The notes under the pieces: generated by a model
What the model saw: only the letters and a program-made list of their open reading frames with translations
Told to the model about the DNA's origin: nothing
Database searches by the model: none
Assembly: GCF_031764535.1 (NCBI RefSeq)
Contig: NZ_CP134499.1
Span: 2,976,001 to 3,040,000, forward strand
From: Pseudomonas sp. SG20056
GTDB lineage: Bacteria; Pseudomonadota; Gammaproteobacteria; Pseudomonadales; Pseudomonadaceae
Direction: 5' to 3'
Length of the DNA stretch: 64,000 nt
Made by a program: the position numbers and the translations under genes
Part shown: positions 1-64,000 of the stretch, piece after piece
How the letters are laid out: each line of letters opens with the position of its first letter
Numbering within the stretch: the first letter of the stretch is position 1

Positions 1-857
1 TTGTGGGTCTTGATGCCAAACAGGTTGTGGCTGCTGGTGCCGTCCTGCTGACGAATGATCGATTTGCCCCAACCGGTTTCCAATGCGGCCTGAGCCACCA
101 GGTAACGCGGATCGACGCCAATCTTCTCGGCGGCCTTCTCGGCCATCGGCAACATGGCAGCAATAAACTCATCTTTAGAGCCGAACGCGGCTTTGCCCGG
201 TGCCAGCGGTGGTTGGGCAATTCGCCGGCCGGTGATCGCATCCGTGCCGTTGAGCCCCAGCGCGGTATCGGCGGGGGCGGCAAAAGCCTTGGCCGGAATC
301 CAGTCATTCTGTGCCAACGGCTGCCCCTCGGCGGCCGTGGCCGAAGGCACGATGCCCGCCAGCAGACGGTCCGTCAGCTTGCCCGGCAGAGACAGGCGCC
401 GCTGGTTGATCAATGAGGTGTCGTCACGTGCACCGTCGACCCTGGCCAAGGGTTTGCTCGGCGCGCTCGGCACCGGCTCATCGACCTGGGCAAACGGATT
501 AGGGCGGCTGCTCGCATCCTTGATCTTCGACATTTGCCGCACCAGCACGTCGGCCAGGCCGATACCGTTCTGGTGATTGGACATGGTCACCGACAGCTGC
601 TGGTCATGCATGTCTTGGTAGGTTTTGCTCTCGTTGCTGTTCATGAAGTTGCCTTCACCGAACACTTCGTTGGCCGAGCGCATGGCCTTGAGCATTTCAT
701 TGAGAAACAGCGACTCGAACTCCTGAGCCACCTTCTTGATGTTCTTTTCGCTGTCACCGCCAACCTTGAATTGGTTGAGGCGATTGAGATCGTTATAGGC
801 ACCACTGTCGACAGTGCTGGTGCCGCCGAGCAAACCGGCTGAAAGGCGAGAGTCCAT
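1..857 (-). CDS. flgJ: Flagellar rod-capping protein and peptidoglycan hydrolase FlgJ (partial, C-terminus beyond window)
   Basis: About 285 codons are visible from ATG 857, and the frame is still open at the window edge. The N-terminal half (to about residue 95, with the stretch EFESLFLNEMLKAMRSA) is the rod-cap domain. After a Pro/Ala-rich linker a glucosaminidase-type domain begins, with the segment AQAALETGWGKS supplying the likely catalytic Glu. The family acts in the periplasm: it caps the growing rod and opens the murein for it. It lies 13 bp after flgI in the flgFGHIJ unit. Identity is clear; only the last part is missing. Confidence 0.95.
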   Translation of the reverse strand, partial: MDSRLSAGLLGGTSTVDSGAYNDLNRLNQFKVGGDSEKNIKKVAQEFESLFLNEMLKAMRSANEVFGEGNFMNSNESKTYQDMHDQQLSVTMSNHQNGIGLADVLVRQMSKIKDASSRPNPFAQVDEPVPSAPSKPLARVDGARDDTSLINQRRLSLPGKLTDRLLAGIVPSATAAEGQPLAQNDWIPAKAFAAPADTALGLNGTDAITGRRIAQPPLAPGKAAFGSKDEFIAAMLPMAEKAAEKIGVDPRYLVAQAALETGWGKSIIRQQDGTSSHNLFGIKTH

Positions 858-870
858 GGCGTGCGCTCCC

Positions 871-1974
871 TTAAATCACGATCAGATCAGCCTGCAGAGC
901 GCCGGCTTGTTTCAGCGCCTCCAGGATGGCCATAAGGTCGGAAGGCGAAGCGCCCACCTGATTCACCGCGCGGACGATTTCATCCAACGTGGTCCCCGGG
1001 CCGAACTTGAACATCGGCTTGGCTTCTTCTTCGGCATTCACCTTCGAGCGCGGCACTACGGCCGTTTGGCCACCGGACAGTGCTTCCGGCTGACTGACGA
1101 TCGGGTCTTCGGTGATGGTCACGGTCAGGCTGCCGTGGGTCACAGCGGCAGGCTGTACGCGCACGTTCTGGCCAATCACGATGGTGCCAGTGCGCGAGTT
1201 GATGATGACCTTGGCTACTGCCTGACCGATCTCGACTTCGAGATTTTCCAGAATCGACAGGTAATCCACCCGCTGACCCGGATCCAGTGGTGCACTGACG
1301 CGAATCGAACCACCGTCGACTGCCTGCGCCACACCCGGACCAAGCAGTTCGTTGATATGGTCGACGATGTTCTTGGCGGTGGTGAAATCCGGACGATTGA
1401 GGTTGAGGGTCAGGGTGTTGCCCTGATCGAAACCGCTTGGCACCGGTCGTTCAACCGTCGCCCCACCGGGAATGCGCCCAGCCGACGGTACGTTGACGGT
1501 AATCCGTGAACCATCACCGCCTTCGGCATCAAAACCGCCGACCACCAAGTTGCCCTGAGCAATGGCGTAAACGTTGCCGTCGATGCCCTTGAGCGGGGTC
1601 ATCAACAGGCTGCCGCCGCGCAGGCTTTTGGCGTTACCGATGGAGGACACGGTGATGTCGATGGTCTGCCCGGGCTTGGCGAATGCCGGCAGATCCGCAT
1701 GGATCGAAACCGCTGCAACGTTCTTAAGCTGCACGTTGCCACCCTGCGGCACCTTGATACCGAACTGCGCCATCATGTTGTTGAAGGTCTGCACGGTGAA
1801 CGGCGTTTGCGTGGTCTGGTCGCCACTGCCATTAAGGCCGACCACCAGGCCGTAACCGATCAACTGGTTGGTGCGCACGCCCTGAATGCTGGCCAGGTCC
1901 TTGAGCCGCTCGGCCTGAGCCAGCGAAGCCATCAGCAAGGCGGCTACAACCACTAGGTATTTGGGAAGCGTCAT
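871..1974 (-). CDS. flgI: Flagellar P-ring protein FlgI
   Basis: FlgI forms the periplasmic P-ring around the rod in the peptidoglycan layer. The chosen ATG at 1974 gives a 367-residue precursor with a signal peptide ending SLAQA before [11 protein letters not shown], the typical mature FlgI start. A GAGG lies 9 bases upstream of this ATG. Two upstream in-frame ATGs (1983, 1998) are less likely because they would put the start on or before that Shine-Dalgarno sequence. Conserved FlgI stretches such as [15 protein letters not shown] and the C-terminal [19 protein letters not shown] are present. It sits between flgH and flgJ. Confidence 0.96.
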
Positions 1975-1985
1975 GGTGGCCATCC

Positions 1986-2705
1986 TCAGAACGGCCACAT
2001 TGGGCTAATAAAGAAACGGCTCATCCAGCCTGGCTGGCTGGCATCGGCGAAGGCGCCAGTACCCGAGTAGGTGATGCGCGCATCGGCAATTCGGGTCGAG
2101 GACACGGTGTTGTCGGTGGCGATGTCATCCGCGCGCACCAGACCAGCAATCCGTACCAGCTCATCGCCGGTATTAAGGGTCATCCACTTTTCACCACGCA
2201 CCAGCAGTACACCGTTGGGCATCACTTCGGCTACCGATACGGTGATCGAACCGGTCAGGCTATTACTCTGCCCGGCAGCACCAGAACCATCAGCTGAACG
2301 GGTGGCATCAAAGCTGGCATCCAGCCCCAGAGTGTCATTGGTCAGGCCCAAGGCACTGAGGCCTGCCAGTGGATTTTTTGGTGCCACCGTCATACCGAAC
2401 AGGTTAGGCACGCCGAGATTGGCCGAGCTGTCTTTACTGATCTGGCTGTTGCTGTTCTTGCTGGCCTGAGTGCGCTCATTCAGGGTGATGGTGATGATGT
2501 CACCCACGCGGTAAGCCTTGCGATCACCGAACAGACCATTCTCGAAACCGGCCTGATAGATCGAACCGTTGTTCTGCGCTGCGGGCAGCGGAGTCCGCGG
2601 CATCACCGGCGCGTAATAGGGATCATCCGGCTTAGGCGCGGGAGCCATGCAGCCACTCAAAGCCAGGGGGCCAAGCAGTGCACTTATGATTATCAGCCGG
2701 TTCAT
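1986..2705 (-). CDS. flgH: Flagellar L-ring lipoprotein FlgH
   Basis: This 239-residue lipoprotein forms the outer-membrane L-ring. The signal sequence ends in the lipobox LSGC, with Cys19 the predicted lipidated residue. The family core is visible: [20 protein letters not shown], a Ser/Asn-rich middle, and a C-terminus ending [11 protein letters not shown]. It precedes flgI by 11 bp. About 120 bp without a gene separates it from flgG; no terminator was seen there. Confidence 0.96.
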
Positions 2706-2826
2706 ATCTACTACCTCATGCGTTGCCTGGGGTGACGTGTAACCTGAGCCACCAGTGCCAGTTCAAGCGATTCCTTGCTGTATCCAAAGCCAGGCCAGAC
2801 GCTGCGCGACTAACCCACCCTACCTA

Positions 2827-3612
2827 TCAAAGATTCTGCGAAATAAAGCCGAGCATCTGGTCAGCAGTGGAAATGACCTTGGAGTTCATTTCATAGGCGC
2901 GCTGAGTGGTGATCATGTTCACCAGTTCCTCGACCACGCTGACGTTGGAGTTTTCCAGGGTATTTTGCAGCGTGGTGCCCAGACCGTTCAGGCCAGGCGT
3001 ACCGACCTGCGGAGCGCCACTGGAAGCGGTTTCCAGAAACAGGTTGTTGCCGATCGCTTCCAGACCTGCCGGGTTGATAAAGTCGGCGGTTTGCAGGTTG
3101 CCAACGATCTGCGGCTGCGGGTTGCCGGATGTAGTCACCGACACGGTGCCGTCTTCACCCACAGTAAAGGTGCGCACCTCGTTGGGCAGTACGATGGCGG
3201 GCTCCAGGGCATAACCGTTGGAGGTCACCACCTGACCATCGGAGTTCAGGTGAAAGCTGCCATCACGGGTGTAGGACACGGTGCCATCAGGCAGCAGCAC
3301 CTGAAAAAAACCCCGGCCGTTGATCGCCATATCCAGCGGCTGCTCGGTGGTTTGCAGGCTACCGGCAGTGAAGATCTTCTGCGTGCCGACGACCCGCACA
3401 CCGGTACCCAGCTGTAAGCCGGACGGCAGTTGGCTGTCCTGACTGGACTGGCCGCCTGGCTGACGACGGATCTGGTACAGGAGATCCTCGAACTCGGCGC
3501 GATCACGCTTGAAGCCAGTGGTCGAAACGTTGGCCAGGTTGTTGGAAATGGTGGTCAGGTTCATGTCCTGAGCGGACAGACCGGTCTTGCTGACCCACAG
3601 TGCCGGAAGCAT
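2827..3612 (-). CDS. flgG: Flagellar distal rod protein FlgG
   Basis: A 261-residue rod protein. The start at 3612 (MLPALWVSKTGLSAQD) is set by AGGAG 8 bases upstream and by family alignment; the open frame extends a further 12 codons upstream without support. It has the N-terminal rod motif NLTTISNNLANVSTTGFKRD, the central MAINGRGFF signature, and the C-terminal coiled segment VSVVEELVNMITTQRAYEMN that packs in the rod. Second gene of the flgF unit. Confidence 0.97.
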   Translation of the reverse strand: MLPALWVSKTGLSAQDMNLTTISNNLANVSTTGFKRDRAEFEDLLYQIRRQPGGQSSQDSQLPSGLQLGTGVRVVGTQKIFTAGSLQTTEQPLDMAINGRGFFQVLLPDGTVSYTRDGSFHLNSDGQVVTSNGYALEPAIVLPNEVRTFTVGEDGTVSVTTSGNPQPQIVGNLQTADFINPAGLEAIGNNLFLETASSGAPQVGTPGLNGLGTTLQNTLENSNVSVVEELVNMITTQRAYEMNSKVISTADQMLGFISQNL

Positions 3613-3658
3613 ATCGATTCTCCTCGGGCGCCGTTTTAACGACGCCACGTGCTGATAA

Positions 3659-4399
3659 TTAGGTCATCTGCAAGACGCGCGCCATGGCCGACGAATTGTC
3701 TTCGGCGGTGCGCATCATCTTCACTTGCAATTCGAATTGGCGGGACAGCGAGAGGATCGCAGTCATCTCTTCCACGGCGTTGACGTTGCTCGATTCGAGA
3801 AAGCCCGAGGTAATCTCCATATTGGCGTCCGCCTGTACCGGGCCTTGGCCCTTGAAGCGGATCAGGCCGTCGGTGCCCTTTTCCATCTGCTTGAGGTCCG
3901 GGTTGACCAGTTTCAGACGGTCCACTTCGGCCAACACATTGGGCGCCTCACCCAAGGCACGAATACTGATGGTGCCGTCCTTGCCGATTTCGATTTTCTG
4001 CTCCGGCGGCACCGCAATCGGCCCGGCGTTGCCCATCACCGGCAAGCCATTGCCGGTGCGCAGTACACCCAGCGCATCAACGTTCAGGCTGGCGGTACGC
4101 ACATAGGCTTCGCTGCCATCGGGGGCCTGCACAGCCAGCCAACCCTTGCCGCCAACAGCCACATCCAGATCGCGACCGGTTTCCTGCAAAGAGCCTGGAG
4201 TGAAGTCAGTACCTGGACGCTCGCTCATGGCGTAGACCCGCGACGGATAACTGTCACCAAAGATCGGCATGGAACGCGCCTGCTCGAAATCCCGGCGGAA
4301 ACCATTGGTGGTGATGTTTGCCAGGTTGTTGGCATGGGCACGCTGGGCCAGGGTGTTGTTGTGGGCGCCAGTCATGGAAACGTACAGCATCTTGTCCAT
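3659..4399 (-). CDS. flgF: Flagellar proximal rod protein FlgF
   Basis: A 246-residue rod protein and the first gene of the second flagellar unit. ATG 4399 has GGAG just upstream; a longer frame upstream would run through the sigma-54 promoter and is rejected. The N-terminus LAQRAHANNLANITTNGFRR, the central DVAVGGKGWLAVQ and the C-terminal NAVEEMTAILSLSRQFELQ are rod-protein signatures. Expression should depend on RpoN and a flagellar activator, given the promoter at 4449-4465. Confidence 0.96.
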   Translation of the reverse strand: MDKMLYVSMTGAHNNTLAQRAHANNLANITTNGFRRDFEQARSMPIFGDSYPSRVYAMSERPGTDFTPGSLQETGRDLDVAVGGKGWLAVQAPDGSEAYVRTASLNVDALGVLRTGNGLPVMGNAGPIAVPPEQKIEIGKDGTISIRALGEAPNVLAEVDRLKLVNPDLKQMEKGTDGLIRFKGQGPVQADANMEITSGFLESSNVNAVEEMTAILSLSRQFELQVKMMRTAEDNSSAMARVLQMT

Positions 4400-4448
4400 G
4401 GTTATTCTCCGAGTGGGCTTGCCGCCCCGCTGCTCTATACAAGCTATA

Positions 4449-4465
4449 AAGCAATGGCTGTGCCA
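4449..4465 (-). promoter_or_regulatory. Sigma-54 (RpoN) promoter of flgFGHIJ
   Basis: Read on the minus strand the sequence is TGGCACAGCCATTGCTT: a consensus -24 TGGCAC, five bases, then a -12 TTGC. It lies 50 bp upstream of the flgF start and just after the flgE terminator. The same 17 bases occur upstream of flgB. Confidence 0.9.
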
Positions 4466-4506
4466 GCACTCGAAAAACAAGCGTAAGCATTTGATAAATA
4501 TGAAAT

Positions 4507-4539
4507 TAAAAAATAAAAAAGGCTCCAAGCGGAGCCTTT
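4507..4539 (-). terminator. Rho-independent terminator after flgE
   Basis: On the minus strand a 9-bp stem (AAGGCTCC-type arms around GCTT) is followed by a long T-rich tract. It separates flgBCDE from the flgF unit, which has its own promoter. Confidence 0.85.
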
Positions 4540-4604
4540 CAAATGCCAGTGCGGCGTACTTTTGCCGCCTGCAACAGGCACGTGCCTGCCGCAGGCAACA
4601 CTTA

Positions 4605-5984
4605 TCAACGCAGGTTGATAATGGTCTGGGTTACCGCACTTTCGGTTTCAATGGTCTTGGCGTTGGCCTGGTAGTTGCGCTGCGCCACGATCAGATTGAC
4701 CAGCTGATCCGACAGCTCAACGTTGGAGTCCTCCAGCGCACCCGACTGCAAAGCACCCAGGGTGCCACTGCGCGGCGTACCAACCACGGGCTCACCCGAC
4801 TGGAACGACTGCACCCAGGCAGTCTTGCCCACTGGAGTCAGGCCTTGCACGTTGGCGAAATTGGCCAGAATCACCTGCCCCTGCACCCGCGATTGGCCAT
4901 TGGTGTAGCGCGCGAATATCACCCCGGTATCGTCAATCTCAAGCCCTGAGAGCTGGCCGGTGGTGTAACCATCCTGACTGACACTGCTGACGGCAAAGGC
5001 ACTGGCGAATTGCGTAGAACCGCGCATATCGAAGGTAAAGCCCGCTGTAGCGCTGTCTGCCCCATTGGGCACCAAGTTACCGCTCACCGGGTCACGCTCA
5101 GCGGGAATCCAGTCTGCCTGAGCAAATGGAATCACACCGTTGACGGCTGTCCCTGGAATGTTCGGGGCCTCCAGCGGCCCGGGAGTACCAGGCACAGCCT
5201 GAATCGGAGTGAACGCTGGCGTAGCTAACTGACCAGCAGCGTCGTAGTTGAGGTCGTAACTGAACGGCTGAGTACTCGACGGATCGCGTGGGTTAACTCC
5301 GTCAATCAGCACATGCATGGTCCAGCTGTTGTTAGCCGGTGCTGCATCCTTGACGAAGTACTGCGTCATGACATGGGAGTTACCCTGACTGTCATAGATA
5401 TTCAGAGAGGTCGAGGAGTTATAAGAAAGCGGATCCGTGGGGTCGAAGGTCGGAGCCGCCATGGTGCCCGCATTGGTTGGCCGCACATTGGTCGAGTTGA
5501 CGTTGAACGTCTGCAGAATGCTCTCGGTCGCACGCGGCTCCTGACTGGCGGTCTGGATTTGCAGGTCATCGACCACGCCATTCTGCAGATTGCCGTTGGC
5601 GTCAACCGCATAACCCTGCAGCCTGTAGCCAAAGTTGTTGACCATAAAACCTTCACGGTCGGTACCAAAATAGCCGGCACGGGTATAACTGACCTCGCCA
5701 TTGTTGCTGGTGACGAAAAAGCCGTTACCGTTAATAGCCAGATCCAGAGCGTTCTGCGTGTAATTGATGTTGCCCTGATTGAACAGCTGCGACACATCCG
5801 CCAACAACACGCCACTGCCCTGCGGGTTCGAGCCGGAACCGAGCACGGAAGCGGCATAGACATCGGCAAACTCGGCACGCGACTGTTTGAAACCGGCAGT
5901 CCCGGCGTTGGCGATATTGTTACCGGTCACGTTAAGGTCACTGGTCGCCGCACGTAGACCGCTAAGACCGATATTGAAACCCAT
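4605..5984 (-). CDS. flgE: Flagellar hook protein FlgE
   Basis: A 459-residue hook subunit polymerised outside the cell. N-terminal MGFNIGLSGLRAATSDLNVT with NNIANAGTAGFKQSRAEFAD, the LAINGNGFF motif and C-terminal NVELSDQLVNLIVAQRNYQ are the conserved D0/D1 parts. The middle is the variable surface domain. It is the last gene of flgBCDE, followed by a strong terminator. Confidence 0.97.
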   Translation of the reverse strand: MGFNIGLSGLRAATSDLNVTGNNIANAGTAGFKQSRAEFADVYAASVLGSGSNPQGSGVLLADVSQLFNQGNINYTQNALDLAINGNGFFVTSNNGEVSYTRAGYFGTDREGFMVNNFGYRLQGYAVDANGNLQNGVVDDLQIQTASQEPRATESILQTFNVNSTNVRPTNAGTMAAPTFDPTDPLSYNSSTSLNIYDSQGNSHVMTQYFVKDAAPANNSWTMHVLIDGVNPRDPSSTQPFSYDLNYDAAGQLATPAFTPIQAVPGTPGPLEAPNIPGTAVNGVIPFAQADWIPAERDPVSGNLVPNGADSATAGFTFDMRGSTQFASAFAVSSVSQDGYTTGQLSGLEIDDTGVIFARYTNGQSRVQGQVILANFANVQGLTPVGKTAWVQSFQSGEPVVGTPRSGTLGALQSGALEDSNVELSDQLVNLIVAQRNYQANAKTIETESAVTQTIINLR

Positions 5985-6027
5985 GGAAGACTCCTTTGCC
6001 GGAAAGCCGGCGGCTAAAACCTGTTAG

Positions 6028-6696
6028 TTACTGACCGATCACCTGGACTTGCGACATTGGCACGCTGCCGAGCCCCGCCAGGTTCAACATCAACTCTTTG
6101 CCGCCCAGGGTCACACTGTCGACGTTGGCCGGTAGCATGGTGTAAAGCCCCTTGGTGCCATCGGCGTAGGTGGCCTGCGCCTCGAACTTGTAAGTGCCAG
6201 GCGGCAACAGATTGCCGCTGGCATCCTTGCCGTCCCAGATAAAGCTGACATTGCCGGCCGCCTGCTCACCCAGATTGACGCGCCCTACCGCAGCACCAGC
6301 CTTGTCATAAATATTGACGTAGACGTTGCTGCTACTGACCGGCAGCACTAGGCTGGCCTTGAAGCTCTCGCTGGTGTCGACCACGGCCTTGTCACTCGGA
6401 ATGATCACCTTGCGCCCGACCAGCGAGGACGCCTGCAGCGCCTGGGACGACTGATAACCGGTGAGCAGCGAGCCCATGCTGGTATTCAATTTCTCGATTC
6501 CCTCAACCTGACTGAACTGCGCCAGCTGGGCGATAAACTCGCCGTTACCTTGAGGCTCGAGCGGGTTCTGGTTATTCAACTGGGCCACCAGCAAGTTGAG
6601 GAACTCATTCTTGCCCAGGTCCTTGTTTGTCTTGGTCTCGTTCTTGATCTGGTATTGATCCAGTGCCGAACCACTGACATCGCCAACAGTACTCAT
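6028..6696 (-). CDS. flgD: Flagellar hook-capping protein FlgD
   Basis: A 222-residue hook cap scaffold. The N-terminus has LGKNEFLNLLVAQLNNQNPL, the FlgD hallmark; the C-terminal part is the FlgD Ig-like/tudor region containing IWDGKDASGNLLPPGTYKFE. It lies 43 bp upstream of flgE. Confidence 0.97.
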   Translation of the reverse strand: MSTVGDVSGSALDQYQIKNETKTNKDLGKNEFLNLLVAQLNNQNPLEPQGNGEFIAQLAQFSQVEGIEKLNTSMGSLLTGYQSSQALQASSLVGRKVIIPSDKAVVDTSESFKASLVLPVSSSNVYVNIYDKAGAAVGRVNLGEQAAGNVSFIWDGKDASGNLLPPGTYKFEAQATYADGTKGLYTMLPANVDSVTLGGKELMLNLAGLGSVPMSQVQVIGQ

Positions 6697-6721
6697 GGGA
6701 TTACACTCCTTTTCCGTTGGC

Positions 6722-7165
6722 TTACTGACCCAGGGTCAATACGCGCTGCATCATCTGCTTGGCTGTGTTCATCATTTCAGTGTTGGTCTGAAAAGCCCGA
6801 CTGGCAGAAATCATGTCGGCCATTTCTTCCACCACATTGACATTGGGGTAATACACGTAGCCGCCCGCATCAGCTGCCGGATGGTTCGGCTCATAACGCG
6901 GCATCAGGCTGCTCTGATCCTCGACCACGCCCAGCACCTGCACGCCTACACCGGCCTCATCCTGCTCAGCAAACAGCGACCCACGATCACCGTTCTGCGC
7001 TGACTGGAACATGGTGGCGAACACCGGATGACGCGCGCGGTAGGTCTGATCGATGCTCGAAGAAACTGTCTCGGCGTTGGCTATGTTGCTGGCGATGGTA
7101 TTCAGACGAGTGCTCTGAGCGCTCATACCGGTTCCGGCAATGTTGAACACACTGGCTAGTGACAT
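6722..7165 (-). CDS. flgC: Flagellar proximal rod protein FlgC
   Basis: A 147-residue rod protein. It starts MSLASVFNIAGTGMSAQSTR with the motif NTIASNIANAETVSSS and ends with the rod helix VEEMADMISASRAFQTN. It is 15 bp downstream of flgB and 25 bp upstream of flgD, so it is co-transcribed with them. Confidence 0.97.
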   Translation of the reverse strand: MSLASVFNIAGTGMSAQSTRLNTIASNIANAETVSSSIDQTYRARHPVFATMFQSAQNGDRGSLFAEQDEAGVGVQVLGVVEDQSSLMPRYEPNHPAADAGGYVYYPNVNVVEEMADMISASRAFQTNTEMMNTAKQMMQRVLTLGQ

Positions 7166-7180
7166 GGCATCAGGCTCCTG

Positions 7181-7588
7181 TTATTCGCCGCGCAGGGCGT
7201 TGACCAGCCCTTTGAACTTACTATTGAGGAAAGTGAAGCTGGCCTGGAACTGCACCGAGTTCTCGGCGTAGTTGGATTGCTCGATCTGCAGGTCGACAGT
7301 GTTCTGATCAATCGACGGGCTGAAAGGAATGCGGTACTCCAGGCTGGCATCCCCGACAATCACACCATCCGCAGGAATATGCTGGCTGTCAGTCCGATTT
7401 AGGCTCACCTGGCCGCGCTGGCTCTTCGCGCTTTGCTCAGCCAGCACAGTGGCGAACTGCAGATCACGCGCCTTGTAGTGCGGCGTGTCGGCGTTGGCGA
7501 TGTTGTTGGCCAACACCTCGGCACGCTGAGCGCGAAAGCCCAGTGCTTGTTCATGAATGCCGAGTGCCCGATCGAAACTGATGCTCAT
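7181..7588 (-). CDS. flgB: Flagellar proximal rod protein FlgB
   Basis: A 135-residue rod protein. ATG 7588 (MSISFDRALGIHEQAL) is chosen because the upstream extension would overlap the sigma-54 promoter. The motif RAEVLANNIANADTPHYKAR is the FlgB rod signature. It is the first gene of flgBCDE. Its upstream neighbour is bfd rather than chemotaxis genes cheV/cheR, which precede flgB in some other pseudomonads (from general knowledge). Confidence 0.96.
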   Translation of the reverse strand: MSISFDRALGIHEQALGFRAQRAEVLANNIANADTPHYKARDLQFATVLAEQSAKSQRGQVSLNRTDSQHIPADGVIVGDASLEYRIPFSPSIDQNTVDLQIEQSNYAENSVQFQASFTFLNSKFKGLVNALRGE

Positions 7589-7637
7589 GGTCAGAAACCT
7601 TTGCCGGTTGGTGTTGCTACTTTCCGTGCAAGACCAT

Positions 7638-7654
7638 AAGCAATGGCTGTGCCA
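7638..7654 (-). promoter_or_regulatory. Sigma-54 (RpoN) promoter of flgBCDE
   Basis: Minus strand TGGCACAGCCATTGCTT has perfect -24 (TGGCAC) and -12 (TTGC) elements, 50 bp upstream of the flgB ATG. It is identical over 17 bases to the promoter before flgF. Confidence 0.9.
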
Positions 7655-7705
7655 AATTATTTTTTGCTTATTTATCAATTGCTTGAGTTAAATATTCCAC
7701 GATAG

Positions 7706-7777
7706 AAGCGGCAAAGCGGCAAGCGCTTTCCGCCTTTGGGCAAGCAAGCGGCAAGCGGGTTTGGCCTAATTGCCGCT
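7706..7777. repeat. Repeated 9-mer AAGCGGCAA cluster between flgB and bfd
   Basis: Three direct copies of AAGCGGCAA start at 7706, 7714 and 7746, and an inverted copy of its last eight bases lies at 7770-7777. They lie 52 to 123 bp upstream of the flgB sigma-54 promoter, the usual distance for an activator site. Function is inferred only from position. Confidence 0.4.
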
Positions 7778-7892
7778 CACGCGTAAACCATCAAGGAAAG
7801 CTACGTAGCTATCACGGCGCCACCTCCCCCGCCGCCAGCTCCCTATATCCGCAACCGCCCGTCAGGTAATCCGCAATCATCCACACACAGTT

Positions 7893-7921
7893 TTGACAAG
7901 CATTCTCATTAACATTAGTAT
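7893..7921 (+). promoter_or_regulatory. Promoter of bfd with overlapping Fur box
   Basis: TTGACA (7893-7898), a 17-bp spacer and TAGTAT (7916-7921) form a sigma-70 promoter 38 bp before bfd. Bases 7895-7913 read on the minus strand match 14 of 19 positions of the Fur box consensus, including an uninterrupted TAATGA-type core. Fur bound here would cover the promoter and repress bfd when iron is plentiful. Confidence 0.65.
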
Positions 7922-7958
7922 CCTTCGCACAAACTACTGCCCTGCCACGAGCCTTAAT

Positions 7959-8177
7959 ATGTACGTGTGTCTCTGCGAAGGTGTTACTGACGGTCAGATC
8001 CGCGAAGCCATCTACGAAGGCTGCTGCAGCTATCGTGACGTGCGCGCCACCCTCGGCGTTGCCAGCCAATGTGGCAAATGCGCTTGCCTGGCCAAACAAG
8101 TGGTACGTGACACCCTGAGCGAAGTTCAGAGCAGCCAAGCGGCCATGGCCTACCGAGCAAATTTTGTTGCCGCCTAA
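7959..8177 (+). CDS. bfd: Bacterioferritin-associated ferredoxin Bfd
   Basis: A 72-residue [2Fe-2S] protein. Cysteines 4, 6, 38 and 41 have exactly the spacing of the Bfd cluster ligands. The start at 7959 gives the canonical MYVCLCEGV N-terminus; the longer frame would read through the Fur-controlled promoter. Bfd docks on bacterioferritin and, with electrons from Fpr, reduces the stored ferric iron so that it can leave. Both partners are in this window: bfrB is next door and fpr lies at about 47 kb. Confidence 0.95.
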   Translation: MYVCLCEGVTDGQIREAIYEGCCSYRDVRATLGVASQCGKCACLAKQVVRDTLSEVQSSQAAMAYRANFVAA

Positions 8178-8190
8178 ATTTAGCGATATA

Positions 8191-8219
8191 AAAAAACCGG
8201 ACCTAGCGTCCGGTTTTTT
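8191..8219 (+). terminator. Terminator after bfd
   Basis: Stem CCGGAC/GTCCGG around a 5-base loop, flanked by A6 and T6. It can work in both directions and ends bfd transcription before bfrB. Confidence 0.85.
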
Positions 8220-8309
8220 ATGTCTGAAATTCAACACCTTAGCGCCCAAGCGCAGAACTTAAGCATTCGTATTCATATTAATTTTAACTTTAAATTCAAA
8301 TACTTAGGT

Positions 8310-8338
8310 TTGACAGTCGAAAACCATCGGCCCAGAAT
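8310..8338 (+). promoter_or_regulatory. Possible sigma-70 promoter of bfrB
   Basis: TTGACA, a 17-bp spacer and CAGAAT lie 34 bp upstream of bfrB. The -35 is perfect and the -10 matches 4 of 6. The upstream stretch is AT-rich, but I could not make a convincing Fur box there. Confidence 0.4.
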
Positions 8339-8372
8339 TTAACGCTAACTCCCCTGCAAGGCAGACGCAGAC

Positions 8373-8843
8373 ATGAAAGGTGACAAGAAGGTCATCCAGC
8401 ATCTGAACAAGATCCTCGGTAACGAGCTGGTAGCGATCAACCAGTACTTCCTGCACGCACGCATGTATGAAGACTGGGGCCTGAAGAAACTCGGTGAGCA
8501 CGAGTACCACGAGTCCATCGACGAGATGAAGCATGCGGACAAGCTGATCAAGCGTATCCTCTTCCTCGAAGGCCTGCCAAACCTGCAAGACCTCGGCAAG
8601 ATCCTGATCGGTGAGAACACCAAGGAAATGCTTGAATGCGACCTGAAGATCGAACACAAGGCGCACATTGATCTGAAAGCGGCGATTGCCTACTGCGAAA
8701 GCATCGGCGACTACGCCAGCCGCGAACTGCTTGAAGAAATCCTCTGCTCCGAGGAAGACCACATCGACTGGCTGGAAACCCAGCTCAGCCTGATCGAGGC
8801 CGTAGGCCTGCAGAACTACCTGCAGTCGCAGATGGACGAATAA
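8373..8843 (+). CDS. bfrB: Bacterioferritin BfrB
   Basis: A 156-residue subunit of the 24-mer haem-containing iron store. Met52 is the haem ligand, in EMKHAD. The ferroxidase ligands Glu18, Glu51, His54, Glu94, Glu127 and His130 are all in place, so the di-iron centre should be active. The sequence begins [19 protein letters not shown], which resembles the BfrB rather than the BfrA type of Pseudomonas as I recall them. It is independent of bfd because of the terminator between them. Confidence 0.95.
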
Positions 8844-8860
8844 GCGCAAACCACCGCGCT

Positions 8861-8901
8861 ATAAACAACAAACACCGCACTTGGCGGGGTTTGTTGTTTA
8901 T
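8861..8901. terminator. Bidirectional terminator between bfrB and grxD
   Basis: A perfect 13-bp outer stem (8861-8873 with 8889-8901) plus an inner CCGC/GCGG pairing, with AT-rich arms on both sides. It sits between two convergent genes. Confidence 0.8.
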
Positions 8902-8915
8902 GCAGTCGGCTTAAC

Positions 8916-9242
8916 TTAGGCGTCGGCTTTCTGCACAGCGTCCTTGATCAGGGTCTGCAGCTCACCCTTTTCAAACATTTCCACCAGGATGTCGCTGCCG
9001 CCGACCAGCTCACCACCGACCCACAGCTGCGGGAAGGTTGGCCAGTTGGCGTATTTGGGCAGGTTGGCACGGATTTCCGGGTTTTGCAGGATGTCGACGT
9101 AGGCGAATTTCTCGCCACAGGCCATCACAACCTGCGCAGCTTTGGAGGAAAAGCCGCACTGCGGAGCGTTCGGCGAGCCTTTCATGTACAGCAGAACGGT
9201 ATTTTTAGCGATCTGCTCTTTGATGGTTTCGATGATATCCAT
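8916..9242 (-). CDS. grxD: Monothiol glutaredoxin GrxD
   Basis: A 108-residue CGFS-type glutaredoxin. Cys29 lies in the motif PQCGFSSKAAQ, and the GSH-binding segments WPTFPQLWVGGELVGG and SDIL follow. The family carries glutathione-ligated [2Fe-2S] clusters and delivers them in iron-sulfur assembly, which fits the neighbouring iron genes. Confidence 0.95.
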   Translation of the reverse strand: MDIIETIKEQIAKNTVLLYMKGSPNAPQCGFSSKAAQVVMACGEKFAYVDILQNPEIRANLPKYANWPTFPQLWVGGELVGGSDILVEMFEKGELQTLIKDAVQKADA

Positions 9243-9362
9243 TGGGCACCTCAGGACTTAACTTCCCGACTCACGGGTCGGCACGGTGGCGGCATTGTAG
9301 CGAAAAGCCGAGCGCAATGCTCGGCCTTCCCTGCCACATTCCTTGCGCCGAATGTCAGCCGC

Positions 9363-11471
9363 TCAAGCAGCCTCAACCTGTACCGGAACGCCGTTCAACG
9401 CCGCATTACCGGACAGGGTATCGAGCTGCCGCTCATCAGTCAGGTCATTGGCGCTGGCGCCTGGCTGTTCGCTGGCGATGCTCATCTGCACACCGGGACG
9501 CGCATGCCCCCAGCCATGCGGCAGGCTGACCACACCGCACATCATTTCATCGCTGCCGACCACTTCCACCTCGATCACCCCCACCCGCGAACGCACGCGC
9601 ACCCGCTGACCATCGGTCAGCCCACGCTGGCTCAGATCCGCCGGATGCATCAGCAGCTGATGGCGCGGCTTGCCTTTAACCAGGCGATGGTAGTTGTGCA
9701 TCCAGGAGTTATTGCTGCGCACATGGCGACGACCAATCAGCAGCAGCTCGTCCGACTTGGCCGTTGGCTGCTCAGCAAAGCGCTGCAAGTCGGCCATGAT
9801 CACCGCTGGCGCCGCCTGAATCCGCTTGTTGGCGGTTTTCAGGCGATTGGCCAGATTGGGCTTGAGTGCGCCCAGATCGAGGCCATGCGGGTGCTCGCGT
9901 AGCGCCGCCAACGACAGCTTATGTTCCGACTTGTCGCCGTAAGCGCCAAAGCGCAGGCCCATGTCGATCATCTGCTCGGGAGCCATGGTCGGCTTGAGCT
10001 CCACGCCAGTCTTGGCGGCAAAGGCCTTGGCCAGGCTGACGAAAATTTCCCAGTCATGCAGCGCGCCGGCAGGTTTGGCCAGCACCGCTTCGTTGAAGCG
10101 GGTGACATTACGCACCGCGAACATATTAAAGGTGGTGTCGTAGTGATCGTGTTCCAGCGGCCCGGTCGGCGGCAGGATCAGGTCGGCATAACGGGTGGTT
10201 TCGTTGATGTAGAAGTCGATGCTGAGCATAAACTCCAGACCATCCAGCGCCTGCTCCAACTGCCGGCCGTTGGGTGTGGACAGCACCGGGTTACCCGCCA
10301 CAGTGATCAGGGCGCGCACCTGCCCTTCACCCTCGCTGAGCATTTCCTCGGCCAGAGCCGACACCGGTAATTCGCCGCCGTACTCCGGCAAACCGGACAC
10401 GCGGCTCTGCCAGCGATTGAAGTGCCCGCCTGAAGTCGAGGCAACCAGATCCACGGCTGGCTCGGTGCACAACACACCGCCAACGCGGTCGAGGTTGCCG
10501 GTGACCAGGTTGATCAGCTGCACCAACCACTGACACAACGTGCCGAAGGCCTGGGTAGAAACGCCCATGCGCCCGTAGCAGACCGCAGACTCGGCAGCAG
10601 CAAAATCCCGCGCTAACTGGCGAATCGTCTGCGCTGGCACGCCACAGCGCACGCTCATGGCTTCGGCGGTAAAGCCGGCAATCGCCTGACGCACGTCATC
10701 CAACCCATCGACGGTCAGGTGGCTGGCGCGGCCAAGGTTTTCCTCAAACAGGGTATTGAGCAAACCGAACAGCAGCGCAGCATCCTGGCCGGGACGGACA
10801 AATACATGCTGGTCGGCAATCGCGGCGGTTTCGCTGCGCCGCGGGTCGACCACCGCCAGTTTTCCACCACGTTTCTGGATGGCCTTCAGGCGCTTTTCCA
10901 CATCCGGTACGGTCATGATGCTGCCGTTGGACGCCAGCGGGTTGCCGCCGAGAATCAACATAAAGTCGGTGTGGTCGATGTCCGGAATCGGAATCAGCAG
11001 GCCATGGCCATACATCAGGTGGCTGGTCAGGTGATGCGGCAGCTGATCGACCGAGGTAGCGGAATAACGGTTACGGGTTTTCAGCTGGCCGAGAAAGTAG
11101 TTGCTGTGGGTCATCAGACCGTAGTTGTGCACACTCGGGTTGCCCTGATAGACCGCCACGGTGTTCTGCCCGTGCCGCGCCTGCAGCTCACTCAGGCGCG
11201 TGGCCACCAACTCAAAGGCGTCATCCCATTCGATGGCTTGCCACTCATTGCCCACCCTGCGCATGGGCTGACGCAGGCGGTCGGGATCGCTCTGGATATC
11301 CTGCAGCGCTACGGCTTTGGGGCAGATATGGCCACGGCTGAAGCTGTCCTGGGCATCGCCCTTGATCGAGCGGATCTGCGTGGAGCCGTCATCCTGTACT
11401 TCGGTTTCAATGGTCAGGCCACAGATGGCTTCGCAGAGATGGCATGCACGGTGGTGGAGGGTCTTGGTCAT
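9363..11471 (-). CDS. Molybdopterin-dependent oxidoreductase, substrate unknown
   Basis: A 702-residue protein of the prokaryotic molybdopterin oxidoreductase family. ATG 11471 gives the N-terminus MTKTLHHRACHLCEAICG; earlier codons have no family match. Cys10, Cys13, Cys17 and Cys50 (HICPKA) form a 4Fe-4S site. Domains in order: Fe-S N-terminus, large MGD-binding region, then the C-terminal dinucleotide-binding barrel from about residue 580. There is no twin-arginine signal, so it is probably cytoplasmic. At the position that aligns with the Sec/Cys ligand of formate dehydrogenase I read Asp142 (SVDQLP). No partner subunit lies nearby. Confidence 0.85.
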   Translation of the reverse strand: MTKTLHHRACHLCEAICGLTIETEVQDDGSTQIRSIKGDAQDSFSRGHICPKAVALQDIQSDPDRLRQPMRRVGNEWQAIEWDDAFELVATRLSELQARHGQNTVAVYQGNPSVHNYGLMTHSNYFLGQLKTRNRYSATSVDQLPHHLTSHLMYGHGLLIPIPDIDHTDFMLILGGNPLASNGSIMTVPDVEKRLKAIQKRGGKLAVVDPRRSETAAIADQHVFVRPGQDAALLFGLLNTLFEENLGRASHLTVDGLDDVRQAIAGFTAEAMSVRCGVPAQTIRQLARDFAAAESAVCYGRMGVSTQAFGTLCQWLVQLINLVTGNLDRVGGVLCTEPAVDLVASTSGGHFNRWQSRVSGLPEYGGELPVSALAEEMLSEGEGQVRALITVAGNPVLSTPNGRQLEQALDGLEFMLSIDFYINETTRYADLILPPTGPLEHDHYDTTFNMFAVRNVTRFNEAVLAKPAGALHDWEIFVSLAKAFAAKTGVELKPTMAPEQMIDMGLRFGAYGDKSEHKLSLAALREHPHGLDLGALKPNLANRLKTANKRIQAAPAVIMADLQRFAEQPTAKSDELLLIGRRHVRSNNSWMHNYHRLVKGKPRHQLLMHPADLSQRGLTDGQRVRVRSRVGVIEVEVVGSDEMMCGVVSLPHGWGHARPGVQMSIASEQPGASANDLTDERQLDTLSGNAALNGVPVQVEAA

Positions 11472-11780
11472 GGCCGGGCCTCTTGTTTTAACGCGATGCA
11501 CTGAGCACCGTAAAAACATGACTATGGCGGCTGGTGCAGACCTGCGCCAGCAGGGTTCGCTACGTGAATTGCGCGGCATCAGGTCAGCAGATAAATGGTC
11601 CCCGCGCCAACACCACGCGCCTGAAAACAGCAGGCAATTTGCGCCTGATCGGCGTTTGCTTATAAGATCGCGACTTCCCCGTTTCGTCGCATAGTGCGGC
11701 CCCCCAGCCGCAGGTTCTGCCGTTTCTTCTATTTAATTAGGCCATTGAACCTGCGCCCAGCTGTCAAAAGGTAGTTAACG
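11472..11780. other. Intergenic region with the likely argF promoter
   Basis: This 309-bp divergent region separates the oxidoreductase from argF. A possible promoter is TTGCGC (11639-11644), 16 bp, TATAAG (11661-11666), giving a leader of about 110 bases for argF. I found no convincing ArgR site and no small gene with a ribosome binding site. Confidence 0.35.
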
Positions 11781-12697
<917 letters not shown>

Positions 12698-12701
<4 letters not shown>

Positions 12702-13804
12702 GCCAGCCTCTGCTGAACCTGCGCGAGCTGAGCTGCGGCTACCCCGGTCACAAGGTGGTGCAGAATCTTAATCTGCATCTGAATGCCGGCGATATCGGCT
12801 GCCTGCTCGGCCCTTCGGGTTGCGGCAAGACCACCACATTGCGCGCCATCGCCGGTTTTGAGCCGGTGCTGGAAGGCGAGATCCAGCTGGCCGATCAGGT
12901 CATCTCCAAGGCAGGCTTTACCCTGGCTCCGGAAAAACGCCGGATCGGCATGGTGTTCCAGGATTACGCGCTGTTCCCGCACCTGAGCGTGGCAGAGAAC
13001 ATCGGCTTCGGCATCCGCAAACAAACCAATTGCGAGCGGGTTACCCAGGAGCTGATGGAGCTGGTCAAGCTTGGCCACCTCGGCAAGCGCTACCCACACG
13101 AGCTGTCCGGTGGCCAACAGCAGCGCGTGGCCCTGGCCCGTGCGCTGGCGCCGGAACCACAGCTGCTGCTGCTTGATGAGCCGTTTTCCAACCTGGATGG
13201 CGAGCTGCGCCGGCGCTTGAGCCATGAGGTGCGCGACATTCTCAAAGCCCGTGGCACCAGCGCGATTCTGGTCACCCATGATCAGGAAGAAGCCTTCGCC
13301 GTCAGCGACCACGTCGGCGTATTCAAGGAAGGCAAACTGGAGCAGTGGGACACCCCGTTCAACCTCTACCACGAACCACTGACGCCGTTTGTCGCAAGCT
13401 TTATCGGCCAGGGCTATTTCATTCGCGGCCAGCTGCTTAGCCCGGACTCGGTACAGACCGAACTGGGCCTGATTCGCGGCAACCGCGCCTACACCTGGCC
13501 AACCGGCAGCGCGGTCGACGTGCTGCTGCGTCCAGACGATATCGTCTATGACCCAGACAGTACGCAAAAGGCGCTGATCGTCGGTAAGACCTTCCTCGGC
13601 GCCGCCACCCTGTATCGCCTGCAACTGCCCACAGGCAGCCAGCTGGAATCGATCTTCCCCAGCCATGCCGATCACCTCCCCGGCCAGCAGGTCGGCATTC
13701 GCGTCGCCGCCGACCATCTGGTGGTGTTTGCCGCACCCGGCAGCATCGCCGCCCAGGTCAACCTGGGTGAGTCGGGCGTGCGTCGCTACAGCAGCGACAG
13801 CTGA
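12698..13804 (+). CDS. ABC transporter ATP-binding protein (FbpC/PotA type)
   Basis: A 368-residue ATPase. Walker [10 protein letters not shown] is near residue 38, followed by Q-loop [12 protein letters not shown], signature LSGGQQQR and Walker B LLLLDEP. The extended C-terminal region is the TOBE-type regulatory domain of the iron/polyamine importers. It overlaps argF by ATGA, so it is translated with it. No permease or binding protein lies beside it, so its substrate cannot be read from the context. Confidence 0.88.
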
Positions 13805-13805
13805 C

Positions 13806-14606
13806 CTACCGCAACAGTAACCGGCCACTGGCAATCAACAGCGCCTGGCCGGCAATCTTTACCCGTTCACCAACCAGTTCACAGTGCAACTCGCCGCCGC
13901 GTGCCGAACACTGGAAAGCAGTCAGCTGGGTCTTGTCCAAGCGCTGCGCCCAGTAGGGGGTAAGGATGCAGTGAGTCGAACCGGTTACCGGGTCTTCATT
14001 GATCCCGATAGACGGCGCAAAGTAACGCGAGACGAAGTCATGCTGCTCACCGGGGGCGCTGATCAGCAAGCCCAACCCCGGCAACGTGGCCACAGCGGCC
14101 AGATCCGGCTTATACGCTCGCACCGCCGCTTCGTTAGGCAGAACCGCCAGCAATTCCTGAATCCCCTGCCCTTCATGCAGCGCCAACACACTGTCCACCG
14201 GCAAACCCAGCACCCGCTCAACGTCTGCGTGTAAGTCGCACGACTGCGCGCGGCGCACAGGGAAATCCAGCACCAGCATGCTGCCTGCGCGACTGACCCG
14301 CAGCGCACCCGACAAACAGGTGAAATCAAGCACATCACCCGGCTCACCGTAGACCTCGAACAGCACATGGGCACTGGCCAGGGTGGCGTGGCCGCACAGC
14401 GGCACTTCCGCCGTTGGGGTAAACCAGCGGATATGCCAGGCCGCGCCTTCCTTCACTACAAAGGCGGTTTCCGCCAGGTTGTGCTCGGCGGCAATCTGCT
14501 GCATCAGGGCATCGTCCAGCCAACGATCCAAGCGATAGACCATCGCTGGGTTACCGGTAAACGGTTGCGAGGCAAAGGCGTCGACCTGGTGAAATTCAAG
14601 CTGCAT
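13806..14606 (-). CDS. PhzF-family isomerase-like protein
   Basis: A 266-residue member of the PhzF/diaminopimelate-epimerase fold. ATG 14606 has GGAG 8 bases upstream; a GTG three codons earlier overlaps that site. The conserved Glu of HNLAETAFV, the GHATLASAH motif of the first half and DPVTGSTH of the second half are present, so it is probably catalytic. Known members isomerise small acids such as in phenazine synthesis, but most are uncharacterised. There is no phenazine gene here. Confidence 0.85.
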   Translation of the reverse strand: MQLEFHQVDAFASQPFTGNPAMVYRLDRWLDDALMQQIAAEHNLAETAFVVKEGAAWHIRWFTPTAEVPLCGHATLASAHVLFEVYGEPGDVLDFTCLSGALRVSRAGSMLVLDFPVRRAQSCDLHADVERVLGLPVDSVLALHEGQGIQELLAVLPNEAAVRAYKPDLAAVATLPGLGLLISAPGEQHDFVSRYFAPSIGINEDPVTGSTHCILTPYWAQRLDKTQLTAFQCSARGGELHCELVGERVKIAGQALLIASGRLLLR

Positions 14607-14740
14607 GGGGCGCACTCCGGGTTCTTCGTGCGTTTAAGCATGCCGAAAACAGACTCGACATGCCCACTACAGCGGCGGCCAATTACAGCCATACAGCAAG
14701 CCCACAAACACCAATCGATGAACATACACCCTACCAACTG

Positions 14741-15517
14741 TCAGGGTCCCTGTACCCCATAAGCGTCCAGTAAAGCCTGCAGACGGCCGTTGGCCCGATA
14801 GCGCTGCACACCCTGTTCAAACAATGCGACATAGCGCGGACTGGATTCCAAGGCAGGCGAAAACGCCAGGTAGATCGGCACATCCGGGCTGCGGCAGCCG
14901 GCCTCACGCAGCGCACCAACCCGCCCCTGGCTGGCCAGCATGGCTTGCATCACCCAGGCGTTTTCCAACACCACATCCACACGATCATGCGTCAGTTTGC
15001 CGATATTCAAGACCAGCGCCGTATCACCGGCGGCAATCTGAATGCGCTCGCTGTCGCTGTGATGCAGGGCGATATAGGCGTTCAGTTCATCGCCGTAGCT
15101 GTAGTCATTGATCACCCCAAGGCGCTGTCCGGCGAGCGAGGCGGTACCAGTAAAGCGCCAGGTCGAATCCGGCAAGGTGAAAAAGCAGTTACGTGACGAC
15201 GCCACGGGCGTGGTGCCAAAGAGAAAGTCCGGCGCATCCTCGACGCCCGCGCCGATCGCCGCATTCAAGTGCCCACGACGCACCTGTTGCAGGGTGCGTG
15301 CCCAGTTCAGCGCCTGGTACTGCACCTCGATACCGGATTCGGCAAAGATCTCCCGCGCCAGCTCAACAAAGATGCCTGGCCGCTCTGAGCCTGGCTGACA
15401 ATTAACCGGGCACCAGATATCCCCGGCGATCACCAGCGTCTCTGCCCGCGCCCAGCCGGCAAAACCAAGCAGCGTCAGCAACACTCCACGAGCAACCAGC
15501 TGACGGCATATCGACAT
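14741..15517 (-). CDS. Periplasmic solute-binding protein, family 3-like, orphan
   Basis: A 258-residue exported protein. The start at 15517 has GGAG 6 bases upstream. A signal peptide runs to about residue 25 (AGWARA), then ETLVIAGDIWCPVNCQ begins the mature protein. The two-lobe binding fold is suggested by GIFVELAREIFAESGIEVQY and GQRLGVINDYSYGDEL. No permease or ATPase is adjacent, so it may feed a distant transporter or a sensor. It follows glpK by 45 bp in the same direction. Confidence 0.75.
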   Translation of the reverse strand: MSICRQLVARGVLLTLLGFAGWARAETLVIAGDIWCPVNCQPGSERPGIFVELAREIFAESGIEVQYQALNWARTLQQVRRGHLNAAIGAGVEDAPDFLFGTTPVASSRNCFFTLPDSTWRFTGTASLAGQRLGVINDYSYGDELNAYIALHHSDSERIQIAAGDTALVLNIGKLTHDRVDVVLENAWVMQAMLASQGRVGALREAGCRSPDVPIYLAFSPALESSPRYVALFEQGVQRYRANGRLQALLDAYGVQGP

Positions 15518-15562
15518 GCAGGGCTCCAAAGATCAATAAGCTTGCAGCGAGTTTTACCATCC

Positions 15563-17050
15563 TCAGCCTTCGCTGCGCACCCTTTTCACCGCATCCAGCC
15601 ACCCGTCATAGAGTTTGCTGCGATGACTGTCCGCCATGCGCGGATCGAACCGCTGCTGACGGTGCCAATGCCGGGCAATGCTCGCCAGGTCCTGATACAG
15701 CCCGGCCTGCAGACCGGCCAGGTAAGCCACGCCCAGCGCGGTGGTTTCGGTCACTTCCGGGCGTTCCACCGGTACACCAAGAATGTCCGCAAGAAACTGC
15801 ATGACCCAGTTGTTCTCCACCATGCCGCCATCAACCCGCAGCGCACTCGGTTCGGCTGCGCCGTCCTGGCGCATGGCTTCGAGCAGATCACGGGTCTGGT
15901 AGCACACCGACTGCAGGCCGGCGGTGACGATTTCCTTGATCCCGGTATCGCGGGTCAGGCCGAAAATTGCGCCACGGGCTTTCGGGTCCCAGTACGGCGC
16001 GCCCAGGCCGGTGAAGGCTGGCACCAGGTACACACCGCAAGCATCGCCGGTCTGCTCGGCCATGGCTTCGGTATCGCGGGCATGGCTGATCAGCTTGATG
16101 CCATCGCGCAACCACTGCACAGCAGCGCCAGCGACAAAGATGCTGCCTTCCACTGCATAGGTGACCTGACCATTCAGGCGATAACCAACCGTGGTGAGTA
16201 GGCGGTTTTTCGAGATCACCGGCGTGCTACCGGTGTTCTGGATCATGAAGCAGCCGGTGCCATAAGTGCTTTTGACCATACCTGGCTCGAAGCACGCTTG
16301 ACCGATCAGGGCCGCCTGCTGATCTCCGGCCATGCCCAGCACCGGAATCGCCGCGCCGAGCAGATTGGCATCGGTAATGCCGAAATCAGCGGCGCAATCG
16401 AGCACCTCTGGCAGCAGGCTGGCGGGAATCTCGAACAGCTTGAGCAGCTCTTCATCCCACTGCTGGGTGTGAATATTGAACAGCAGGGTGCGCGAGGCGT
16501 TGCTGGCATCTGTCTTGTGCGACTTGCCACCGGTCAGGCGCCACAGCAAAAAGGAATCCACGGTGCCAAAGCGCAGCTCGCCACGTTCGGCGCGCTCAAG
16601 GGCGCCGGGCACTTTATGCAGAATCCAGCGCAGCTTGGTGGCCGAGAAATACGGATCAATCAGCAGCCCGGTCTTGGCCGCTACCGCGGCCTCATGCCCG
16701 GCGTCTTTCAGCTCAGCGCAGTAGTCAGCGGTACGGCGGTCTTGCCAGACAATCGCCGGATGGATCGGTGTGCCAGTCTGCGCATCCCACACCAAGGTGG
16801 TTTCACGCTGATTGGTGATGCCGATAGCCGCCACATCACTGGCACTCAAACCGCTCTGCTTGAGCGCCTCACGGCAGACCTTGAGGGTGCTCAGCCACAG
16901 CTCTTCGCCGTCATGTTCAACCCAGCCATCCTGCGGGAAATACTGTTTGAACTCCTGCTGTGCACGCGCCACGGGCAGCCCTTGGGCGCTGAAGACAATG
17001 GCCCGGCTGCTGGTGGTGCCCTGGTCGATGGCAAGCAGATAATGAGACAT
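15563..17050 (-). CDS. glpK: Glycerol kinase GlpK
   Basis: A 495-residue FGGY kinase that phosphorylates glycerol to glycerol-3-phosphate. ATG 17050 gives [20 protein letters not shown], the canonical N-terminal phosphate loop; GGAAAT precedes it weakly. The motif [20 protein letters not shown] and the later DGGMVENNW are family signatures. In P. aeruginosa glpF lies directly upstream of glpK; here ybaK lies upstream instead and no glycerol facilitator is in the window. Confidence 0.96.
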
Positions 17051-17087
17051 GCAGATTTCCTTATTTTTATAGGCTGTAGAGCGGCTG

Positions 17088-17558
17088 CTAGCCGCGACCA
17101 ATTGGTGCAAAGATTGCCTGCGTCAGCTGGGCCAGCACGGTAGCCTCCAGCTGCATCTCCAGGCCGCGCCGCCCGGCGCTGACGTAGATATTCGGAAAGT
17201 GTTGCGCCGATTCGTCAATAAAGGTACGCAGGCGCTTCTTCTGCCCCAGCGGGCTGATGCCGCCGAGCAGATAACCGGTGGCCCTTTGCGCCGCATTGGG
17301 GTCGGCCATATCGGCTTTCTTTACGCCGGCGGCCTGCGCCAGGGCTTTCAGATCAAGCGTACCGGCTACTGGCACCACCGCCACCAGCAGCTCGCCTTTC
17401 TCACTGGCGGCCAGCAGCGTCTTGAATACCTGAGCGGGCTCAAGGTTGAGCTTTTCCGCCGCTTCCAGGCCATAGGAAGCGGCTTTGGGGTCATGGTGAT
17501 AACTGTACACCTGGTGCGCAGCTTTAGCCTTTTTCAGCAGATCGATAGCAGGCGTCAT
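17088..17558 (-). CDS. ybaK: Cys-tRNA(Pro)/Cys-tRNA(Cys) deacylase YbaK/EbsC
   Basis: A 156-residue editing-domain protein. The start at 17558 ([15 protein letters not shown]) is chosen on family grounds; it has no clear Shine-Dalgarno sequence, and a TTG 16 codons upstream is the alternative. The fold keeps VFKTLLAA, the lysine-containing KKADMADP segment and [16 protein letters not shown]. The family hydrolyses Cys mischarged on tRNA(Pro). It is divergent from glpR and 37 bp upstream of glpK. Confidence 0.9.
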
Positions 17559-17559
17559 G

Positions 17560-17575
17560 TTCGAATGTGAAAACA
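17560..17575. promoter_or_regulatory. Putative GlpR operator between ybaK-glpK and glpR
   Basis: TTCGAATGTGAAAACA lies two bases from the ybaK start and resembles TTCGAAAGTGAACATT upstream of glpD (13 of 16 positions identical). Shared TTCGAA-N-GTGAA beside two sets of glp genes suggests a GlpR site; inferred, not proven. Confidence 0.5.
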
Positions 17576-17655
17576 ATCTGACAAAGTTGGCGTACCTTAG
17601 CCGCAAATTGGCTGCGGTGACAGCCTATAATGGCGCGCACTTCTGAGGAGTTTTC

Positions 17656-18414
17656 ATGACCCTGCCGCCCCGCCAGCACGACATTCTCGAACTCGCCCGC
17701 GAACGCGGCTATGTCAGCATCGACGAGTTGGCCCAGGCGTTTGCCGTGACCCCGCAAACCATTCGCCGCGACATCAATCAACTCGCCGAGCAAGGCCTGC
17801 TGCGCCGCACCCACGGCGGCGCAGCCAGTGAAAGCTCCAGTACGCAGAACACCGCCTACAGCATGCGCGCCGGGCAGATGCGTGATGAAAAGCAACGCAT
17901 CGCTGCCGCGATTGCCGCGCAAATCCCCAACCACGCCTCGCTCTTCATCAACATTGGTACCACCACCGAAGCCATTGCCCGTGAGCTGCTCGGCCACAAG
18001 GGCCTGAAGATCATCACCAACAACCTGCATGTGGCGGCCCAGCTCAGCGCCAAGGCCGACTTCGAAGTGCTGCTGGCCGGCGGCACGGTGCGCAGCGACG
18101 GCGGCATCGTCGGCCAGGCGGCGGTGGATTTTATCCAGCAGTTCAAGGTCGATTTCGCCCTAGTCGGCATCAGTGGCATCGATGAAGACGGCAGCCTGCT
18201 CGACTTCGACTACCAGGAAGTGCGGGTCTCCCAGGCGATTATCAGCAATGCGCGCCAGGTATTTCTGGCCGTCGACTCCAGCAAGTTCGGCCGCAACGCT
18301 GTGGTGCGTCTGGGCTCGGTCGCCCTGGTCGATAGGGTGTTCACCGATGCCGCGCCGTCCGCGGCCATAAACCGCCTGCTCACCGAGCACAAAGTTCACC
18401 TCGACCTGGTGTAA
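17656..18414 (+). CDS. glpR: Glycerol-3-phosphate regulon repressor GlpR
   Basis: A 252-residue DeoR-family repressor. The start has AGGAG 6 bases upstream. The N-terminal helix-turn-helix is [20 protein letters not shown] followed by [17 protein letters not shown]. The C-terminal sugar-phosphate sensor domain contains [17 protein letters not shown] and [16 protein letters not shown]. It is transcribed away from glpK/ybaK and towards glpD, and is expected to repress both. Confidence 0.93.
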
Positions 18415-18533
18415 ACCCATCCGCCCAGGCCTGACACCGGCTTAACCGATATCCCGTTACTAATTCCTCATAACCGTCGGGCGCGAAAGCGCACTTCGGG
18501 GTGGCGAAGCCGTGCATATTCGACTAGCATATT

Positions 18534-18549
18534 TTCGAAAGTGAACATT
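18534..18549. promoter_or_regulatory. Putative GlpR operator upstream of glpD
   Basis: TTCGAAAGTGAACATT lies 30 bp before the glpD start. A second CATATTCGA-like half lies just upstream at 18515-18523. The pattern resembles the site beside ybaK and the TTCG-rich GlpR operators known from enterics. Confidence 0.5.
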
Positions 18550-18579
18550 TAAAGTTCAATACTGACTTTCGGTGCCGCC

Positions 18580-20121
18580 ATGCCTACTCGTCCCGCCAGC
18601 AACACTCCACTCGCTGAAGTCTATGACCTTGCCGTGATCGGCGGCGGTATCAATGGTGTCGGGATTGCCGCCGACGCTGCTGGGCGCGGTTTGTCCGTGT
18701 TCCTTTGCGAAAAAGACGACCTGGCGCAACACACCTCGTCGGCCAGCAGCAAACTGATCCATGGCGGCCTGCGCTACCTGGAGCACTACGAATTCCGCCT
18801 TGTGCGCGAAGCACTGGCCGAGCGCGAGGTGTTGCTGAGCAAAGCCCCGCATATCGTCAAACCCATGCGCTTTATCCTGCCGCACCGCCCGCACTTGCGG
18901 CCGGCCTGGATGATCCGTGCCGGGCTGTTTCTCTACGATCACCTGGGCAAGCGCGAGAAGCTGGCCGGCTCACGCGGTCTGCGTTTCGGCGCCGGTAGCC
19001 CATTACAAGCCGAGATCACCCGCGGTTTCGAATACTCCGATTGCTGGGTCGATGACGCCCGCCTAGTGGTACTTAATGCCATGGCCGCCCGCGAAAAAGG
19101 CGCACACGTGCACAGCCGCACCCGCTGCGTCAGCGCACGGCGCAGCAAGGGCCTGTGGCATATCCATCTGGAGCGCAGCGACGGTAGCCTGTTCTCGATT
19201 CGCTCTCGCGCTCTGGTCAATGCTGCCGGCCCTTGGGTCGCGCGGTTTATCCGCGAGGATCTGAAACAGGAATCGCCTTACGGTATCCGCCTGATTCAAG
19301 GCAGCCATATCGTGGTGCCGCAGTTGTTCGAAGGCGAACAGGCCTACATCCTGCAAAACGAGGACCGCCGCATCGTCTTTGCCATCCCCTATCAGGAACG
19401 CTTCACCCTGATCGGCACCACAGACCGTGAATACCAGGGCGATCCAGCCAAGGTGGCGATCAGCGAGGAAGAAACCGACTACCTGCTGAATGTGGTAAAC
19501 GCCCACTTCAAAAAGCAGCTGCAGCGCAGCGACATCCTGCACACCTATGCCGGCGTGCGGCCGCTGTGTGATGACGAATCGGACGACCCATCGGCAGTCA
19601 CCCGCGACTACACCCTGTCGCTTTCCGCTCATCCCGGCGAAGCGCCATTGCTATCGGTGTTTGGCGGCAAGCTCACCACCTACCGCAAGCTCGCCGAATC
19701 GGCGCTGGCGCAAATGGCACCGTTCTTCCCCAAGATGGGCCCAAGTTGGACCGCCAGCAGCCTGCTGCCCGGCGCCGAACAACTGGACAGTCAGAGCGCG
19801 CTGGTGGAAGCCCTGTGCGCGCGCTTCGGCTGGCTGCCCACCTCACTGGCGCGGCGCTGGGCCAGCAGCTACGGCAGCCGTAGCTGGGTGATGCTCAAAA
19901 GCGTGAGCAACCTCAGCGACCTGGGCGAACACCTGGGCGGTGGCCTGTACACCCGTGAAGTCGACTACCTGTGCCAGGAAGAGTGGGCCATGCAAGCGGA
20001 TGACATTCTCTGGCGCCGCAGCAAGCTCGGCCTGTTCACCACTCCGGCGCAGCAAGCCAAACTCGATAGCTACCTGCGCATCGAATCACCGCGCAGCCCG
20101 GAAGATGCGCACGCCGCCTGA
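18580..20121 (+). CDS. glpD: Aerobic glycerol-3-phosphate dehydrogenase GlpD
   Basis: A 513-residue membrane-associated flavoenzyme that oxidises glycerol-3-phosphate to DHAP and passes electrons to quinone. The FAD-binding motif is AVIGGGINGVGIAADAAGRG near residues 18-38. The SSASSKLIHGGLRYLE segment and the C-terminal helical domain follow. It works with GlpK; the putative GlpR site lies just upstream. Confidence 0.96.
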   Translation: MPTRPASNTPLAEVYDLAVIGGGINGVGIAADAAGRGLSVFLCEKDDLAQHTSSASSKLIHGGLRYLEHYEFRLVREALAEREVLLSKAPHIVKPMRFILPHRPHLRPAWMIRAGLFLYDHLGKREKLAGSRGLRFGAGSPLQAEITRGFEYSDCWVDDARLVVLNAMAAREKGAHVHSRTRCVSARRSKGLWHIHLERSDGSLFSIRSRALVNAAGPWVARFIREDLKQESPYGIRLIQGSHIVVPQLFEGEQAYILQNEDRRIVFAIPYQERFTLIGTTDREYQGDPAKVAISEEETDYLLNVVNAHFKKQLQRSDILHTYAGVRPLCDDESDDPSAVTRDYTLSLSAHPGEAPLLSVFGGKLTTYRKLAESALAQMAPFFPKMGPSWTASSLLPGAEQLDSQSALVEALCARFGWLPTSLARRWASSYGSRSWVMLKSVSNLSDLGEHLGGGLYTREVDYLCQEEWAMQADDILWRRSKLGLFTTPAQQAKLDSYLRIESPRSPEDAHAA

Positions 20122-20149
20122 GCACATGCGCCGATAGATCTGAGGCCAT

Positions 20150-20173
20150 AAAAAAGGGCGACCGAAGTCGCCC
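20150..20173 (-). terminator. Terminator after ccoM
   Basis: Minus-strand stem GGGCGAC/GTCGCCC closed by a TTCG tetraloop and followed by T6. The run of T on the minus side assigns it to ccoM rather than to glpD. Confidence 0.8.
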
Positions 20174-20203
20174 AAATTGCCTTGCGTGCCCCTTACAGCA
20201 GAA

Positions 20204-20320
20204 TCAGCCCTGCTTGCGCTTGTGCGAATCCTGCCAGATGAAATAACCGACACCGGCGAAGAAGGCGACCATCAGACCGACGGTGCCGATACCGGCGAGA
20301 ACTACGACATCGATAAACAT
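20204..20320 (-). CDS. ccoM: cbb3-type cytochrome c oxidase small subunit CcoM
   Basis: A 38-residue single-helix membrane protein starting MFIDVVVLAGIGTVGLM and ending in the basic tail HKRKQG. AGGAGG lies 5 bases upstream of the start. It matches what I recall of CcoM, the small accessory subunit found in Pseudomonas cbb3 oxidase, in length, single helix and the FFAGVGYFIW segment. It stands alone, far from any ccoNOQP genes in this window, and is preceded by two ANR boxes, as expected for a low-oxygen oxidase part. Confidence 0.85.
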   Translation of the reverse strand: MFIDVVVLAGIGTVGLMVAFFAGVGYFIWQDSHKRKQG

Positions 20321-20386
20321 GGTTGCCTCCTGCTGTGAAGCCTGTGTGGGTATGGCTTCAAATTAACAGGGGCTGCAGGGGCGCTA

Positions 20387-20400
20387 TTGATCCAGATCAA
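20387..20400. promoter_or_regulatory. ANR/FNR box, perfect
   Basis: TTGATCCAGATCAA matches the TTGAT-N4-ATCAA consensus exactly. Its centre is about 73 bp before the ccoM ATG. A minus-strand TTAATT at 20361-20366 could be the -10, which would put the box near -41.5, the class II position. Confidence 0.85.
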
Positions 20401-20437
20401 CAAGCGGCGGGCGCTGGCAGGATGAGGCTTTGATTAG

Positions 20438-20451
20438 CTGATCCAGATCAA
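20438..20451. promoter_or_regulatory. Second ANR/FNR box
   Basis: CTGATCCAGATCAA has one mismatch from the consensus, shares the CCAG spacer, and is centred 51 bp upstream of the first box. Confidence 0.7.
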
Positions 20452-20476
20452 TAAATCAGCCTGTGAAGGAGCCGCC

Positions 20477-20638
20477 TCAAGACTTTTTCGGTTTGCCCTT
20501 GGGCTTTTTCTTGCCCTTGGGCAACGGCAGGGCCTGCTCAAACGCATCGCGCATTTCATTGAGTTTCTTGTCGCGCAGGTCATGGATGCGCTTGTCGCGC
20601 TCGGCGGCGAAATCAATCAGCTTGTCGTCTTTGCTCAT
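20477..20638 (-). CDS. Small conserved hypothetical protein, lysine-rich tail
   Basis: A 53-residue protein from ATG 20638, overlapping the stop of the AlkB-like gene by ATGA, so it is translationally coupled. It has a charged N-terminal helix (KLIDFAAERDKRIHDLRDKK) and a basic tail, KGKKKPKGKPKKS. I recall similar short proteins in other Pseudomonas beside an alkB homolog but know no function. The tail suggests nucleic-acid contact; that is inference. Confidence 0.7.
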   Translation of the reverse strand: MSKDDKLIDFAAERDKRIHDLRDKKLNEMRDAFEQALPLPKGKKKPKGKPKKS

Positions 20639-21237
20639 GGTCTCGACTTGATCAAACGAAAGGTCAGGTTCAGGCGTGGCGCGCAGGCGCTGCGCGTCTT
20701 CGCCACTTGATGCTGCCAATAATGCTGGGTTGGCCCGCGCATGACCAGCAGCGAACCATGCTGCAGCGGCAATGAGTGCTCGATGCGATTCTGCCCTTTT
20801 CGGCGCAGATCGAAGCGCCGCGTGCCGCCCAGGTTTAGCGAGGCGATCAGCGGATTAGTGCCCAGCTCGACCTCATCATCGCTGTGCCAGCCCATGGAGT
20901 CCTGACCATCGCGGTAATAGTTGAGCAACACGCCATTGAGTGACTGCCCCACCGCCTGCTCAACCTGCGCACGAATCTGCGCCAGCAGCGGCGTCCAGGG
21001 CAACGGCTGATGGGTCAACCCGGAATAGCGATAACTGGCCTCGTCATCACCGTACCAGGCCACCAATCGCGGCACCGGCAGTTGCCGCCCGTATATCTGC
21101 ACCTGCGGCTGCAGCCAGGGCGTCTGCACACTCAACTCGGCCAGCCAATGATCGGCGGTGGCTGCATCAAGCCAGCTCGCGTGCAACTGCAAGTCAGCAT
21201 CAGGCAACTGCAACGGGCTGTCGGCAAATAGATCCAC
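20635..21237 (-). CDS. alkB: AlkB-like Fe(II)/2-oxoglutarate-dependent dioxygenase
   Basis: A protein of about 200 residues of the AlkB nucleic-acid demethylase family. The iron ligands are the His and Asp of WHSDDE and the later His in YWQHQV; the 2-oxoglutarate Arg is in RLNLTFR. It looks like the ALKBH2/3 type (LLNYYRDGQDSMGWHSDDE). The start is uncertain: GTG 21237 is used on length grounds, with TTG 21267 and GTG 21300 possible. It is in a three-gene set with small proteins on both sides. Confidence 0.85.
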   Translation of the reverse strand: MDLFADSPLQLPDADLQLHASWLDAATADHWLAELSVQTPWLQPQVQIYGRQLPVPRLVAWYGDDEASYRYSGLTHQPLPWTPLLAQIRAQVEQAVGQSLNGVLLNYYRDGQDSMGWHSDDEVELGTNPLIASLNLGGTRRFDLRRKGQNRIEHSLPLQHGSLLVMRGPTQHYWQHQVAKTRSACAPRLNLTFRLIKSRP

Positions 21238-21278
21238 GGAACAAAACTCGAACAGGCGGAGCGCCAAGTGTGCCCCGC

Positions 21279-21578
21279 TCAGACTTCTACATCCACCCAC
21301 AAGCCCTGGCGTGGCAGCTCACTGACCACCGCCTCATCGGCCTCGGCCACTTCGCCCTCGGCCAGTTCTTCCGGGGTGTAGCCATGGCGGCGCTGGCGAC
21401 GGCGCTGCTCTTCACGCAAAAGCATTTCGGCTTCCTGCGGATGGCGTTTATCCAGGCTCACGCCACTTTCCTTGGCGCTTTCCGCAGAGGCTGTAACCGG
21501 CGGGATTTCCGGGCGCGGCTTGACCACGTCCTGCTGGACGGTAACCGGAACCAGACTGTGGGGGATCGGCGGCAGCAT
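21279..21578 (-). CDS. Conserved hypothetical protein of Pseudomonas
   Basis: A 99-residue protein with AGGAGGG before the ATG at 21578. It begins MLPPIPHSLVPVTVQQDVVK, has a charged middle rich in Arg/Glu (LLREEQRRRQRRHGYTPEE) and ends LPRQGLWVDVEV. It lacks membrane segments and recognised domains; much of it is probably disordered. It is upstream of the alkB-like gene and divergent from rapA. Confidence 0.7.
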   Translation of the reverse strand: MLPPIPHSLVPVTVQQDVVKPRPEIPPVTASAESAKESGVSLDKRHPQEAEMLLREEQRRRQRRHGYTPEELAEGEVAEADEAVVSELPRQGLWVDVEV

Positions 21579-21751
21579 CTATTAGCCCTCCTTTGGTCAG
21601 ACTGTCGGCCAGCCAAGCCGCGACTTGAGCCTTGCCTCGCTACACTTTTGATCAACCTAATCACACAAAGTGCCCGATGTGCAGCAATGCGCCTTTGGCC
21701 ACGGCCCGACGCTGCGTTAACATAGTCGGCTTTTTCACGCGGGAGACAAGC

Positions 21752-24595
21752 ATGGCGCAGTATGAACCGGGGCAACGCTGGATCAGTGACAGCGAAGCGG
21801 AGCTGGGGCTGGGAACCGTTCTGATGCAGGACGGCCGCATGCTTACCGTGCTCTACCCGGCCACTGGCGAAACCCGCCAGTACGCCCTGCGCAATGCGCC
21901 GTTGACCCGCGTACGCTTCTCGCCGGGCGATGAGATCACCCACTTCGAAGGCTGGAAACTGACCGTACAGGAAGTCGACGACATCGACGGCCTACTGGTC
22001 TATCACGGCCTCAATGCCCAGCATGAAAGCGTTACCCTGCCGGAAACCCAGCTGTCGAACTTTATCCAGTTCCGCCTGGCCAGTGATCGCCTGTTCGCCG
22101 GGCAGATCGACCCGCTGCCCTGGTTCGCCCTGCGCTACCACACCCTGGATTACACCAGCCGTCAGTTGCAATCCAGCCTCTGGGGCCTGGGCGGCGTGCG
22201 TGCGCAACCGATTGCGCACCAGCTGCACATCGCGCGCGAAGTCGCCGACCGTATCGCCCCGCGCGTATTGCTGGCCGACGAAGTGGGCCTGGGCAAAACC
22301 ATCGAAGCTGGCCTGGTGATCCACCGTCAACTGCTCTCAGGGCGCGCGAGCCGGGTGCTGATCCTCGTACCGGAAAACCTCCAGCACCAGTGGCTGGTGG
22401 AAATGCGCCGGCGCTTCAACCTGGATGTTGCCCTGTTCGATGAAGAGCGCTTTATCGAAAGCGATGCCCGCAACCCGTTTGAAGACTGTCAGCTGGCCTT
22501 GGTTGCGCTGGAATGGCTGTGCGAGGACGAAAAGGCCCAGGACGCGCTGTTTGCCGCCGGCTGGGACCTGATGGTGGTCGACGAAGCGCACCACCTGGTT
22601 TGGCATCCGGAACACGCTAGCCCCGAGTACGCCCTGGTCGAACAGCTGGCTCAGGTCATCCCGGGCGTGCTGCTGCTCACCGCGACCCCGGAACAGCTCG
22701 GCCAGGACAGCCACTTCGCCCGCCTGCGCCTGCTCGACCCGAACCGCTTCCATGATCTGGCCGCCTTCCGCGCCGAAAGTGAGCACTACAAGCCGATTGC
22801 CGAAGCCGTACAGGAACTGCTCGACCAGGGGCGCCTGTCGGATGCCGCGCACAAGACCATTCACGACTTCCTCGGCGCCGGCGGCGAAGAGCTGCTGGCC
22901 GCCGTCAATGCCGGTGACAGCGAAGCCTCGGCGCGCCTGGTGCGCGAGTTGCTGGATCGCCATGGCACCGGTCGCCTGTTGTTCCGTAACACCCGCGCCG
23001 CCGTGCAGGGTTTTCCGGACCGTGAAGTGCACCCCTACCCGCTGGCCAGCCCCGATGAATACATGGAGCTGCCGATTGGCGAACACGCTGACCTGTACCC
23101 AGAAGTCAGCTACCAGGCGCAGCCGGATGTCGATGAAGAGCAGCGCTGGTGGAAATTCGACCCGCGCGTCGAGTGGCTGATCGACACCCTGAAGATGCTC
23201 AAGAAATTCAAGGTGCTGGTGATCTGTGCCCATGCCGAGACCGCCATGGACCTGGAAGACGCCCTGCGCGTGCGCAAAGGCATCCCGGCTACGGTGTTCC
23301 ATGAAGGCATGAGCATCCTGGAACGCGACCGCGCAGCGGCCTATTTTGCCGACGAAGAGTTCGGTGCCCAGGTGCTGATCTGCTCGGAAATCGGCTCGGA
23401 AGGTCGCAACTTCCAGTTTGCCCACCACCTGGTGCTGTTCGACCTGCCAGCCCACCCCGACCTGCTTGAGCAGCGCATCGGCCGTCTCGACCGTATCGGT
23501 CAGAAGCACCGTATCCAGCTGCACGTGCCGTACCTGGAAAACAGCCCGCAAGAACGCCTGTTCCAGTGGTATCACCAGGCACTGAACGCCTTCCTTGCCA
23601 CCTGCCCAACCGGCAACGCACTGCAACACCAGTTCGGCAGCCGTTTGCTGCCGTTGCTGGAAAGCGGCGATGACGGTGAATGGCTGGCCCTGGTCGATGA
23701 AGCCAAAGCTGAGCGTATTCGCCTGGAAGGTGAGCTTCACGCCGGTCGCGACCGCCTGCTGGAGCTCAACTCTGGCGGTGCTGGCGAAGGCGAGGCATTG
23801 GTTGAAGCGATTCTCGAGCAGGACGACCAGTTCGCCCTGCCGATCTATATGGAACAACTGTTCGACGCCTTCGGCATCGACAGCGAAGACCATTCCGACA
23901 ACGCCCTGATCCTGCGCCCCAGCGAGAAAATGCTGGATGCCAGCTTCCCCCTCGGCGACGACGAAGGCGTGACCATCACCTACGACCGCGACCTGGCCCT
24001 GGCCCGTGAGGACATGCAGTTCCTCACCTGGGAACACCCCATGGTGCAAGGCGGCATGGACCTGGTGCGCTCCGGCTCGATGGGCAACACCGGTGTGGCG
24101 CTGATCAAGAACAAGGCACTGAAACCCGGCACCGTGCTGCTGGAACTGCTGTATGTCAGCGAAGTGGTGGCGCCTCGCACCCTGCAACTGGGCCGTTACC
24201 TGCCGCCGATCGCCCTGCGCTGCCTGCTCGATGCCAACGGCAATGACCTGGCCAGCAAGGTGTCCTTCGAGAAGCTCAATGAGCAGCTGGAGCCTGTGCC
24301 ACGCGCCAGCGCCAACAAGTTTGTTCAGGCCCAGCGCGACAGCCTCAACCCGCTGATCAACGCCGGCGAAAGCAAGGTGGCGCCACGCCATAGCGAGCGC
24401 GTCGACGAAGCCAAGCGCCGCCTGGCCGCCGAAACCGATGAAGAACTGGCCCGTCTGATCGCCCTGCAAGCGGTCAACCCGAGCGTGCGCGACAGCGAAC
24501 TCAACGCCCTGCGCCAACTGCGCGAGCAAGGCCTGGCCATGCTCGACAAGGCGGCGTTGCGACTTGAGGCTATTCGCGTACTGGTCGCGGGTTAA
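21752..24595 (+). CDS. rapA: RNA polymerase-associated ATPase RapA (HepA)
   Basis: A 947-residue Swi2/Snf2 ATPase that recycles stalled RNA polymerase. ATG 21752 gives [21 protein letters not shown], the usual RapA N-terminus, with GGGAG 7 bases upstream; the longer frame is rejected. Walker A lies in [13 protein letters not shown], the DEAH box in [10 protein letters not shown], and the second helicase lobe ends with [18 protein letters not shown]. Length and domains are those of the family. Confidence 0.96.
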
Positions 24596-24612
24596 GCAGC
24601 ATTGGCTACTGA

Positions 24613-24739
24613 CCGTTGAAACGTAGGCGAGGCCGCCGAAACAAGGCGAAAACAGGCGAGGAAGCGGAGTTTACTGCTGTAAATGAGCATTCCGAGCCTG
24701 TTTTCAACGCAGTATCGGCAACGCAGGTAGTTTCAACGG
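24613..24739. repeat. Long imperfect inverted repeat downstream of rapA
   Basis: About 127 bp form one large imperfect palindrome centred at 24676. The outer arms are CCGTTGAAAC (24613-24622) and its complement GTTTCAACGG (24730-24739), and the centre is TTTAC-tgct-GTAAA. Matching AACAGGC/GCCTGTT blocks lie in between. I recall near-identical sequences between genes in other Pseudomonas, so it is probably a dispersed intergenic repeat. It may also act as a terminator. Confidence 0.6.
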
Positions 24740-24792
24740 GCTGCTAGAGTCAGAAGCATTACTTCTGTCATCACAGCCCACAGGAGCTTTCC

Positions 24793-26640
24793 GTGCCTGC
24801 ACGCGCCGCCTCGCGCCGGTTTCGCCACAGCCTCGGCGGGCTCTGCCTGCTGGCGCTGCTTCTACTTCCCCTGCTGCATCTGTGGCCCGCGCTCAGCGGG
24901 TTGAACAACGCCCACCTCGACTGGTTGATCCGCAAGCGCGCCGCCGAACAGACGCCTGACCCACGGCTGCTGCTGATTGATATAGATGATCTGAGCCTGC
25001 AAGTGCTGGCCGGTGAAGCCGGTAAATGGCCGTGGCCGCGCTCGCTGCATGGCGAACTGCTGGAATACCTGCTCAGCCAACAGCCCAAGGCCGTGGCCTT
25101 CGACATCCTGTTCAGCGAGCCCGACCAGTTCAACCCGGACGCCGACAGCTACTTTGCCGAGGTGCTGCAACGCAGTTCCAACACCTACCTCGCCGCCCTG
25201 GTGCAGCAAGCCGACGAAGGCAGCCAGCCACCACTGCTGCGCGACTATCCTGCAGCAACCTGGCAAGCGCCAGGGCAACGCGGCGCGGACGATCAACGCG
25301 GGCTCCTTCTGCTGCCCAACGCCTTCCCCAGCGAGCTGTGGCGCCTGGGCAGCATCAACTTTCGCCCGGATGCCGACGGCATCGGTCGGCGCTATGAACT
25401 GTACCGCAGCTTTGCCGACTGGCGCCTGCCCAGCATGCCTGCGCGTATCGTGCATGACCTGACTGGCAACTTGCCGCAGCAGCAGAATCTGCTGCTGGAC
25501 TGGCCCGGCACCAGCCGCTTGCCCTATCCACGCCTACCCTACGCGGCGGTACTGGCGGCGGCGCGCAATCAGGGCGAGCCGCTGGCAGCCGAGCTGTTCA
25601 AGGATCGCATCATCGTGATCGGCACCACCGCCGCCGGCCTGCACGACCTGCGCCCCACCCCGCTGGATACCCTCTATCCGGCGCCCTTTATCCTGATGAC
25701 AGCCATCGACAACCTGCTCAACAACAGCCAACTGCATGAGGCTGATAAATGGTTTGAGCTGCTCGGCCCGCTGCTGCTGTTACTTGGCCTGAGCCTTCTG
25801 CTGCTGCGCGAACAGCTGCCGGCGGCTTTTGCCCTGTGCCTAGGCGGCAGCCTGGCGCTGCTTGTCGGCAGTTACTGGCTGGCCTTGCAGGGCACGCTGC
25901 TTGGCGTGCTGCCGGGGCTGATCTGCCTGTGGCTGCTGCTGGCGGCGGCACTGGCACTGTTCTATCTACGCCGGCGCCAGCAATTGCAGGACACCATTCG
26001 CCTGTTCAGCCGTTTTATGGACCCGGTGGTGGTCAATCAACTGGTATCGCGCGACGACCCGGAAGCCCTGCTGGCAAGCAAGGAATGCCAGCTCACCGTG
26101 CTGTTTTCCGATATCCGCAGCTTTACTACCCTCTCTGAGCAACACACGCCAAGCGAAATCGTGCACCTGCTCGAAGGTTATTTCAGCAGCCAGGTGGAGG
26201 TGCTGTTCAAACACCAGGCGACCCTCGACAAGTTTATCGGCGACGCCATCATGGCCTTCTGGGGCGCGCCACTGGATAACCCACAACAGGCCGACCAAGC
26301 GATTCTGGCGGCCATGGAAATGCTCGATAACCTCGACGCCTTTCGCCGCGATTACAACTGCCCGGATTTCGACATCGGCATCGGCCTGCACACGGGACCA
26401 GCGGTCGTCGGCCTGGTCGGCGCAAAGCAGCGCTATGACTACACTGCAATAGGCGACACGGTGAACCTTGCCAGCCGCATCGAAGGGCTGACCAAGGGCC
26501 GCGCCCATCTGCTGATTTCTGCCGCCACCCGTGAGGCCTGCACGCTCGATCTGGACTTCGTGCCCCAGGGCGAACACCAGGTAAAAGGTCGCGCCGAAGC
26601 CGTAATGCTCTACGAACCGCGAAGGAGACATGATGAATAA
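24793..26640 (+). CDS. CHASE2-domain class III adenylate cyclase
   Basis: A 615-residue membrane protein with a GTG start and AGGAG upstream. An N-terminal membrane helix (16-32), a periplasmic CHASE2 sensor (about 45-310), three helices (about 322-392) and a C-terminal class III cyclase follow in order. Metal ligands are Asp440 (FSDIRSFT) and Asp484 (DKFIGDAIMAFWG). Lys480 and Thr551 (YDYTAIGDTVNLASR) are the adenine-specifying positions, and Asn558 and Arg562 stabilise the transition state. It should therefore make cAMP in response to an unknown outside signal. It overlaps the next gene. Confidence 0.9.
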   Translation: MPARAASRRFRHSLGGLCLLALLLLPLLHLWPALSGLNNAHLDWLIRKRAAEQTPDPRLLLIDIDDLSLQVLAGEAGKWPWPRSLHGELLEYLLSQQPKAVAFDILFSEPDQFNPDADSYFAEVLQRSSNTYLAALVQQADEGSQPPLLRDYPAATWQAPGQRGADDQRGLLLLPNAFPSELWRLGSINFRPDADGIGRRYELYRSFADWRLPSMPARIVHDLTGNLPQQQNLLLDWPGTSRLPYPRLPYAAVLAAARNQGEPLAAELFKDRIIVIGTTAAGLHDLRPTPLDTLYPAPFILMTAIDNLLNNSQLHEADKWFELLGPLLLLLGLSLLLLREQLPAAFALCLGGSLALLVGSYWLALQGTLLGVLPGLICLWLLLAAALALFYLRRRQQLQDTIRLFSRFMDPVVVNQLVSRDDPEALLASKECQLTVLFSDIRSFTTLSEQHTPSEIVHLLEGYFSSQVEVLFKHQATLDKFIGDAIMAFWGAPLDNPQQADQAILAAMEMLDNLDAFRRDYNCPDFDIGIGLHTGPAVVGLVGAKQRYDYTAIGDTVNLASRIEGLTKGRAHLLISAATREACTLDLDFVPQGEHQVKGRAEAVMLYEPRRRHDE

Positions 26641-27136
26641 AGGCCTCTGCAGTGCCCTTGCGGCGCTGATATTCAGCTTCTACTGCTTCTCGGCGCTGGC
26701 CGAAGTGCGCCAAGCCCATACCCTGCAAGACAGCGCCCTGCGCGCTGAGCCCAGTGCCTCGGCCGCCAGCGTCGGCCAGGTCGGCAAACAGGCGCAGGTG
26801 CTGGTACTGGAACGCCAGGGCGGCTGGTATCAGGTGGAAACCTCCGGCGGCCAGCGCGGCTGGCTGCCTCTGCTCAGCCTGCGCTTTGCCAAGGATGCCC
26901 AAGCCAGCCGCAGCAATGATCTGGGTAGCCTGCTCAAGCTCGGCAACCAGTCCTCTCCCGCCAGCGGCGTAGCCACCGGGATTCGCGGCATCAGCGATGA
27001 AGAACTGCGCAGCGGCAGTGCCAACACCTCGGCCAGCGTGCAGAGCCTGGATGCCTTCGCCGCCAGCCCGAGCGAGGCGCGCAGTTTCGCCCAGCAAGGC
27101 GGCCTGCGCAGCCAGAATCTGCCCTACGCCCGCTAA
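26633..27136 (+). CDS. Secreted SH3-like domain protein
   Basis: A protein of 167 residues with a signal peptide ending FSALA before EVRQAHTLQD. The second of two adjacent ATGs (26633) is preferred for its spacing from GGAG. A bacterial SH3-like domain covers about residues 30-85 (RAEPSASAASVGQVGKQAQV and WYQVETSGGQRGWLPL). The rest is Ser/Ala/Gly-rich and probably flexible. SH3b domains often bind cell-wall peptides. It overlaps the cyclase gene and is followed by the M48 gene after 20 bp, so the three are probably one operon. Confidence 0.8.
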   Translation: MNKGLCSALAALIFSFYCFSALAEVRQAHTLQDSALRAEPSASAASVGQVGKQAQVLVLERQGGWYQVETSGGQRGWLPLLSLRFAKDAQASRSNDLGSLLKLGNQSSPASGVATGIRGISDEELRSGSANTSASVQSLDAFAASPSEARSFAQQGGLRSQNLPYAR

Positions 27137-27156
27137 TACGCTGCGAGGAGAGCGAC

Positions 27157-28044
27157 ATGCAAACAACCACATTACTCAAGTGCGCCAGCCTGCTCGGCCT
27201 GGTTATCAGCCTCAGCGCCTGCCAGGGTTTGGAGGGCGTGCAGATTCAGGGCGTCGATCTGGGCAAATTGGCCAGCGCCGGTCAGCACCTGACCAACATG
27301 GGCCAGAAAAGCGTCGACGAGGAGCGGGTGATTGGGCAGAACACCGCTTCTATCCTGCTGAGCAAAGCGGCGGTACTCAACAACCCGCCGCTGCAGGCCT
27401 ACGTCAACCGCGTCGGCCTGTGGGTCGCCCAACACAGCGAGCGCCCCGACCTGCCCTGGCGTTTCGTCGTGCTCGATAGCCCGCAAGTGGCCGCCTATGC
27501 AGCCCCCGGCGGTTACGTGTTTATCACCAGCGGCATGCTGACGCGGATGAACAGCGAGGCCGAACTGGCGGGCGTATTAGCCCATGAAGTGGCCCATGTG
27601 GTGCAGCAACATCACCTCAAGGCCATTCAGCAACAGGCGCAAACCGGCCTGCTCACTGACCTCGCCACCCTCGCCGTGCAAGCCGGCGCTGCCGACAAGG
27701 GCGGCAGCCAGGCCGGTGAGCTGACCGACCGGTTTACCCGCAGTGTCAGCGACCTCTACAGCCGCGGCCTTGACCGTGGTGATGAATACGAAGCCGATGC
27801 CATGGGCGCGGTAATCGCCACACGCGCCGGATATGACGCCTACGGCCTGGCCGGCGTGCTACAGACCCTGGGTACCACCCGGCAGAACGACGCAGCACTC
27901 ACCAGCTTCCTCAAGGTGCACCCGGGTATCGACGACCGCCTGCAGCGCCTGCAGCCGGTCTATTTGTATATCGATAAGAACGCCAGCGGCCCAAGCCAAA
28001 GCCTGGATACCCGCTATCAGCAGGCGCTTAGAAGCAAACGTTAG
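27157..28044 (+). CDS. M48-family metalloprotease lipoprotein
   Basis: A 295-residue lipoprotein with lipobox LSAC (Cys22). The zinc motif HEVAH is at 143-147, and the third ligand is probably Glu212 in DEYEADAMG. The family resembles BepA/LoiP, periplasmic proteases that act in outer-membrane protein quality control, but this one lacks TPR repeats. It is co-transcribed with the CHASE2 cyclase and SH3 genes. Confidence 0.9.
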   Translation: MQTTTLLKCASLLGLVISLSACQGLEGVQIQGVDLGKLASAGQHLTNMGQKSVDEERVIGQNTASILLSKAAVLNNPPLQAYVNRVGLWVAQHSERPDLPWRFVVLDSPQVAAYAAPGGYVFITSGMLTRMNSEAELAGVLAHEVAHVVQQHHLKAIQQQAQTGLLTDLATLAVQAGAADKGGSQAGELTDRFTRSVSDLYSRGLDRGDEYEADAMGAVIATRAGYDAYGLAGVLQTLGTTRQNDAALTSFLKVHPGIDDRLQRLQPVYLYIDKNASGPSQSLDTRYQQALRSKR

Positions 28045-28061
28045 ATACGGGCAGCCCTACT

Positions 28062-30020
28062 TCAATGGGTGTGGGGATGCTCAAGGGTGCAGGATGGCTC
28101 GTAATCGCACACATGGTGGCTAAACGGTGAGGTGGTGTGCGAGCCAGGCGCACCCGTCACCTGGAAGCAGCGGCTGGCGATAAACAGCTGCACCAACTCG
28201 GCATCGAGCAAACCGCTCTGCGCCTCACTCTTGAGAATATCCAGCGCCCGCTCCAGGGGCATTGCAGGTTTGTAGGGGCGATCCGCCGCGGTCAACGCAT
28301 CGTAGATATCGCAAATGGTCATGATCCGCGAAGCGCAGGGAATCGCATCGCCAATCAAGCCTTTGGGGTAACCGCTCCCATCGAGTTTTTCGTGGTGCGC
28401 CCCGGCAATATGCGGCACGCCCTGCAGATCCGGAGTCCAGGGAATCAGGCTGAGAAACTGCTGGGTGTGCACCACATGGCGCTCGATTTCTTCGCGCTCA
28501 GCCGTGGTCAGGCTGCCCTTGCGTACGGCCAGAGCACTGAACTCGCCCTCACTAAGCAGGCTGACCAGGCAATTGCCGGGTGCCTTGACCAGCTCGCCTT
28601 GCACTTCCTGCAGATGCTGGAAATCCCCCTCACTGAGCATGCTTGGCTCGTTGGCCTGAATAATGTTGTTCAGGTAACGCTCCAGGCGCTCGCATTCATA
28701 GGCCAACTCGGCTTCCAGTTGCAGGCGCCGCTCATCACTCAGGCCGCCCTGATGTCGGTAGGCATGCAGCATCTTGCGCAGGGTCTGGTTACGCAGGTTT
28801 TCCTGGGCCAGGGCAACGCGATAGCGCAGGTTTTCCAGCACCTGCTCAGGAAGCTTCTTGGCCTTGACCAGCACATGTTCGCGCACCCCGACCTTGCCGA
28901 AATCATGCAGCAAAGCGGCGTAGCGCAGCTCGCGCAAACCATCGACGCTCAGCGCCTGTTCGCGCAAGCGGGCTTCTGGGGCGTGGGGCAACTGGTTGGC
29001 CAGGGTCAGGCACAGCTCGGCAACCCGAAATGAATGGCCACTGGTGGTCGGATCACGCTGCTCGATGGCAAACACCGAGGCCTGCACGAAGCCGTCGAAC
29101 AACCGGCTGATGTCATCCAGCAGCTGACGATTCTCGATCGCCACCGCCGCCTGGCTGGCCAGCGCGCGCAGCGACACGGCGGTTTCCTCATCAAAGGCAA
29201 TCAGTTCAGGCTCAAGCTGCTCGCTGCCTTTACGCTGGCAGTTGATAAATTCCAGCACGCCGACCACTTCATGGCGATGGTTGCGCATGGGGATCGCCAG
29301 GATCGACATGGTGCGGTAGCCCATCTGCAGGTCGAAGGAACGGTTGAAGCGATACGGCGCATCGGCAGCAATCGCATACACGTCCTCGATATTCAGCTCG
29401 GTGCTGGTCAGCGCGACGTAACCGGCAATAGACGCCTTGCTCAGCGGCATGCGCTGGTCCTGAAAGCTGTTCTGGCTGAGCGTGCCGTTCTGCGTCAGTT
29501 TGAAGATCAACTGTGCCGGCGCATCCGGCCGGCGGCTGACCAGAAACAGCGAGGCGGCGTCGCTGTTGGACAAGCGCCGCCCTTCGATCAGGATCTTTTC
29601 CAGCAAACGGTCAAGGTCACGCTCGGCCGATAGCGCCAGGCCCACGTCTACCAGCTTGCTCAGGTCATCATGCTTGCCCGCCAGGGCGGCGGCCAGTTGC
29701 TCGGTCTGATGGCGCAGGCTGTACTGCTCACCGGCAAAGCGCAGCAACGCCGATAGCTCCTCGGCACTGGCATGCGGCGGCAACGGCAGCACACCGGGCT
29801 GATCCATACAGCCCACCAGAATAGCGCCGCAATCCAGCCAGTCGGTCAACGACTGCAGCGCCAGCAACCTTTCGTCAAGCAGCACCAGCGCCAGGTCATC
29901 CGGCAACTCGTCAGGCGCGTCAATCGCCTGCAAAGTCAGCGAACACTGAGCCAATACGTTGCACAGGGGATGCGCGTCAAGCGCATTACTGTGGCCCAGC
30001 ACAAGGCGGGAAGTGCCCAT
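28062..30020 (-). CDS. GAF / HD-GYP domain protein (cyclic di-GMP phosphodiesterase type)
   Basis: A 652-residue protein. The start at 30020 has GAGG upstream; the longer frame is rejected. An N-terminal receiver-like segment (about 5-95) lacks a clear phosphorylation site. A GAF domain (about 125-300) follows, then an HD-GYP domain. The HD pair is 372-373 (LLHDFGKVG), and HHE at 542-544 leads into DGSGYP ending at 552. HD and HHE are about 170 residues apart where about 60 is usual, because about 110 residues are inserted between two copies of the linker-like segment. It is convergent with the cyclase operon. Confidence 0.85.
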   Translation of the reverse strand: MGTSRLVLGHSNALDAHPLCNVLAQCSLTLQAIDAPDELPDDLALVLLDERLLALQSLTDWLDCGAILVGCMDQPGVLPLPPHASAEELSALLRFAGEQYSLRHQTEQLAAALAGKHDDLSKLVDVGLALSAERDLDRLLEKILIEGRRLSNSDAASLFLVSRRPDAPAQLIFKLTQNGTLSQNSFQDQRMPLSKASIAGYVALTSTELNIEDVYAIAADAPYRFNRSFDLQMGYRTMSILAIPMRNHRHEVVGVLEFINCQRKGSEQLEPELIAFDEETAVSLRALASQAAVAIENRQLLDDISRLFDGFVQASVFAIEQRDPTTSGHSFRVAELCLTLANQLPHAPEARLREQALSVDGLRELRYAALLHDFGKVGVREHVLVKAKKLPEQVLENLRYRVALAQENLRNQTLRKMLHAYRHQGGLSDERRLQLEAELAYECERLERYLNNIIQANEPSMLSEGDFQHLQEVQGELVKAPGNCLVSLLSEGEFSALAVRKGSLTTAEREEIERHVVHTQQFLSLIPWTPDLQGVPHIAGAHHEKLDGSGYPKGLIGDAIPCASRIMTICDIYDALTAADRPYKPAMPLERALDILKSEAQSGLLDAELVQLFIASRCFQVTGAPGSHTTSPFSHHVCDYEPSCTLEHPHTH

Positions 30021-30129
30021 GGTGGTTGTCCTCAGTCGCAGTTGCGTGACAGCAGTGCGACTGAGTATTGCACAGGATTTTGCCGCTGCCCGGCCGTCCG
30101 GCGCATGCCGGATAACCTGACAAAATGGC

Positions 30130-31467
30130 TTAGCTAGCGGGCTGCAGCTGCATGCCTTGCTGCATTTTCGCGGCATCGGCGACGAAGCAGCGCGAGGCCT
30201 GCAGCAGCGCCAACATGGTCAGCATCAAGGCCACCGGAATCAGATACATGGCGTTATGCAGGCCCACGGCCTTGAAGGTTTCGTTCATTTCACTGGCCCC
30301 GGCAGCGAGCATTGCCGCGTGGGAATAGTGATCCGACAGCATGCCCACCGCCAATGGGCCAAGGCCGCCACCGAGCAGGTACAGACCGGCGAAGAACAGC
30401 GCCATGGCGGTAGCACGCAGACGCGGTTCGATCACATCCTGAATCGCGGTATAAACGCAGGTATAGAAGTTGTAGGCAAACAGCCAGCCGATGCTGAACA
30501 GCGCCACGAACACGGCGATCTCAATTCGCCCGGCCAACAGGGCGTAGCCCGTGGCGACAGAGGCTATCAACATGCTCAGTGCGGCAAACAGCAGGCGGCC
30601 GGTCTGCCAGCGTTGATGGATCTTGTCCGCCAGCCAACCACCCAGGGTCAGGCCAATCAGGCCGGTCAAACCAACGATCACCCCGGTGGCCATCGCCGCC
30701 TGTTCCAGCGGCATCAGGAAGTAGCGCTGCAGCATCGGCACCATGAACGAGTTGCAGGCATAGGTGGCGAAGTTGAAGGCCAGGCCGGCCATTACCAACC
30801 ACCAGAAGGTACGGATCGCCAACACCTTACGCAGCGGTTTATCCACTGCTGTGGTGCGCGATTGCACCAGCTCGGCCGCACCGCGCTTGGGCTCTTTGAT
30901 AAAGAACATAAACAGCGCCAGGATCAGCCCCGGCACTGCTGCAATAAAGAACGGTGCACGCCAGCTGTCGAACGCCTTGACCATCGCACCGATGGTAAAG
31001 AACGCCAGCAGCAGGCCGATCGGCAGGCCAAGCATAAAGATACCCATGGCCCGCGCACGCTTGTGCGCCGGGAACAGATCACCGATCAGCGAGTTGGCCG
31101 CCGGCGCATAGCTGGCCTCACCAATGCCGACGCCCATGCGAATCAGCAGGAAGCTCCAGAAGTTCCAGGCCAGGCCGTTGACCGCCGTCAGCCCGCTCCA
31201 GACGGCCAAACCCCAGCCCATGATCTTGCGCCGCGCGCCGGTATCAGCCATGCGCCCCAATGGAATACCGGCAATCGCATAGACAATGGTAAAAGCGGTG
31301 CCGATCAAGCCCAGCTGCAAGTCGCTGAGATCCCACTCCATGCGGATCGGCTCGATGATGATCGCTGGAATGGTGCGGTCGAAGAAATTGAACAGGTTGG
31401 CGAGAAAAAGCAGGAACAGAATGCGCCAGGCATTCGCCGCTTGTAGGGACTGCTGCATGGAATCCAT
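30130..31467 (-). CDS. MFS transporter, spinster-like
   Basis: A 445-residue protein with about 12 membrane helices. Helix 1 carries LFNFFDRTIPAIII and the loop 2-3 motif is GRMADTGARRKIMG, both typical of the spinster group of the major facilitator superfamily. The substrate is unknown. ATG 31467 is used; ATG 31458 is better spaced from AGAG and may be the real start. It is divergent from the tubulin-like gene. Confidence 0.85.
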   Translation of the reverse strand: MDSMQQSLQAANAWRILFLLFLANLFNFFDRTIPAIIIEPIRMEWDLSDLQLGLIGTAFTIVYAIAGIPLGRMADTGARRKIMGWGLAVWSGLTAVNGLAWNFWSFLLIRMGVGIGEASYAPAANSLIGDLFPAHKRARAMGIFMLGLPIGLLLAFFTIGAMVKAFDSWRAPFFIAAVPGLILALFMFFIKEPKRGAAELVQSRTTAVDKPLRKVLAIRTFWWLVMAGLAFNFATYACNSFMVPMLQRYFLMPLEQAAMATGVIVGLTGLIGLTLGGWLADKIHQRWQTGRLLFAALSMLIASVATGYALLAGRIEIAVFVALFSIGWLFAYNFYTCVYTAIQDVIEPRLRATAMALFFAGLYLLGGGLGPLAVGMLSDHYSHAAMLAAGASEMNETFKAVGLHNAMYLIPVALMLTMLALLQASRCFVADAAKMQQGMQLQPAS

Positions 31468-31768
31468 CTCTATTTGTTGTTATCGAAGCAGGTCGGAGGC
31501 GCATGGCCAACCGCCGTATCCAGCATGTGCAGGCGCAATCTAGAGCCTTGCGTCTATGCTGTCTGTGACTATTTGTTGCGTGTATGCCGGGTAATGGGCG
31601 TCCGAGCAAGCACCCAAGTCACAAAGCGCATCAGAAAAACTCCGGATATGCCTCAGTAAAACCATGTGAAACAGCGAGATTTTCCATTTTTCATGCTACA
31701 AACAAGCCTGTTGAGCGAAATGTGGCCATTTGCCGCTCTACCCTCGTTAGCCGCCGGACTGTCTCTAA
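31468..31768. other. Intergenic region upstream of the tubulin-like gene
   Basis: A 301-bp divergent region. The right half (about 31650-31768) is markedly more AT-rich than its surroundings and probably holds the promoter of the plus-strand gene. I could not pick out a confident -35/-10 pair. There is no Shine-Dalgarno sequence before ATG 31769, and an in-frame TAA lies directly before it. No small gene was seen. Confidence 0.3.
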
Positions 31769-33967
31769 ATGAAAACAAAAAAAGACGCTGTGACCACCCC
31801 CGCGACCGAAGCCACACTGGCTGACCTGGCTGATACCCTGCTCGCCCCACTCGAACGTCCCTCCCCACTACAGCCCCCCATGCGGCTGGATAGCAGTGGC
31901 GAGCAGTACATGTATTTCACCGAGCGCGACATTGATCGCATCCTCGATAACCTCGACGGCCTGCGCAGCCTGGTATTTCCCCCAGCCCCGCAGGATGACG
32001 ACAACGAACGGCGGGTGCAGCACTTCCCCTCCGTTTGCCTGATAGGCCTGGGCCGCTGCGGCTCGAACATCGCACTGGATGTTGCATCGCTGGTCTACAA
32101 CGCCCGGCAGTTCTACCTGAGCGAATTCAACAACGAAGAAAAAACCGTTGCCGAACAGGATTTCCGCCCCACCCGCTGGATTCGCAGCAACCTGCTGCGC
32201 GCACCGAGCAAGGACAGCAAGCCGGTCTTTCTGATCGAACCACTGGTCATGCTCGGCGACCTGGACAAGGACATCGAGGGGCGCATCCGCTTCTCACGCA
32301 AAGGCGAAACCAGCGGTTTTCTCAGCGACTACAGCAAGATGAAGATCATGGACCTCTCCGAGGTGCATGCGGGCGGTGCCGGTAACGCGCCGATCCTCGG
32401 TCAATACCTGGCCAAGATCATCCTTAACAAGGACACCCAGCGTTTTACCAACGAAGACTGGAAATTCATTCACAGTTACCTGATCGATTCGTGCGGCATC
32501 AAGGCCAACCAGTCGCGCCTGTACTTCTATATTTTCAGCGCCGGCGGCGGCACCGGCTCGGGCATGGCGTCGGAGTTTGGCCTGGCCCAGCAGTTCGCCT
32601 ACATGAGCAAGACCTTCGATACCAAGAACTTCGACGAAAGCCCGGAGAACCGCGACCACAGCTTCGTCTTCGAGCCGATTTTCACCAGCGGCATCTGCAT
32701 CCTGCCGAACATCTCCGACCAGCGCAGCGAGATGTCTGAAGCCCTGCATATCAACGCCGGCCGCCTGCTGTGCAAGTACCTCGCAGAAGAATGGGACTTC
32801 TCCTACAACTTCGACAATGAAGAAAACAGCGAAGAAAGCGTGATGCGGCGCATCCGCCCATGGAACGCCATGATGCTGATCTCCAACGACATCATGCGTT
32901 ATGCCGAAGAAAGCGATGACGGCAATATCCAGAACATCGACGTCAACGCCATGGAGCGTCACGCCAACCAGTACATCTCGCAGCAGATCTTCAACATCCT
33001 CACCGCCCAGGCGGTGACCACCGACTACGACCAGAACTATTTCCGCCGCGCGGGCATCGACATCGGCGAAACCATTCGCCTGGACGCCAACGACCTGTTT
33101 ATGAGCCTGGCCGGCCCGGTGGCCGTGGCCTACGCCGAATCGGTGGTGCCTGAGCAAAGCGCTGCGACGCTGGAGAAGTTCCGCGTGCTGGACAAGGAGC
33201 CGTCGCGGCTGAACATTGACGACCTGTTCTTCCGCTCCATCGACCTGCCGCACTTCAACAAGGTGACCCAGGCCATCGAAGGCATCAGCCTGCTGCCGAT
33301 CGAGTCCAAGCGTTACCGCGAAGCGCTGGATGAGTACAAGAAGTCCGATTACAACGCTGCCAAACTCAGCGACCTGCACTTCTTCAAGAACTGCTCCTCG
33401 GTGGTCTCGATTGTCTCGCTGCCGAAAGACTACAAACTGTCCTATATGGACCTGAACCGGCTCAAGACCCACCTCAACAGCCTGTTTCCCAACACCACGC
33501 TGAAGCGCTATGCGCTGGTGATCGGCGCCTCGGCCAACCTCTCGCTGACCACTTTGATTGCCAAGAGCCCGTGCCTGTCGGATGACTTCCTGACGCTGAT
33601 CGTGGCCTTTATCAAGCGCTGCTTCGCCCGCGACCCGCACCGCTTCGACGAAAGCCTGGACAACGCCATTCTCGACTTCATCATGAGTGATGAGTTCGAT
33701 GAAGTGCGGGTCGACGCCATGCTCAACGAATACGAAAACCCAGCGAAGATCCTCGACACCAACTGGTACGCGATCAAGCCGATGTATGAGAAGAAGTACC
33801 GCGAGCTGATCCACGATCAGGACAAATTCGTCTCGATCAACGATATCCGTCTATCCCGTGAAAGCGTGAAAAAGGCGATCAAGTACCTGCGCGAGATCTA
33901 CCGTCACCGCATCGGCAAGACTCGGGTTATCTCGCTCAACAAGTACGCTGAAGACAAGCCCGAGTAA
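31769..33967 (+). CDS. Divergent tubulin/FtsZ-superfamily GTPase-like protein
   Basis: A 732-residue protein I could not match to a named gene, but with the nucleotide loops of the tubulin/FtsZ fold in the right order. T1-like LIGLGRCGSNI is at 91-101, T3-like HAGGAGNAPILG at 200-211, and T4-like FSAGGGTGSGMA at 256-267, close to FtsZ GGGTGTG. LISNDIMRY (370-378) resembles the FtsZ IPND helix-7 region. The T7-like segment RLDANDLF (437-444) keeps the D-x-x-D spacing of the catalytic aspartates. It is much longer than FtsZ because of a C-terminal region of about 280 residues. It is predicted cytoplasmic: no signal or membrane helix is seen. There is no partner gene in an operon. The most likely Pfam match is the tubulin-like family Tubulin_2; this is from memory. 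Confidence 0.8.
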   Translation: MKTKKDAVTTPATEATLADLADTLLAPLERPSPLQPPMRLDSSGEQYMYFTERDIDRILDNLDGLRSLVFPPAPQDDDNERRVQHFPSVCLIGLGRCGSNIALDVASLVYNARQFYLSEFNNEEKTVAEQDFRPTRWIRSNLLRAPSKDSKPVFLIEPLVMLGDLDKDIEGRIRFSRKGETSGFLSDYSKMKIMDLSEVHAGGAGNAPILGQYLAKIILNKDTQRFTNEDWKFIHSYLIDSCGIKANQSRLYFYIFSAGGGTGSGMASEFGLAQQFAYMSKTFDTKNFDESPENRDHSFVFEPIFTSGICILPNISDQRSEMSEALHINAGRLLCKYLAEEWDFSYNFDNEENSEESVMRRIRPWNAMMLISNDIMRYAEESDDGNIQNIDVNAMERHANQYISQQIFNILTAQAVTTDYDQNYFRRAGIDIGETIRLDANDLFMSLAGPVAVAYAESVVPEQSAATLEKFRVLDKEPSRLNIDDLFFRSIDLPHFNKVTQAIEGISLLPIESKRYREALDEYKKSDYNAAKLSDLHFFKNCSSVVSIVSLPKDYKLSYMDLNRLKTHLNSLFPNTTLKRYALVIGASANLSLTTLIAKSPCLSDDFLTLIVAFIKRCFARDPHRFDESLDNAILDFIMSDEFDEVRVDAMLNEYENPAKILDTNWYAIKPMYEKKYRELIHDQDKFVSINDIRLSRESVKKAIKYLREIYRHRIGKTRVISLNKYAEDKPE

Positions 33968-33978
33968 GCCACTACCAC

Positions 33979-34006
33979 CTGCAACCCGAGGTCAATCGGG
34001 TTGCAG
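33979..34006. terminator. Hairpin between convergent genes
   Basis: CTGCAACCCG/CGGGTTGCAG form a 10-bp stem with an 8-base loop between the tubulin-like gene and hyi. There is no T run, so termination is uncertain. Confidence 0.45.
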
Positions 34007-34014
34007 ATGGTGCC

Positions 34015-34797
34015 TCAGGCCTCTTGCCATTCACTCAGCCAGCCCAGGCTGGCCTGGGTGCCCGCCTCTCCCGGCCGATACTCGGCCGCCAGCCACCCCT
34101 GATAACCACTGTCACGCAGCGCCTTGAGCAGCGGCGCAAAGTGCAACTCGCCTGTTCCCGGCGCACCACGCCCTGGGTAATCGGCAAACTGCACATGGCC
34201 GATACGCCCGGCCAACAACGCCATACCCGCCGGCACATCCAGGCCCTGCCGCGCCATATGGTAAAGGTCGTACTGCGCTGCCAGGTTGGGGTGGGCCACC
34301 GCCTTGAGCAACGCATCCAGCTGCGCTGGGGTGTTGATCAGAAAGCCTGGCATATCCAGCGGGTTGATTGCTTCCACCACCACGCCAATGCCCAATCGCT
34401 GAAAGGCCTCGGCGGTCTTGCGTAGGTTGTCGATCAAACAGGCCATTGCTTGTTCAGGCTCTACGCCCTCGGCCAAACGCCCCGGCAGCACATTGACCAG
34501 CGCTGGCCGCACCATAGCGGCATAACTCAGCGCATCCTGCAACGCAGCCTCAAACTCGGTCTGATGTACAGGTACGGCCGCCAGGCCGGCACCGCCACTC
34601 ATCAAATCACCAGCCGGCAGGTTGATCAGGCGCAGCGGCATGCCCGCTGCCTCCAGCGCCTCTTTCAAGAGAAGCGCCGGCAACTCGTAGGGAAACTGGA
34701 TTTCCACGCCATCAAAGCCCGCAGCAGCGGCAGCCACCACACGGTCGATCAGCGGCAACTCGGTAAACAGCAGCGACAGGTTGGCCGCAATCTTCAT
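34015..34797 (-). CDS. hyi: Hydroxypyruvate isomerase family protein
   Basis: A 260-residue sugar-isomerase TIM barrel. MKIAANLSLLFTELPLIDR and GFDGVEIQFPYELP match the Hyi/OtnI group, with metal-binding Glu in VVEAINPLDMPG and the His in QYDLYHMARQG. The family interconverts hydroxypyruvate and tartronate semialdehyde. It overlaps the upstream reductase by ATGA. Its usual partner gcl (glyoxylate carboligase) is not here. Confidence 0.85.
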   Translation of the reverse strand: MKIAANLSLLFTELPLIDRVVAAAAAGFDGVEIQFPYELPALLLKEALEAAGMPLRLINLPAGDLMSGGAGLAAVPVHQTEFEAALQDALSYAAMVRPALVNVLPGRLAEGVEPEQAMACLIDNLRKTAEAFQRLGIGVVVEAINPLDMPGFLINTPAQLDALLKAVAHPNLAAQYDLYHMARQGLDVPAGMALLAGRIGHVQFADYPGRGAPGTGELHFAPLLKALRDSGYQGWLAAEYRPGEAGTQASLGWLSEWQEA

Positions 34798-35699
34798 GAT
34801 TTTGGCCCTTGAGACTCTGGCGCGCGGTACAGCTGCACCAGGGTAGCCGGATCACACTCCAGATTGCCCTGACTGCCGTGCTGACGCATCAGCTGTGCAG
34901 CCAGGCCACTGAGCGGCGTAGCCGAGCCGATCTGCTGCGACAGCTTCACCGCCGTATCAAGGTCCTTGAGCAAGGTGCGCACGTGCCAATTGACCGGCTC
35001 AAACTGACTCTCGGCCATCTGCGGCGCGAGAATTTGCAGTGGCTTGGAATCGGCAAAGCCACCGGCCAGCGCGGGGGCAATCAGGCTGGCATCGACCCCA
35101 GCCTGCTCGGCCAACGCCACCACCTCAGCAATTACCAAGGCGTTACAGGCGACGATCATCTGGTTGCACACCTTGGTCACCTGGCCTGCGCCAACGTCGC
35201 CCATACGCGTCAGGCGTTGCCCCAGATGGGCAAGCACCGGCCGCACCCGCTCGATATCCTCAACCCGGCCACCGGCCATGATCGCCAGCGTACCGTTGGC
35301 TGCGCCGGGCGTGCCGCCGGACACCGGGGCATCGACCCAGTGCATACCACAGCGGGCGTGCAGCTCTGCAGCCATCTCGCGGGTGGCGGCCGGTTCCAGG
35401 CTGGAGAAATCCACCAGTACCTGCCCAGGCTTGGCCATTTCCACAATGCCGCCTGGACCAAACACCACTTCGCGCACCACCTCGGTATTGGCCAGGCAAA
35501 GCATGACGATATCGGCCCGAGCACAGAGCTGTGCCGGGCTGGCTATCACCTGCGCACCCAACGCTTGCAGTGGCGCACATTTATCAGGGGAACGATTCCA
35601 CACACTCAGCGGATAACCAGCGGCCAGCAGCCGCTGGGTCATGGGCAGGCCCATCAGGCCAATACCAGCAAATGCCAAAGCAGGAAGGGAGGTGGACAT
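34794..35699 (-). CDS. glxR: 2-hydroxy-3-oxopropionate reductase (GlxR/GarR type)
   Basis: A 301-residue beta-hydroxyacid dehydrogenase. The start at 35699 has GGAG 8 bases upstream. The NAD(P) motif is FAGIGLMGLPM, the substrate motif is DAPVSGGTPGAANGTL, and the catalytic Lys is in GAGQVTKVCNQM. Next to hyi it probably reduces tartronate semialdehyde to glycerate, although 3-hydroxyisobutyrate dehydrogenase activity cannot be ruled out by sequence alone. Confidence 0.85.
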   Translation of the reverse strand: MSTSLPALAFAGIGLMGLPMTQRLLAAGYPLSVWNRSPDKCAPLQALGAQVIASPAQLCARADIVMLCLANTEVVREVVFGPGGIVEMAKPGQVLVDFSSLEPAATREMAAELHARCGMHWVDAPVSGGTPGAANGTLAIMAGGRVEDIERVRPVLAHLGQRLTRMGDVGAGQVTKVCNQMIVACNALVIAEVVALAEQAGVDASLIAPALAGGFADSKPLQILAPQMAESQFEPVNWHVRTLLKDLDTAVKLSQQIGSATPLSGLAAQLMRQHGSQGNLECDPATLVQLYRAPESQGPKS

Positions 35700-35783
35700 A
35701 GGCAGACTCCGACTCATTGATGGTCGCCATCTTAACCCAGCGGTAACGAAACCTGTCCCGTCAGTCAACGCCCGAGCAACGAC

Positions 35784-36152
35784 CTACAGGCCGTCTTTTT
35801 CCAGATGATCGAGATTGACCGGCTCGCCACTGTGCGCACCGAGCTTGGCGCGAATGTCTTCGAACATCAGGTCGTACTCGGCGTGGCTACGCATGATCAG
35901 GCTGCTGTTGGTCGGCAAGCCATGTTTGTGCGCCAGGCGCGTGGCCACGCTGGCGAAGTTGAACGCGGTATCGCGGTGCAGTTCGAAGATTTCCTCAAAC
36001 GCTTTACCCTCCACCTGACCGTGCATGCGCATATGCAACATCGGCCCTTCGGTCGGGTCCTGGCGTACTTCGTAATGCAAGTCGACACTAAACAGCGGCG
36101 CCTCGGCCGTAGCCAAGGTATTGGCGCGATGCAGATGTCCGGGTTCAAACAT
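35784..36152 (-). CDS. DUF5064-like protein
   Basis: A 122-residue cytoplasmic protein. Features are an N-terminal beta-rich part (FSVDLHYEVRQDPTEGPMLH) and a helical C-terminal part with NFASVATRLAHKHGLP and EYDLMFEDIRAKLG. I recall this as a family found mostly in Pseudomonas with no known function. It lies 84 bp upstream of glxR in the same direction, but the gap leaves co-transcription uncertain. Confidence 0.75.
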   Translation of the reverse strand: MFEPGHLHRANTLATAEAPLFSVDLHYEVRQDPTEGPMLHMRMHGQVEGKAFEEIFELHRDTAFNFASVATRLAHKHGLPTNSSLIMRSHAEYDLMFEDIRAKLGAHSGEPVNLDHLEKDGL

Positions 36153-36227
36153 GCTGGCAGCTCCTGCAATCAGTCCATGGTGCTGCCAGCATAGTTGCTC
36201 TGGATAAAGCGTGATACGCGCGCCAGA

Positions 36228-36545
36228 TCAGTGCAGCGGCGCGCGCGGAGTGCGTTCCTGCGCCAGCACCCAGGGCGCCACTACCACCGCCCACAGCTCT
36301 GGATCGCGGGTTAGCAGGTCTTCGGCACGGCTGTCGTCAGCCTTACTCAAGATCCCGGCAGCCAGCCAGGCGGCGACTTTTTCCTGATCGTTCTGCGCCA
36401 CAGCCTGCGCCACTTCGATCAGATCCTGAGTGCCGTCGACCAGCAGCAAGGCGCCACGGGCGAAGAAAGGTTGCAGCTCCTGCCAGGTAATAGCTGCAGT
36501 TTCACCAAGCAGCTTGGCATAGAGGGTGCTAGGTTGTTCTGTCAT
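36228..36545 (-). CDS. DUF2288-family protein
   Basis: A 105-residue protein. The segment LIEVAQAVAQNDQEKVAAWL followed by ILSKADDSRAEDLLTRDPEL is the family hallmark; the function is unknown. ATG 36545 (MTEQPSTLYAKLLG) is preferred; ATG 36560 is possible and neither has a strong Shine-Dalgarno sequence. Confidence 0.75.
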   Translation of the reverse strand: MTEQPSTLYAKLLGETAAITWQELQPFFARGALLLVDGTQDLIEVAQAVAQNDQEKVAAWLAAGILSKADDSRAEDLLTRDPELWAVVVAPWVLAQERTPRAPLH

Positions 36546-36854
36546 GGATTGCCCTGTCATTGGTGACCGCTTTTTTAATCGGCCGCCATGATAGCGTCGA
36601 CCAGCCCGCTGGCAAATTCGCAACGCTGTTCGCGACGTTGCCAGCGGCGATCAAGACACGCCGTTTTTCTATACGTTTATTGCGTTAAAGCGACACCCCA
36701 GGGTTTTGCCCCCAGCAAGCCGCTTTTCAAGCCGCAAAGCCGCGCTCTACACTGCACCGGTACAGTTGCCGGGGGGATGACCGGGGGAACAACCCGGTTC
36801 TGCAGCTTTGGCCGCCAGAACTACAACAATCAAAACCAATAAGAGTGGAGCACT

Positions 36855-37976
36855 ATGAACAAGGCTACTAAGCAGATTTCCAAACTGTTTGCCGCCATGG
36901 CCATGGCTGGCGTTGCCAGCTACTCGGTAGCGGCTGACACCATCAAGATTGGCCTGGCAGGCCCAGTCACCGGCGCCGTCGCGCAATACGGTGAAATGCA
37001 GTTCATCGGTGCCAAAATGGCCATCGAGCAGATCAACAAGGCCGGCGGGGTGAACGGCGCAATGCTCGAAGGCGTGGTGTATGACGATGCTTGCGATCCG
37101 AAGCAAGCCGTTGCCGTTGCTAACAAAATCGTCAACGACGAAGTTAAATTCGTCGTTGGCCACCTGTGCTCCAGCTCCACTCAGCCAGCGTCTGACATCT
37201 ACGAAGACGAAGGCATCCTGATGGTCACCGCGGCTTCCACCAGCCCGGATATCACCGCTCGCGGTTACGAGCTGGTGTTCCGCACCATCGGTCTGGACAG
37301 CCTGCAAGGCCCAACCGCTGGCAACTTCATCGCTGACCACGTCAAGCCGAAAGCCGTTGCCGTGATCCACGACAAGCAGCAGTACGGTGAAGGCATTGCT
37401 ACCGCGGTCAAGCAGACCCTGGAAAGCAAAGGCACCAAAGTCGTTATGTTCGAAGGCATCAACGCCGGCGACAAAGACTTCTCCGCAATGATCGCCAAGC
37501 TCAAGCAAGCCGGTGTGGACTTCATCTACTACGGTGGCTACCACCCAGAGCTGGGCCTGCTGCTGCGTCAGTCGGCTGAGAAAGGTCTGAGCGCCAAGTT
37601 CATGGGCCCAGAAGGCGTTGGCAACAAGGAAATCTCGGCCATCGCTGGCCCAGCTTCCGAAGGCCTGCTGGTTACCCTGCCGAAGTCGTTCGACCAGGAC
37701 CCACGCAACAAGGCGCTGGTTGATGCGTTCAAAGCTAAAAACGAAGACTCCAGCGGTCCGTTCGTGTTCCCGGCTTACGCTGCGGTACAAGTGATCGCCG
37801 AAGGCATCACCAAGGCTGGCGACACCGACACCGCTAAAGTGGCCGCAGCCCTGCGCGCCAACAGCTTCGACACCCCAACTGGTACCCTGGCCTTCGACGA
37901 GAAGGGCGACCTGAAAGACTTCAGCTTCGTCGTCTACGAATGGCACCAGGACGGCACCAAGTCCGAAGCCAAGTAA
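36855..37976 (+). CDS. braC: Branched-chain amino acid-binding protein BraC
   Basis: A 373-residue periplasmic binding protein of the LIV-I-type importer. The signal peptide ends SYSVAA before DTIKIGLAGPVTGAVAQYG. The mature region contains the family segments GGVNGAMLEGVVYDDACDP and HLCSSSTQPASD. Two Cys in the N-terminal lobe can form the usual disulfide. A strong hairpin just after it separates it from braD. Confidence 0.95.
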   Translation: MNKATKQISKLFAAMAMAGVASYSVAADTIKIGLAGPVTGAVAQYGEMQFIGAKMAIEQINKAGGVNGAMLEGVVYDDACDPKQAVAVANKIVNDEVKFVVGHLCSSSTQPASDIYEDEGILMVTAASTSPDITARGYELVFRTIGLDSLQGPTAGNFIADHVKPKAVAVIHDKQQYGEGIATAVKQTLESKGTKVVMFEGINAGDKDFSAMIAKLKQAGVDFIYYGGYHPELGLLLRQSAEKGLSAKFMGPEGVGNKEISAIAGPASEGLLVTLPKSFDQDPRNKALVDAFKAKNEDSSGPFVFPAYAAVQVIAEGITKAGDTDTAKVAAALRANSFDTPTGTLAFDEKGDLKDFSFVVYEWHQDGTKSEAK

Positions 37977-37993
37977 GCTCTTAGCCTGAACCC

Positions 37994-38021
37994 AAAACCC
38001 ACTGCTTCGGCAGTGGGTTTT
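37994..38021 (+). terminator. Hairpin terminator/attenuator between braC and braD
   Basis: AAAACCCACTGC, TTCG tetraloop, GCAGTGGGTTTT: 12-bp stem ending in T4. It would leave more braC than braDEFG transcript, the usual need for binding-protein excess; it may also protect the braC 3' end. Confidence 0.75.
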
Positions 38022-38093
38022 GTTTATTAGAAGAATTCCGGTTGCATGCTGCGCCAAAAGCGCTGCCTTGCGTGACAACCCAGGAGTTAGGCA

Positions 38094-39017
38094 ATGCCTG
38101 ATCTTTATCACTACCTGCAACAGCTGGTTAACGGTCTGACCGTTGGCAGCACCTATGCCTTGATCGCCATCGGCTACACCATGGTTTACGGCATTATCGG
38201 CATGATCAACTTCGCCCATGGCGAGGTTTACATGATTGGCTCGTACGTAGCCTTCATTGTGGTCGCCGGCCTGGCCATGTATGGCCTGGACAGTTTACCC
38301 ATCGTGATGATTGCGGCCTTTGCCGCCAGCATCATTGTCGCCAGCGCCTATGGCTACAGCATCGAACGGGTCGCCTACCGCCCTCTGCGCGGCGGTAACC
38401 GTCTGATCCCGCTGATTTCCGCTATCGGTATGTCGATCTTCCTGCAGAACCAGGTGCTCCTGGCGCAGGACTCCAAGGACAAATCGATCCCCAACCTGCT
38501 ACCAGGCAACTTCGTGTTCGGCGAAAGCGCCATGAATGGCGTGGTGATTTCCTATATGCAGGTGCTGATTTTCGTCGTCACCTTCTTTGTCATGGTCGGC
38601 CTGACGCTGTTTATCTCTCGTTCACGCCTGGGACGCGCCTGCCGCGCCTGCGCTGAAGACCTGAAGATGGCCAACCTGCTGGGCATCAACACCAACAACA
38701 TCATCGCCCTGACCTTCGTCATCGGTGCTGCGCTGGCTGCCGTCGCCGCCGTGCTGCTGGGCATGCAATACGGCGTGATCAACCCGCACCTGGGCTTCCT
38801 CGCCGGGATCAAGGCCTTCACCGCAGCAGTACTCGGCGGTATCGGCAGTATTCCTGGCGCGGTACTCGGTGGCCTGCTGCTGGGCGTAGCCGAAGCCTTT
38901 GGCGCCGATATCTTCGGTGACCAGTACAAAGACGTGGTGGCGTTCAGCCTGCTGGTACTGGTGTTGCTGTTCCGCCCAACCGGTATTCTCGGCCGTCCGG
39001 AGGTTGAAAAAGTATGA
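38094..39017 (+). CDS. braD: Branched-chain amino acid ABC permease BraD (LivH)
   Basis: A 307-residue permease with about eight membrane helices. It contains [20 protein letters not shown] and [12 protein letters not shown], the LivH hallmark, and a cytoplasmic EAA-like segment [19 protein letters not shown]. It overlaps braE by four bases. Confidence 0.95.
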
Positions 39018-40282
39018 AGACCTCCATTACCCAAAACCTCAGAACCGCGATCTTCAGCGCCCTGCTGGTGCTGGCCGTGGCCTATCCGGTTATCGGTCTG
39101 AAGCTCTCCACAGTCGGCATCAAGCTCGAAGTGCAAGGTGCCAGCCCAGCCGTGCTGTGGACCATCTTCGGCTGCTCGATTGCCATGTTCTTCTGGCAAC
39201 TGTTCCGCAACCACCTGAGCGCCGCCTGGAGCCACGCGCCCAAGCTGCCAAGCATGCCGGGCAAAGCCAGTGAGTTTCTCACCCTGCCCTCGACCCAGCG
39301 CTGGATTGTACTTGGCCTGATCGTCGTCGCCCTGGCCTGGCCGTTCTTCGGCTCGCGCGGGGCGGTGGATATCGCCACGCTGATCCTGATATACGTGATG
39401 CTCGGCCTTGGCCTGAACATCGTGGTCGGTCTGGCCGGCCTGCTCGACCTCGGCTACGTGGCTTTCTACGCCGTAGGTGCCTACAGCTATGCGCTGCTGT
39501 CGTTCTACTTCGGCCTGAGCTTCTGGATCTGCCTGCCGATTGCCGGCCTGATGGCGGCGTTCTTCGGCTTTATCCTGGGCTTCCCGGTGCTGCGTTTGCG
39601 CGGCGACTACCTGGCTATCGTCACCCTGGGTTTTGGCGAGATCATCCGCATCCTGCTGAACAACATGACCTGGCTGACCGGTGGCCCCAACGGCATCGGC
39701 TCGATCCCCAAGCCAACGCTGTTTGGCCTGTCGTTCGACCGTAAGGCCGCCGAAGGCATGCAGACCTTCCACGAGTACTTCGGGGTAGCTTACAACTCGA
39801 TCAACAAGGTGATCTTCCTCTACCTGATCGCCCTGCTGCTGGTGTTGTTGACCCTGTTCGTGATCAACCGCTTGCTGCGCATGCCAATCGGCCGCGCGTG
39901 GGAAGCCCTGCGCGAAGACGAAATTGCCTGCCGCGCCCTGGGCATGAACCCCACCGCGATCAAGCTCTCGGCCTTCACCATTGGTGCGTGCTTCGCAGGT
40001 TTCGCCGGTAGCTTCTTCGCCGCGCGTCAGGGCTTGGTTAGCCCACAGTCGTTCACCTTTATCGAATCGGCGATCATTCTCGCTATCGTCGTACTGGGCG
40101 GTATGGGCTCGCAGCTGGGCATCATTCTGGCGGCCATCGTGATGATCCTGCTGCCGGAGCTGGCACGTGAATTCAACGAATACCGCATGCTGATGTTCGG
40201 CGCGCTGATGGTATTGATGATGATCTGGCGTCCGCAGGGCCTGCTGCCCATGCAACGTCCGCACCTGGAGCTGAAGCAATGA
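39014..40282 (+). CDS. braE: Branched-chain amino acid ABC permease BraE (LivM)
   Basis: A 422-residue permease with a longer N-terminal extension of two helices as in LivM. It contains [20 protein letters not shown], the LivM signature, and [16 protein letters not shown] facing the ATPases. It overlaps braF by ATGA, so all four downstream genes are tightly coupled. Confidence 0.95.
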
Positions 40283-41046
40283 GCCGCCCGATCCTGGAAG
40301 TAAGCGGCCTGTCCATGCGCTTCGGCGGCCTGCTGGCCGTCAACGGGGTGAACCTGCAGGTCAAGGAAAAACAGGTTGTGTCGATGATCGGCCCGAACGG
40401 CGCCGGCAAGACCACCGTATTCAACTGCCTGACCGGCTTCTATCAGCCTACCAGCGGCAGCATCCGCCTCAATGGCGAGCAGATCGAAGGCCTGTCTGGC
40501 CACAAGATTGCGCGCAAAGGCGTGGTGCGCACGTTCCAGAACGTGCGTCTGTTCAAGGACATGACGGCGGTGGAAAACCTGCTGGTCGCTCAGCACCGCC
40601 ACCTCAACACCAACTACCTGGCGGGCCTGCTGAAGACCCCGGCGTTTCGCAAGAGCGAACGCGAAGCCATGGAGTTCGCCGCGCACTGGCTGGAGCAGGT
40701 CAACCTGACTGAGTTTGCCAACCGCACGGCCGGCACCCTGGCCTACGGTCAGCAACGTCGCCTGGAAATCGCCCGCTGCATGATGACCCGCCCGAGCATC
40801 CTGATGCTCGACGAGCCAGCCGCAGGCCTCAACCCGCGCGAGACCGACGACCTCAAGGCGTTGATCCGCGTACTCAGCGACCAGCACAACGTCACCGTGC
40901 TGCTGATCGAGCACGACATGAAGCTGGTCATGAGCATTTCCGACCACATCTACGTGATCAACCAGGGCACGCCCCTGGCGGACGGTACGCCGGAACAGAT
41001 CCGCGCCAACCCGGACGTGATCAAAGCCTACCTGGGGGAAGCGTGA
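40279..41046 (+). CDS. braF: Branched-chain amino acid ABC ATPase BraF (LivG)
   Basis: A 255-residue ATPase. Walker [10 protein letters not shown] is near residue 37, the signature is [13 protein letters not shown] (the LivG form of LSGGQ), and Walker B is [13 protein letters not shown]. It pairs with BraG under the permease dimer. Confidence 0.95.
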
Positions 41047-41747
41047 TGCTGTATTTCGAGAACGTTTCCACCTTCTACGGCAAGATCCAGGCGCTGCATG
41101 ACGTCAACGTCGAAGTCCGTCAGGGTGAGATCGTCACCCTGATCGGCGCCAACGGTGCCGGCAAGTCGACCCTGCTGATGACCCTCTGCGGCTCGCCCCA
41201 GGCGAGCAGCGGCAGCATCCGCTACCAGGGTGAAGAGCTGATCGGCCAGGACACCCCGAGCATCATGCGCAAGAGCATTGCCGTGGTGCCGGAAGGTCGT
41301 CGGGTGTTCTCCCGCCTGACCGTGGAAGAAAACCTGGTGATGGGCGGCTTCTTCGGCAGCAAGGCCGACAATCAGGAGCAACTGGACAAGGTCCTGCACC
41401 TGTTCCCGCGCCTGAAGGAACGCTTTGCCCAGCGCGCCGGCACCATGTCCGGCGGTGAGCAGCAGATGCTCGCCATCGGCCGCGCACTGATGAGCAAGCC
41501 CAAGCTGCTGCTGCTCGATGAGCCGTCGCTGGGCCTGGCGCCGATCATCATCCAGCAGATCTTCGACATCATCGAACAGCTGCGCAAGGACGGTGTGACG
41601 GTGTTCCTGGTCGAGCAGAACGCCAACCAGGCGCTCAAGCTGGCCGACCGCGGCTATGTACTGGAGAACGGCCGGATCGTTATGCAAGGCAGCGGACATG
41701 ACCTGCTGAACGATCCGAAGGTGCGCGACGCCTACCTGGGCGGGTAA
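41046..41747 (+). CDS. braG: Branched-chain amino acid ABC ATPase BraG (LivF)
   Basis: A 233-residue ATPase. ATG 41046 overlaps the braF stop by one base and has GGGGGA upstream; a GTG one codon earlier is less likely. Walker A GANGAGKST, signature MSGGEQQML and Walker B LLLLDEPSLGLAP are complete. Last gene of the bra operon. Confidence 0.95.
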   Translation: MLYFENVSTFYGKIQALHDVNVEVRQGEIVTLIGANGAGKSTLLMTLCGSPQASSGSIRYQGEELIGQDTPSIMRKSIAVVPEGRRVFSRLTVEENLVMGGFFGSKADNQEQLDKVLHLFPRLKERFAQRAGTMSGGEQQMLAIGRALMSKPKLLLLDEPSLGLAPIIIQQIFDIIEQLRKDGVTVFLVEQNANQALKLADRGYVLENGRIVMQGSGHDLLNDPKVRDAYLGG

Positions 41748-41761
41748 GCATCCAAGGAAAG

Positions 41762-41787
41762 AAAACCGCTCTTCGGAGCGGTTTTTT
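41762..41787 (+). terminator. Terminator after braG
   Basis: AAAACCGCTC, TTCG tetraloop, GAGCGGTTTTTT: a classical rho-independent terminator 14 bp after the braG stop. Confidence 0.9.
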
Positions 41788-41933
41788 ATTGCCGAAGACA
41801 AAGCCCACCCTGCCCGCCTGTCTCTGCCTCAATGCTGACAACCGCTTTTATCGCCGCCGTTCGCCCGATGTTCCGTGCACCGGGGGCCTGTCCGGTTACA
41901 ATGGCGGCCCTTTTTTTGCCGATGACCGCTTTT

Positions 41934-42644
41934 ATGACCGACCCCATTCGCCTGTCCAAACGCCTGATCGAAGTGATTGGCTGTTCGCGCCGCGAGGCCG
42001 AACTGTATATCGAAGGCGGCTGGGTCACGGTGGATGGTGTGGTCATAGAAGAGCCCCAGTTCAAAGTCGCCGAACAGCGCGTGGAACTGCTGCCCAATGC
42101 CGTCCTGGCGCCGATCGAGCCGGTCACTTTGCTCCTGAATGTACCCAATGGGCATAACCCGGAACGCGCAGTGGAAGGCATCAGCTCAGCCAGCCACTGG
42201 CCGGAAGACAGTTCGGGGATACGTCCGCTAAAAGGCCATTTCGCCCGCCTAGTCAGCTGTGCACCGCTGCAAGCCGGCGCCGACGGCCTGCATGTACTGA
42301 CCCAGGACTGGCGCATCGAGCGCAAGCTCAAGGAAGACCTGAGCAAACTGGAACAGGAGTATGTGGTCGAAGTCGTCGGCACCTTGAGCGCCAGCCAACT
42401 CAAGCGCCTGGCTCACGGCCTGACCTTCAACGGCGTGGCATTGCCGCCCTGCAAGGTCAGCTGGCAGAACGAAACCCGCCTGCGCTTCGCCCTGAAGAAC
42501 CCGCTGCCCGGACAGATCGTGTTTATGTGCAACAGCGTCGACCTCAAGGTGCTGGGCATGAAGCGTATCCGCATCGGCGGCGTGCCCATGGCCAAAGTCC
42601 CTGCAGGCCAGTGGCGCTATCTGGCAGGCAAAGAACGCTTCTAA
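41934..42644 (+). CDS. RsuA/RluF-type pseudouridine synthase-like protein, catalytic Asp replaced
   Basis: A 236-residue protein with an N-terminal S4 RNA-binding domain (LSKRLIEVIGCSRREAELYI) and a synthase-like domain. ATG 41934 is chosen on family grounds. In active enzymes the motif G-R-L-D-x-x-T/S-x-G-L holds the essential Asp. Here the segment APLQAGADGLHVLT aligns with it and has Gln113 in place of Asp. The usual N-K-P-x-G motif also reads NVPNG. It may bind RNA without making pseudouridine; inferred from sequence. Confidence 0.75.
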   Translation: MTDPIRLSKRLIEVIGCSRREAELYIEGGWVTVDGVVIEEPQFKVAEQRVELLPNAVLAPIEPVTLLLNVPNGHNPERAVEGISSASHWPEDSSGIRPLKGHFARLVSCAPLQAGADGLHVLTQDWRIERKLKEDLSKLEQEYVVEVVGTLSASQLKRLAHGLTFNGVALPPCKVSWQNETRLRFALKNPLPGQIVFMCNSVDLKVLGMKRIRIGGVPMAKVPAGQWRYLAGKERF

Positions 42645-42651
42645 TTTTTTA

Positions 42652-42674
42652 GCTGATGCGTCTTGCGCATCAGC
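42652..42674. other. Hairpin in the leader before the DUF1456 gene
   Basis: GCTGATGCG and CGCATCAGC pair over 9 bp around a 5-base loop. It follows T6 but has no T tract after it on the plus strand, so it is not a plain terminator. Confidence 0.4.
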
Positions 42675-42692
42675 CCATTTCAGGACCACCCC

Positions 42693-43154
42693 ATGCTTAA
42701 TAACGACGTACTGCGCAGCCTGCGCTACACCCTCGACATCAGCGACGCGCAGATGGTTGAAATCATCCAGCTCAGCGGCAAGCAGGTCGCCCTCGACGAC
42801 CTCGCGGCCATGCTCAAGAAGGATGACGAAGAAGGTTTTACCCCTTGCGACGACGAGCTGATGGCGCACTTTCTCGACGGCCTGGTGTACTTCAAGCGCG
42901 GCAAGGATGACAGCCGCCCGGCCCAGCCGTTTGAGCTGCCAATTACCAACAACATGGTGCTGAAGAAACTGCGTGTGGCCTTCGAGCTGAAGGAAGACGA
43001 TATGCACGCCATCATGCAGAGCGTCGATTGCCCGGTGTCCAAACCGGAGATGAGCGCGTTGTTTCGCAAGTTCGGCCACAGCAATTACCGCACCTGCGGC
43101 GATCAGTTCCTGCGCAATTTCCTCAAGGGTCTAACCCTGCGCGTTCGCAGCTAA
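42693..43154 (+). CDS. DUF1456-family protein (YehS-like)
   Basis: A 153-residue protein made of two similar halves: NDVLRSLRYTLDISDAQMVE at the N-terminus and NNMVLKKLRVAFELKEDDMH in the second half, each followed by a helical segment. This is the YehS/DUF1456 pattern; function unknown. ATG 42693 is preferred over a TTG ten codons upstream. Confidence 0.8.
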   Translation: MLNNDVLRSLRYTLDISDAQMVEIIQLSGKQVALDDLAAMLKKDDEEGFTPCDDELMAHFLDGLVYFKRGKDDSRPAQPFELPITNNMVLKKLRVAFELKEDDMHAIMQSVDCPVSKPEMSALFRKFGHSNYRTCGDQFLRNFLKGLTLRVRS

Positions 43155-43274
43155 ATCCCACCGTCGCGCTGCCATGCCTGCCCGCATGGTAGCGTATTTC
43201 CACGGGCAATGATGACTGCCATGGCGCCGTCAGATGATTAGGGTAGTGGCACTCATCCGCTAAAAGGATTCGCC

Positions 43275-44045
43275 ATGTACCCCTACTTCAGCCTGCAAGG
43301 CCGCACCGCCCTGGTTACCGGCGGCACCCGTGGTATCGGCAAGATGATCGCCAAAGCCTTTGTCGAAGCTGGCGCCACGGTCTACGTCTGCGCCCGCGAC
43401 GGCGAAGCCTGCGCGCAAACTGCTGCCGAGCTATCGGTTTTTGGCAGCTGCCACGGCATAGCCGCCAACCTGGCCAGCGAAGAAGGTGTGCAGGTACTGG
43501 CCGAGCAACTGGCTGGGCAGATCGACCACCTGGACATCCTGGTCAATAACGCCGGCACCACCTGGGGTGCACCGCTGGAAAGCTATCCGGCCAAGGGCTG
43601 GGAAAAGGTCATGCAACTCAACGTGACCTCGGTGTTTAGTTGCATCCAACAATTGCTGCCGCTGCTGCGCAAGGCCGGCAGCGCGGCGAATCCGGCGCGG
43701 GTGATCAATATCGGCTCGGTCGCCGGCATCACCTCGCATGGTGAAGACGCCTATGCCTACGGCCCAAGCAAGGCCGCGCTGCATCAGCTGTCGCGCATGC
43801 TCGCCCGCGAACTGGTCGGCCAACATATCAACGTCAACGTGATCGCCCCTGGGCGTTTCCCGAGCAAGATGACCCAGTTTATTGCCCAGGACGAGGCGGC
43901 CATGGCCGAGGACTGCGCACTGATCCCGATGCAGCGCTGGGGCCGCGAAGAGGAAATGGCCGCCCTGGCGATCAGCCTGGCGAGCACCGCCGGAGCTTAT
44001 ATGACCGGCGCGATCATCCCCATCGACGGCGGTTTTCACCTCTAG
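43275..44045 (+). CDS. rhlG: Short-chain dehydrogenase/reductase, RhlG-like
   Basis: A 256-residue SDR. The NADP(H) motif is TGGTRGIG, catalytic Tyr and Lys are in YGPSK, and NNAG is conserved. The N-terminal MYPYFSLQGRTALVTGG and stretches such as WEKVMQLNVTSVFSCIQQLL closely match what I remember of P. aeruginosa RhlG, a beta-ketoacyl reductase linked to rhamnolipid and PHA metabolism, although its rhamnolipid role is disputed. AAAGGA precedes the start. Confidence 0.8.
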   Translation: MYPYFSLQGRTALVTGGTRGIGKMIAKAFVEAGATVYVCARDGEACAQTAAELSVFGSCHGIAANLASEEGVQVLAEQLAGQIDHLDILVNNAGTTWGAPLESYPAKGWEKVMQLNVTSVFSCIQQLLPLLRKAGSAANPARVINIGSVAGITSHGEDAYAYGPSKAALHQLSRMLARELVGQHINVNVIAPGRFPSKMTQFIAQDEAAMAEDCALIPMQRWGREEEMAALAISLASTAGAYMTGAIIPIDGGFHL

Positions 44046-44084
44046 TCAGGTACTATGGCGGCGTTTTCACTCGATCACGCCGCC

Positions 44085-44780
44085 ATGTCCTACTCCGTCT
44101 CGCCCATCGGTTTTGTCCGCTCCTGCTTCAAGGAGAAGTTTGCCATTCCCCGTCAGCCGCAACTGGCCCCGGCGGCCCGTGGCGTGCTGGAGCTAGTCGC
44201 CCCGTTCGATAACGGCGATGCCGTGCAGGGGCTGGAGCAGGTCAGCCATGTCTGGCTGCTGTTTCTGTTTCACCAGGCGCTGGAAGACAAGCCGCGGCTC
44301 AAGGTGCGCCCGCCGCGCCTGGGCGGCAATCAATCGGTCGGTGTGTTCAGCACCCGCGCTACGCACCGGCCCAATGGCATCGGCCAGTCGGTGGTCAAAC
44401 TGGACAAGGTCGAAGCCGGCAAACTGCGGCTGTCCGGTATCGACCTGCTCGACGGCACCCCGGTGCTGGATATCAAACCCTACGTACCCTATGCCGACAG
44501 CGTCGCCGGAGCCTACAACCGCATCGCCGACAGCGCGCCGGCGCTGATCGAAGTCAGCTGGCAGGACAGTGCACTGATCCAGGCAAACGAACATGGGCAG
44601 CGCCTGAATGAACCACTGGTCGAGTTGATCGAGCAGTGCCTGGCCCAGGATCCGCGCCCGGCCTACCAGCAGCCCAGCCCCGAGCGCCGTTATGGCGTGC
44701 GCTTCTGGGATGTCGAGGTGCACTGGCACTACCCACAGCCCGGTAGCATCTGCGTACTGGAGGTCGTACCGGCCGACTGA
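44085..44780 (+). CDS. trmO: tRNA (m6t6A37) methyltransferase TrmO (TsaA)
   Basis: A 231-residue UPF0066-type methyltransferase that N6-methylates t6A37 in tRNA-Thr. It begins MSYSVSPIGFVRSCFKEKF, and FSTRATHRPNGIGQSVVKL is the family signature. The C-terminal extension of about 80 residues, with RRYGVRFWDVEVHW, is also found in E. coli TrmO. No strong Shine-Dalgarno sequence; ATG 44085 is chosen by family alignment. Confidence 0.9.
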   Translation: MSYSVSPIGFVRSCFKEKFAIPRQPQLAPAARGVLELVAPFDNGDAVQGLEQVSHVWLLFLFHQALEDKPRLKVRPPRLGGNQSVGVFSTRATHRPNGIGQSVVKLDKVEAGKLRLSGIDLLDGTPVLDIKPYVPYADSVAGAYNRIADSAPALIEVSWQDSALIQANEHGQRLNEPLVELIEQCLAQDPRPAYQQPSPERRYGVRFWDVEVHWHYPQPGSICVLEVVPAD

Positions 44781-44860
44781 TCCTGGTTAGCACGCATAGG
44801 CTGAGCAGCAATTTTGTCTTATATTTACCAATTAAATGTATACAAAATAGGATGCTTACC

Positions 44861-45274
44861 ATGCTCGAACGTCCCGGTCGCCTCAATGGCCTGCGCCACA
44901 TCGCACTGCTGGTCCCCAACCTGGAAGCCTGCGAACGCTTCTACGTGGATATTCTCGGCATGCAGGTACTGCACCGCGCCAATGAAGACCTGGTCTACCT
45001 GACCTGCGGCAACGACAACCTCTCCCTAGGCCGCGCCAGTGTGCCCAGCAGCGGCGAGCAGGCGGTGGATCACTATGGCTTTATCGTCGACAGCATCGAC
45101 GAGCTGCACGCCTGGTATGCCTACTTCAAGGAGCAAGGCGTGACCCTGCTCGACCGCCCTTTCGCCCATGGCGACGGCGCCCATAGCTTCCACCTGCTCG
45201 ACCCCGCCGGCAACAAGGTGCAGCCGATCTACCATCCGGCCGTCTCCGGGCAGCGCTTCAGCCACGCGCAATAG
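44861..45274 (+). CDS. VOC-superfamily (glyoxalase-like) protein
   Basis: A 137-residue single-domain protein. LRHIALLVPNLEACERFYVD is the first module, with His as a possible metal ligand, and HYGFIVDSIDELHAWYAYFK the second; SFHLLDPAGNKVQPIYHP ends the fold. The start at 44861 has AGGA 7 bases upstream. Metal dependence and substrate unknown; members include glyoxalases, dioxygenases and antibiotic-binding proteins. Confidence 0.8.
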   Translation: MLERPGRLNGLRHIALLVPNLEACERFYVDILGMQVLHRANEDLVYLTCGNDNLSLGRASVPSSGEQAVDHYGFIVDSIDELHAWYAYFKEQGVTLLDRPFAHGDGAHSFHLLDPAGNKVQPIYHPAVSGQRFSHAQ

Positions 45275-45359
45275 CTGGCAATACGCCGCCGACGCAGCGT
45301 TCTACACTGGGTAGACGTAAGGCGCTAAAGCTACATCAGCCGCGTCTGGCAGAACCTGC

Positions 45360-45390
45360 GGCGGCAAACAGTCGTTCACTGTTCGCCGCC
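45360..45390. other. GC-rich hairpin in the leader of the GGDEF gene
   Basis: GGCGGC-A-AACAGT pairs with ACTGTT-C-GCCGCC around a 5-base loop: a 13-position stem with one mismatch, 92 bp before the start of the GGDEF gene. Could be an RNA control element or a protein-binding palindrome. Confidence 0.4.
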
Positions 45391-45481
45391 TTGCGGCTAT
45401 GGTGAATACAAGGGCCATACTGCCAAATCGCCAGTAACCATCCCGATAAACCGTCATCACGTATCGACATAATGTGAGCGC

Positions 45482-46816
45482 ATGAAAGCCAGCACCTACA
45501 TGCCGACCGAAAACCTTGTCGATCTGCTGCTCGACGCCATCTGCGTGGTCGACAGACGCGGACGTTTCGTTTTCGTCAGCGCCGCCTGCCAGCGCATTTT
45601 CGGCTACAGCGCAGATGAGATGATCGGCCAGGTGATGATCGATATGGTGCATCCCGAAGACCGCGCCAAAACCCTGCAGGCCGCCAAGGAAATAATGGCC
45701 GGCGCGCATAAACCGAACTTCGAGAACCGTTACCTGCGCAAGGATGGCAGCACCGTGCACATCCTCTGGTCTGCGCGCTGGTCGGAAGACGATCAGGTAC
45801 GCATCGCCGTCGCCCACGACATCACCGAACGCAAACGCAGCGAAGCCCTGCAGACCGCGTTATATGGCATTTCCGAAGCGGCCCACTCGGCCAAGGACCT
45901 GCTCGGGTTGTTTCAGCAGGTACACCAGATCATCGGCGAGCTGCTGCCGACCATCAGCTTTTCCGTGGCGCTGTACGATGAGCAGAATGACGAGCTGAGC
46001 TTCCCCTACCCCGCCGAACAACCACCGGCAACAGCTGCCGATACACCTCTGAATGCCACCACGCTGAGTGCCCAGGTGATTCGCAGCGGCAACACCCTGC
46101 TGTTGCCCGACGCCTGCCAGACACTGCCCGATGTTTCACACAGCTGGCTCGGCGTTCCGCTGCGCTCGCACCGCGGAATTATCGGCGCACTGCTGGTGCA
46201 AAGCAGTGCCTCCACGCGCTACAGCGAGCGAGATCAGGAGCTGCTGCAATTCGTCTCGACCCAGGTGGCCACGGCCATCGAGCGCCAGCAAATGCTCAGT
46301 CATCTGCAGTTTATGGCGCAGTACGATCAGCTCACCCAACTGCCCAACCGCGAACTGCTGCGCGACCGTTTGCACACGGCCCTGGCCCGCGCACGCCGCG
46401 AGCAGTCGCAAGTGGCGCTGCTGTTTCTCGATCTGGACAAGTTCAAGCAGGTCAACGACAGCCTCGGCCATGCCGCTGGCGACCAGCTGCTGCAGGGCGT
46501 CGCCCAGCGTATCCAGCTGTGCCTGCGCGAGGCCGATACGGTGGCGCGCTTTGCCGGTGATGAATTCGTCGTACTGCTGGAAGACTTTCATTCAGCCGAT
46601 CACGCCAGCGTGGTGGCAGAGAAAATCCGCCAGAGTCTCAATCAGCCCTTCGAGCTGTGCGGGCAGAGCCAGACCATCCTGCCGAGCATCGGCATCGCTC
46701 TGTACCCGCAACACGCCCAGGATGAACAGCAACTGCTGCAGCACGCCGACAACGCCATGTACCAGGCCAAGCAGAAAGGCGGTAACCGCGCACACAGCGC
46801 CCTTGCGCTGGAATAG
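45482..46816 (+). CDS. PAS-GAF-GGDEF diguanylate cyclase
   Basis: A 444-residue soluble protein. A PAS domain (about 8-118, ending HDITERKRSE), a GAF domain (about 135-270) and a GGDEF domain (about 278-440). The active-site motif reads AGDEF (358-362), a functional variant. The inhibitory I-site RxxD is present as READ at 349-352, so feedback by cyclic di-GMP is expected. Sensing is by the PAS/GAF domains; ligands unknown. Confidence 0.9.
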   Translation: MKASTYMPTENLVDLLLDAICVVDRRGRFVFVSAACQRIFGYSADEMIGQVMIDMVHPEDRAKTLQAAKEIMAGAHKPNFENRYLRKDGSTVHILWSARWSEDDQVRIAVAHDITERKRSEALQTALYGISEAAHSAKDLLGLFQQVHQIIGELLPTISFSVALYDEQNDELSFPYPAEQPPATAADTPLNATTLSAQVIRSGNTLLLPDACQTLPDVSHSWLGVPLRSHRGIIGALLVQSSASTRYSERDQELLQFVSTQVATAIERQQMLSHLQFMAQYDQLTQLPNRELLRDRLHTALARARREQSQVALLFLDLDKFKQVNDSLGHAAGDQLLQGVAQRIQLCLREADTVARFAGDEFVVLLEDFHSADHASVVAEKIRQSLNQPFELCGQSQTILPSIGIALYPQHAQDEQQLLQHADNAMYQAKQKGGNRAHSALALE

Positions 46817-46823
46817 ACGCGCA

Positions 46824-46852
46824 CAAAAAAAAGCCCGCCGATTGGCGGGCTT
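46824..46852 (-). terminator. Terminator between the GGDEF gene and fpr
   Basis: AAGCCCGCC/GGCGGGCTT stem with a 4-base loop. On the minus strand it is followed by T8, so it mainly ends fpr; it may also stop the convergent GGDEF gene. Confidence 0.85.
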
Positions 46853-46867
46853 CTGATGAAGGCAGGC

Positions 46868-47647
46868 TTACTTCTCGACGAAGGCGCGCTCAATCAGGTA
46901 GTCACCTGGCTCGCGCATGCGCGGCGAGACCTGCAAGCCAAACTCGTTGAGCACTTCGCTGGTTTCATCAAGCATGCTTGGGCTACCGCAGATCATCGCG
47001 CGGTCGTCCTGCGGATTGATCGGCGGCAGGCCGATATCCTGGAACAGCTTGCCGCTGCGCATCAGATCAGTCAGGCGGCCCTGATTCTCAAACGGCTCAC
47101 GGGTCACTGTCGGGTAATAGATCAGCTTGTCCTTCAGCGCATCGCCGAAGAATTCATTCTTAGGCAGGTGCTCGGTGATGAATTCGCGGTAGGCCACTTC
47201 GTTCACATAGCGCACACCGTGAACCAAAATCACCTTCTCGAAGCGCTCATAGGTTTCCGGGTCCTGAATCACGCTCATAAATGGCGCCAGGCCAGTGCCG
47301 GTGCTGAGCAGGTACAGGTGCTTGCCGGGTTTGAGATCATCCAGCACCAGGGTGCCGGTGGGTTTCTTGCTGATGATGATCTCATCGCCTTCCTTGAGGT
47401 GCTGCAACTGCGAGGTCAGCGGGCCATCCGGCACCTTGATGCTGAAGAACTCCAGATGCTCTTCCCAGTTCGGGCTGGCAATCGAATAGGCGCGCATCAA
47501 CGGACGGCCGGTTTCCTGCTGCAAGCCGATCATCACGAACTGACCATTCTCGAAACGCAGACCCGGATCACGGGTGCACTTGAAGCTGAACAGCGTGTCG
47601 TTCCAATGGTGAACGCTAAGAATGCGCTCGGCGTTAAGATTGCTCAT
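46868..47647 (-). CDS. fpr: Ferredoxin-NADP+ reductase Fpr
   Basis: A 259-residue flavoprotein. ATG 47647 (MSNLNAERILSVHHWNDTLF) has GGAG upstream. FAD-binding RAYSIAS, NADP-binding STGTGLAPFMSV and the C-terminal AFVEK match bacterial Fpr. Known partners of Pseudomonas Fpr are ferredoxins, haem oxygenase and Bfd; bfd lies 39 kb away in this window. It is divergent from the LysR gene finR. Confidence 0.95.
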   Translation of the reverse strand: MSNLNAERILSVHHWNDTLFSFKCTRDPGLRFENGQFVMIGLQQETGRPLMRAYSIASPNWEEHLEFFSIKVPDGPLTSQLQHLKEGDEIIISKKPTGTLVLDDLKPGKHLYLLSTGTGLAPFMSVIQDPETYERFEKVILVHGVRYVNEVAYREFITEHLPKNEFFGDALKDKLIYYPTVTREPFENQGRLTDLMRSGKLFQDIGLPPINPQDDRAMICGSPSMLDETSEVLNEFGLQVSPRMREPGDYLIERAFVEK

Positions 47648-47720
47648 GTTCGGAGCTCCGCAAAGGTAATGTCGCCTGCGCGCCTGCGCGCAATTGCATG
47701 GCATTGTAATGAGCGGCAGA

Positions 47721-47761
47721 ATATCTGTTAACTTGATTATCAAGATATAGGTTATCTGTTA
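47721..47761. promoter_or_regulatory. Probable FinR operator between fpr and finR
   Basis: This AT-rich stretch holds the perfect palindrome CTTGATTATCAAG (47732-47744) and two direct copies of TATCTGTTA starting at 47722 and 47753, exactly 31 bp (three helical turns) apart. Such paired sites between a LysR gene and its divergent target are typical. Confidence 0.5.
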
Positions 47762-47768
47762 TATAGAT

Positions 47769-48695
47769 ATGCGATTTACCCTCAGACAACTGCAAGTCTT
47801 CGTCGCCGTGGCCCAGCATGAAAGCGTGTCGCGCGCGGCCGACTCCCTGGCCCTGTCGCAATCGGCCACCAGCACCTCGCTCAGCGAACTGGAGCGCCAG
47901 TCCGACTGCCAGCTGTTCGACCGCGCCGGTAAACGCCTCAGCCTCAACGCTCTAGGCCTGCAACTGTTGCCACAGGCGGTGGCGTTGCTCGACCAGGCCA
48001 AGGAAATCGAACGCCTGCTGGGCGGCAAGAGTGGCTACGGCTCGCTGAATGTTGGCGCCACGCTCACCGTCGGCAACTACCTGGCCACCCTGTTGATCGG
48101 CAGTTTTATGCAGCGCCACCCGGAGTGCCGGGTCAAGCTGCAGGTGCACAACACCGCCTACGTGGTACAGCAAATCGCCCACTACGAACTGGACATGGGC
48201 ATGATCGAAGGTGACTGCCAGCACCCGGATATCGAGGTGCAGCCCTGGGTTGAAGATGAGCTGGTGGTGTTCTGCGCGCCGCAACATGCATTGGCGCAGC
48301 GCGGTGAGGCGAGCCTGGACGAGCTGACGCGCGAGGCGTGGATTCTGCGTGAGCAAGGTTCCGGCACGCGCCTGACCTTCGATCAGGCCATGCGTCACCA
48401 CCCCAGCAGCTTGAATATCCGCCTGGAGTTGGAGCACACCGAGGCGATCAAACGTGCGGTGGAATCAGGCCTAGGGATTGGCTGCATTTCCCGCCTGGCA
48501 CTGCGCGATGCTTTTCGCCGCGGCAGTCTGGTGGCAGTGGAAACCACTGAGCTGGATCTACGCCGGCAGTTCTATTTTATCTGGCACAAGCAGAAGTACC
48601 AGACCGCCGCCATGCGTGAATTTATTGAACTGTGCCGTGCTCTGACCGCCGGCGTGACGCGCAGCGATCAGATCGTGCTACCGACTATCGCCTGA
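47769..48695 (+). CDS. finR: LysR-type regulator of fpr (FinR-like)
   Basis: A 308-residue LysR protein. N-terminal helix-turn-helix ESVSRAADSLALSQSATSTS, then the two-lobe effector domain with LREQGSGTRLTFDQAM and GIGCISRLALRDAF. The identification as FinR rests on its divergent position beside fpr, which is the known arrangement in P. putida and P. aeruginosa, where FinR activates fpr under redox stress. No clear Shine-Dalgarno sequence before the start. Confidence 0.85.
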   Translation: MRFTLRQLQVFVAVAQHESVSRAADSLALSQSATSTSLSELERQSDCQLFDRAGKRLSLNALGLQLLPQAVALLDQAKEIERLLGGKSGYGSLNVGATLTVGNYLATLLIGSFMQRHPECRVKLQVHNTAYVVQQIAHYELDMGMIEGDCQHPDIEVQPWVEDELVVFCAPQHALAQRGEASLDELTREAWILREQGSGTRLTFDQAMRHHPSSLNIRLELEHTEAIKRAVESGLGIGCISRLALRDAFRRGSLVAVETTELDLRRQFYFIWHKQKYQTAAMREFIELCRALTAGVTRSDQIVLPTIA

Positions 48696-48706
48696 GGACG
48701 GCGGAG

Positions 48707-49072
48707 TTAGCCAAGCACGATAATCGCCCACACCAGGGCAATCAGGCTGAGAGCGGTGAACTGGGCGGCGCTGCCCATGTCCTTGGCATTCTTCGACAGC
48801 GGGTGCAGCTCCAGCGAGATGCGGTCAATGGCCGCCTCCACCGCCGAGTTGAGCAGCTCGACGATCAGCGCCAGCAGACACACCGCAACCATCAAGGCGC
48901 GCTCGACGCGGCTGACATCCAGATAGAACGCCAAAGGCACCAGGATCAGGTTGATCAGCAGCAGCTGGCGAAAGGCGGCTTCCCCGGTAAAAGCGGCGCG
49001 CAGGCCGGCCAGGGAATAACCGGTGGCATTGAGAACACGTTTAAGGCCAGTCTGGCCTTTGAATGGCGACAT
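48707..49072 (-). CDS. dgkA: Diacylglycerol kinase DgkA
   Basis: A 121-residue integral membrane kinase with three helices. MSPFKGQTGLKRVLNATGYS starts it, and the active-site region VELLNSAVEAAIDRIS with Glu and Asn residues is intact. It recycles diacylglycerol to phosphatidic acid. ATG 49072 is chosen by family; ATG 49075 and 49084 are close alternatives. Confidence 0.93.
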   Translation of the reverse strand: MSPFKGQTGLKRVLNATGYSLAGLRAAFTGEAAFRQLLLINLILVPLAFYLDVSRVERALMVAVCLLALIVELLNSAVEAAIDRISLELHPLSKNAKDMGSAAQFTALSLIALVWAIIVLG

Positions 49073-49130
49073 CATCACAACCATCTCGAGAAAGCCCGGC
49101 AGGCTACGCCAAGCCCGGGAGAAAAGCACT

Positions 49131-49781
49131 TCAGTTAGACGGAATCGATTCCAGCTGCTGCAACAGCAGCGCCGCCTGCGTGCGAGTGCGTACCCCAAGC
49201 TTGCGGAAAATCGCCGTGACATGGGCCTTTACCGTGGCCTCGGAGACGCTCAGCTCATAGGCAATCTGCTTGTTCAGCAAGCCATCGCAAACCATGGTCA
49301 ACACGCGAAATTGCTGTGGCGTCAGGCTGGCCAGGCCGGCGCTGGCGGCCTTGGCCTCAGCCGACAGGGCAATCGCTTCCTGAGTTTGCTGCGGCCACCA
49401 GACCTCGCCATCAAGCACCAGACGCACGGCCTGCTGAATGGTTTCCAGCGGGCTGGATTTAGGGATAAACCCACTGGCACCGAACTCCCGCGAACGCGCA
49501 ACGATGGACGGCTCTTCCTGGGCGGAGATCATCACCACCGGAATATGCGGGTATTGCCCACGCAGCAAAACCAGGCCGGAGAAGCCGTAAGCGCCGGGCA
49601 TATTCAGGTCGAGCAGCACCAGATCCCAGTCAGTCTTCTGCGCCAGGCAGGCTTCCAGTTCGGCAATGCTGGCCGCTTCGACCAGCCTTACATCGGGCCC
49701 CAACCCCAGGGTTAACGCTTGTTGCAAGGCACTGCGAAACAGGGGGTGATCGTCGGCAATGAGGATTTCAAAAGCGGCCAT
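49131..49781 (-). CDS. erdR: LuxR-family response regulator, ErdR/CrbR-like
   Basis: A 216-residue response regulator. Receiver: acidic pair in LIADDHPLFR, phospho-Asp in LVLLDLNMPG, and Lys in GFIPKSSP. The C-terminal LuxR helix-turn-helix is LTPQQFRVLTMVCDGLLNKQ. The assignment to ErdR, which controls acetate/ethanol metabolism with a separate sensor kinase, rests on its place next to dgkA and sequence memory, so the symbol is tentative. It lies 58 bp upstream of dgkA. Confidence 0.75.
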   Translation of the reverse strand: MAAFEILIADDHPLFRSALQQALTLGLGPDVRLVEAASIAELEACLAQKTDWDLVLLDLNMPGAYGFSGLVLLRGQYPHIPVVMISAQEEPSIVARSREFGASGFIPKSSPLETIQQAVRLVLDGEVWWPQQTQEAIALSAEAKAASAGLASLTPQQFRVLTMVCDGLLNKQIAYELSVSEATVKAHVTAIFRKLGVRTRTQAALLLQQLESIPSN

Positions 49782-49979
49782 GGTGAATCCTGTTTTTGTT
49801 ATGTGGGTACCCGCCAGGGTACTGTCCAGGGCACGGTGAACAATGCGCACAGGCCGCAGGGTTGCGGCGCAACCAAGCCTGAAAACGCAGAAAAGCGACC
49901 AAGCATGCCCAGCACTGACGGGGTGGTCAAGCACGACGCTTTGCGGCACAGTTCGCAGCTTTGCCGACGAGAGTCTGAA

Positions 49980-50867
49980 ATGCGAAGCCACGCCCTGCGC
50001 GCCGACCTGTTAATGCTGCTGACCGCGATGATCTGGGGCTCCTCGTTTGTCGCCCAGCGCCTAGGTATGGACTCCATCGGCCCCTTCCTCTACAGCGGCC
50101 TGCGCTTTGGCTTGGCGGCGCTGATTCTGCTACCCGTGCTGCGTCTACTGGAAGGTCGCAGCAGCAGCGCAACGGTAGCGCCACTGAACCGCCAACTGCT
50201 GCGTGGCGGTGTGCTGATGGGCCTGGCGCTGGCCCTGGGGATCAATCTGCAGCAGGTGGGCCTGCTGTTTACCAGCGTGACCAACTCCGGCTTTATCACC
50301 GGGCTGTACGTGATCATCGTGCCGCTGCTGGGGCTGTTTATCGGCCATAAAACCGGCCTGGGTATCTGGCTGGGTGCCTGCCTGGCTGTGGTCGGCATGT
50401 TCCTGCTCAGCGTTGGCGAGGGTTTTACCGTGGCCTCCGGTGACTGGCTGCAACTGGCCGGGGCATTCGTCTGGGGCGTACATGTGCTGCTGGTGGGTTT
50501 CTTTGCCGGCCGCCATGACCCGCTGCGCTTGGCCCTGGTGCAGTTCATCACCTGCGCAGTAATCAGCCTGCTACTGGCGGTGATCTTCGAGGAAATCCAA
50601 CTGCAATCGATCATCGCCGCTGGGCCGGCGATTCTCTTCGGCGGCATCTTCGGTGTGGCCGTCGGCTTTACCCTGCAGGTGGTGGCGCAGAAAGACGCTA
50701 TCGCTTCCCACGCTGCCATCATCCTCTCGCTGGAAGCGGTTTTCGCCGCCATCGCCGGGGCCTGGCTGCTGGGTGAGTCGCTGGAGCTGCGCGGCTACTT
50801 CGGCTGTGCGCTGATGTTTGCCGGCATGCTGTTGGCGCAGTTGTGGCCGAAAAAATTAGCTCACTAG
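49980..50867 (+). CDS. EamA-family (DMT) transporter
   Basis: A 295-residue membrane protein with about ten helices in two EamA repeats. It begins MRSHALRADLLMLLTAMIWG, and SFVAQRLGM and GLRFGLAALILLP are typical of the first repeat. The second repeat has ASHAAIILSLEAVFAAIAGA. Usually an exporter of metabolites or amino acids; substrate unknown. ATG 49980 is chosen because the longer frame precedes the first helix with a non-conserved 87-residue tail. Confidence 0.85.
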   Translation: MRSHALRADLLMLLTAMIWGSSFVAQRLGMDSIGPFLYSGLRFGLAALILLPVLRLLEGRSSSATVAPLNRQLLRGGVLMGLALALGINLQQVGLLFTSVTNSGFITGLYVIIVPLLGLFIGHKTGLGIWLGACLAVVGMFLLSVGEGFTVASGDWLQLAGAFVWGVHVLLVGFFAGRHDPLRLALVQFITCAVISLLLAVIFEEIQLQSIIAAGPAILFGGIFGVAVGFTLQVVAQKDAIASHAAIILSLEAVFAAIAGAWLLGESLELRGYFGCALMFAGMLLAQLWPKKLAH

Positions 50868-50870
50868 TGC

Positions 50871-51581
50871 CTAGAGAAACTCGCGCAGGCGATCATGCAA
50901 CGGATCATCCAGCGGCACCGCGCGCGGCGCCTTGGCTGCCAGGTAGTGCTGACTGAAGACATCCAGGTAGGCATTCAAACCATCCGCCGCCCGCTGGTCG
51001 CCGGCCAGTTCCAGGCACAGGGCCGCGACTTCAGCGGTGCAGAAATGATCATCGCGTTTGGAGCGGCGCAGTTTGTAGCGCGACAGCTGCTCGGCCTGCA
51101 GGCTGAGCACCGGCAGGCTGTCGAGGTAAGGGCTTTTGCGAAACATCTTGCGCGCCTCGCTCCAGGTCGCATCCAGCAGCACAAACAACGGCCGCTTGCC
51201 GGGCGCTGGTTGAACTTCGCTGACCACCCGTTCGGCGGCGACATACTCGCCCGGAAACACCAGGTAAGGCTGCCACTGCGGGTCGCGCAGCAACGCCGGC
51301 AAGCCGGCATCGACCTCAACCCGTGACCAGCCAAACGCCGAGGTATCGGCCAGTACGTCGGCAATCAGCCAGCCTGTATTGCTGGGTTTGAGCGCCTCGA
51401 CATCGTGCATCAGCAGACACACCGCGGAAGTTGCGGCAATACGCGGGCGCCAGGCGCACAGGCAGTGGCTCATCACCAGGCGGCAATCATCGCAACGTAC
51501 CGAGCGGCTACCACGGGCAAGAAAAGGTTTGGCACTGCGGGCAATCCGCGCAGCCCGCAAACGCGCGACGGCGTGGCTCAT
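50871..51581 (-). CDS. tapT: DTW-domain protein, tRNA-uridine aminocarboxypropyltransferase type
   Basis: A 236-residue protein. Four Cys in CDDCRLVMSHCLCAW suggest a small zinc or Fe-S site. The DTW motif appears as LLDATWSEARKMF, and RSKRDDHFCTAEVAAL follows. Related E. coli TapT (YfiP) makes acp3U47 on tRNA. ATG 51581 is preferred over one 14 codons upstream. The symbol is by homology only. Confidence 0.75.
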   Translation of the reverse strand: MSHAVARLRAARIARSAKPFLARGSRSVRCDDCRLVMSHCLCAWRPRIAATSAVCLLMHDVEALKPSNTGWLIADVLADTSAFGWSRVEVDAGLPALLRDPQWQPYLVFPGEYVAAERVVSEVQPAPGKRPLFVLLDATWSEARKMFRKSPYLDSLPVLSLQAEQLSRYKLRRSKRDDHFCTAEVAALCLELAGDQRAADGLNAYLDVFSQHYLAAKAPRAVPLDDPLHDRLREFL

Positions 51582-51798
51582 CAGGCATACACCTGACAGA
51601 AGAGAAGAAACGGCATGAGTCATCCAGGGGTCAGCAAGCGCGGCAGTCTAGCAAAGCCCGCTGCGGCTTATTCAACCGTGCGTCTTGCACCACCTGCCGT
51701 GGCAACTGCGTAAGTGTCGGCAGGCGAGTAAGATAACGGCACTGAACCTCTGCCAGGCACTGCCGGTCAGAAGGTGCGAATCGACTTTGGAGAACCCC

Positions 51799-52197
51799 AT
51801 GCTGCGTTTGACCAGCCTGACCCTGGCCTTGAGCCTGCCCCTGTTTGCCCATGCCGCCACCCTGAAAGATTTTGAGCTGAGCAAGACCCTGGAAAAAGTC
51901 GCGCGCGAAAGCAGCGTGGGCACACCACGAGCGATCAACGAAGACATTCTTGATCAGGGCTACACCGTTGACGGCAGCGAACTGGTCAACCACCTCAGTG
52001 TGCGCAGCGAGCATGCGGCACAAATGCGTGGCAATCCGGACGTGGTTCGCGCACAACTGGCCAACAGCGTGTGCCGCAATGCCGGTTATCGCCAGTTGTT
52101 GGCGCGCGGTGCAGCGCTGCGTTATGAGTTCAGCGAATACAAGAGCAATCGCCCGGTGACCACCGAGCGCTTCAGCAAAGCAGATTGCGGCTTGTAA
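51799..52197 (+). CDS. Secreted protein, PA3611-like family
   Basis: A 132-residue exported protein. The start has GGAG 6 bases upstream; a signal peptide ends FAHAA before TLKDFELSKTLEKVARESS. Two cysteines, in NSVCRNAGYRQLL and KADCGL, may form a disulfide. I recall a P. aeruginosa protein with much the same sequence (a quorum-sensing-regulated secreted protein), but the function is not established here. Confidence 0.65.
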   Translation: MLRLTSLTLALSLPLFAHAATLKDFELSKTLEKVARESSVGTPRAINEDILDQGYTVDGSELVNHLSVRSEHAAQMRGNPDVVRAQLANSVCRNAGYRQLLARGAALRYEFSEYKSNRPVTTERFSKADCGL

Positions 52198-52200
52198 GGC

Positions 52201-52401
52201 TCAGCCGCCACCCTGTTGCGCGCGTCGCTGCTCATCATCGGCGCGCAGATCCGCCAGCAAGGCGTGCATATAACGCGAACGCCGCGCCGCACCTTCAAGC
52301 CGCTGCAAACACTCTTCTTCCAGGCTTATCTGGTTGTTGTGCGCGGCCTGCTGCAACAGGCGATACAAATCCACATCAAGATCCAAGGTCAACTTAGGCA
52401 T
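52201..52401 (-). CDS. Small ribbon-helix-helix-like protein
   Basis: A 66-residue protein from ATG 52401, with GGAGG 7 bases upstream. MPKLTLDLDVDLYRLLQQAA followed by NNQISLEEECLQRLEG has the strand-helix-helix pattern of the Arc/FitA family of DNA-binding proteins. There is no toxin gene beside it, so an antitoxin role is not supported. It lies 36 bp downstream of the phosphoketolase-like gene and may be co-transcribed. Confidence 0.65.
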   Translation of the reverse strand: MPKLTLDLDVDLYRLLQQAAHNNQISLEEECLQRLEGAARRSRYMHALLADLRADDEQRRAQQGGG

Positions 52402-52437
52402 ACCTGCCCCTCCTTTTCCCGCATCCACTAGCCTGCG

Positions 52438-54840
52438 CTAACGCAGACAACGTGGTTCTCCCCGCCCTTGCACGGCAGCCTGCTCCTCGGCACTGAGCAA
52501 ATCGCCAATCGGCTTTTCCAGCAACTCGGCAGCGGCCTCCAGCACATGCGCCCAGCTCGCCTGATTGGCGAACAGCATGCCGGCTTCATCCAGGGTGCCA
52601 CCTCGATTACAGTAGCCCAGCACCCTGCTGTGTCGAGCCTCACCGAGCAGCGGCCACAGATGCCCACGGGCGACTTCCGGACGCATATGGGTCAGCAGCA
52701 CACGCCTTGTGCTGGCAGCCGGGAATAACCGCTCAACCCGCTCGGCATCGACAATCACCGCCTGTTCCCAGGTATCGCGGGCCGCACGAAAACGCCCCGG
52801 CTCTTGCAAGTAAACCAGACGCCAGGCGCATCCGGCCGCGCTCAGACGAACGGCCGTGCGCTGCATTTCCGCCAACTGATAACTGCCGGTAGCGATCAGC
52901 AGCAAAGGCTGCTCGCCTTGGTGCTCGGCCAGCACAAGGGCGCCGTCCTGCGCCAGCTGCTCGGCCTGTTCGCGAGTGAATACGCAAGGCCGCTCGCGCT
53001 TGGCAATCACCATGCAGGCGAGCTGGCCACGCGTCTGGTAGATGCCCGGCAGCAGCGCCAATACAGAGTTGTGATCGGCTGGAAACAGCACCCGCACCAT
53101 ATCGCTCATCTCACCGAGCAAGGCCTCACAGAAGGTGGTGTCCTGGTGCGATTGCTGATTCTTGCCGTTCTCCCAGATGTGCGAGGTGGCCACCAGCGGC
53201 CAGCCAAGCCAACCTGCGGGGCGTCCCGCCTCTTTTTGCTGCCGGGCAAAAATGATCCGCTGGCGCACCGCGCCGAGCATCTTCACGCAGAAGGCCTCAT
53301 AGCTGGCCACCAGATTCAAGCCACCCTGGTTGGCCAGGCAGGCGGAGACCACGGCTTCCTCATTGAGCGCAGTGATGATGGCGCCATCCAGCGCTTCCAG
53401 CTCGCTCTCCGGCGCGGTCACCCGGTGCTTGAGCGCCTTGAGAACGCCGCCCAGGCGATTGCTGGCCAGCTCATCGGGGTTACCGACACGCGGACGCAAC
53501 TGCGGATTGGCCTGCACCAGATCGACAAAGAAACGATCCAGGGCCAGCATCGGCGAGCAGGCGCTGTCCTGATACTGCAACTCAGGCAGTTTTGGCAGCG
53601 CTGGATGACGCAGCGCCAGCGGGTTATCGCGCTCCAGCGGGCGGGAGCCTCGATCCGCAAACAATGCGCAGGCGGCGCTCAGCTCTTCCGGCGCGACCCA
53701 AAGCTGCGCCGCATGCTGATTGAACAGCTCGCGGGCCGCTGCATCGGTATGCGGGTTGGCCGGTAACGGCAGGTTGTGCGCCGCATTGCTGCCAGCGCCG
53801 TAAAAGCCGAAACCCTTGAGCGTTTCGGCAATGCCGTAGGGCATGGGCAGCGGGTAATTCAGCACGCCATCACGCAGCTCCTGCACACGGTGCCCCATAC
53901 GCTGCTCCATGTCCCACAACGCGCAGACAAAAGCCGCCGGGTCGCAGCCATCGAAACTCACGGGATCAAAGCCGCAATGACGCAGGTGCTCACGGAAGTT
54001 ATCCAGCCCGGCGGGCGTCGCCAGCTCGGTGCGTTGCTCGATGCGCCGACCATTGGCAATCATCAGCGGCAACGCCACACCGCAGTCCTCGGCGCGCCAC
54101 CAGCGTGGCATCCAGTCACTGCCGCGTTGCTCTTCGGCCGCACCATCAGAGAGGAAGGCCACCAGCTTCTCGCCGGGTAACGGCAGATGAGCATATTGCA
54201 GCTCGGCAAAACCCAGATAGCCGCCTTCGGCAATGCCACCTGCCGTATGCGGATTAACGTGGCTGCCCAGCGGCGCGCTGACCTGGCCGGCGGCGTTCTG
54301 CGCATAGCTGTAGAAGTCCGCCACCAACTGGCTCATCCCGGCCTCGTCACAGGGGTAACGCTCGGCCTGTTCCGGGTGCTGATTGGCCGTTAGCAGGTTG
54401 AGCGCCTCGATGGCTGCCACACAGTGGCCCTGGCCCATCAGCCAGCCACGGGTTTCCCCGGTCAGGTTATTCAACGCCAAGTAACCGGCATAGGCCGGCA
54501 CCATATTCAACGCGCCGCCGGTATGCCCTTCGGGCGACACCTTGAAGTCCTCTGCAGCCAACGCCACGCCATCGAGGCGCACGCGCTGGGCATAGGTCAT
54601 ATGCACCACCAGCCACAGCCCTGCGGCCGTCAGCCGATCCAGCGCGTGAAAGTGGCGGTAGACGCTCGGCAGATCCGCCTGCACGCCGGCCTGCACCAAC
54701 TGGTGGGCCATGCGGTAGACCGCAGCGCAGGTCTGCGGACTGTGCTGCAAAGGACCATAACCGCGCTGCCAGGCGGCGAAGGCCGGCTCAAGGCGGGCAT
54801 GCTCGGCCAACTCGCTGGCGCTGGGAAATAGCTGGGTCAT
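52438..54840 (-). CDS. Phosphoketolase-family protein, divergent
   Basis: An 800-residue TPP-enzyme of the XFP family. The N-terminal part carries SPEGHTGGALNMVPAYAGYL and WLMGQGHC, and the TPP-binding region reads FLSDGAAEEQRGSD near 229-242. Classical phosphoketolases have GPGHG, HEGGELGY and GDGEAETG at the matching places. Here the segments are GQGHC, AEGGYLGF and SDGAAEEQ. It may therefore have a different substrate or activity. SHQDTTF keeps the conserved His-Gln. Divergent from the beta-CASP gene. Confidence 0.75.
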   Translation of the reverse strand: MTQLFPSASELAEHARLEPAFAAWQRGYGPLQHSPQTCAAVYRMAHQLVQAGVQADLPSVYRHFHALDRLTAAGLWLVVHMTYAQRVRLDGVALAAEDFKVSPEGHTGGALNMVPAYAGYLALNNLTGETRGWLMGQGHCVAAIEALNLLTANQHPEQAERYPCDEAGMSQLVADFYSYAQNAAGQVSAPLGSHVNPHTAGGIAEGGYLGFAELQYAHLPLPGEKLVAFLSDGAAEEQRGSDWMPRWWRAEDCGVALPLMIANGRRIEQRTELATPAGLDNFREHLRHCGFDPVSFDGCDPAAFVCALWDMEQRMGHRVQELRDGVLNYPLPMPYGIAETLKGFGFYGAGSNAAHNLPLPANPHTDAAARELFNQHAAQLWVAPEELSAACALFADRGSRPLERDNPLALRHPALPKLPELQYQDSACSPMLALDRFFVDLVQANPQLRPRVGNPDELASNRLGGVLKALKHRVTAPESELEALDGAIITALNEEAVVSACLANQGGLNLVASYEAFCVKMLGAVRQRIIFARQQKEAGRPAGWLGWPLVATSHIWENGKNQQSHQDTTFCEALLGEMSDMVRVLFPADHNSVLALLPGIYQTRGQLACMVIAKRERPCVFTREQAEQLAQDGALVLAEHQGEQPLLLIATGSYQLAEMQRTAVRLSAAGCAWRLVYLQEPGRFRAARDTWEQAVIVDAERVERLFPAASTRRVLLTHMRPEVARGHLWPLLGEARHSRVLGYCNRGGTLDEAGMLFANQASWAHVLEAAAELLEKPIGDLLSAEEQAAVQGRGEPRCLR

Positions 54841-54969
54841 ATGCGGCTCCGATAGTTTTAGTCAGCTTAGAGCGCGGGATACAGGCAGATGCTGACCTGT
54901 ATCAAAACCCCCGGTTACCTGATGGGACAGCCTTAAGCGCCACCCATTCAACTTGTTCAAGGATTAGCC

Positions 54970-56373
54970 ATGGCCCTGCTCAACTTCCTCGGCGCAATTC
55001 AACAAGTCACCGGTTCCTGCTACCTGATCGAAAGCCGCGACGGGGCACGGGTATTACTCGACTGCGGCATGCGTCAGGGCCGCCGCGAAGAAGAGGACGG
55101 CAACCGCGCGCCGTTTGCCTTTGACCCGAACAGCCTGGACGCCGTGGTGATTTCTCATGCGCACATCGACCACACCGGCCTGCTGCCGAAACTCACAGCC
55201 GCCGGCTATCGCGGGCCGATCTTCGCCACTGATGCGACCTGTGAGCTGATGGAATTGATGCTGCTCGACGCAGCCTTTCTTCAGGAGAAAGACGCGGAGT
55301 GGGAAAACAAATGGCGCGCGCGGATGGGCAAGGCGCCAATCAGCCCGCTGTACACAACAGCCGACGCCAAACAGGCGCTGAGCCAACGCAGGCCAATGAT
55401 GTATGGCGAAAGCCGCGAAGTGGCCAAGGGCGTACAAGTGACCTTTCACGATGCCGGGCATATCCTCGGCTCGGCGATTGTCGAACTCGAAGTGCAAGAC
55501 CATCACCTGACCCGCCGCCTGGTGTTCTCCGGCGACCTGGGCAATACCTGCTCGCCTTTGATGCAAGACCCCAGCACGCTGAACAAAGCCGATGTGGTGC
55601 TGCTGGAGTCGACCTACGGCGATCGCGATCACCGCTGCAGCGAGGATACCCTCGAGGAGCTGGCGGAGATTCTGCAGCAGGCCCATCGCGATGGCGGCAA
55701 CGTGCTGATCCCGTCCTTCGCCGTCGGCCGCACCCAGGACCTGATCTACTACCTAGGGCGCTTCTATCAGGAAGGCCGCCTGCCACAACAGGCGGTGTTT
55801 CTCGACAGCCCGATGGCCATAAGGGCCAACGCCATCTACTCACGCTTTCAGGACCAGTTCGCCGCCGAAGACCGTGCGGCGCTGGCAGCCAAAAAGGTTA
55901 AGCGCATCGAGGACTGGTTACCCATCCTGCGCGGCACGCCCAGTGTGGAAGAATCGATGGCCATCAACCGGATCAAGAGCGGTGCGATCATCATCGCCGG
56001 CAGCGGTATGTGTACCGGCGGACGCATCGTCCACCACTTCAAGCACAACCTCTGGCGCGACGACTGCCACCTGATCTTCCCCGGTTTTCAGGCCAAGGGC
56101 ACGCTAGGCCGCAATATCGTCGACGGTGCGCAGAACGTGAAAATCCTCCACCAACGCATCGCGGTAAAAGCCAAGGTGCACACCCTCGGCGGCTTCTCCG
56201 CGCATGCTGGGCAATCACAGCTGCTCGACTGGGTCAGCCACTTCGAGCGCCACCCTGAGCTGTACCTGGTGCATGGCGAACTGGAGAAGATGCAGGCCCT
56301 GCAACTGGCCTTGCGCGAACGTCTGAACTGGATCGCCAACATCCCTGAACCTGGCGAGCAAATCGCCCTCTGA
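54970..56373 (+). CDS. MBL-fold beta-CASP ribonuclease-like protein
   Basis: A 467-residue metallo-beta-lactamase/beta-CASP nuclease. Zinc motif HAHIDHTG, distal His in DAGHILGSA and Asp in FSGDLGN are present. The beta-CASP domain (ESTYGDRDHR to AGSGMCTGGR) and the C-terminal GGFSAHAGQ and VHGE segments complete the CPSF73/Ysh1-like architecture. These enzymes cut or trim RNA; the bacterial targets are mostly unknown. AAGGA precedes the ATG. Confidence 0.88.
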   Translation: MALLNFLGAIQQVTGSCYLIESRDGARVLLDCGMRQGRREEEDGNRAPFAFDPNSLDAVVISHAHIDHTGLLPKLTAAGYRGPIFATDATCELMELMLLDAAFLQEKDAEWENKWRARMGKAPISPLYTTADAKQALSQRRPMMYGESREVAKGVQVTFHDAGHILGSAIVELEVQDHHLTRRLVFSGDLGNTCSPLMQDPSTLNKADVVLLESTYGDRDHRCSEDTLEELAEILQQAHRDGGNVLIPSFAVGRTQDLIYYLGRFYQEGRLPQQAVFLDSPMAIRANAIYSRFQDQFAAEDRAALAAKKVKRIEDWLPILRGTPSVEESMAINRIKSGAIIIAGSGMCTGGRIVHHFKHNLWRDDCHLIFPGFQAKGTLGRNIVDGAQNVKILHQRIAVKAKVHTLGGFSAHAGQSQLLDWVSHFERHPELYLVHGELEKMQALQLALRERLNWIANIPEPGEQIAL

Positions 56374-56505
56374 TGCAATCCTGGCATGGGCTGTAGGTTG
56401 TAACGAATAGGCATGCGCCGCACAATCCATCAGCCAGCAGCCATACTCAGGACAAGGCCAATGCGGCAATAGCCTGCTCGGCCGGTCAGCAGAAGGAGAA
56501 GTTGT

Positions 56506-57585
56506 ATGCCCGATGAATCGGACGATTTTCTGTCTCGGCATTTTCAAACCAGCGGCGTCGACCTGACCAACAAAGTGGAAGAACTGGGCATCCTTGCCGC
56601 ACCGCCTGACAGCCCCAATACCAAGCTCTACCAAGCCATGCTCGGCACGGTTGTGCGCATGGCGCAGGCCGACCGCAACCGCTGGGACGCCAAGATCATG
56701 CTGCAGACCCTGCGTGAAATGGAGCTTGCCTTCAGCACGCTGGAACAATTCAAACGGCGGCGCAAGGTCACCGTTTTCGGCTCGGCACGCACACCGCCCG
56801 ACCATCCGGTTTACCGCCTGGCCCGTGACCTGGGCGCGACCCTGGCCAAACACAACCTGATGGTCATTACCGGCGCCGGCGGCGGCATCATGGCGGCTGC
56901 CCACGAAGGAGCCGGCCTGGAAAACAGCCTGGGCTTCAATATCACCCTGCCCTTCGAGCAAGGCGCCAATGCCACCGTACAAGGCAGCAACAATCTGCTG
57001 TCATTTCACTTCTTCTTTCTGCGCAAACTGTTCTTCGTCAAAGAAGCCGATGGCCTGGTGCTCTGCCCAGGTGGTTTCGGCACTCTGGACGAAGCTCTGG
57101 AAGTGCTGACCCTGATCCAGACCGGCAAAAGCCCGCTGGTACCCGTGATACTGCTCGACCAGCCTGGCGGCACCTTCTGGACCAGCGCCCTGACGTTTTT
57201 GCAGGAACAGTTGCAGAACAACGGCTATATCCTGCCCAGTGATATGCGCCTGATGCGGTTGGTCCACAGCGCCGAAGAGGCTGCCGAGGAGATTGCTCAG
57301 TTCTACCGTAACTACCACTCCAGCCGTTGGCTCAAGGAACGCTACGTGATCCGCCTCAACCATGCGTTGAACGAGGCAGCCATGCAGCAGCTGAACAATG
57401 AGTTCCGCGATCTGTGCACGCACAGCGACTTCCAGCAACAAGCGCACTGCGACTCCGAGCAGGATGAACCGGAGCTGTGCCATATGACGCGCCTGGCCTT
57501 TTTCTTTAACGGCCGCAACCACGGCCGCTTGCGCGAACTCCTCGACCTGGTCAATCAGCCGCACAACTGGGCAGAAAACGCCTGA
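56506..57585 (+). CDS. LOG-family (TIGR00730-like) nucleotide hydrolase
   Basis: A 359-residue protein with a Rossmann-like lysine-decarboxylase/LOG domain in the middle. VTVFGSARTPPDHPVY, MVITGAGGGIMAAAHEGA and CPGGFGTLDEALE are the signature motifs; the last contains the catalytic Glu of the phosphoribohydrolase group (LOG, PpnN). It has an extra N-terminal region of about 85 residues and a long C-terminal tail. Likely cleaves a nucleotide monophosphate, but which one is not clear. Confidence 0.85.
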   Translation: MPDESDDFLSRHFQTSGVDLTNKVEELGILAAPPDSPNTKLYQAMLGTVVRMAQADRNRWDAKIMLQTLREMELAFSTLEQFKRRRKVTVFGSARTPPDHPVYRLARDLGATLAKHNLMVITGAGGGIMAAAHEGAGLENSLGFNITLPFEQGANATVQGSNNLLSFHFFFLRKLFFVKEADGLVLCPGGFGTLDEALEVLTLIQTGKSPLVPVILLDQPGGTFWTSALTFLQEQLQNNGYILPSDMRLMRLVHSAEEAAEEIAQFYRNYHSSRWLKERYVIRLNHALNEAAMQQLNNEFRDLCTHSDFQQQAHCDSEQDEPELCHMTRLAFFFNGRNHGRLRELLDLVNQPHNWAENA

Positions 57586-57596
57586 GTTTCCGCCCA

Positions 57597-57623
57597 GCCG
57601 ATAGCCTGCTGCGGGCTATCGGC
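57597..57623. terminator. Hairpin after the LOG-family gene
   Basis: GCCGATAGCC and GGCTATCGGC form a perfect 10-bp stem with a 7-base loop 11 bp after the stop. There is no T run, so termination strength is doubtful. Confidence 0.5.
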
Positions 57624-57782
57624 AATAGCGGCTCCGCTGGTTAAAGGAAAAAGGTCGGCTACACGCATTTCAGTACAGAAAGCATTGGCTTCCGATACTG
57701 CTGCATCATCGGCGTGTGGGAGTAGATAACGGGGAAAACGGAGAGAGTTGATACAACGGGTCGGCGAACAGCGGGCTTCCGC

Positions 57783-58247
57783 TTAATCGTCCAGCGCACC
57801 GCGTAGCAAGCGCCCGATTAGCTCAGGCGGATAACCCCGATAACTGAGAAAACGCCCTTGCTGGGCACGCTCGCGCGCATCACGGGGTAGCTCACCGGCA
57901 AACTTGCGCTGCCAGGTTTCCTGCAGATGTTCACGCCAGTCGATACCACTGTCGCGCAGGGCCTGATCGACATCACTGCGAGTTAGACCACGCTGGGTCA
58001 GCTCTTCACGAATGCGCAGCGGCCCATAGCCGGAACGCGCGCGGTAGCTGACAAAGGCTTCCAGATAACGCGCCTCAGACAACAGGCCTTCTTCAGTCAA
58101 GCGATCGAGGGCGGTTTCGATCAACTCATCTGCAGCCCCGCGACTGCGCAACTTGCGGGTCAACTCGACCCGGCCATGTTCGCGCCGTGCCAGCAGATCC
58201 ATGGCCGCCCGCCGCACCGCGACGGGGTTATCCAGAGCAATGGACAT
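57783..58247 (-). CDS. recX: RecA regulator RecX
   Basis: A 154-residue helical repeat protein that binds and limits RecA filaments. ATG 58247 ([20 protein letters not shown]) is 10 bp after the recA stop; the longer frame overlaps recA and is rejected. Three tandem helical RecX modules are visible ([49 protein letters not shown]). Co-transcribed with recA. Confidence 0.93.
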
Positions 58248-58257
58248 GGCAGGCAAA

Positions 58258-59301
58258 TCAGGCGTCGGCGTCAGCCAGGTCATCGGCCGTGGAGTTGGCC
58301 TTGACCGTCGGGCTGGCCACCAGCAATTTCTCACGGATCAAGCCTTCAATGGTGCGTGCCACTTCCGGGTTGTCTTCCAAGTACTTGGCCGAATTGGCCT
58401 TGCCCTGGCCAATCTTGTTGCCTTGGTAGCTGTACCAGGCGCCAGATTTTTCCAGCAGACCGAGCTGCACGCCGAGGTCGATGATCTCGCCGTTACGGTA
58501 GATGCCCTTGCCGTAAAGAATCTGGAATTCGGCCTGACGGAACGGCGGAGCGACCTTGTTCTTCACCACTTTGACGCGGGTTTCGCTACCGACCACCTCG
58601 TCGCCTTCCTTCACCGCACCGGTACGGCGGATATCCAAACGAACCGAAGCATAGAACTTCAGGGCGTTACCACCGGTGGTGGTTTCCGGGCTACCGAACA
58701 TCACGCCGATCTTCATACGGATCTGGTTAATGAAGATCACCAGGCAGTTGGCGTTCTTGATGTTACCGGTGATCTTGCGCAGCGCCTGGCTCATCAAGCG
58801 GGCCTGCAGGCCTACGTGCATATCGCCCATTTCGCCTTCGATTTCCGCCTTCGGCACCAGGGCCGCCACGGAGTCGACGATGATCACGTCAACAGCGTTG
58901 GAGCGTACCAGCATGTCGGTGATTTCCAGGGCCTGTTCGCCGGTATCCGGCTGCGACACCAGCAGGTCATCGACATTGACGCCGAGTTTACCGGCATAGT
59001 CCGGGTCGAGTGCATGCTCAGCATCGACGAAGGCGCAGGTGGCGCCGAGCTTTTGCGCTTCGGCGATCACCGACAGGGTCAGGGTGGTTTTACCCGAGGA
59101 CTCTGGGCCATAGATTTCAACGATTCGGCCTTTCGGCAGACCGCCAATGCCCAGCGCGATGTCCAGACCCAGCGAGCCAGTGGAGATGGCCGGGATCGCC
59201 TGACGATCATGATCGCCCATGCGCATCACTGCACCTTTGCCGAATTGCTTTTCAATCTGGCCCAAGGCTGCCGCCAAGGCGCGCTTCTTATTCTCGTCCA
59301 T
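58258..59301 (-). CDS. recA: Recombinase RecA
   Basis: A 347-residue ATPase for homologous recombination and SOS induction. Walker [13 protein letters not shown], Walker [15 protein letters not shown], and the DNA-binding loop region [12 protein letters not shown] are complete. The acidic C-terminus ends ADDLADADA. An SOS box lies upstream, so LexA controls it; recX follows. Confidence 0.98.
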
Positions 59302-59348
59302 TTAAGTCCTCACGTAATCAAGAAGGGCCAGCTAGCGGCCACCAACAA

Positions 59349-59364
59349 CTGTATAAGTAGACAG
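59349..59364. promoter_or_regulatory. LexA (SOS) box of recA
   Basis: CTGTATAAGTAGACAG fits CTGT-N8-ACAG exactly and is centred about 55 bp before the recA ATG. Confidence 0.9.
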
Positions 59365-59391
59365 TATTATTCCACAGGGCAAGTCGCCCGC

Positions 59392-59904
59392 CTACCCCGC
59401 GTTTGGATTTTCTTGCGCAAGCAGGCGCAACAGCCCAGCCAGTGCGGCCTCGACCGTTTGTCGGCGAACTTCGCTGCGATCCCCGGCAAACTGCCGGCGC
59501 ACACTAAATAGCTGCGCGCCATCGCCCCAGGCCAGCCAGACCGTGCCCACTGGTTTCTCCGCCGATCCGCCATCCGGCCCCGCGACACCGCTGACTGCCA
59601 CCGCAAAACGCGCACCGCTATGAGCCTGCGCGCCCCGCGCCATAGCCTCGACTACCTCCTGACTCACCGCGCCAACCGCAGTGAACAGCACCTCGGGCAC
59701 ATTCAGCTGCTTAGTTTTCTGCGCATTGGAATAGGTGACGTAACCAGCTTCAAACCAAGCCGAGCTACCGGGAATGCGGGTAATCGCCTCGGCAATACCG
59801 CCGCCGGTGCAGGATTCCGCCGTGGTCACCTGGGCCTTAGCGGCAATCAGTTGTGCGCCCAGTTCGGCAGCCAGTTGGGTCAGGGCATATTCATTAGCAG
59901 TCAT
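59392..59904 (-). CDS. pncC: Nicotinamide-nucleotide amidase PncC (CinA C-terminal domain)
   Basis: A 170-residue deamidase of NMN recycling. VTTAESCTGGGIAEAITRIPG with the catalytic Ser and GVAGPDGGSAEKPVGTVW are the family motifs. Only the C-terminal CinA domain is present, which is normal for Pseudomonas. It is upstream of recA in the same direction; the SOS box lies between them. ATG 59904 is chosen; a longer frame would overlap mutS. Confidence 0.92.
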   Translation of the reverse strand: MTANEYALTQLAAELGAQLIAAKAQVTTAESCTGGGIAEAITRIPGSSAWFEAGYVTYSNAQKTKQLNVPEVLFTAVGAVSQEVVEAMARGAQAHSGARFAVAVSGVAGPDGGSAEKPVGTVWLAWGDGAQLFSVRRQFAGDRSEVRRQTVEAALAGLLRLLAQENPNAG

Positions 59905-59982
59905 CTGCACTCCGGGGTTAAAGCCAGCCAGGCCGATACCGTACACTAGGCGCTTTTGCGATTCAGCCGGACAGTTAAAACG

Positions 59983-62556
59983 ATGAACCAAAGCGACCTC
60001 AGTTCTCACACGCCGATGATGCAGCAGTACTGGAAGCTGAAAAATCAGCATCCCGAACAGCTGATGTTTTACCGCATGGGCGACTTCTACGAGATCTTCT
60101 ACGAGGACGCGAAAAAGGCCGCCAAGCTGCTGGATATCACCCTGACCGCCCGTGGCCAGTCCGCTGGCCAGGCGATTCCCATGTGCGGTATCCCATTCCA
60201 TTCGCTGGAAGGCTACCTGGCCAAGCTGGTCAAGCTGGGCGAGTCGGTGGTGATCTGCGAGCAGGTCGGCGACCCGGCCACCAGCAAAGGCCCGGTGGAA
60301 CGCCAGGTGGTGCGCATCATCACCCCCGGCACCATCAGCGACGAAGCCCTGCTCGATGAGCGCCGCGACAACCTGCTAGCCGCGGTACTGGGCGATGAGC
60401 GCCTGTTTGGCCTGGCCGTACTGGATATCACCAGCGGCCGCTTCAGCGTGTTGGAGATCAAGGGCTGGGAAAACCTACTGGCCGAACTTGAGCGCCTGAA
60501 CCCGGTTGAACTGTTAATCCCCGATGACTGGCCGCAGGACCTGCCTGCTGAAAAACGCCGGGGCTCACGCCGTCGCGCGCCGTGGGACTTCGAACGCGAC
60601 ACCGCGCACAAGAGCCTGTGCCAACAGTTCGGCACCCAGGACCTTAAGGGTTTTGGCTGCGAGAATCTGACCCTGGCCATCGGCGCTGCCGGCTGTTTGC
60701 TGGCTTATGCCAAGGAAACCCAGCGCACTGCTCTGCCGCACTTGCGCAGCCTGCGCCATGAGCGCCTGGATGACACGGTGATTCTTGACGGCGCCAGCAG
60801 GCGTAATCTGGAGCTGGACATCAACCTGGCCGGCGGTCGCGAGAACACCCTGCAATCAGTGGTCGACCGTTGTCAGACAGCTATGGGTAGCCGTTTGCTC
60901 AGCCGCTGGTTGAATCGCCCGCTGCGTGACCGCAGCATTCTCGAAGCGCGCCAGGAATCGATTGCCTGCCTGCTGGAGCGCTACCGCTTCGAAACCCTGC
61001 AGCCGCAGCTGAAGGAAATCGGCGATCTGGAGCGCATCCTCGCCCGGATCGGCCTGCGCAATGCGCGCCCGCGCGATCTGGCGCGCCTGCGCGACGCCCT
61101 CGCCGCGCTGCCCACACTGCAGATGGCCATGGCCAATCTGGAAGCGCCGCACCTGAGCGAGCTGGCGGGCGTAGTCAGCACTTACCCGGAACTGGCCGAG
61201 CTGCTGGCCCGGGCGATTATCGATAACCCACCGGCGGTGATCCGCGATGGCGGTGTGCTGAAAACCGGTTACGACGCCGAGCTGGATGAGCTGCAATCGC
61301 TTAGCGAGAACGCCGGCCAATACCTGATGGACCTGGAAACCCGTGAGAAAGCCCGCACCGGCCTGGCCAACCTCAAGGTCGGTTACAACCGCGTGCACGG
61401 CTACTTTATTGAGCTGCCGAGCAAGCAGGCCGAATCGGCTCCGGCCGACTATATCCGCCGCCAGACTCTGAAAGGCGCCGAGCGCTTTATCACGCCTGAG
61501 CTGAAAGAGTTTGAGGACAAGGCGCTGTCGGCCAAGAGCCGCGCCCTAGCCCGGGAGAAGATTCTCTATGACGAATTGCTGGAGCGCCTGATCAGTCACC
61601 TCGGCCCACTGCAGGACAGCGCCGCGGCCCTGGCCGAGCTGGATGTACTGAGCAACCTGGCAGAACGTGCGCTGAACCTGGATCTCAATCGCCCGCGCTT
61701 TGTCGATGAGCCGTGCATGCGTATCGACCAGGGCCGTCACCCTGTGGTCGAACAGGTACTGACTACACCCTTTGTGGCCAACGACCTGAGCCTGGACGAT
61801 GACACGCGCATGCTGATCATCACCGGGCCGAACATGGGCGGTAAATCCACCTATATGCGGCAGACCGCTCTGATCGTGCTGCTGGCGCATATCGGCAGCT
61901 TTGTGCCGGCGAAAAGCTGCGAGCTGTCGCTGGTTGACCGCATCTTTACCCGCATCGGCTCCAGCGATGACCTGGCCGGTGGCCGCTCGACTTTTATGGT
62001 GGAGATGAGCGAAACCGCCAACATTCTGCACAACGCCAGCGAACGCAGCCTGGTGCTGATGGACGAAGTCGGCCGCGGCACCAGCACCTTCGACGGTCTG
62101 TCGCTGGCCTGGGCCGCTGCCGAACAGCTGGCCAAGCTGCGCGCCTACACGCTGTTCGCCACCCATTACTTCGAGCTGACCGTGCTGCCGGAAAGCCAGC
62201 CCATCGTGGCCAACGTGCACCTGAATGCCACCGAGCACAATGAGCGCATCGTGTTCCTCCACCACGTGCTGCCTGGCCCTGCCAGTCAAAGCTATGGTTT
62301 GGCGGTAGCGCAACTGGCGGGTGTACCGAATGAGGTGATCCTGCGTGCCCGCGAGCACCTGGCACGCCTGGAAACCACCAGCCTGCCCCATGAACTGCCG
62401 CCGACGCAGCCTGGTCAGACGGCGGCTCCGATGCAGAGCGATATGTTCGCCAGCCTGCCGCACCCGCTGCAGGAGGAATTACGCAAGATCAACCCGGATG
62501 ATCTGACTCCGCGTAAAGCGCTGGAACTGTTATATACATGGAAGACACGCTTCTAA
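59983..62556 (+). CDS. mutS: DNA mismatch repair protein MutS
   Basis: An 857-residue mismatch-recognition ATPase. The phenylalanine-containing mismatch motif is near the N-terminus (MGDFYEIF), with clamp and lever regions in between. Walker [15 protein letters not shown], the [12 protein letters not shown] Walker B and the Q-loop [12 protein letters not shown] are complete. ATG 59983 ([16 protein letters not shown]) is chosen over a start nine codons upstream. Divergent from pncC. Confidence 0.97.
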
Positions 62557-62694
62557 CGCTATTGCGCGCGAACTGTTAGAATCTCGCGCATTTTTATGAC
62601 TGCCCGACTTAAAGCCTGAGCCGTGGCCATTACCCCTAGCCTGCTGAAACCCGCATAGAACGGGGCAGGCTGGCGCCCGAGGAGAGAATCAGAA

Positions 62695-63018
62695 ATGACC
62701 TTCGTCGTTACCGACAACTGCGTCAAATGCAAATACACCGACTGCGTAGAAGTCTGCCCGGTGGACTGCTTCTACGAAGGCCCGAACTTCCTGGTGATCC
62801 ACCCGGACGAGTGCATCGATTGCGCACTCTGCGAGCCTGAGTGTCCTGCACAAGCCATCTTCTCCGAAGATGAGGTGCCGGAAGATCAGCAGGAATACAT
62901 CGAACTGAACGCTGATCTGGCCGAAGTCTGGCCGAACATCACCGAGAAGAAAGAGTCCCTGCCGGACGCTGAAGAGTGGGATGGCGTGAAGGACAAGCTG
63001 CAGTATCTGGAGCGCTAG
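62695..63018 (+). CDS. fdxA: 7Fe ferredoxin FdxA
   Basis: A 107-residue [3Fe-4S][4Fe-4S] ferredoxin. Cys9, Cys17 and Cys50 should bind the 3Fe cluster, and Cys21, Cys40, Cys43 and Cys46 the 4Fe cluster; further cysteines are at 12 and 25. The acidic C-terminal extension is typical. GAGGAGA lies upstream of the ATG. A terminator follows. Confidence 0.95.
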
Positions 63019-63040
63019 TACTTAGCTGCGCTTGCTGCAC

Positions 63041-63066
63041 AAAAAACCCGCCTTGCGCGGGTTTTT
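63041..63066 (+). terminator. Terminator after fdxA
   Basis: ACCCGC/GCGGGT stem with a 5-base loop flanked by A-rich and T-rich tracts, 23 bp after the fdxA stop. Confidence 0.8.
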
Positions 63067-63143
63067 ACTTTTCTGCAGGTCCGAAATTGCCTGAAGCCAG
63101 GCCGCAGAGTGATCTGCAAACGATAGACACAAAAAACGCAGGC

Positions 63144-63279
63144 AAAAAAAGGGGCGACTCGCGTCGCCCACTCTTTTGTCCCTAGTCCCTGTATTTCCCA
63201 GCTCATCATCCTGATGAATCGCGTCTTGCGATGTCCTGATTGTCTTCCTGACAACCTGTGCTTGTCCCTGAGCACAGGT
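63144..63279 (-). ncRNA. rsmZ: Small regulatory RNA RsmZ
   Basis: A predicted RNA of about 136 bases between fdxA and rpoS, the known place of rsmZ in Pseudomonas. The minus-strand sequence holds seven GGA motifs, several in loops: CCTGTGCT-CAGGGACA-AGCACAGG, TTGTC-AGGAA-GACAA and TCATC-AGGAT-GATGA. It ends in the terminator stem GGGCGAC/GTCGCCC with T7. Such RNAs titrate RsmA/RsmE (CsrA family) and release translation of secondary-metabolite and biofilm genes. One stem, ATCGC-AAGAC-GCGAT, has lost its GGA loop. The 5' end is estimated from the -10 at 63283-63288 (TAGTAT). Confidence 0.9.
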
Positions 63280-63439
63280 GTAATACTAGCGATTTCCGCC
63301 CTCTGAACAAGCGCTGAAAACGCCACACGGATGGCATTCAGCCCTCCTTATAAAAAACAAATATCTTTTAAAAACAGCAACTTAAAACAAACAAGAGCAC
63401 TTCACCCGCCGTATTCCGCACCAATGGCTTACGCACCCT

Positions 63440-63457
63440 GTAAGCAATGGCTTACAT
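63440..63457. promoter_or_regulatory. GacA upstream activating sequence of rsmZ
   Basis: TGTAAGCAATGGCTTACA is the perfect 18-bp TGTAAG-N6-CTTACA palindrome known upstream of rsmY/rsmZ. It is about 170 bp upstream of the predicted RNA start, as in other pseudomonads. Confidence 0.9.
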
Positions 63458-63542
63458 AGGCACGCACAAAACTCGCCCGCAACAACTTCTGCCGTCATGT
63501 ATTTCTCTCACGAGAGGAGTAGCGAGCATATAACACAAGCAC

Positions 63543-63566
63543 AAAAAACCCGGCCAAGGCCGGGTT
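63543..63566 (-). terminator. Terminator after rpoS
   Basis: Minus-strand AACCCGGCC/GGCCGGGTT stem around a 2-base loop, running into T6, 20 bp after the rpoS stop. Confidence 0.85.
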
Positions 63567-63585
63567 GAGTGTTAACGCATCAAGC

Positions 63586-64000
63586 TCACTGGAATAGCGA
63601 ATCGCTCGACAGACCATTCTTTTCCAGAATCTCCCGCAAACGCTTGAGGGCTTCGACCTGAATCTGCCGAACGCGCTCACGGGTCAGGCCGATTTCCTGG
63701 CCAACTTCTTCCAAAGTGCAGCTTTCATGACCACGCAAACCGAAGCGGCGAATCACCACCTCACGCTGCTTGTCGGTCAGTTCAGACAGCCACTGGTCGA
63801 TGCTCTGCGACAGATCATCATCCTGCAGCAACTCGCAGGGATCGGTCGGACGATCATCGGTCAGGGTATCGAGCAGGGTTTTGTCCGAATCCTGGCCCAG
63901 TGAAACATCCACCGAGGAAACACGCTCATTCAGACCGAGCATGCGTTTAACTTCGCCCACCGGTTTTTCCAGCAGGTTGGCAATTTCTTCTGCCGACGGC
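63586..64000 (-). CDS. rpoS: Stationary-phase sigma factor RpoS (partial, N-terminus beyond window)
   Basis: The C-terminal 137 residues of RpoS are visible, ending SSDSLFQ. The region-4 helix-turn-helix [20 protein letters not shown], preceded by [17 protein letters not shown], is the sigma-70-family -35-binding domain. Its place after fdxA and rsmZ confirms the assignment. The frame is open to the window edge. Confidence 0.95.

Follow-up and report, generated by a model that had tools for sequence, protein, structure and literature searches.

FtsZ carries its conserved motifs in the order T1, T3, T4, T6, T7, and in both FtsZ and tubulin the T7 aspartates act on the nucleotide of the neighboring subunit, completing its catalytic site. 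The tubulin superfamily also includes TubZ and PhuZ, GTPases of plasmids and phages. In 2010, Makarova & Koonin described two new FtsZ-like families, FtsZl1 and FtsZl2 (PMC2875224). According to the available portions of that paper, FtsZl2, with PFL_1302 of P. fluorescens Pf-5 as its type, is a proteobacterial family that retains T1, T4, T6, T7 and H7, has no coiled-coil domain, contains family-specific inserts between T1 and T4, and ends in a C-terminal region of ~300 aa without similarity to other families (PMC2875224). The same portions give an HHpred similarity to PF00091 with E 0.0033, state that filaments are expected for FtsZl2, and associate no gene neighbors with it (PMC2875224). A 2023 study, in the part of its text available, excluded divergent FtsZ-like sequences carrying Tubulin_2 (PMC9871819). 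The literature that we searched yielded no functional study of FtsZl2 after 2010, and PFL_1302 was named there only in PMC2875224.

The window, a 64,000-nucleotide stretch of the Pseudomonas sp. SG20056 genome, holds a gene that is very probably an FtsZl2 orthologue (Table 1), judged by the published family description. With LISND taken to be the T6 motif, the nucleotide-domain motifs T1, T4, T6, and T7 are present in 150 of 150 family proteins. The 289 residues that follow T7 match no Pfam family above its cut-off (the best is Imm42, with 15.9 of 27.2 bits) and bear no likeness to the FtsZ C-terminal domain, in line with the ~300-aa region described as unlike other families. Our assignment of LISND agrees with the retention of T6 reported for FtsZl2, and the window family further resembles FtsZl2 in its presence in Marinomonas and P. 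fluorescens, two taxa that a figure legend of the 2010 paper names, in combining T1, T6, and T7 with GGGTGSG, in being encoded by a solitary gene, and in its long C-terminal region (PMC2875224, available portions). P. fluorescens HK44 carries a relative of the window gene (L140), and Marinomonas has relatives at L098 and L112. The initial annotation had called the role of this gene 'undescribed', a word that no longer fits, since such a family was already published as FtsZl2 in 2010 (PMC2875224, available portions). The membrane-shaping role that it suggested is conjectural.

Table 1 Features of the FtsZl2 locus, in window coordinates.
Feature	Position	Strand	Remarks
GAF-HD-GYP-type protein, likely c-di-GMP phosphodiesterase	28062..30176	-	Pfam HD_5, HD, GAF; second gene upstream
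MFS transporter, divergent upstream neighbor	30130..31467	-	Pfam MFS_1, E 1.5e-48
Element CATGCTACAAACAAGC, possible extended -10 promoter	31692..31707	+	Largely conserved, 10 hand-picked Pseudomonas loci
Element TGTGGCCATTTGCC, possible operator	31721..31734	+	Near-palindrome TGGCCAATGGCC in some relatives
FtsZl2-type tubulin-superfamily gene, 732 aa	31769..33967	+	Open frame, uninterrupted
T1-like nucleotide loop GLGRCGSN	32045..32068	+	Res. 93–100; invariant in 30-sequence alignment; pattern 150/150
T3-like loop GGAGNAPILG	32372..32401	+	Res. 202–211; 150/150 with A or S at 204
T4 signature GGGTGSG	32543..32563	+	Res. 259–265; 150/150
LISND, T6-like, precedes helix H7	32876..32890	+	Res. 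370–374; 150/150
T7-like RLDANDL, D-x-x-D	33077..33097	+	Res. 437–443, D439 and D442; 150/150
Presumed hyi, convergent, 47 bp downstream	34015..34797	-	Open frame

Strong purifying selection acts on the reading frame, with dN of 0.009–0.095 versus dS of 0.48–0.77 in five comparisons. Frame and motifs, when re-read, agreed with the initial annotation in coordinates, strand, length, and motif order, and its identification of a large tubulin/FtsZ-superfamily protein is borne out by the five motifs, which all 150 of the homologues counted carry in sequence order. We regard the window gene as a real, conserved member of the tubulin superfamily, and the reading of its predicted product as a GTPase is well supported by the sequence; GTP binding, also proposed earlier, is very likely from the nucleotide-loop motifs. 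The highest 19-residue Kyte-Doolittle mean of the protein is 1.38. Because it has no hydrophobic stretch of membrane-helix length, we read the product as cytoplasmic, and it looks soluble.

The window protein shares the T1, T3, T4, T6, T7 order with FtsZ, and its T4 can also be aligned with that of FtsZ. Unlike FtsZ, it has no detectable FtsZ C-terminal domain, and it is ~330 residues longer than the FtsZ frame of its own genome (399 aa). FtsZ is separate and present: a profile search (E 0.001) of this genome returned a single PF00091 match, taken as FtsZ, at 3570865, ~560 kb from the window gene at 3007769.

The motif census covers 150 proteins from 153 loci, without the truncated L034, the broken L054, and L061, which lacks an N-terminal part; many of the loci are close kin or come from a genome that was reached twice, and 114 remain after dereplication. 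The T4 count is not fully independent, T4 being one of three alternative anchors that placed the gene in its locus. In an alignment of 30 sequences, 69–96% identical to the window protein, the five motifs are invariant except for A or S at residue 204 in T3. The T3-like loop of the Cellvibrio and Bowmanella members (L103, L114, L121) reads GGSGNAP in place of GGAGNAP.

Pfam profiles reach the window protein under their curated cut-offs, with 13.9 of 27 bits for Tubulin_2 and 13.8 of 33 bits for Tubulin. At E up to 1, likewise below cut-off, the two profiles match 30 of 30 family members (best E 2.7e-4), and these matches sit around T1 and T3–T5 with their order kept. The best-matching stretch for Tubulin is T4 in nine of ten relatives and T1 in the window protein. 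Tubulin_2 (PF13809) stays under its cut-off in the 11 proteins with scores and has no match at E 0.001 in the window's own genome. The likeness of the window family to FtsZl1/Tubulin_2 thus lies in sub-threshold matches over T3–T5 (30 of 30, E up to 1). In FtsZl1, as described in the available portions of the 2010 paper, T6-H7-T7 could not be identified (PMC2875224), whereas the window family retains T6-H7-T7 and scores below the PF13809 cut-off.

Compared with 30 FtsZ sequences, the family profile aligns over 15 columns, little beyond the T4 loop, and beats 60 of 60 column shuffles; the reverse direction gives 45 columns with E 0.0017 for a single comparison. Residues ~465–615 were considered as an FtsZ-like C-terminal domain and rejected, 30 of 60 column shuffles scoring as high. 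PADLOC and PHROGs gave no match to the window protein, and NCBIfam gave a single line of 12.3 bits versus a cut-off of 96. A sequence search of solved structures returned unrelated proteins, the best at E 0.13 (single protein) and 0.4 (30-row profile). AlphaFold2 models were of low confidence, with a pLDDT of 37 at full length (30 sequences) and 35 for the GTPase part (36 sequences).

Relatives occur in 86 of 194 genomes around that of the window, itself included, and 83 of the 86 belong to the same genus, in which the gene is common. The class sample yielded 2 of 369 genomes with a relative and the phylum sample 9 of 398, each count including the window's genome. Among targeted groups, FtsZl2 was present in 29 of 48 genomes of the Marinomonas family (f26), 11 of 12 of family f242 (the broken copy of G912 counted), two of six of family f14, and one of three of the order of G228. 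GTDB contigs contain at least 372 confirmed stretches. The 80 of these kept with names all come from Gammaproteobacteria, among them the genera Pseudomonas, Atopomonas, Alkalimonas, Arsukibacterium, Rheinheimera, Marinifaba, Marinomonas, Paraglaciecola, Cellvibrio, and Bowmanella. Phages, plasmids, and an IMG/VR pattern scan returned no FtsZl2 relative. The window family thereby differs from TubZ and PhuZ: the collections of phages and plasmids gave no match to it, and it shows chromosomal synteny. FtsZl2 is broken or truncated in G912, G068, and G076. Because many genomes do without the gene and decayed copies exist, FtsZl2 is dispensable. The G912 locus (L054) holds FtsZl2 in several pieces at ~8900–11700, with a frame resembling a GDSL hydrolase between them.

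The 2010 paper, in its available portions, names no genes associated with FtsZl2 (PMC2875224); in contrast, parts of the window family have recurring GGDEF neighbors. A GGDEF gene lies on the same strand within 1.3 kb in 79 of 150 loci (56 of 114 after dereplication). This adjacency recurs in both Pseudomonas and Marinomonas and is new relative to the 2010 family description, and the literature searched contained no paper that we found on a tubulin-like or FtsZ-like gene paired with a GGDEF or MHYT gene. Among the 150 loci, the MHYT type is upstream in 44 and downstream in 8, the Amt type upstream in 5 and downstream in 16, and the NMT1 type upstream in 3 and downstream in 3; length and EAL content served to assign the types, with eight exemplars checked by Pfam, and the MHYT and Amt proteins, which shared one BLAST cluster via their GGDEF-EAL part, were split by length.

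Spacings were measured from the stop codon to the first ATG of the next gene. One large Pseudomonas clade (44 loci) has a same-strand MHYT-GGDEF-EAL gene upstream, at 99–349 bp in 17 loci and at 829–988 bp in 27, the longer spacing mostly holding a dehydrogenase-like gene on the opposite strand. The P. chengduensis/alcaliphila clade (8 loci) has this gene downstream, at 60–65 bp in seven loci, and the frame in L069 is interrupted. NMT1-GGDEF genes in other Pseudomonas lie 90–124 bp downstream (3 loci) or 136–137 bp upstream (3 loci, two genomes). Marinomonas has an Amt-PAS-GGDEF-EAL gene, downstream of FtsZl2 in one clade (16 loci, 229–271 bp in 14 of the 16) and upstream in another (5 loci, 191–260 bp). 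The short spacings are compatible with co-transcription of FtsZl2 and the GGDEF gene. The contrasts between upstream and downstream may each rest on few events, the upstream NMT1 arrangement being seen in two genomes only.

Two Marinomonas loci, L031 and L098, have FtsZl2 and the Amt-PAS-GGDEF-EAL gene in swapped order, with the strand kept and identical outer genes, which we take to be ppx and mnh. Swapped gene order may reflect a new pairing or a local rearrangement. In L031 and L098 it could have come about by re-insertion or by duplication plus loss.

Twenty-four gene families are an immediate neighbor of FtsZl2 in two or more loci, and three of them are GGDEF families. Each of the three GGDEF types is found upstream of the gene in some loci and downstream in others, always on its strand, and 0 of the 21 other families occur on both sides (Fisher p 0.0005); GGDEF accounts for 3 of the 9 codirectional recurring families (binomial p 1e-4; 4e-4 at a 1.7% background) and for 3 of all 24 (binomial p 0.002; 0.008 at a 1.7% background), the test having been picked after the neighbors were seen, which makes these p values optimistic. 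The GGDEF background is 1.07% of genes (1248 matches in 116.8 Mb), sampled from the 25 genomes reached by 26 loci with one gene per kb assumed.

Our reading of the whole, held tentatively and at somewhat under an even chance, is that FtsZl2 is a cytoplasmic, probably polymerizing GTPase working with membrane-bound c-di-GMP enzymes. We favor a polymer working with such enzymes because the nucleotide loops and T7 are invariant, the protein looks soluble, and the recurring partners are membrane GGDEF sensors, with output domains predicted to make or degrade c-di-GMP. The strongest hint at its job comes from those clades that have a recurrent codirectional partner, which in several cases is a membrane-anchored sensor with a GGDEF output domain. 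As the nucleotide loops are invariant, FtsZl2 is predicted to bind GTP through T1–T4, and as the T7 aspartates are invariant, it would very probably assemble head to tail; GTP hydrolysis and polymerization are what we infer from these residues. A GTP-driven polymer or scaffold could form under the inner membrane, where it would be controlled by c-di-GMP enzymes or would position them, and a surface or motility response would thereby be organized in space. FtsZl2 would act as a dispensable accessory beside normal FtsZ, alone or with proteins encoded elsewhere.

A physical or regulatory coupling of FtsZl2 to c-di-GMP, which gene adjacency suggests, is possible but on the doubtful side. We consider it unlikely that a constant tubulin-like filament is wired to c-di-GMP through exchangeable sensors of the MHYT (gas), Amt (ammonium), and NMT1 (ligand) types. 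If the pairing is functional, it would tie a cytoskeletal element to a bacterial second messenger, and the strains with adjoining genes are where to look for FtsZl2 function. If it is not, the family is still a named but uncharacterized one, now with a distribution and a motif census.

A polymerizing GTPase could instead have a structural job unrelated to c-di-GMP (shape, envelope or membrane remodeling, positioning of complexes), at a locus that tolerates GGDEF genes, a reading that we rate as possible and distinctly short of an even chance. It gains from the 70 of 150 loci, the window copy among them, that lack a GGDEF gene within 1.3 kb. GGDEF neighbors were absent from 10 of 10 intact f242 loci and from the Rheinheimera, Cellvibrio, Arsukibacterium, and Marinifaba loci examined; the Bowmanella locus ends directly after the gene. 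No neighbor common to all genera was seen among the loci compared. The initial annotation had looked to a taxonomic survey for a constant neighbor, and the outcome is divided: a GGDEF neighbor class recurs in parts of the family and is absent beside the window copy.

The structural reading gains further from inheritance. We looked for the Amt-GGDEF-EAL gene (E up to 1e-150) in 48 genomes of the Marinomonas family. It is carried by 25 of the 29 that have FtsZl2 and by 15 of the 19 that lack it, so that the two are not co-inherited; in the 25 genomes with both, they are adjacent or within ~0.9 kb in 20. MHYT-GGDEF-EAL is also present in several genomes lacking FtsZl2. Six Pseudomonas loci examined that lack FtsZl2 still have the MHYT-GGDEF-EAL gene near DUF2288 and liv, and two such Marinomonas-family loci still have the GGDEF gene between mnh and ppx. 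The GGDEF gene therefore does not need FtsZl2, and FtsZl2, which can be missing while the GGDEF gene retains its outer neighbors, is an optional companion of it. Tolerance alone, however, hardly explains three differently built GGDEF proteins, all on the strand of the gene and each found on either side of it. In Alkalimonas (L086), a Reg_prop-Y_Y_Y-GGDEF gene (12100–15144, minus strand) is convergent with FtsZl2 at a distance of 27 bp, the one case among the 150 loci of a GGDEF neighbor on the opposite strand, and it is absent in the close relative L076.

FtsZl2 might instead stay monomeric and form no polymer, acting as a GTP-switched regulator whose pocket is tubulin-like. The inserts between T1 and T4 described in the available portions of the 2010 paper (PMC2875224) could block filament contacts, as could the long C-terminal part unlike the FtsZ C-terminal domain. 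The D-x-x-D of T7 is nevertheless invariant in 150 of 150 proteins and the 2010 authors, in the same portions, expected filaments (PMC2875224), which makes a monomer rather improbable. A chromosome-captured defense or phage-related tubulin (PhuZ/TubZ-like) is hardly credible. In its favor, the gene is solitary, patchy outside Pseudomonas (the class sample had it in 2 of 369 genomes, the window's own included), and decayed in G912, G068, and G076. Against it, the gene has no match in phages, plasmids, the IMG/VR scan, PADLOC, or PHROGs, and several Pseudomonas loci have it in synteny, between rapA and liv.

The window copy is chromosomal and solitary, flanked by a divergent MFS gene and by a convergent frame that we take to be hyi (hydroxypyruvate isomerase), as had been annotated from the outset. 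In the locus scan, the GAF-HD-GYP gene is the window copy's sole c-di-GMP-type neighbor within 10 kb; the next gene of this kind, a GGDEF gene, lies 11.5 kb downstream.

Sigma-54 and FliA patterns occur upstream of FtsZl2 in 0 and 1 of 150 loci, respectively, not above shuffles. A scan for the sigma-70 consensus gave a single site, within the gene, and Rfam had no match in 21000–45000. The region 31680–31768 is conserved in 10 Pseudomonas loci, all hand-picked on the window's side of the tree, and comprises CATGCTACAAAC, the near-palindrome TGGCCA-A-TGGCC, and GCCGGA directly before the start codon; a promoter and an operator may lie here. The elements are not evident in L066, L091, L140, and L100. 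In TGTGGCCATTTGCC, the TGGCCA-T-G-CC columns are invariant across the 10 aligned Pseudomonas loci. CATGCTACAAACAAGC occurs once in the window, and its designation as an extended -10 promoter is a guess. Farther upstream, between rapA and the HD-GYP gene, 24793–26640 resembles what we presume to be a CHASE2 sensor adenylate/guanylate cyclase, beside SH3-like and M48-like protease genes.
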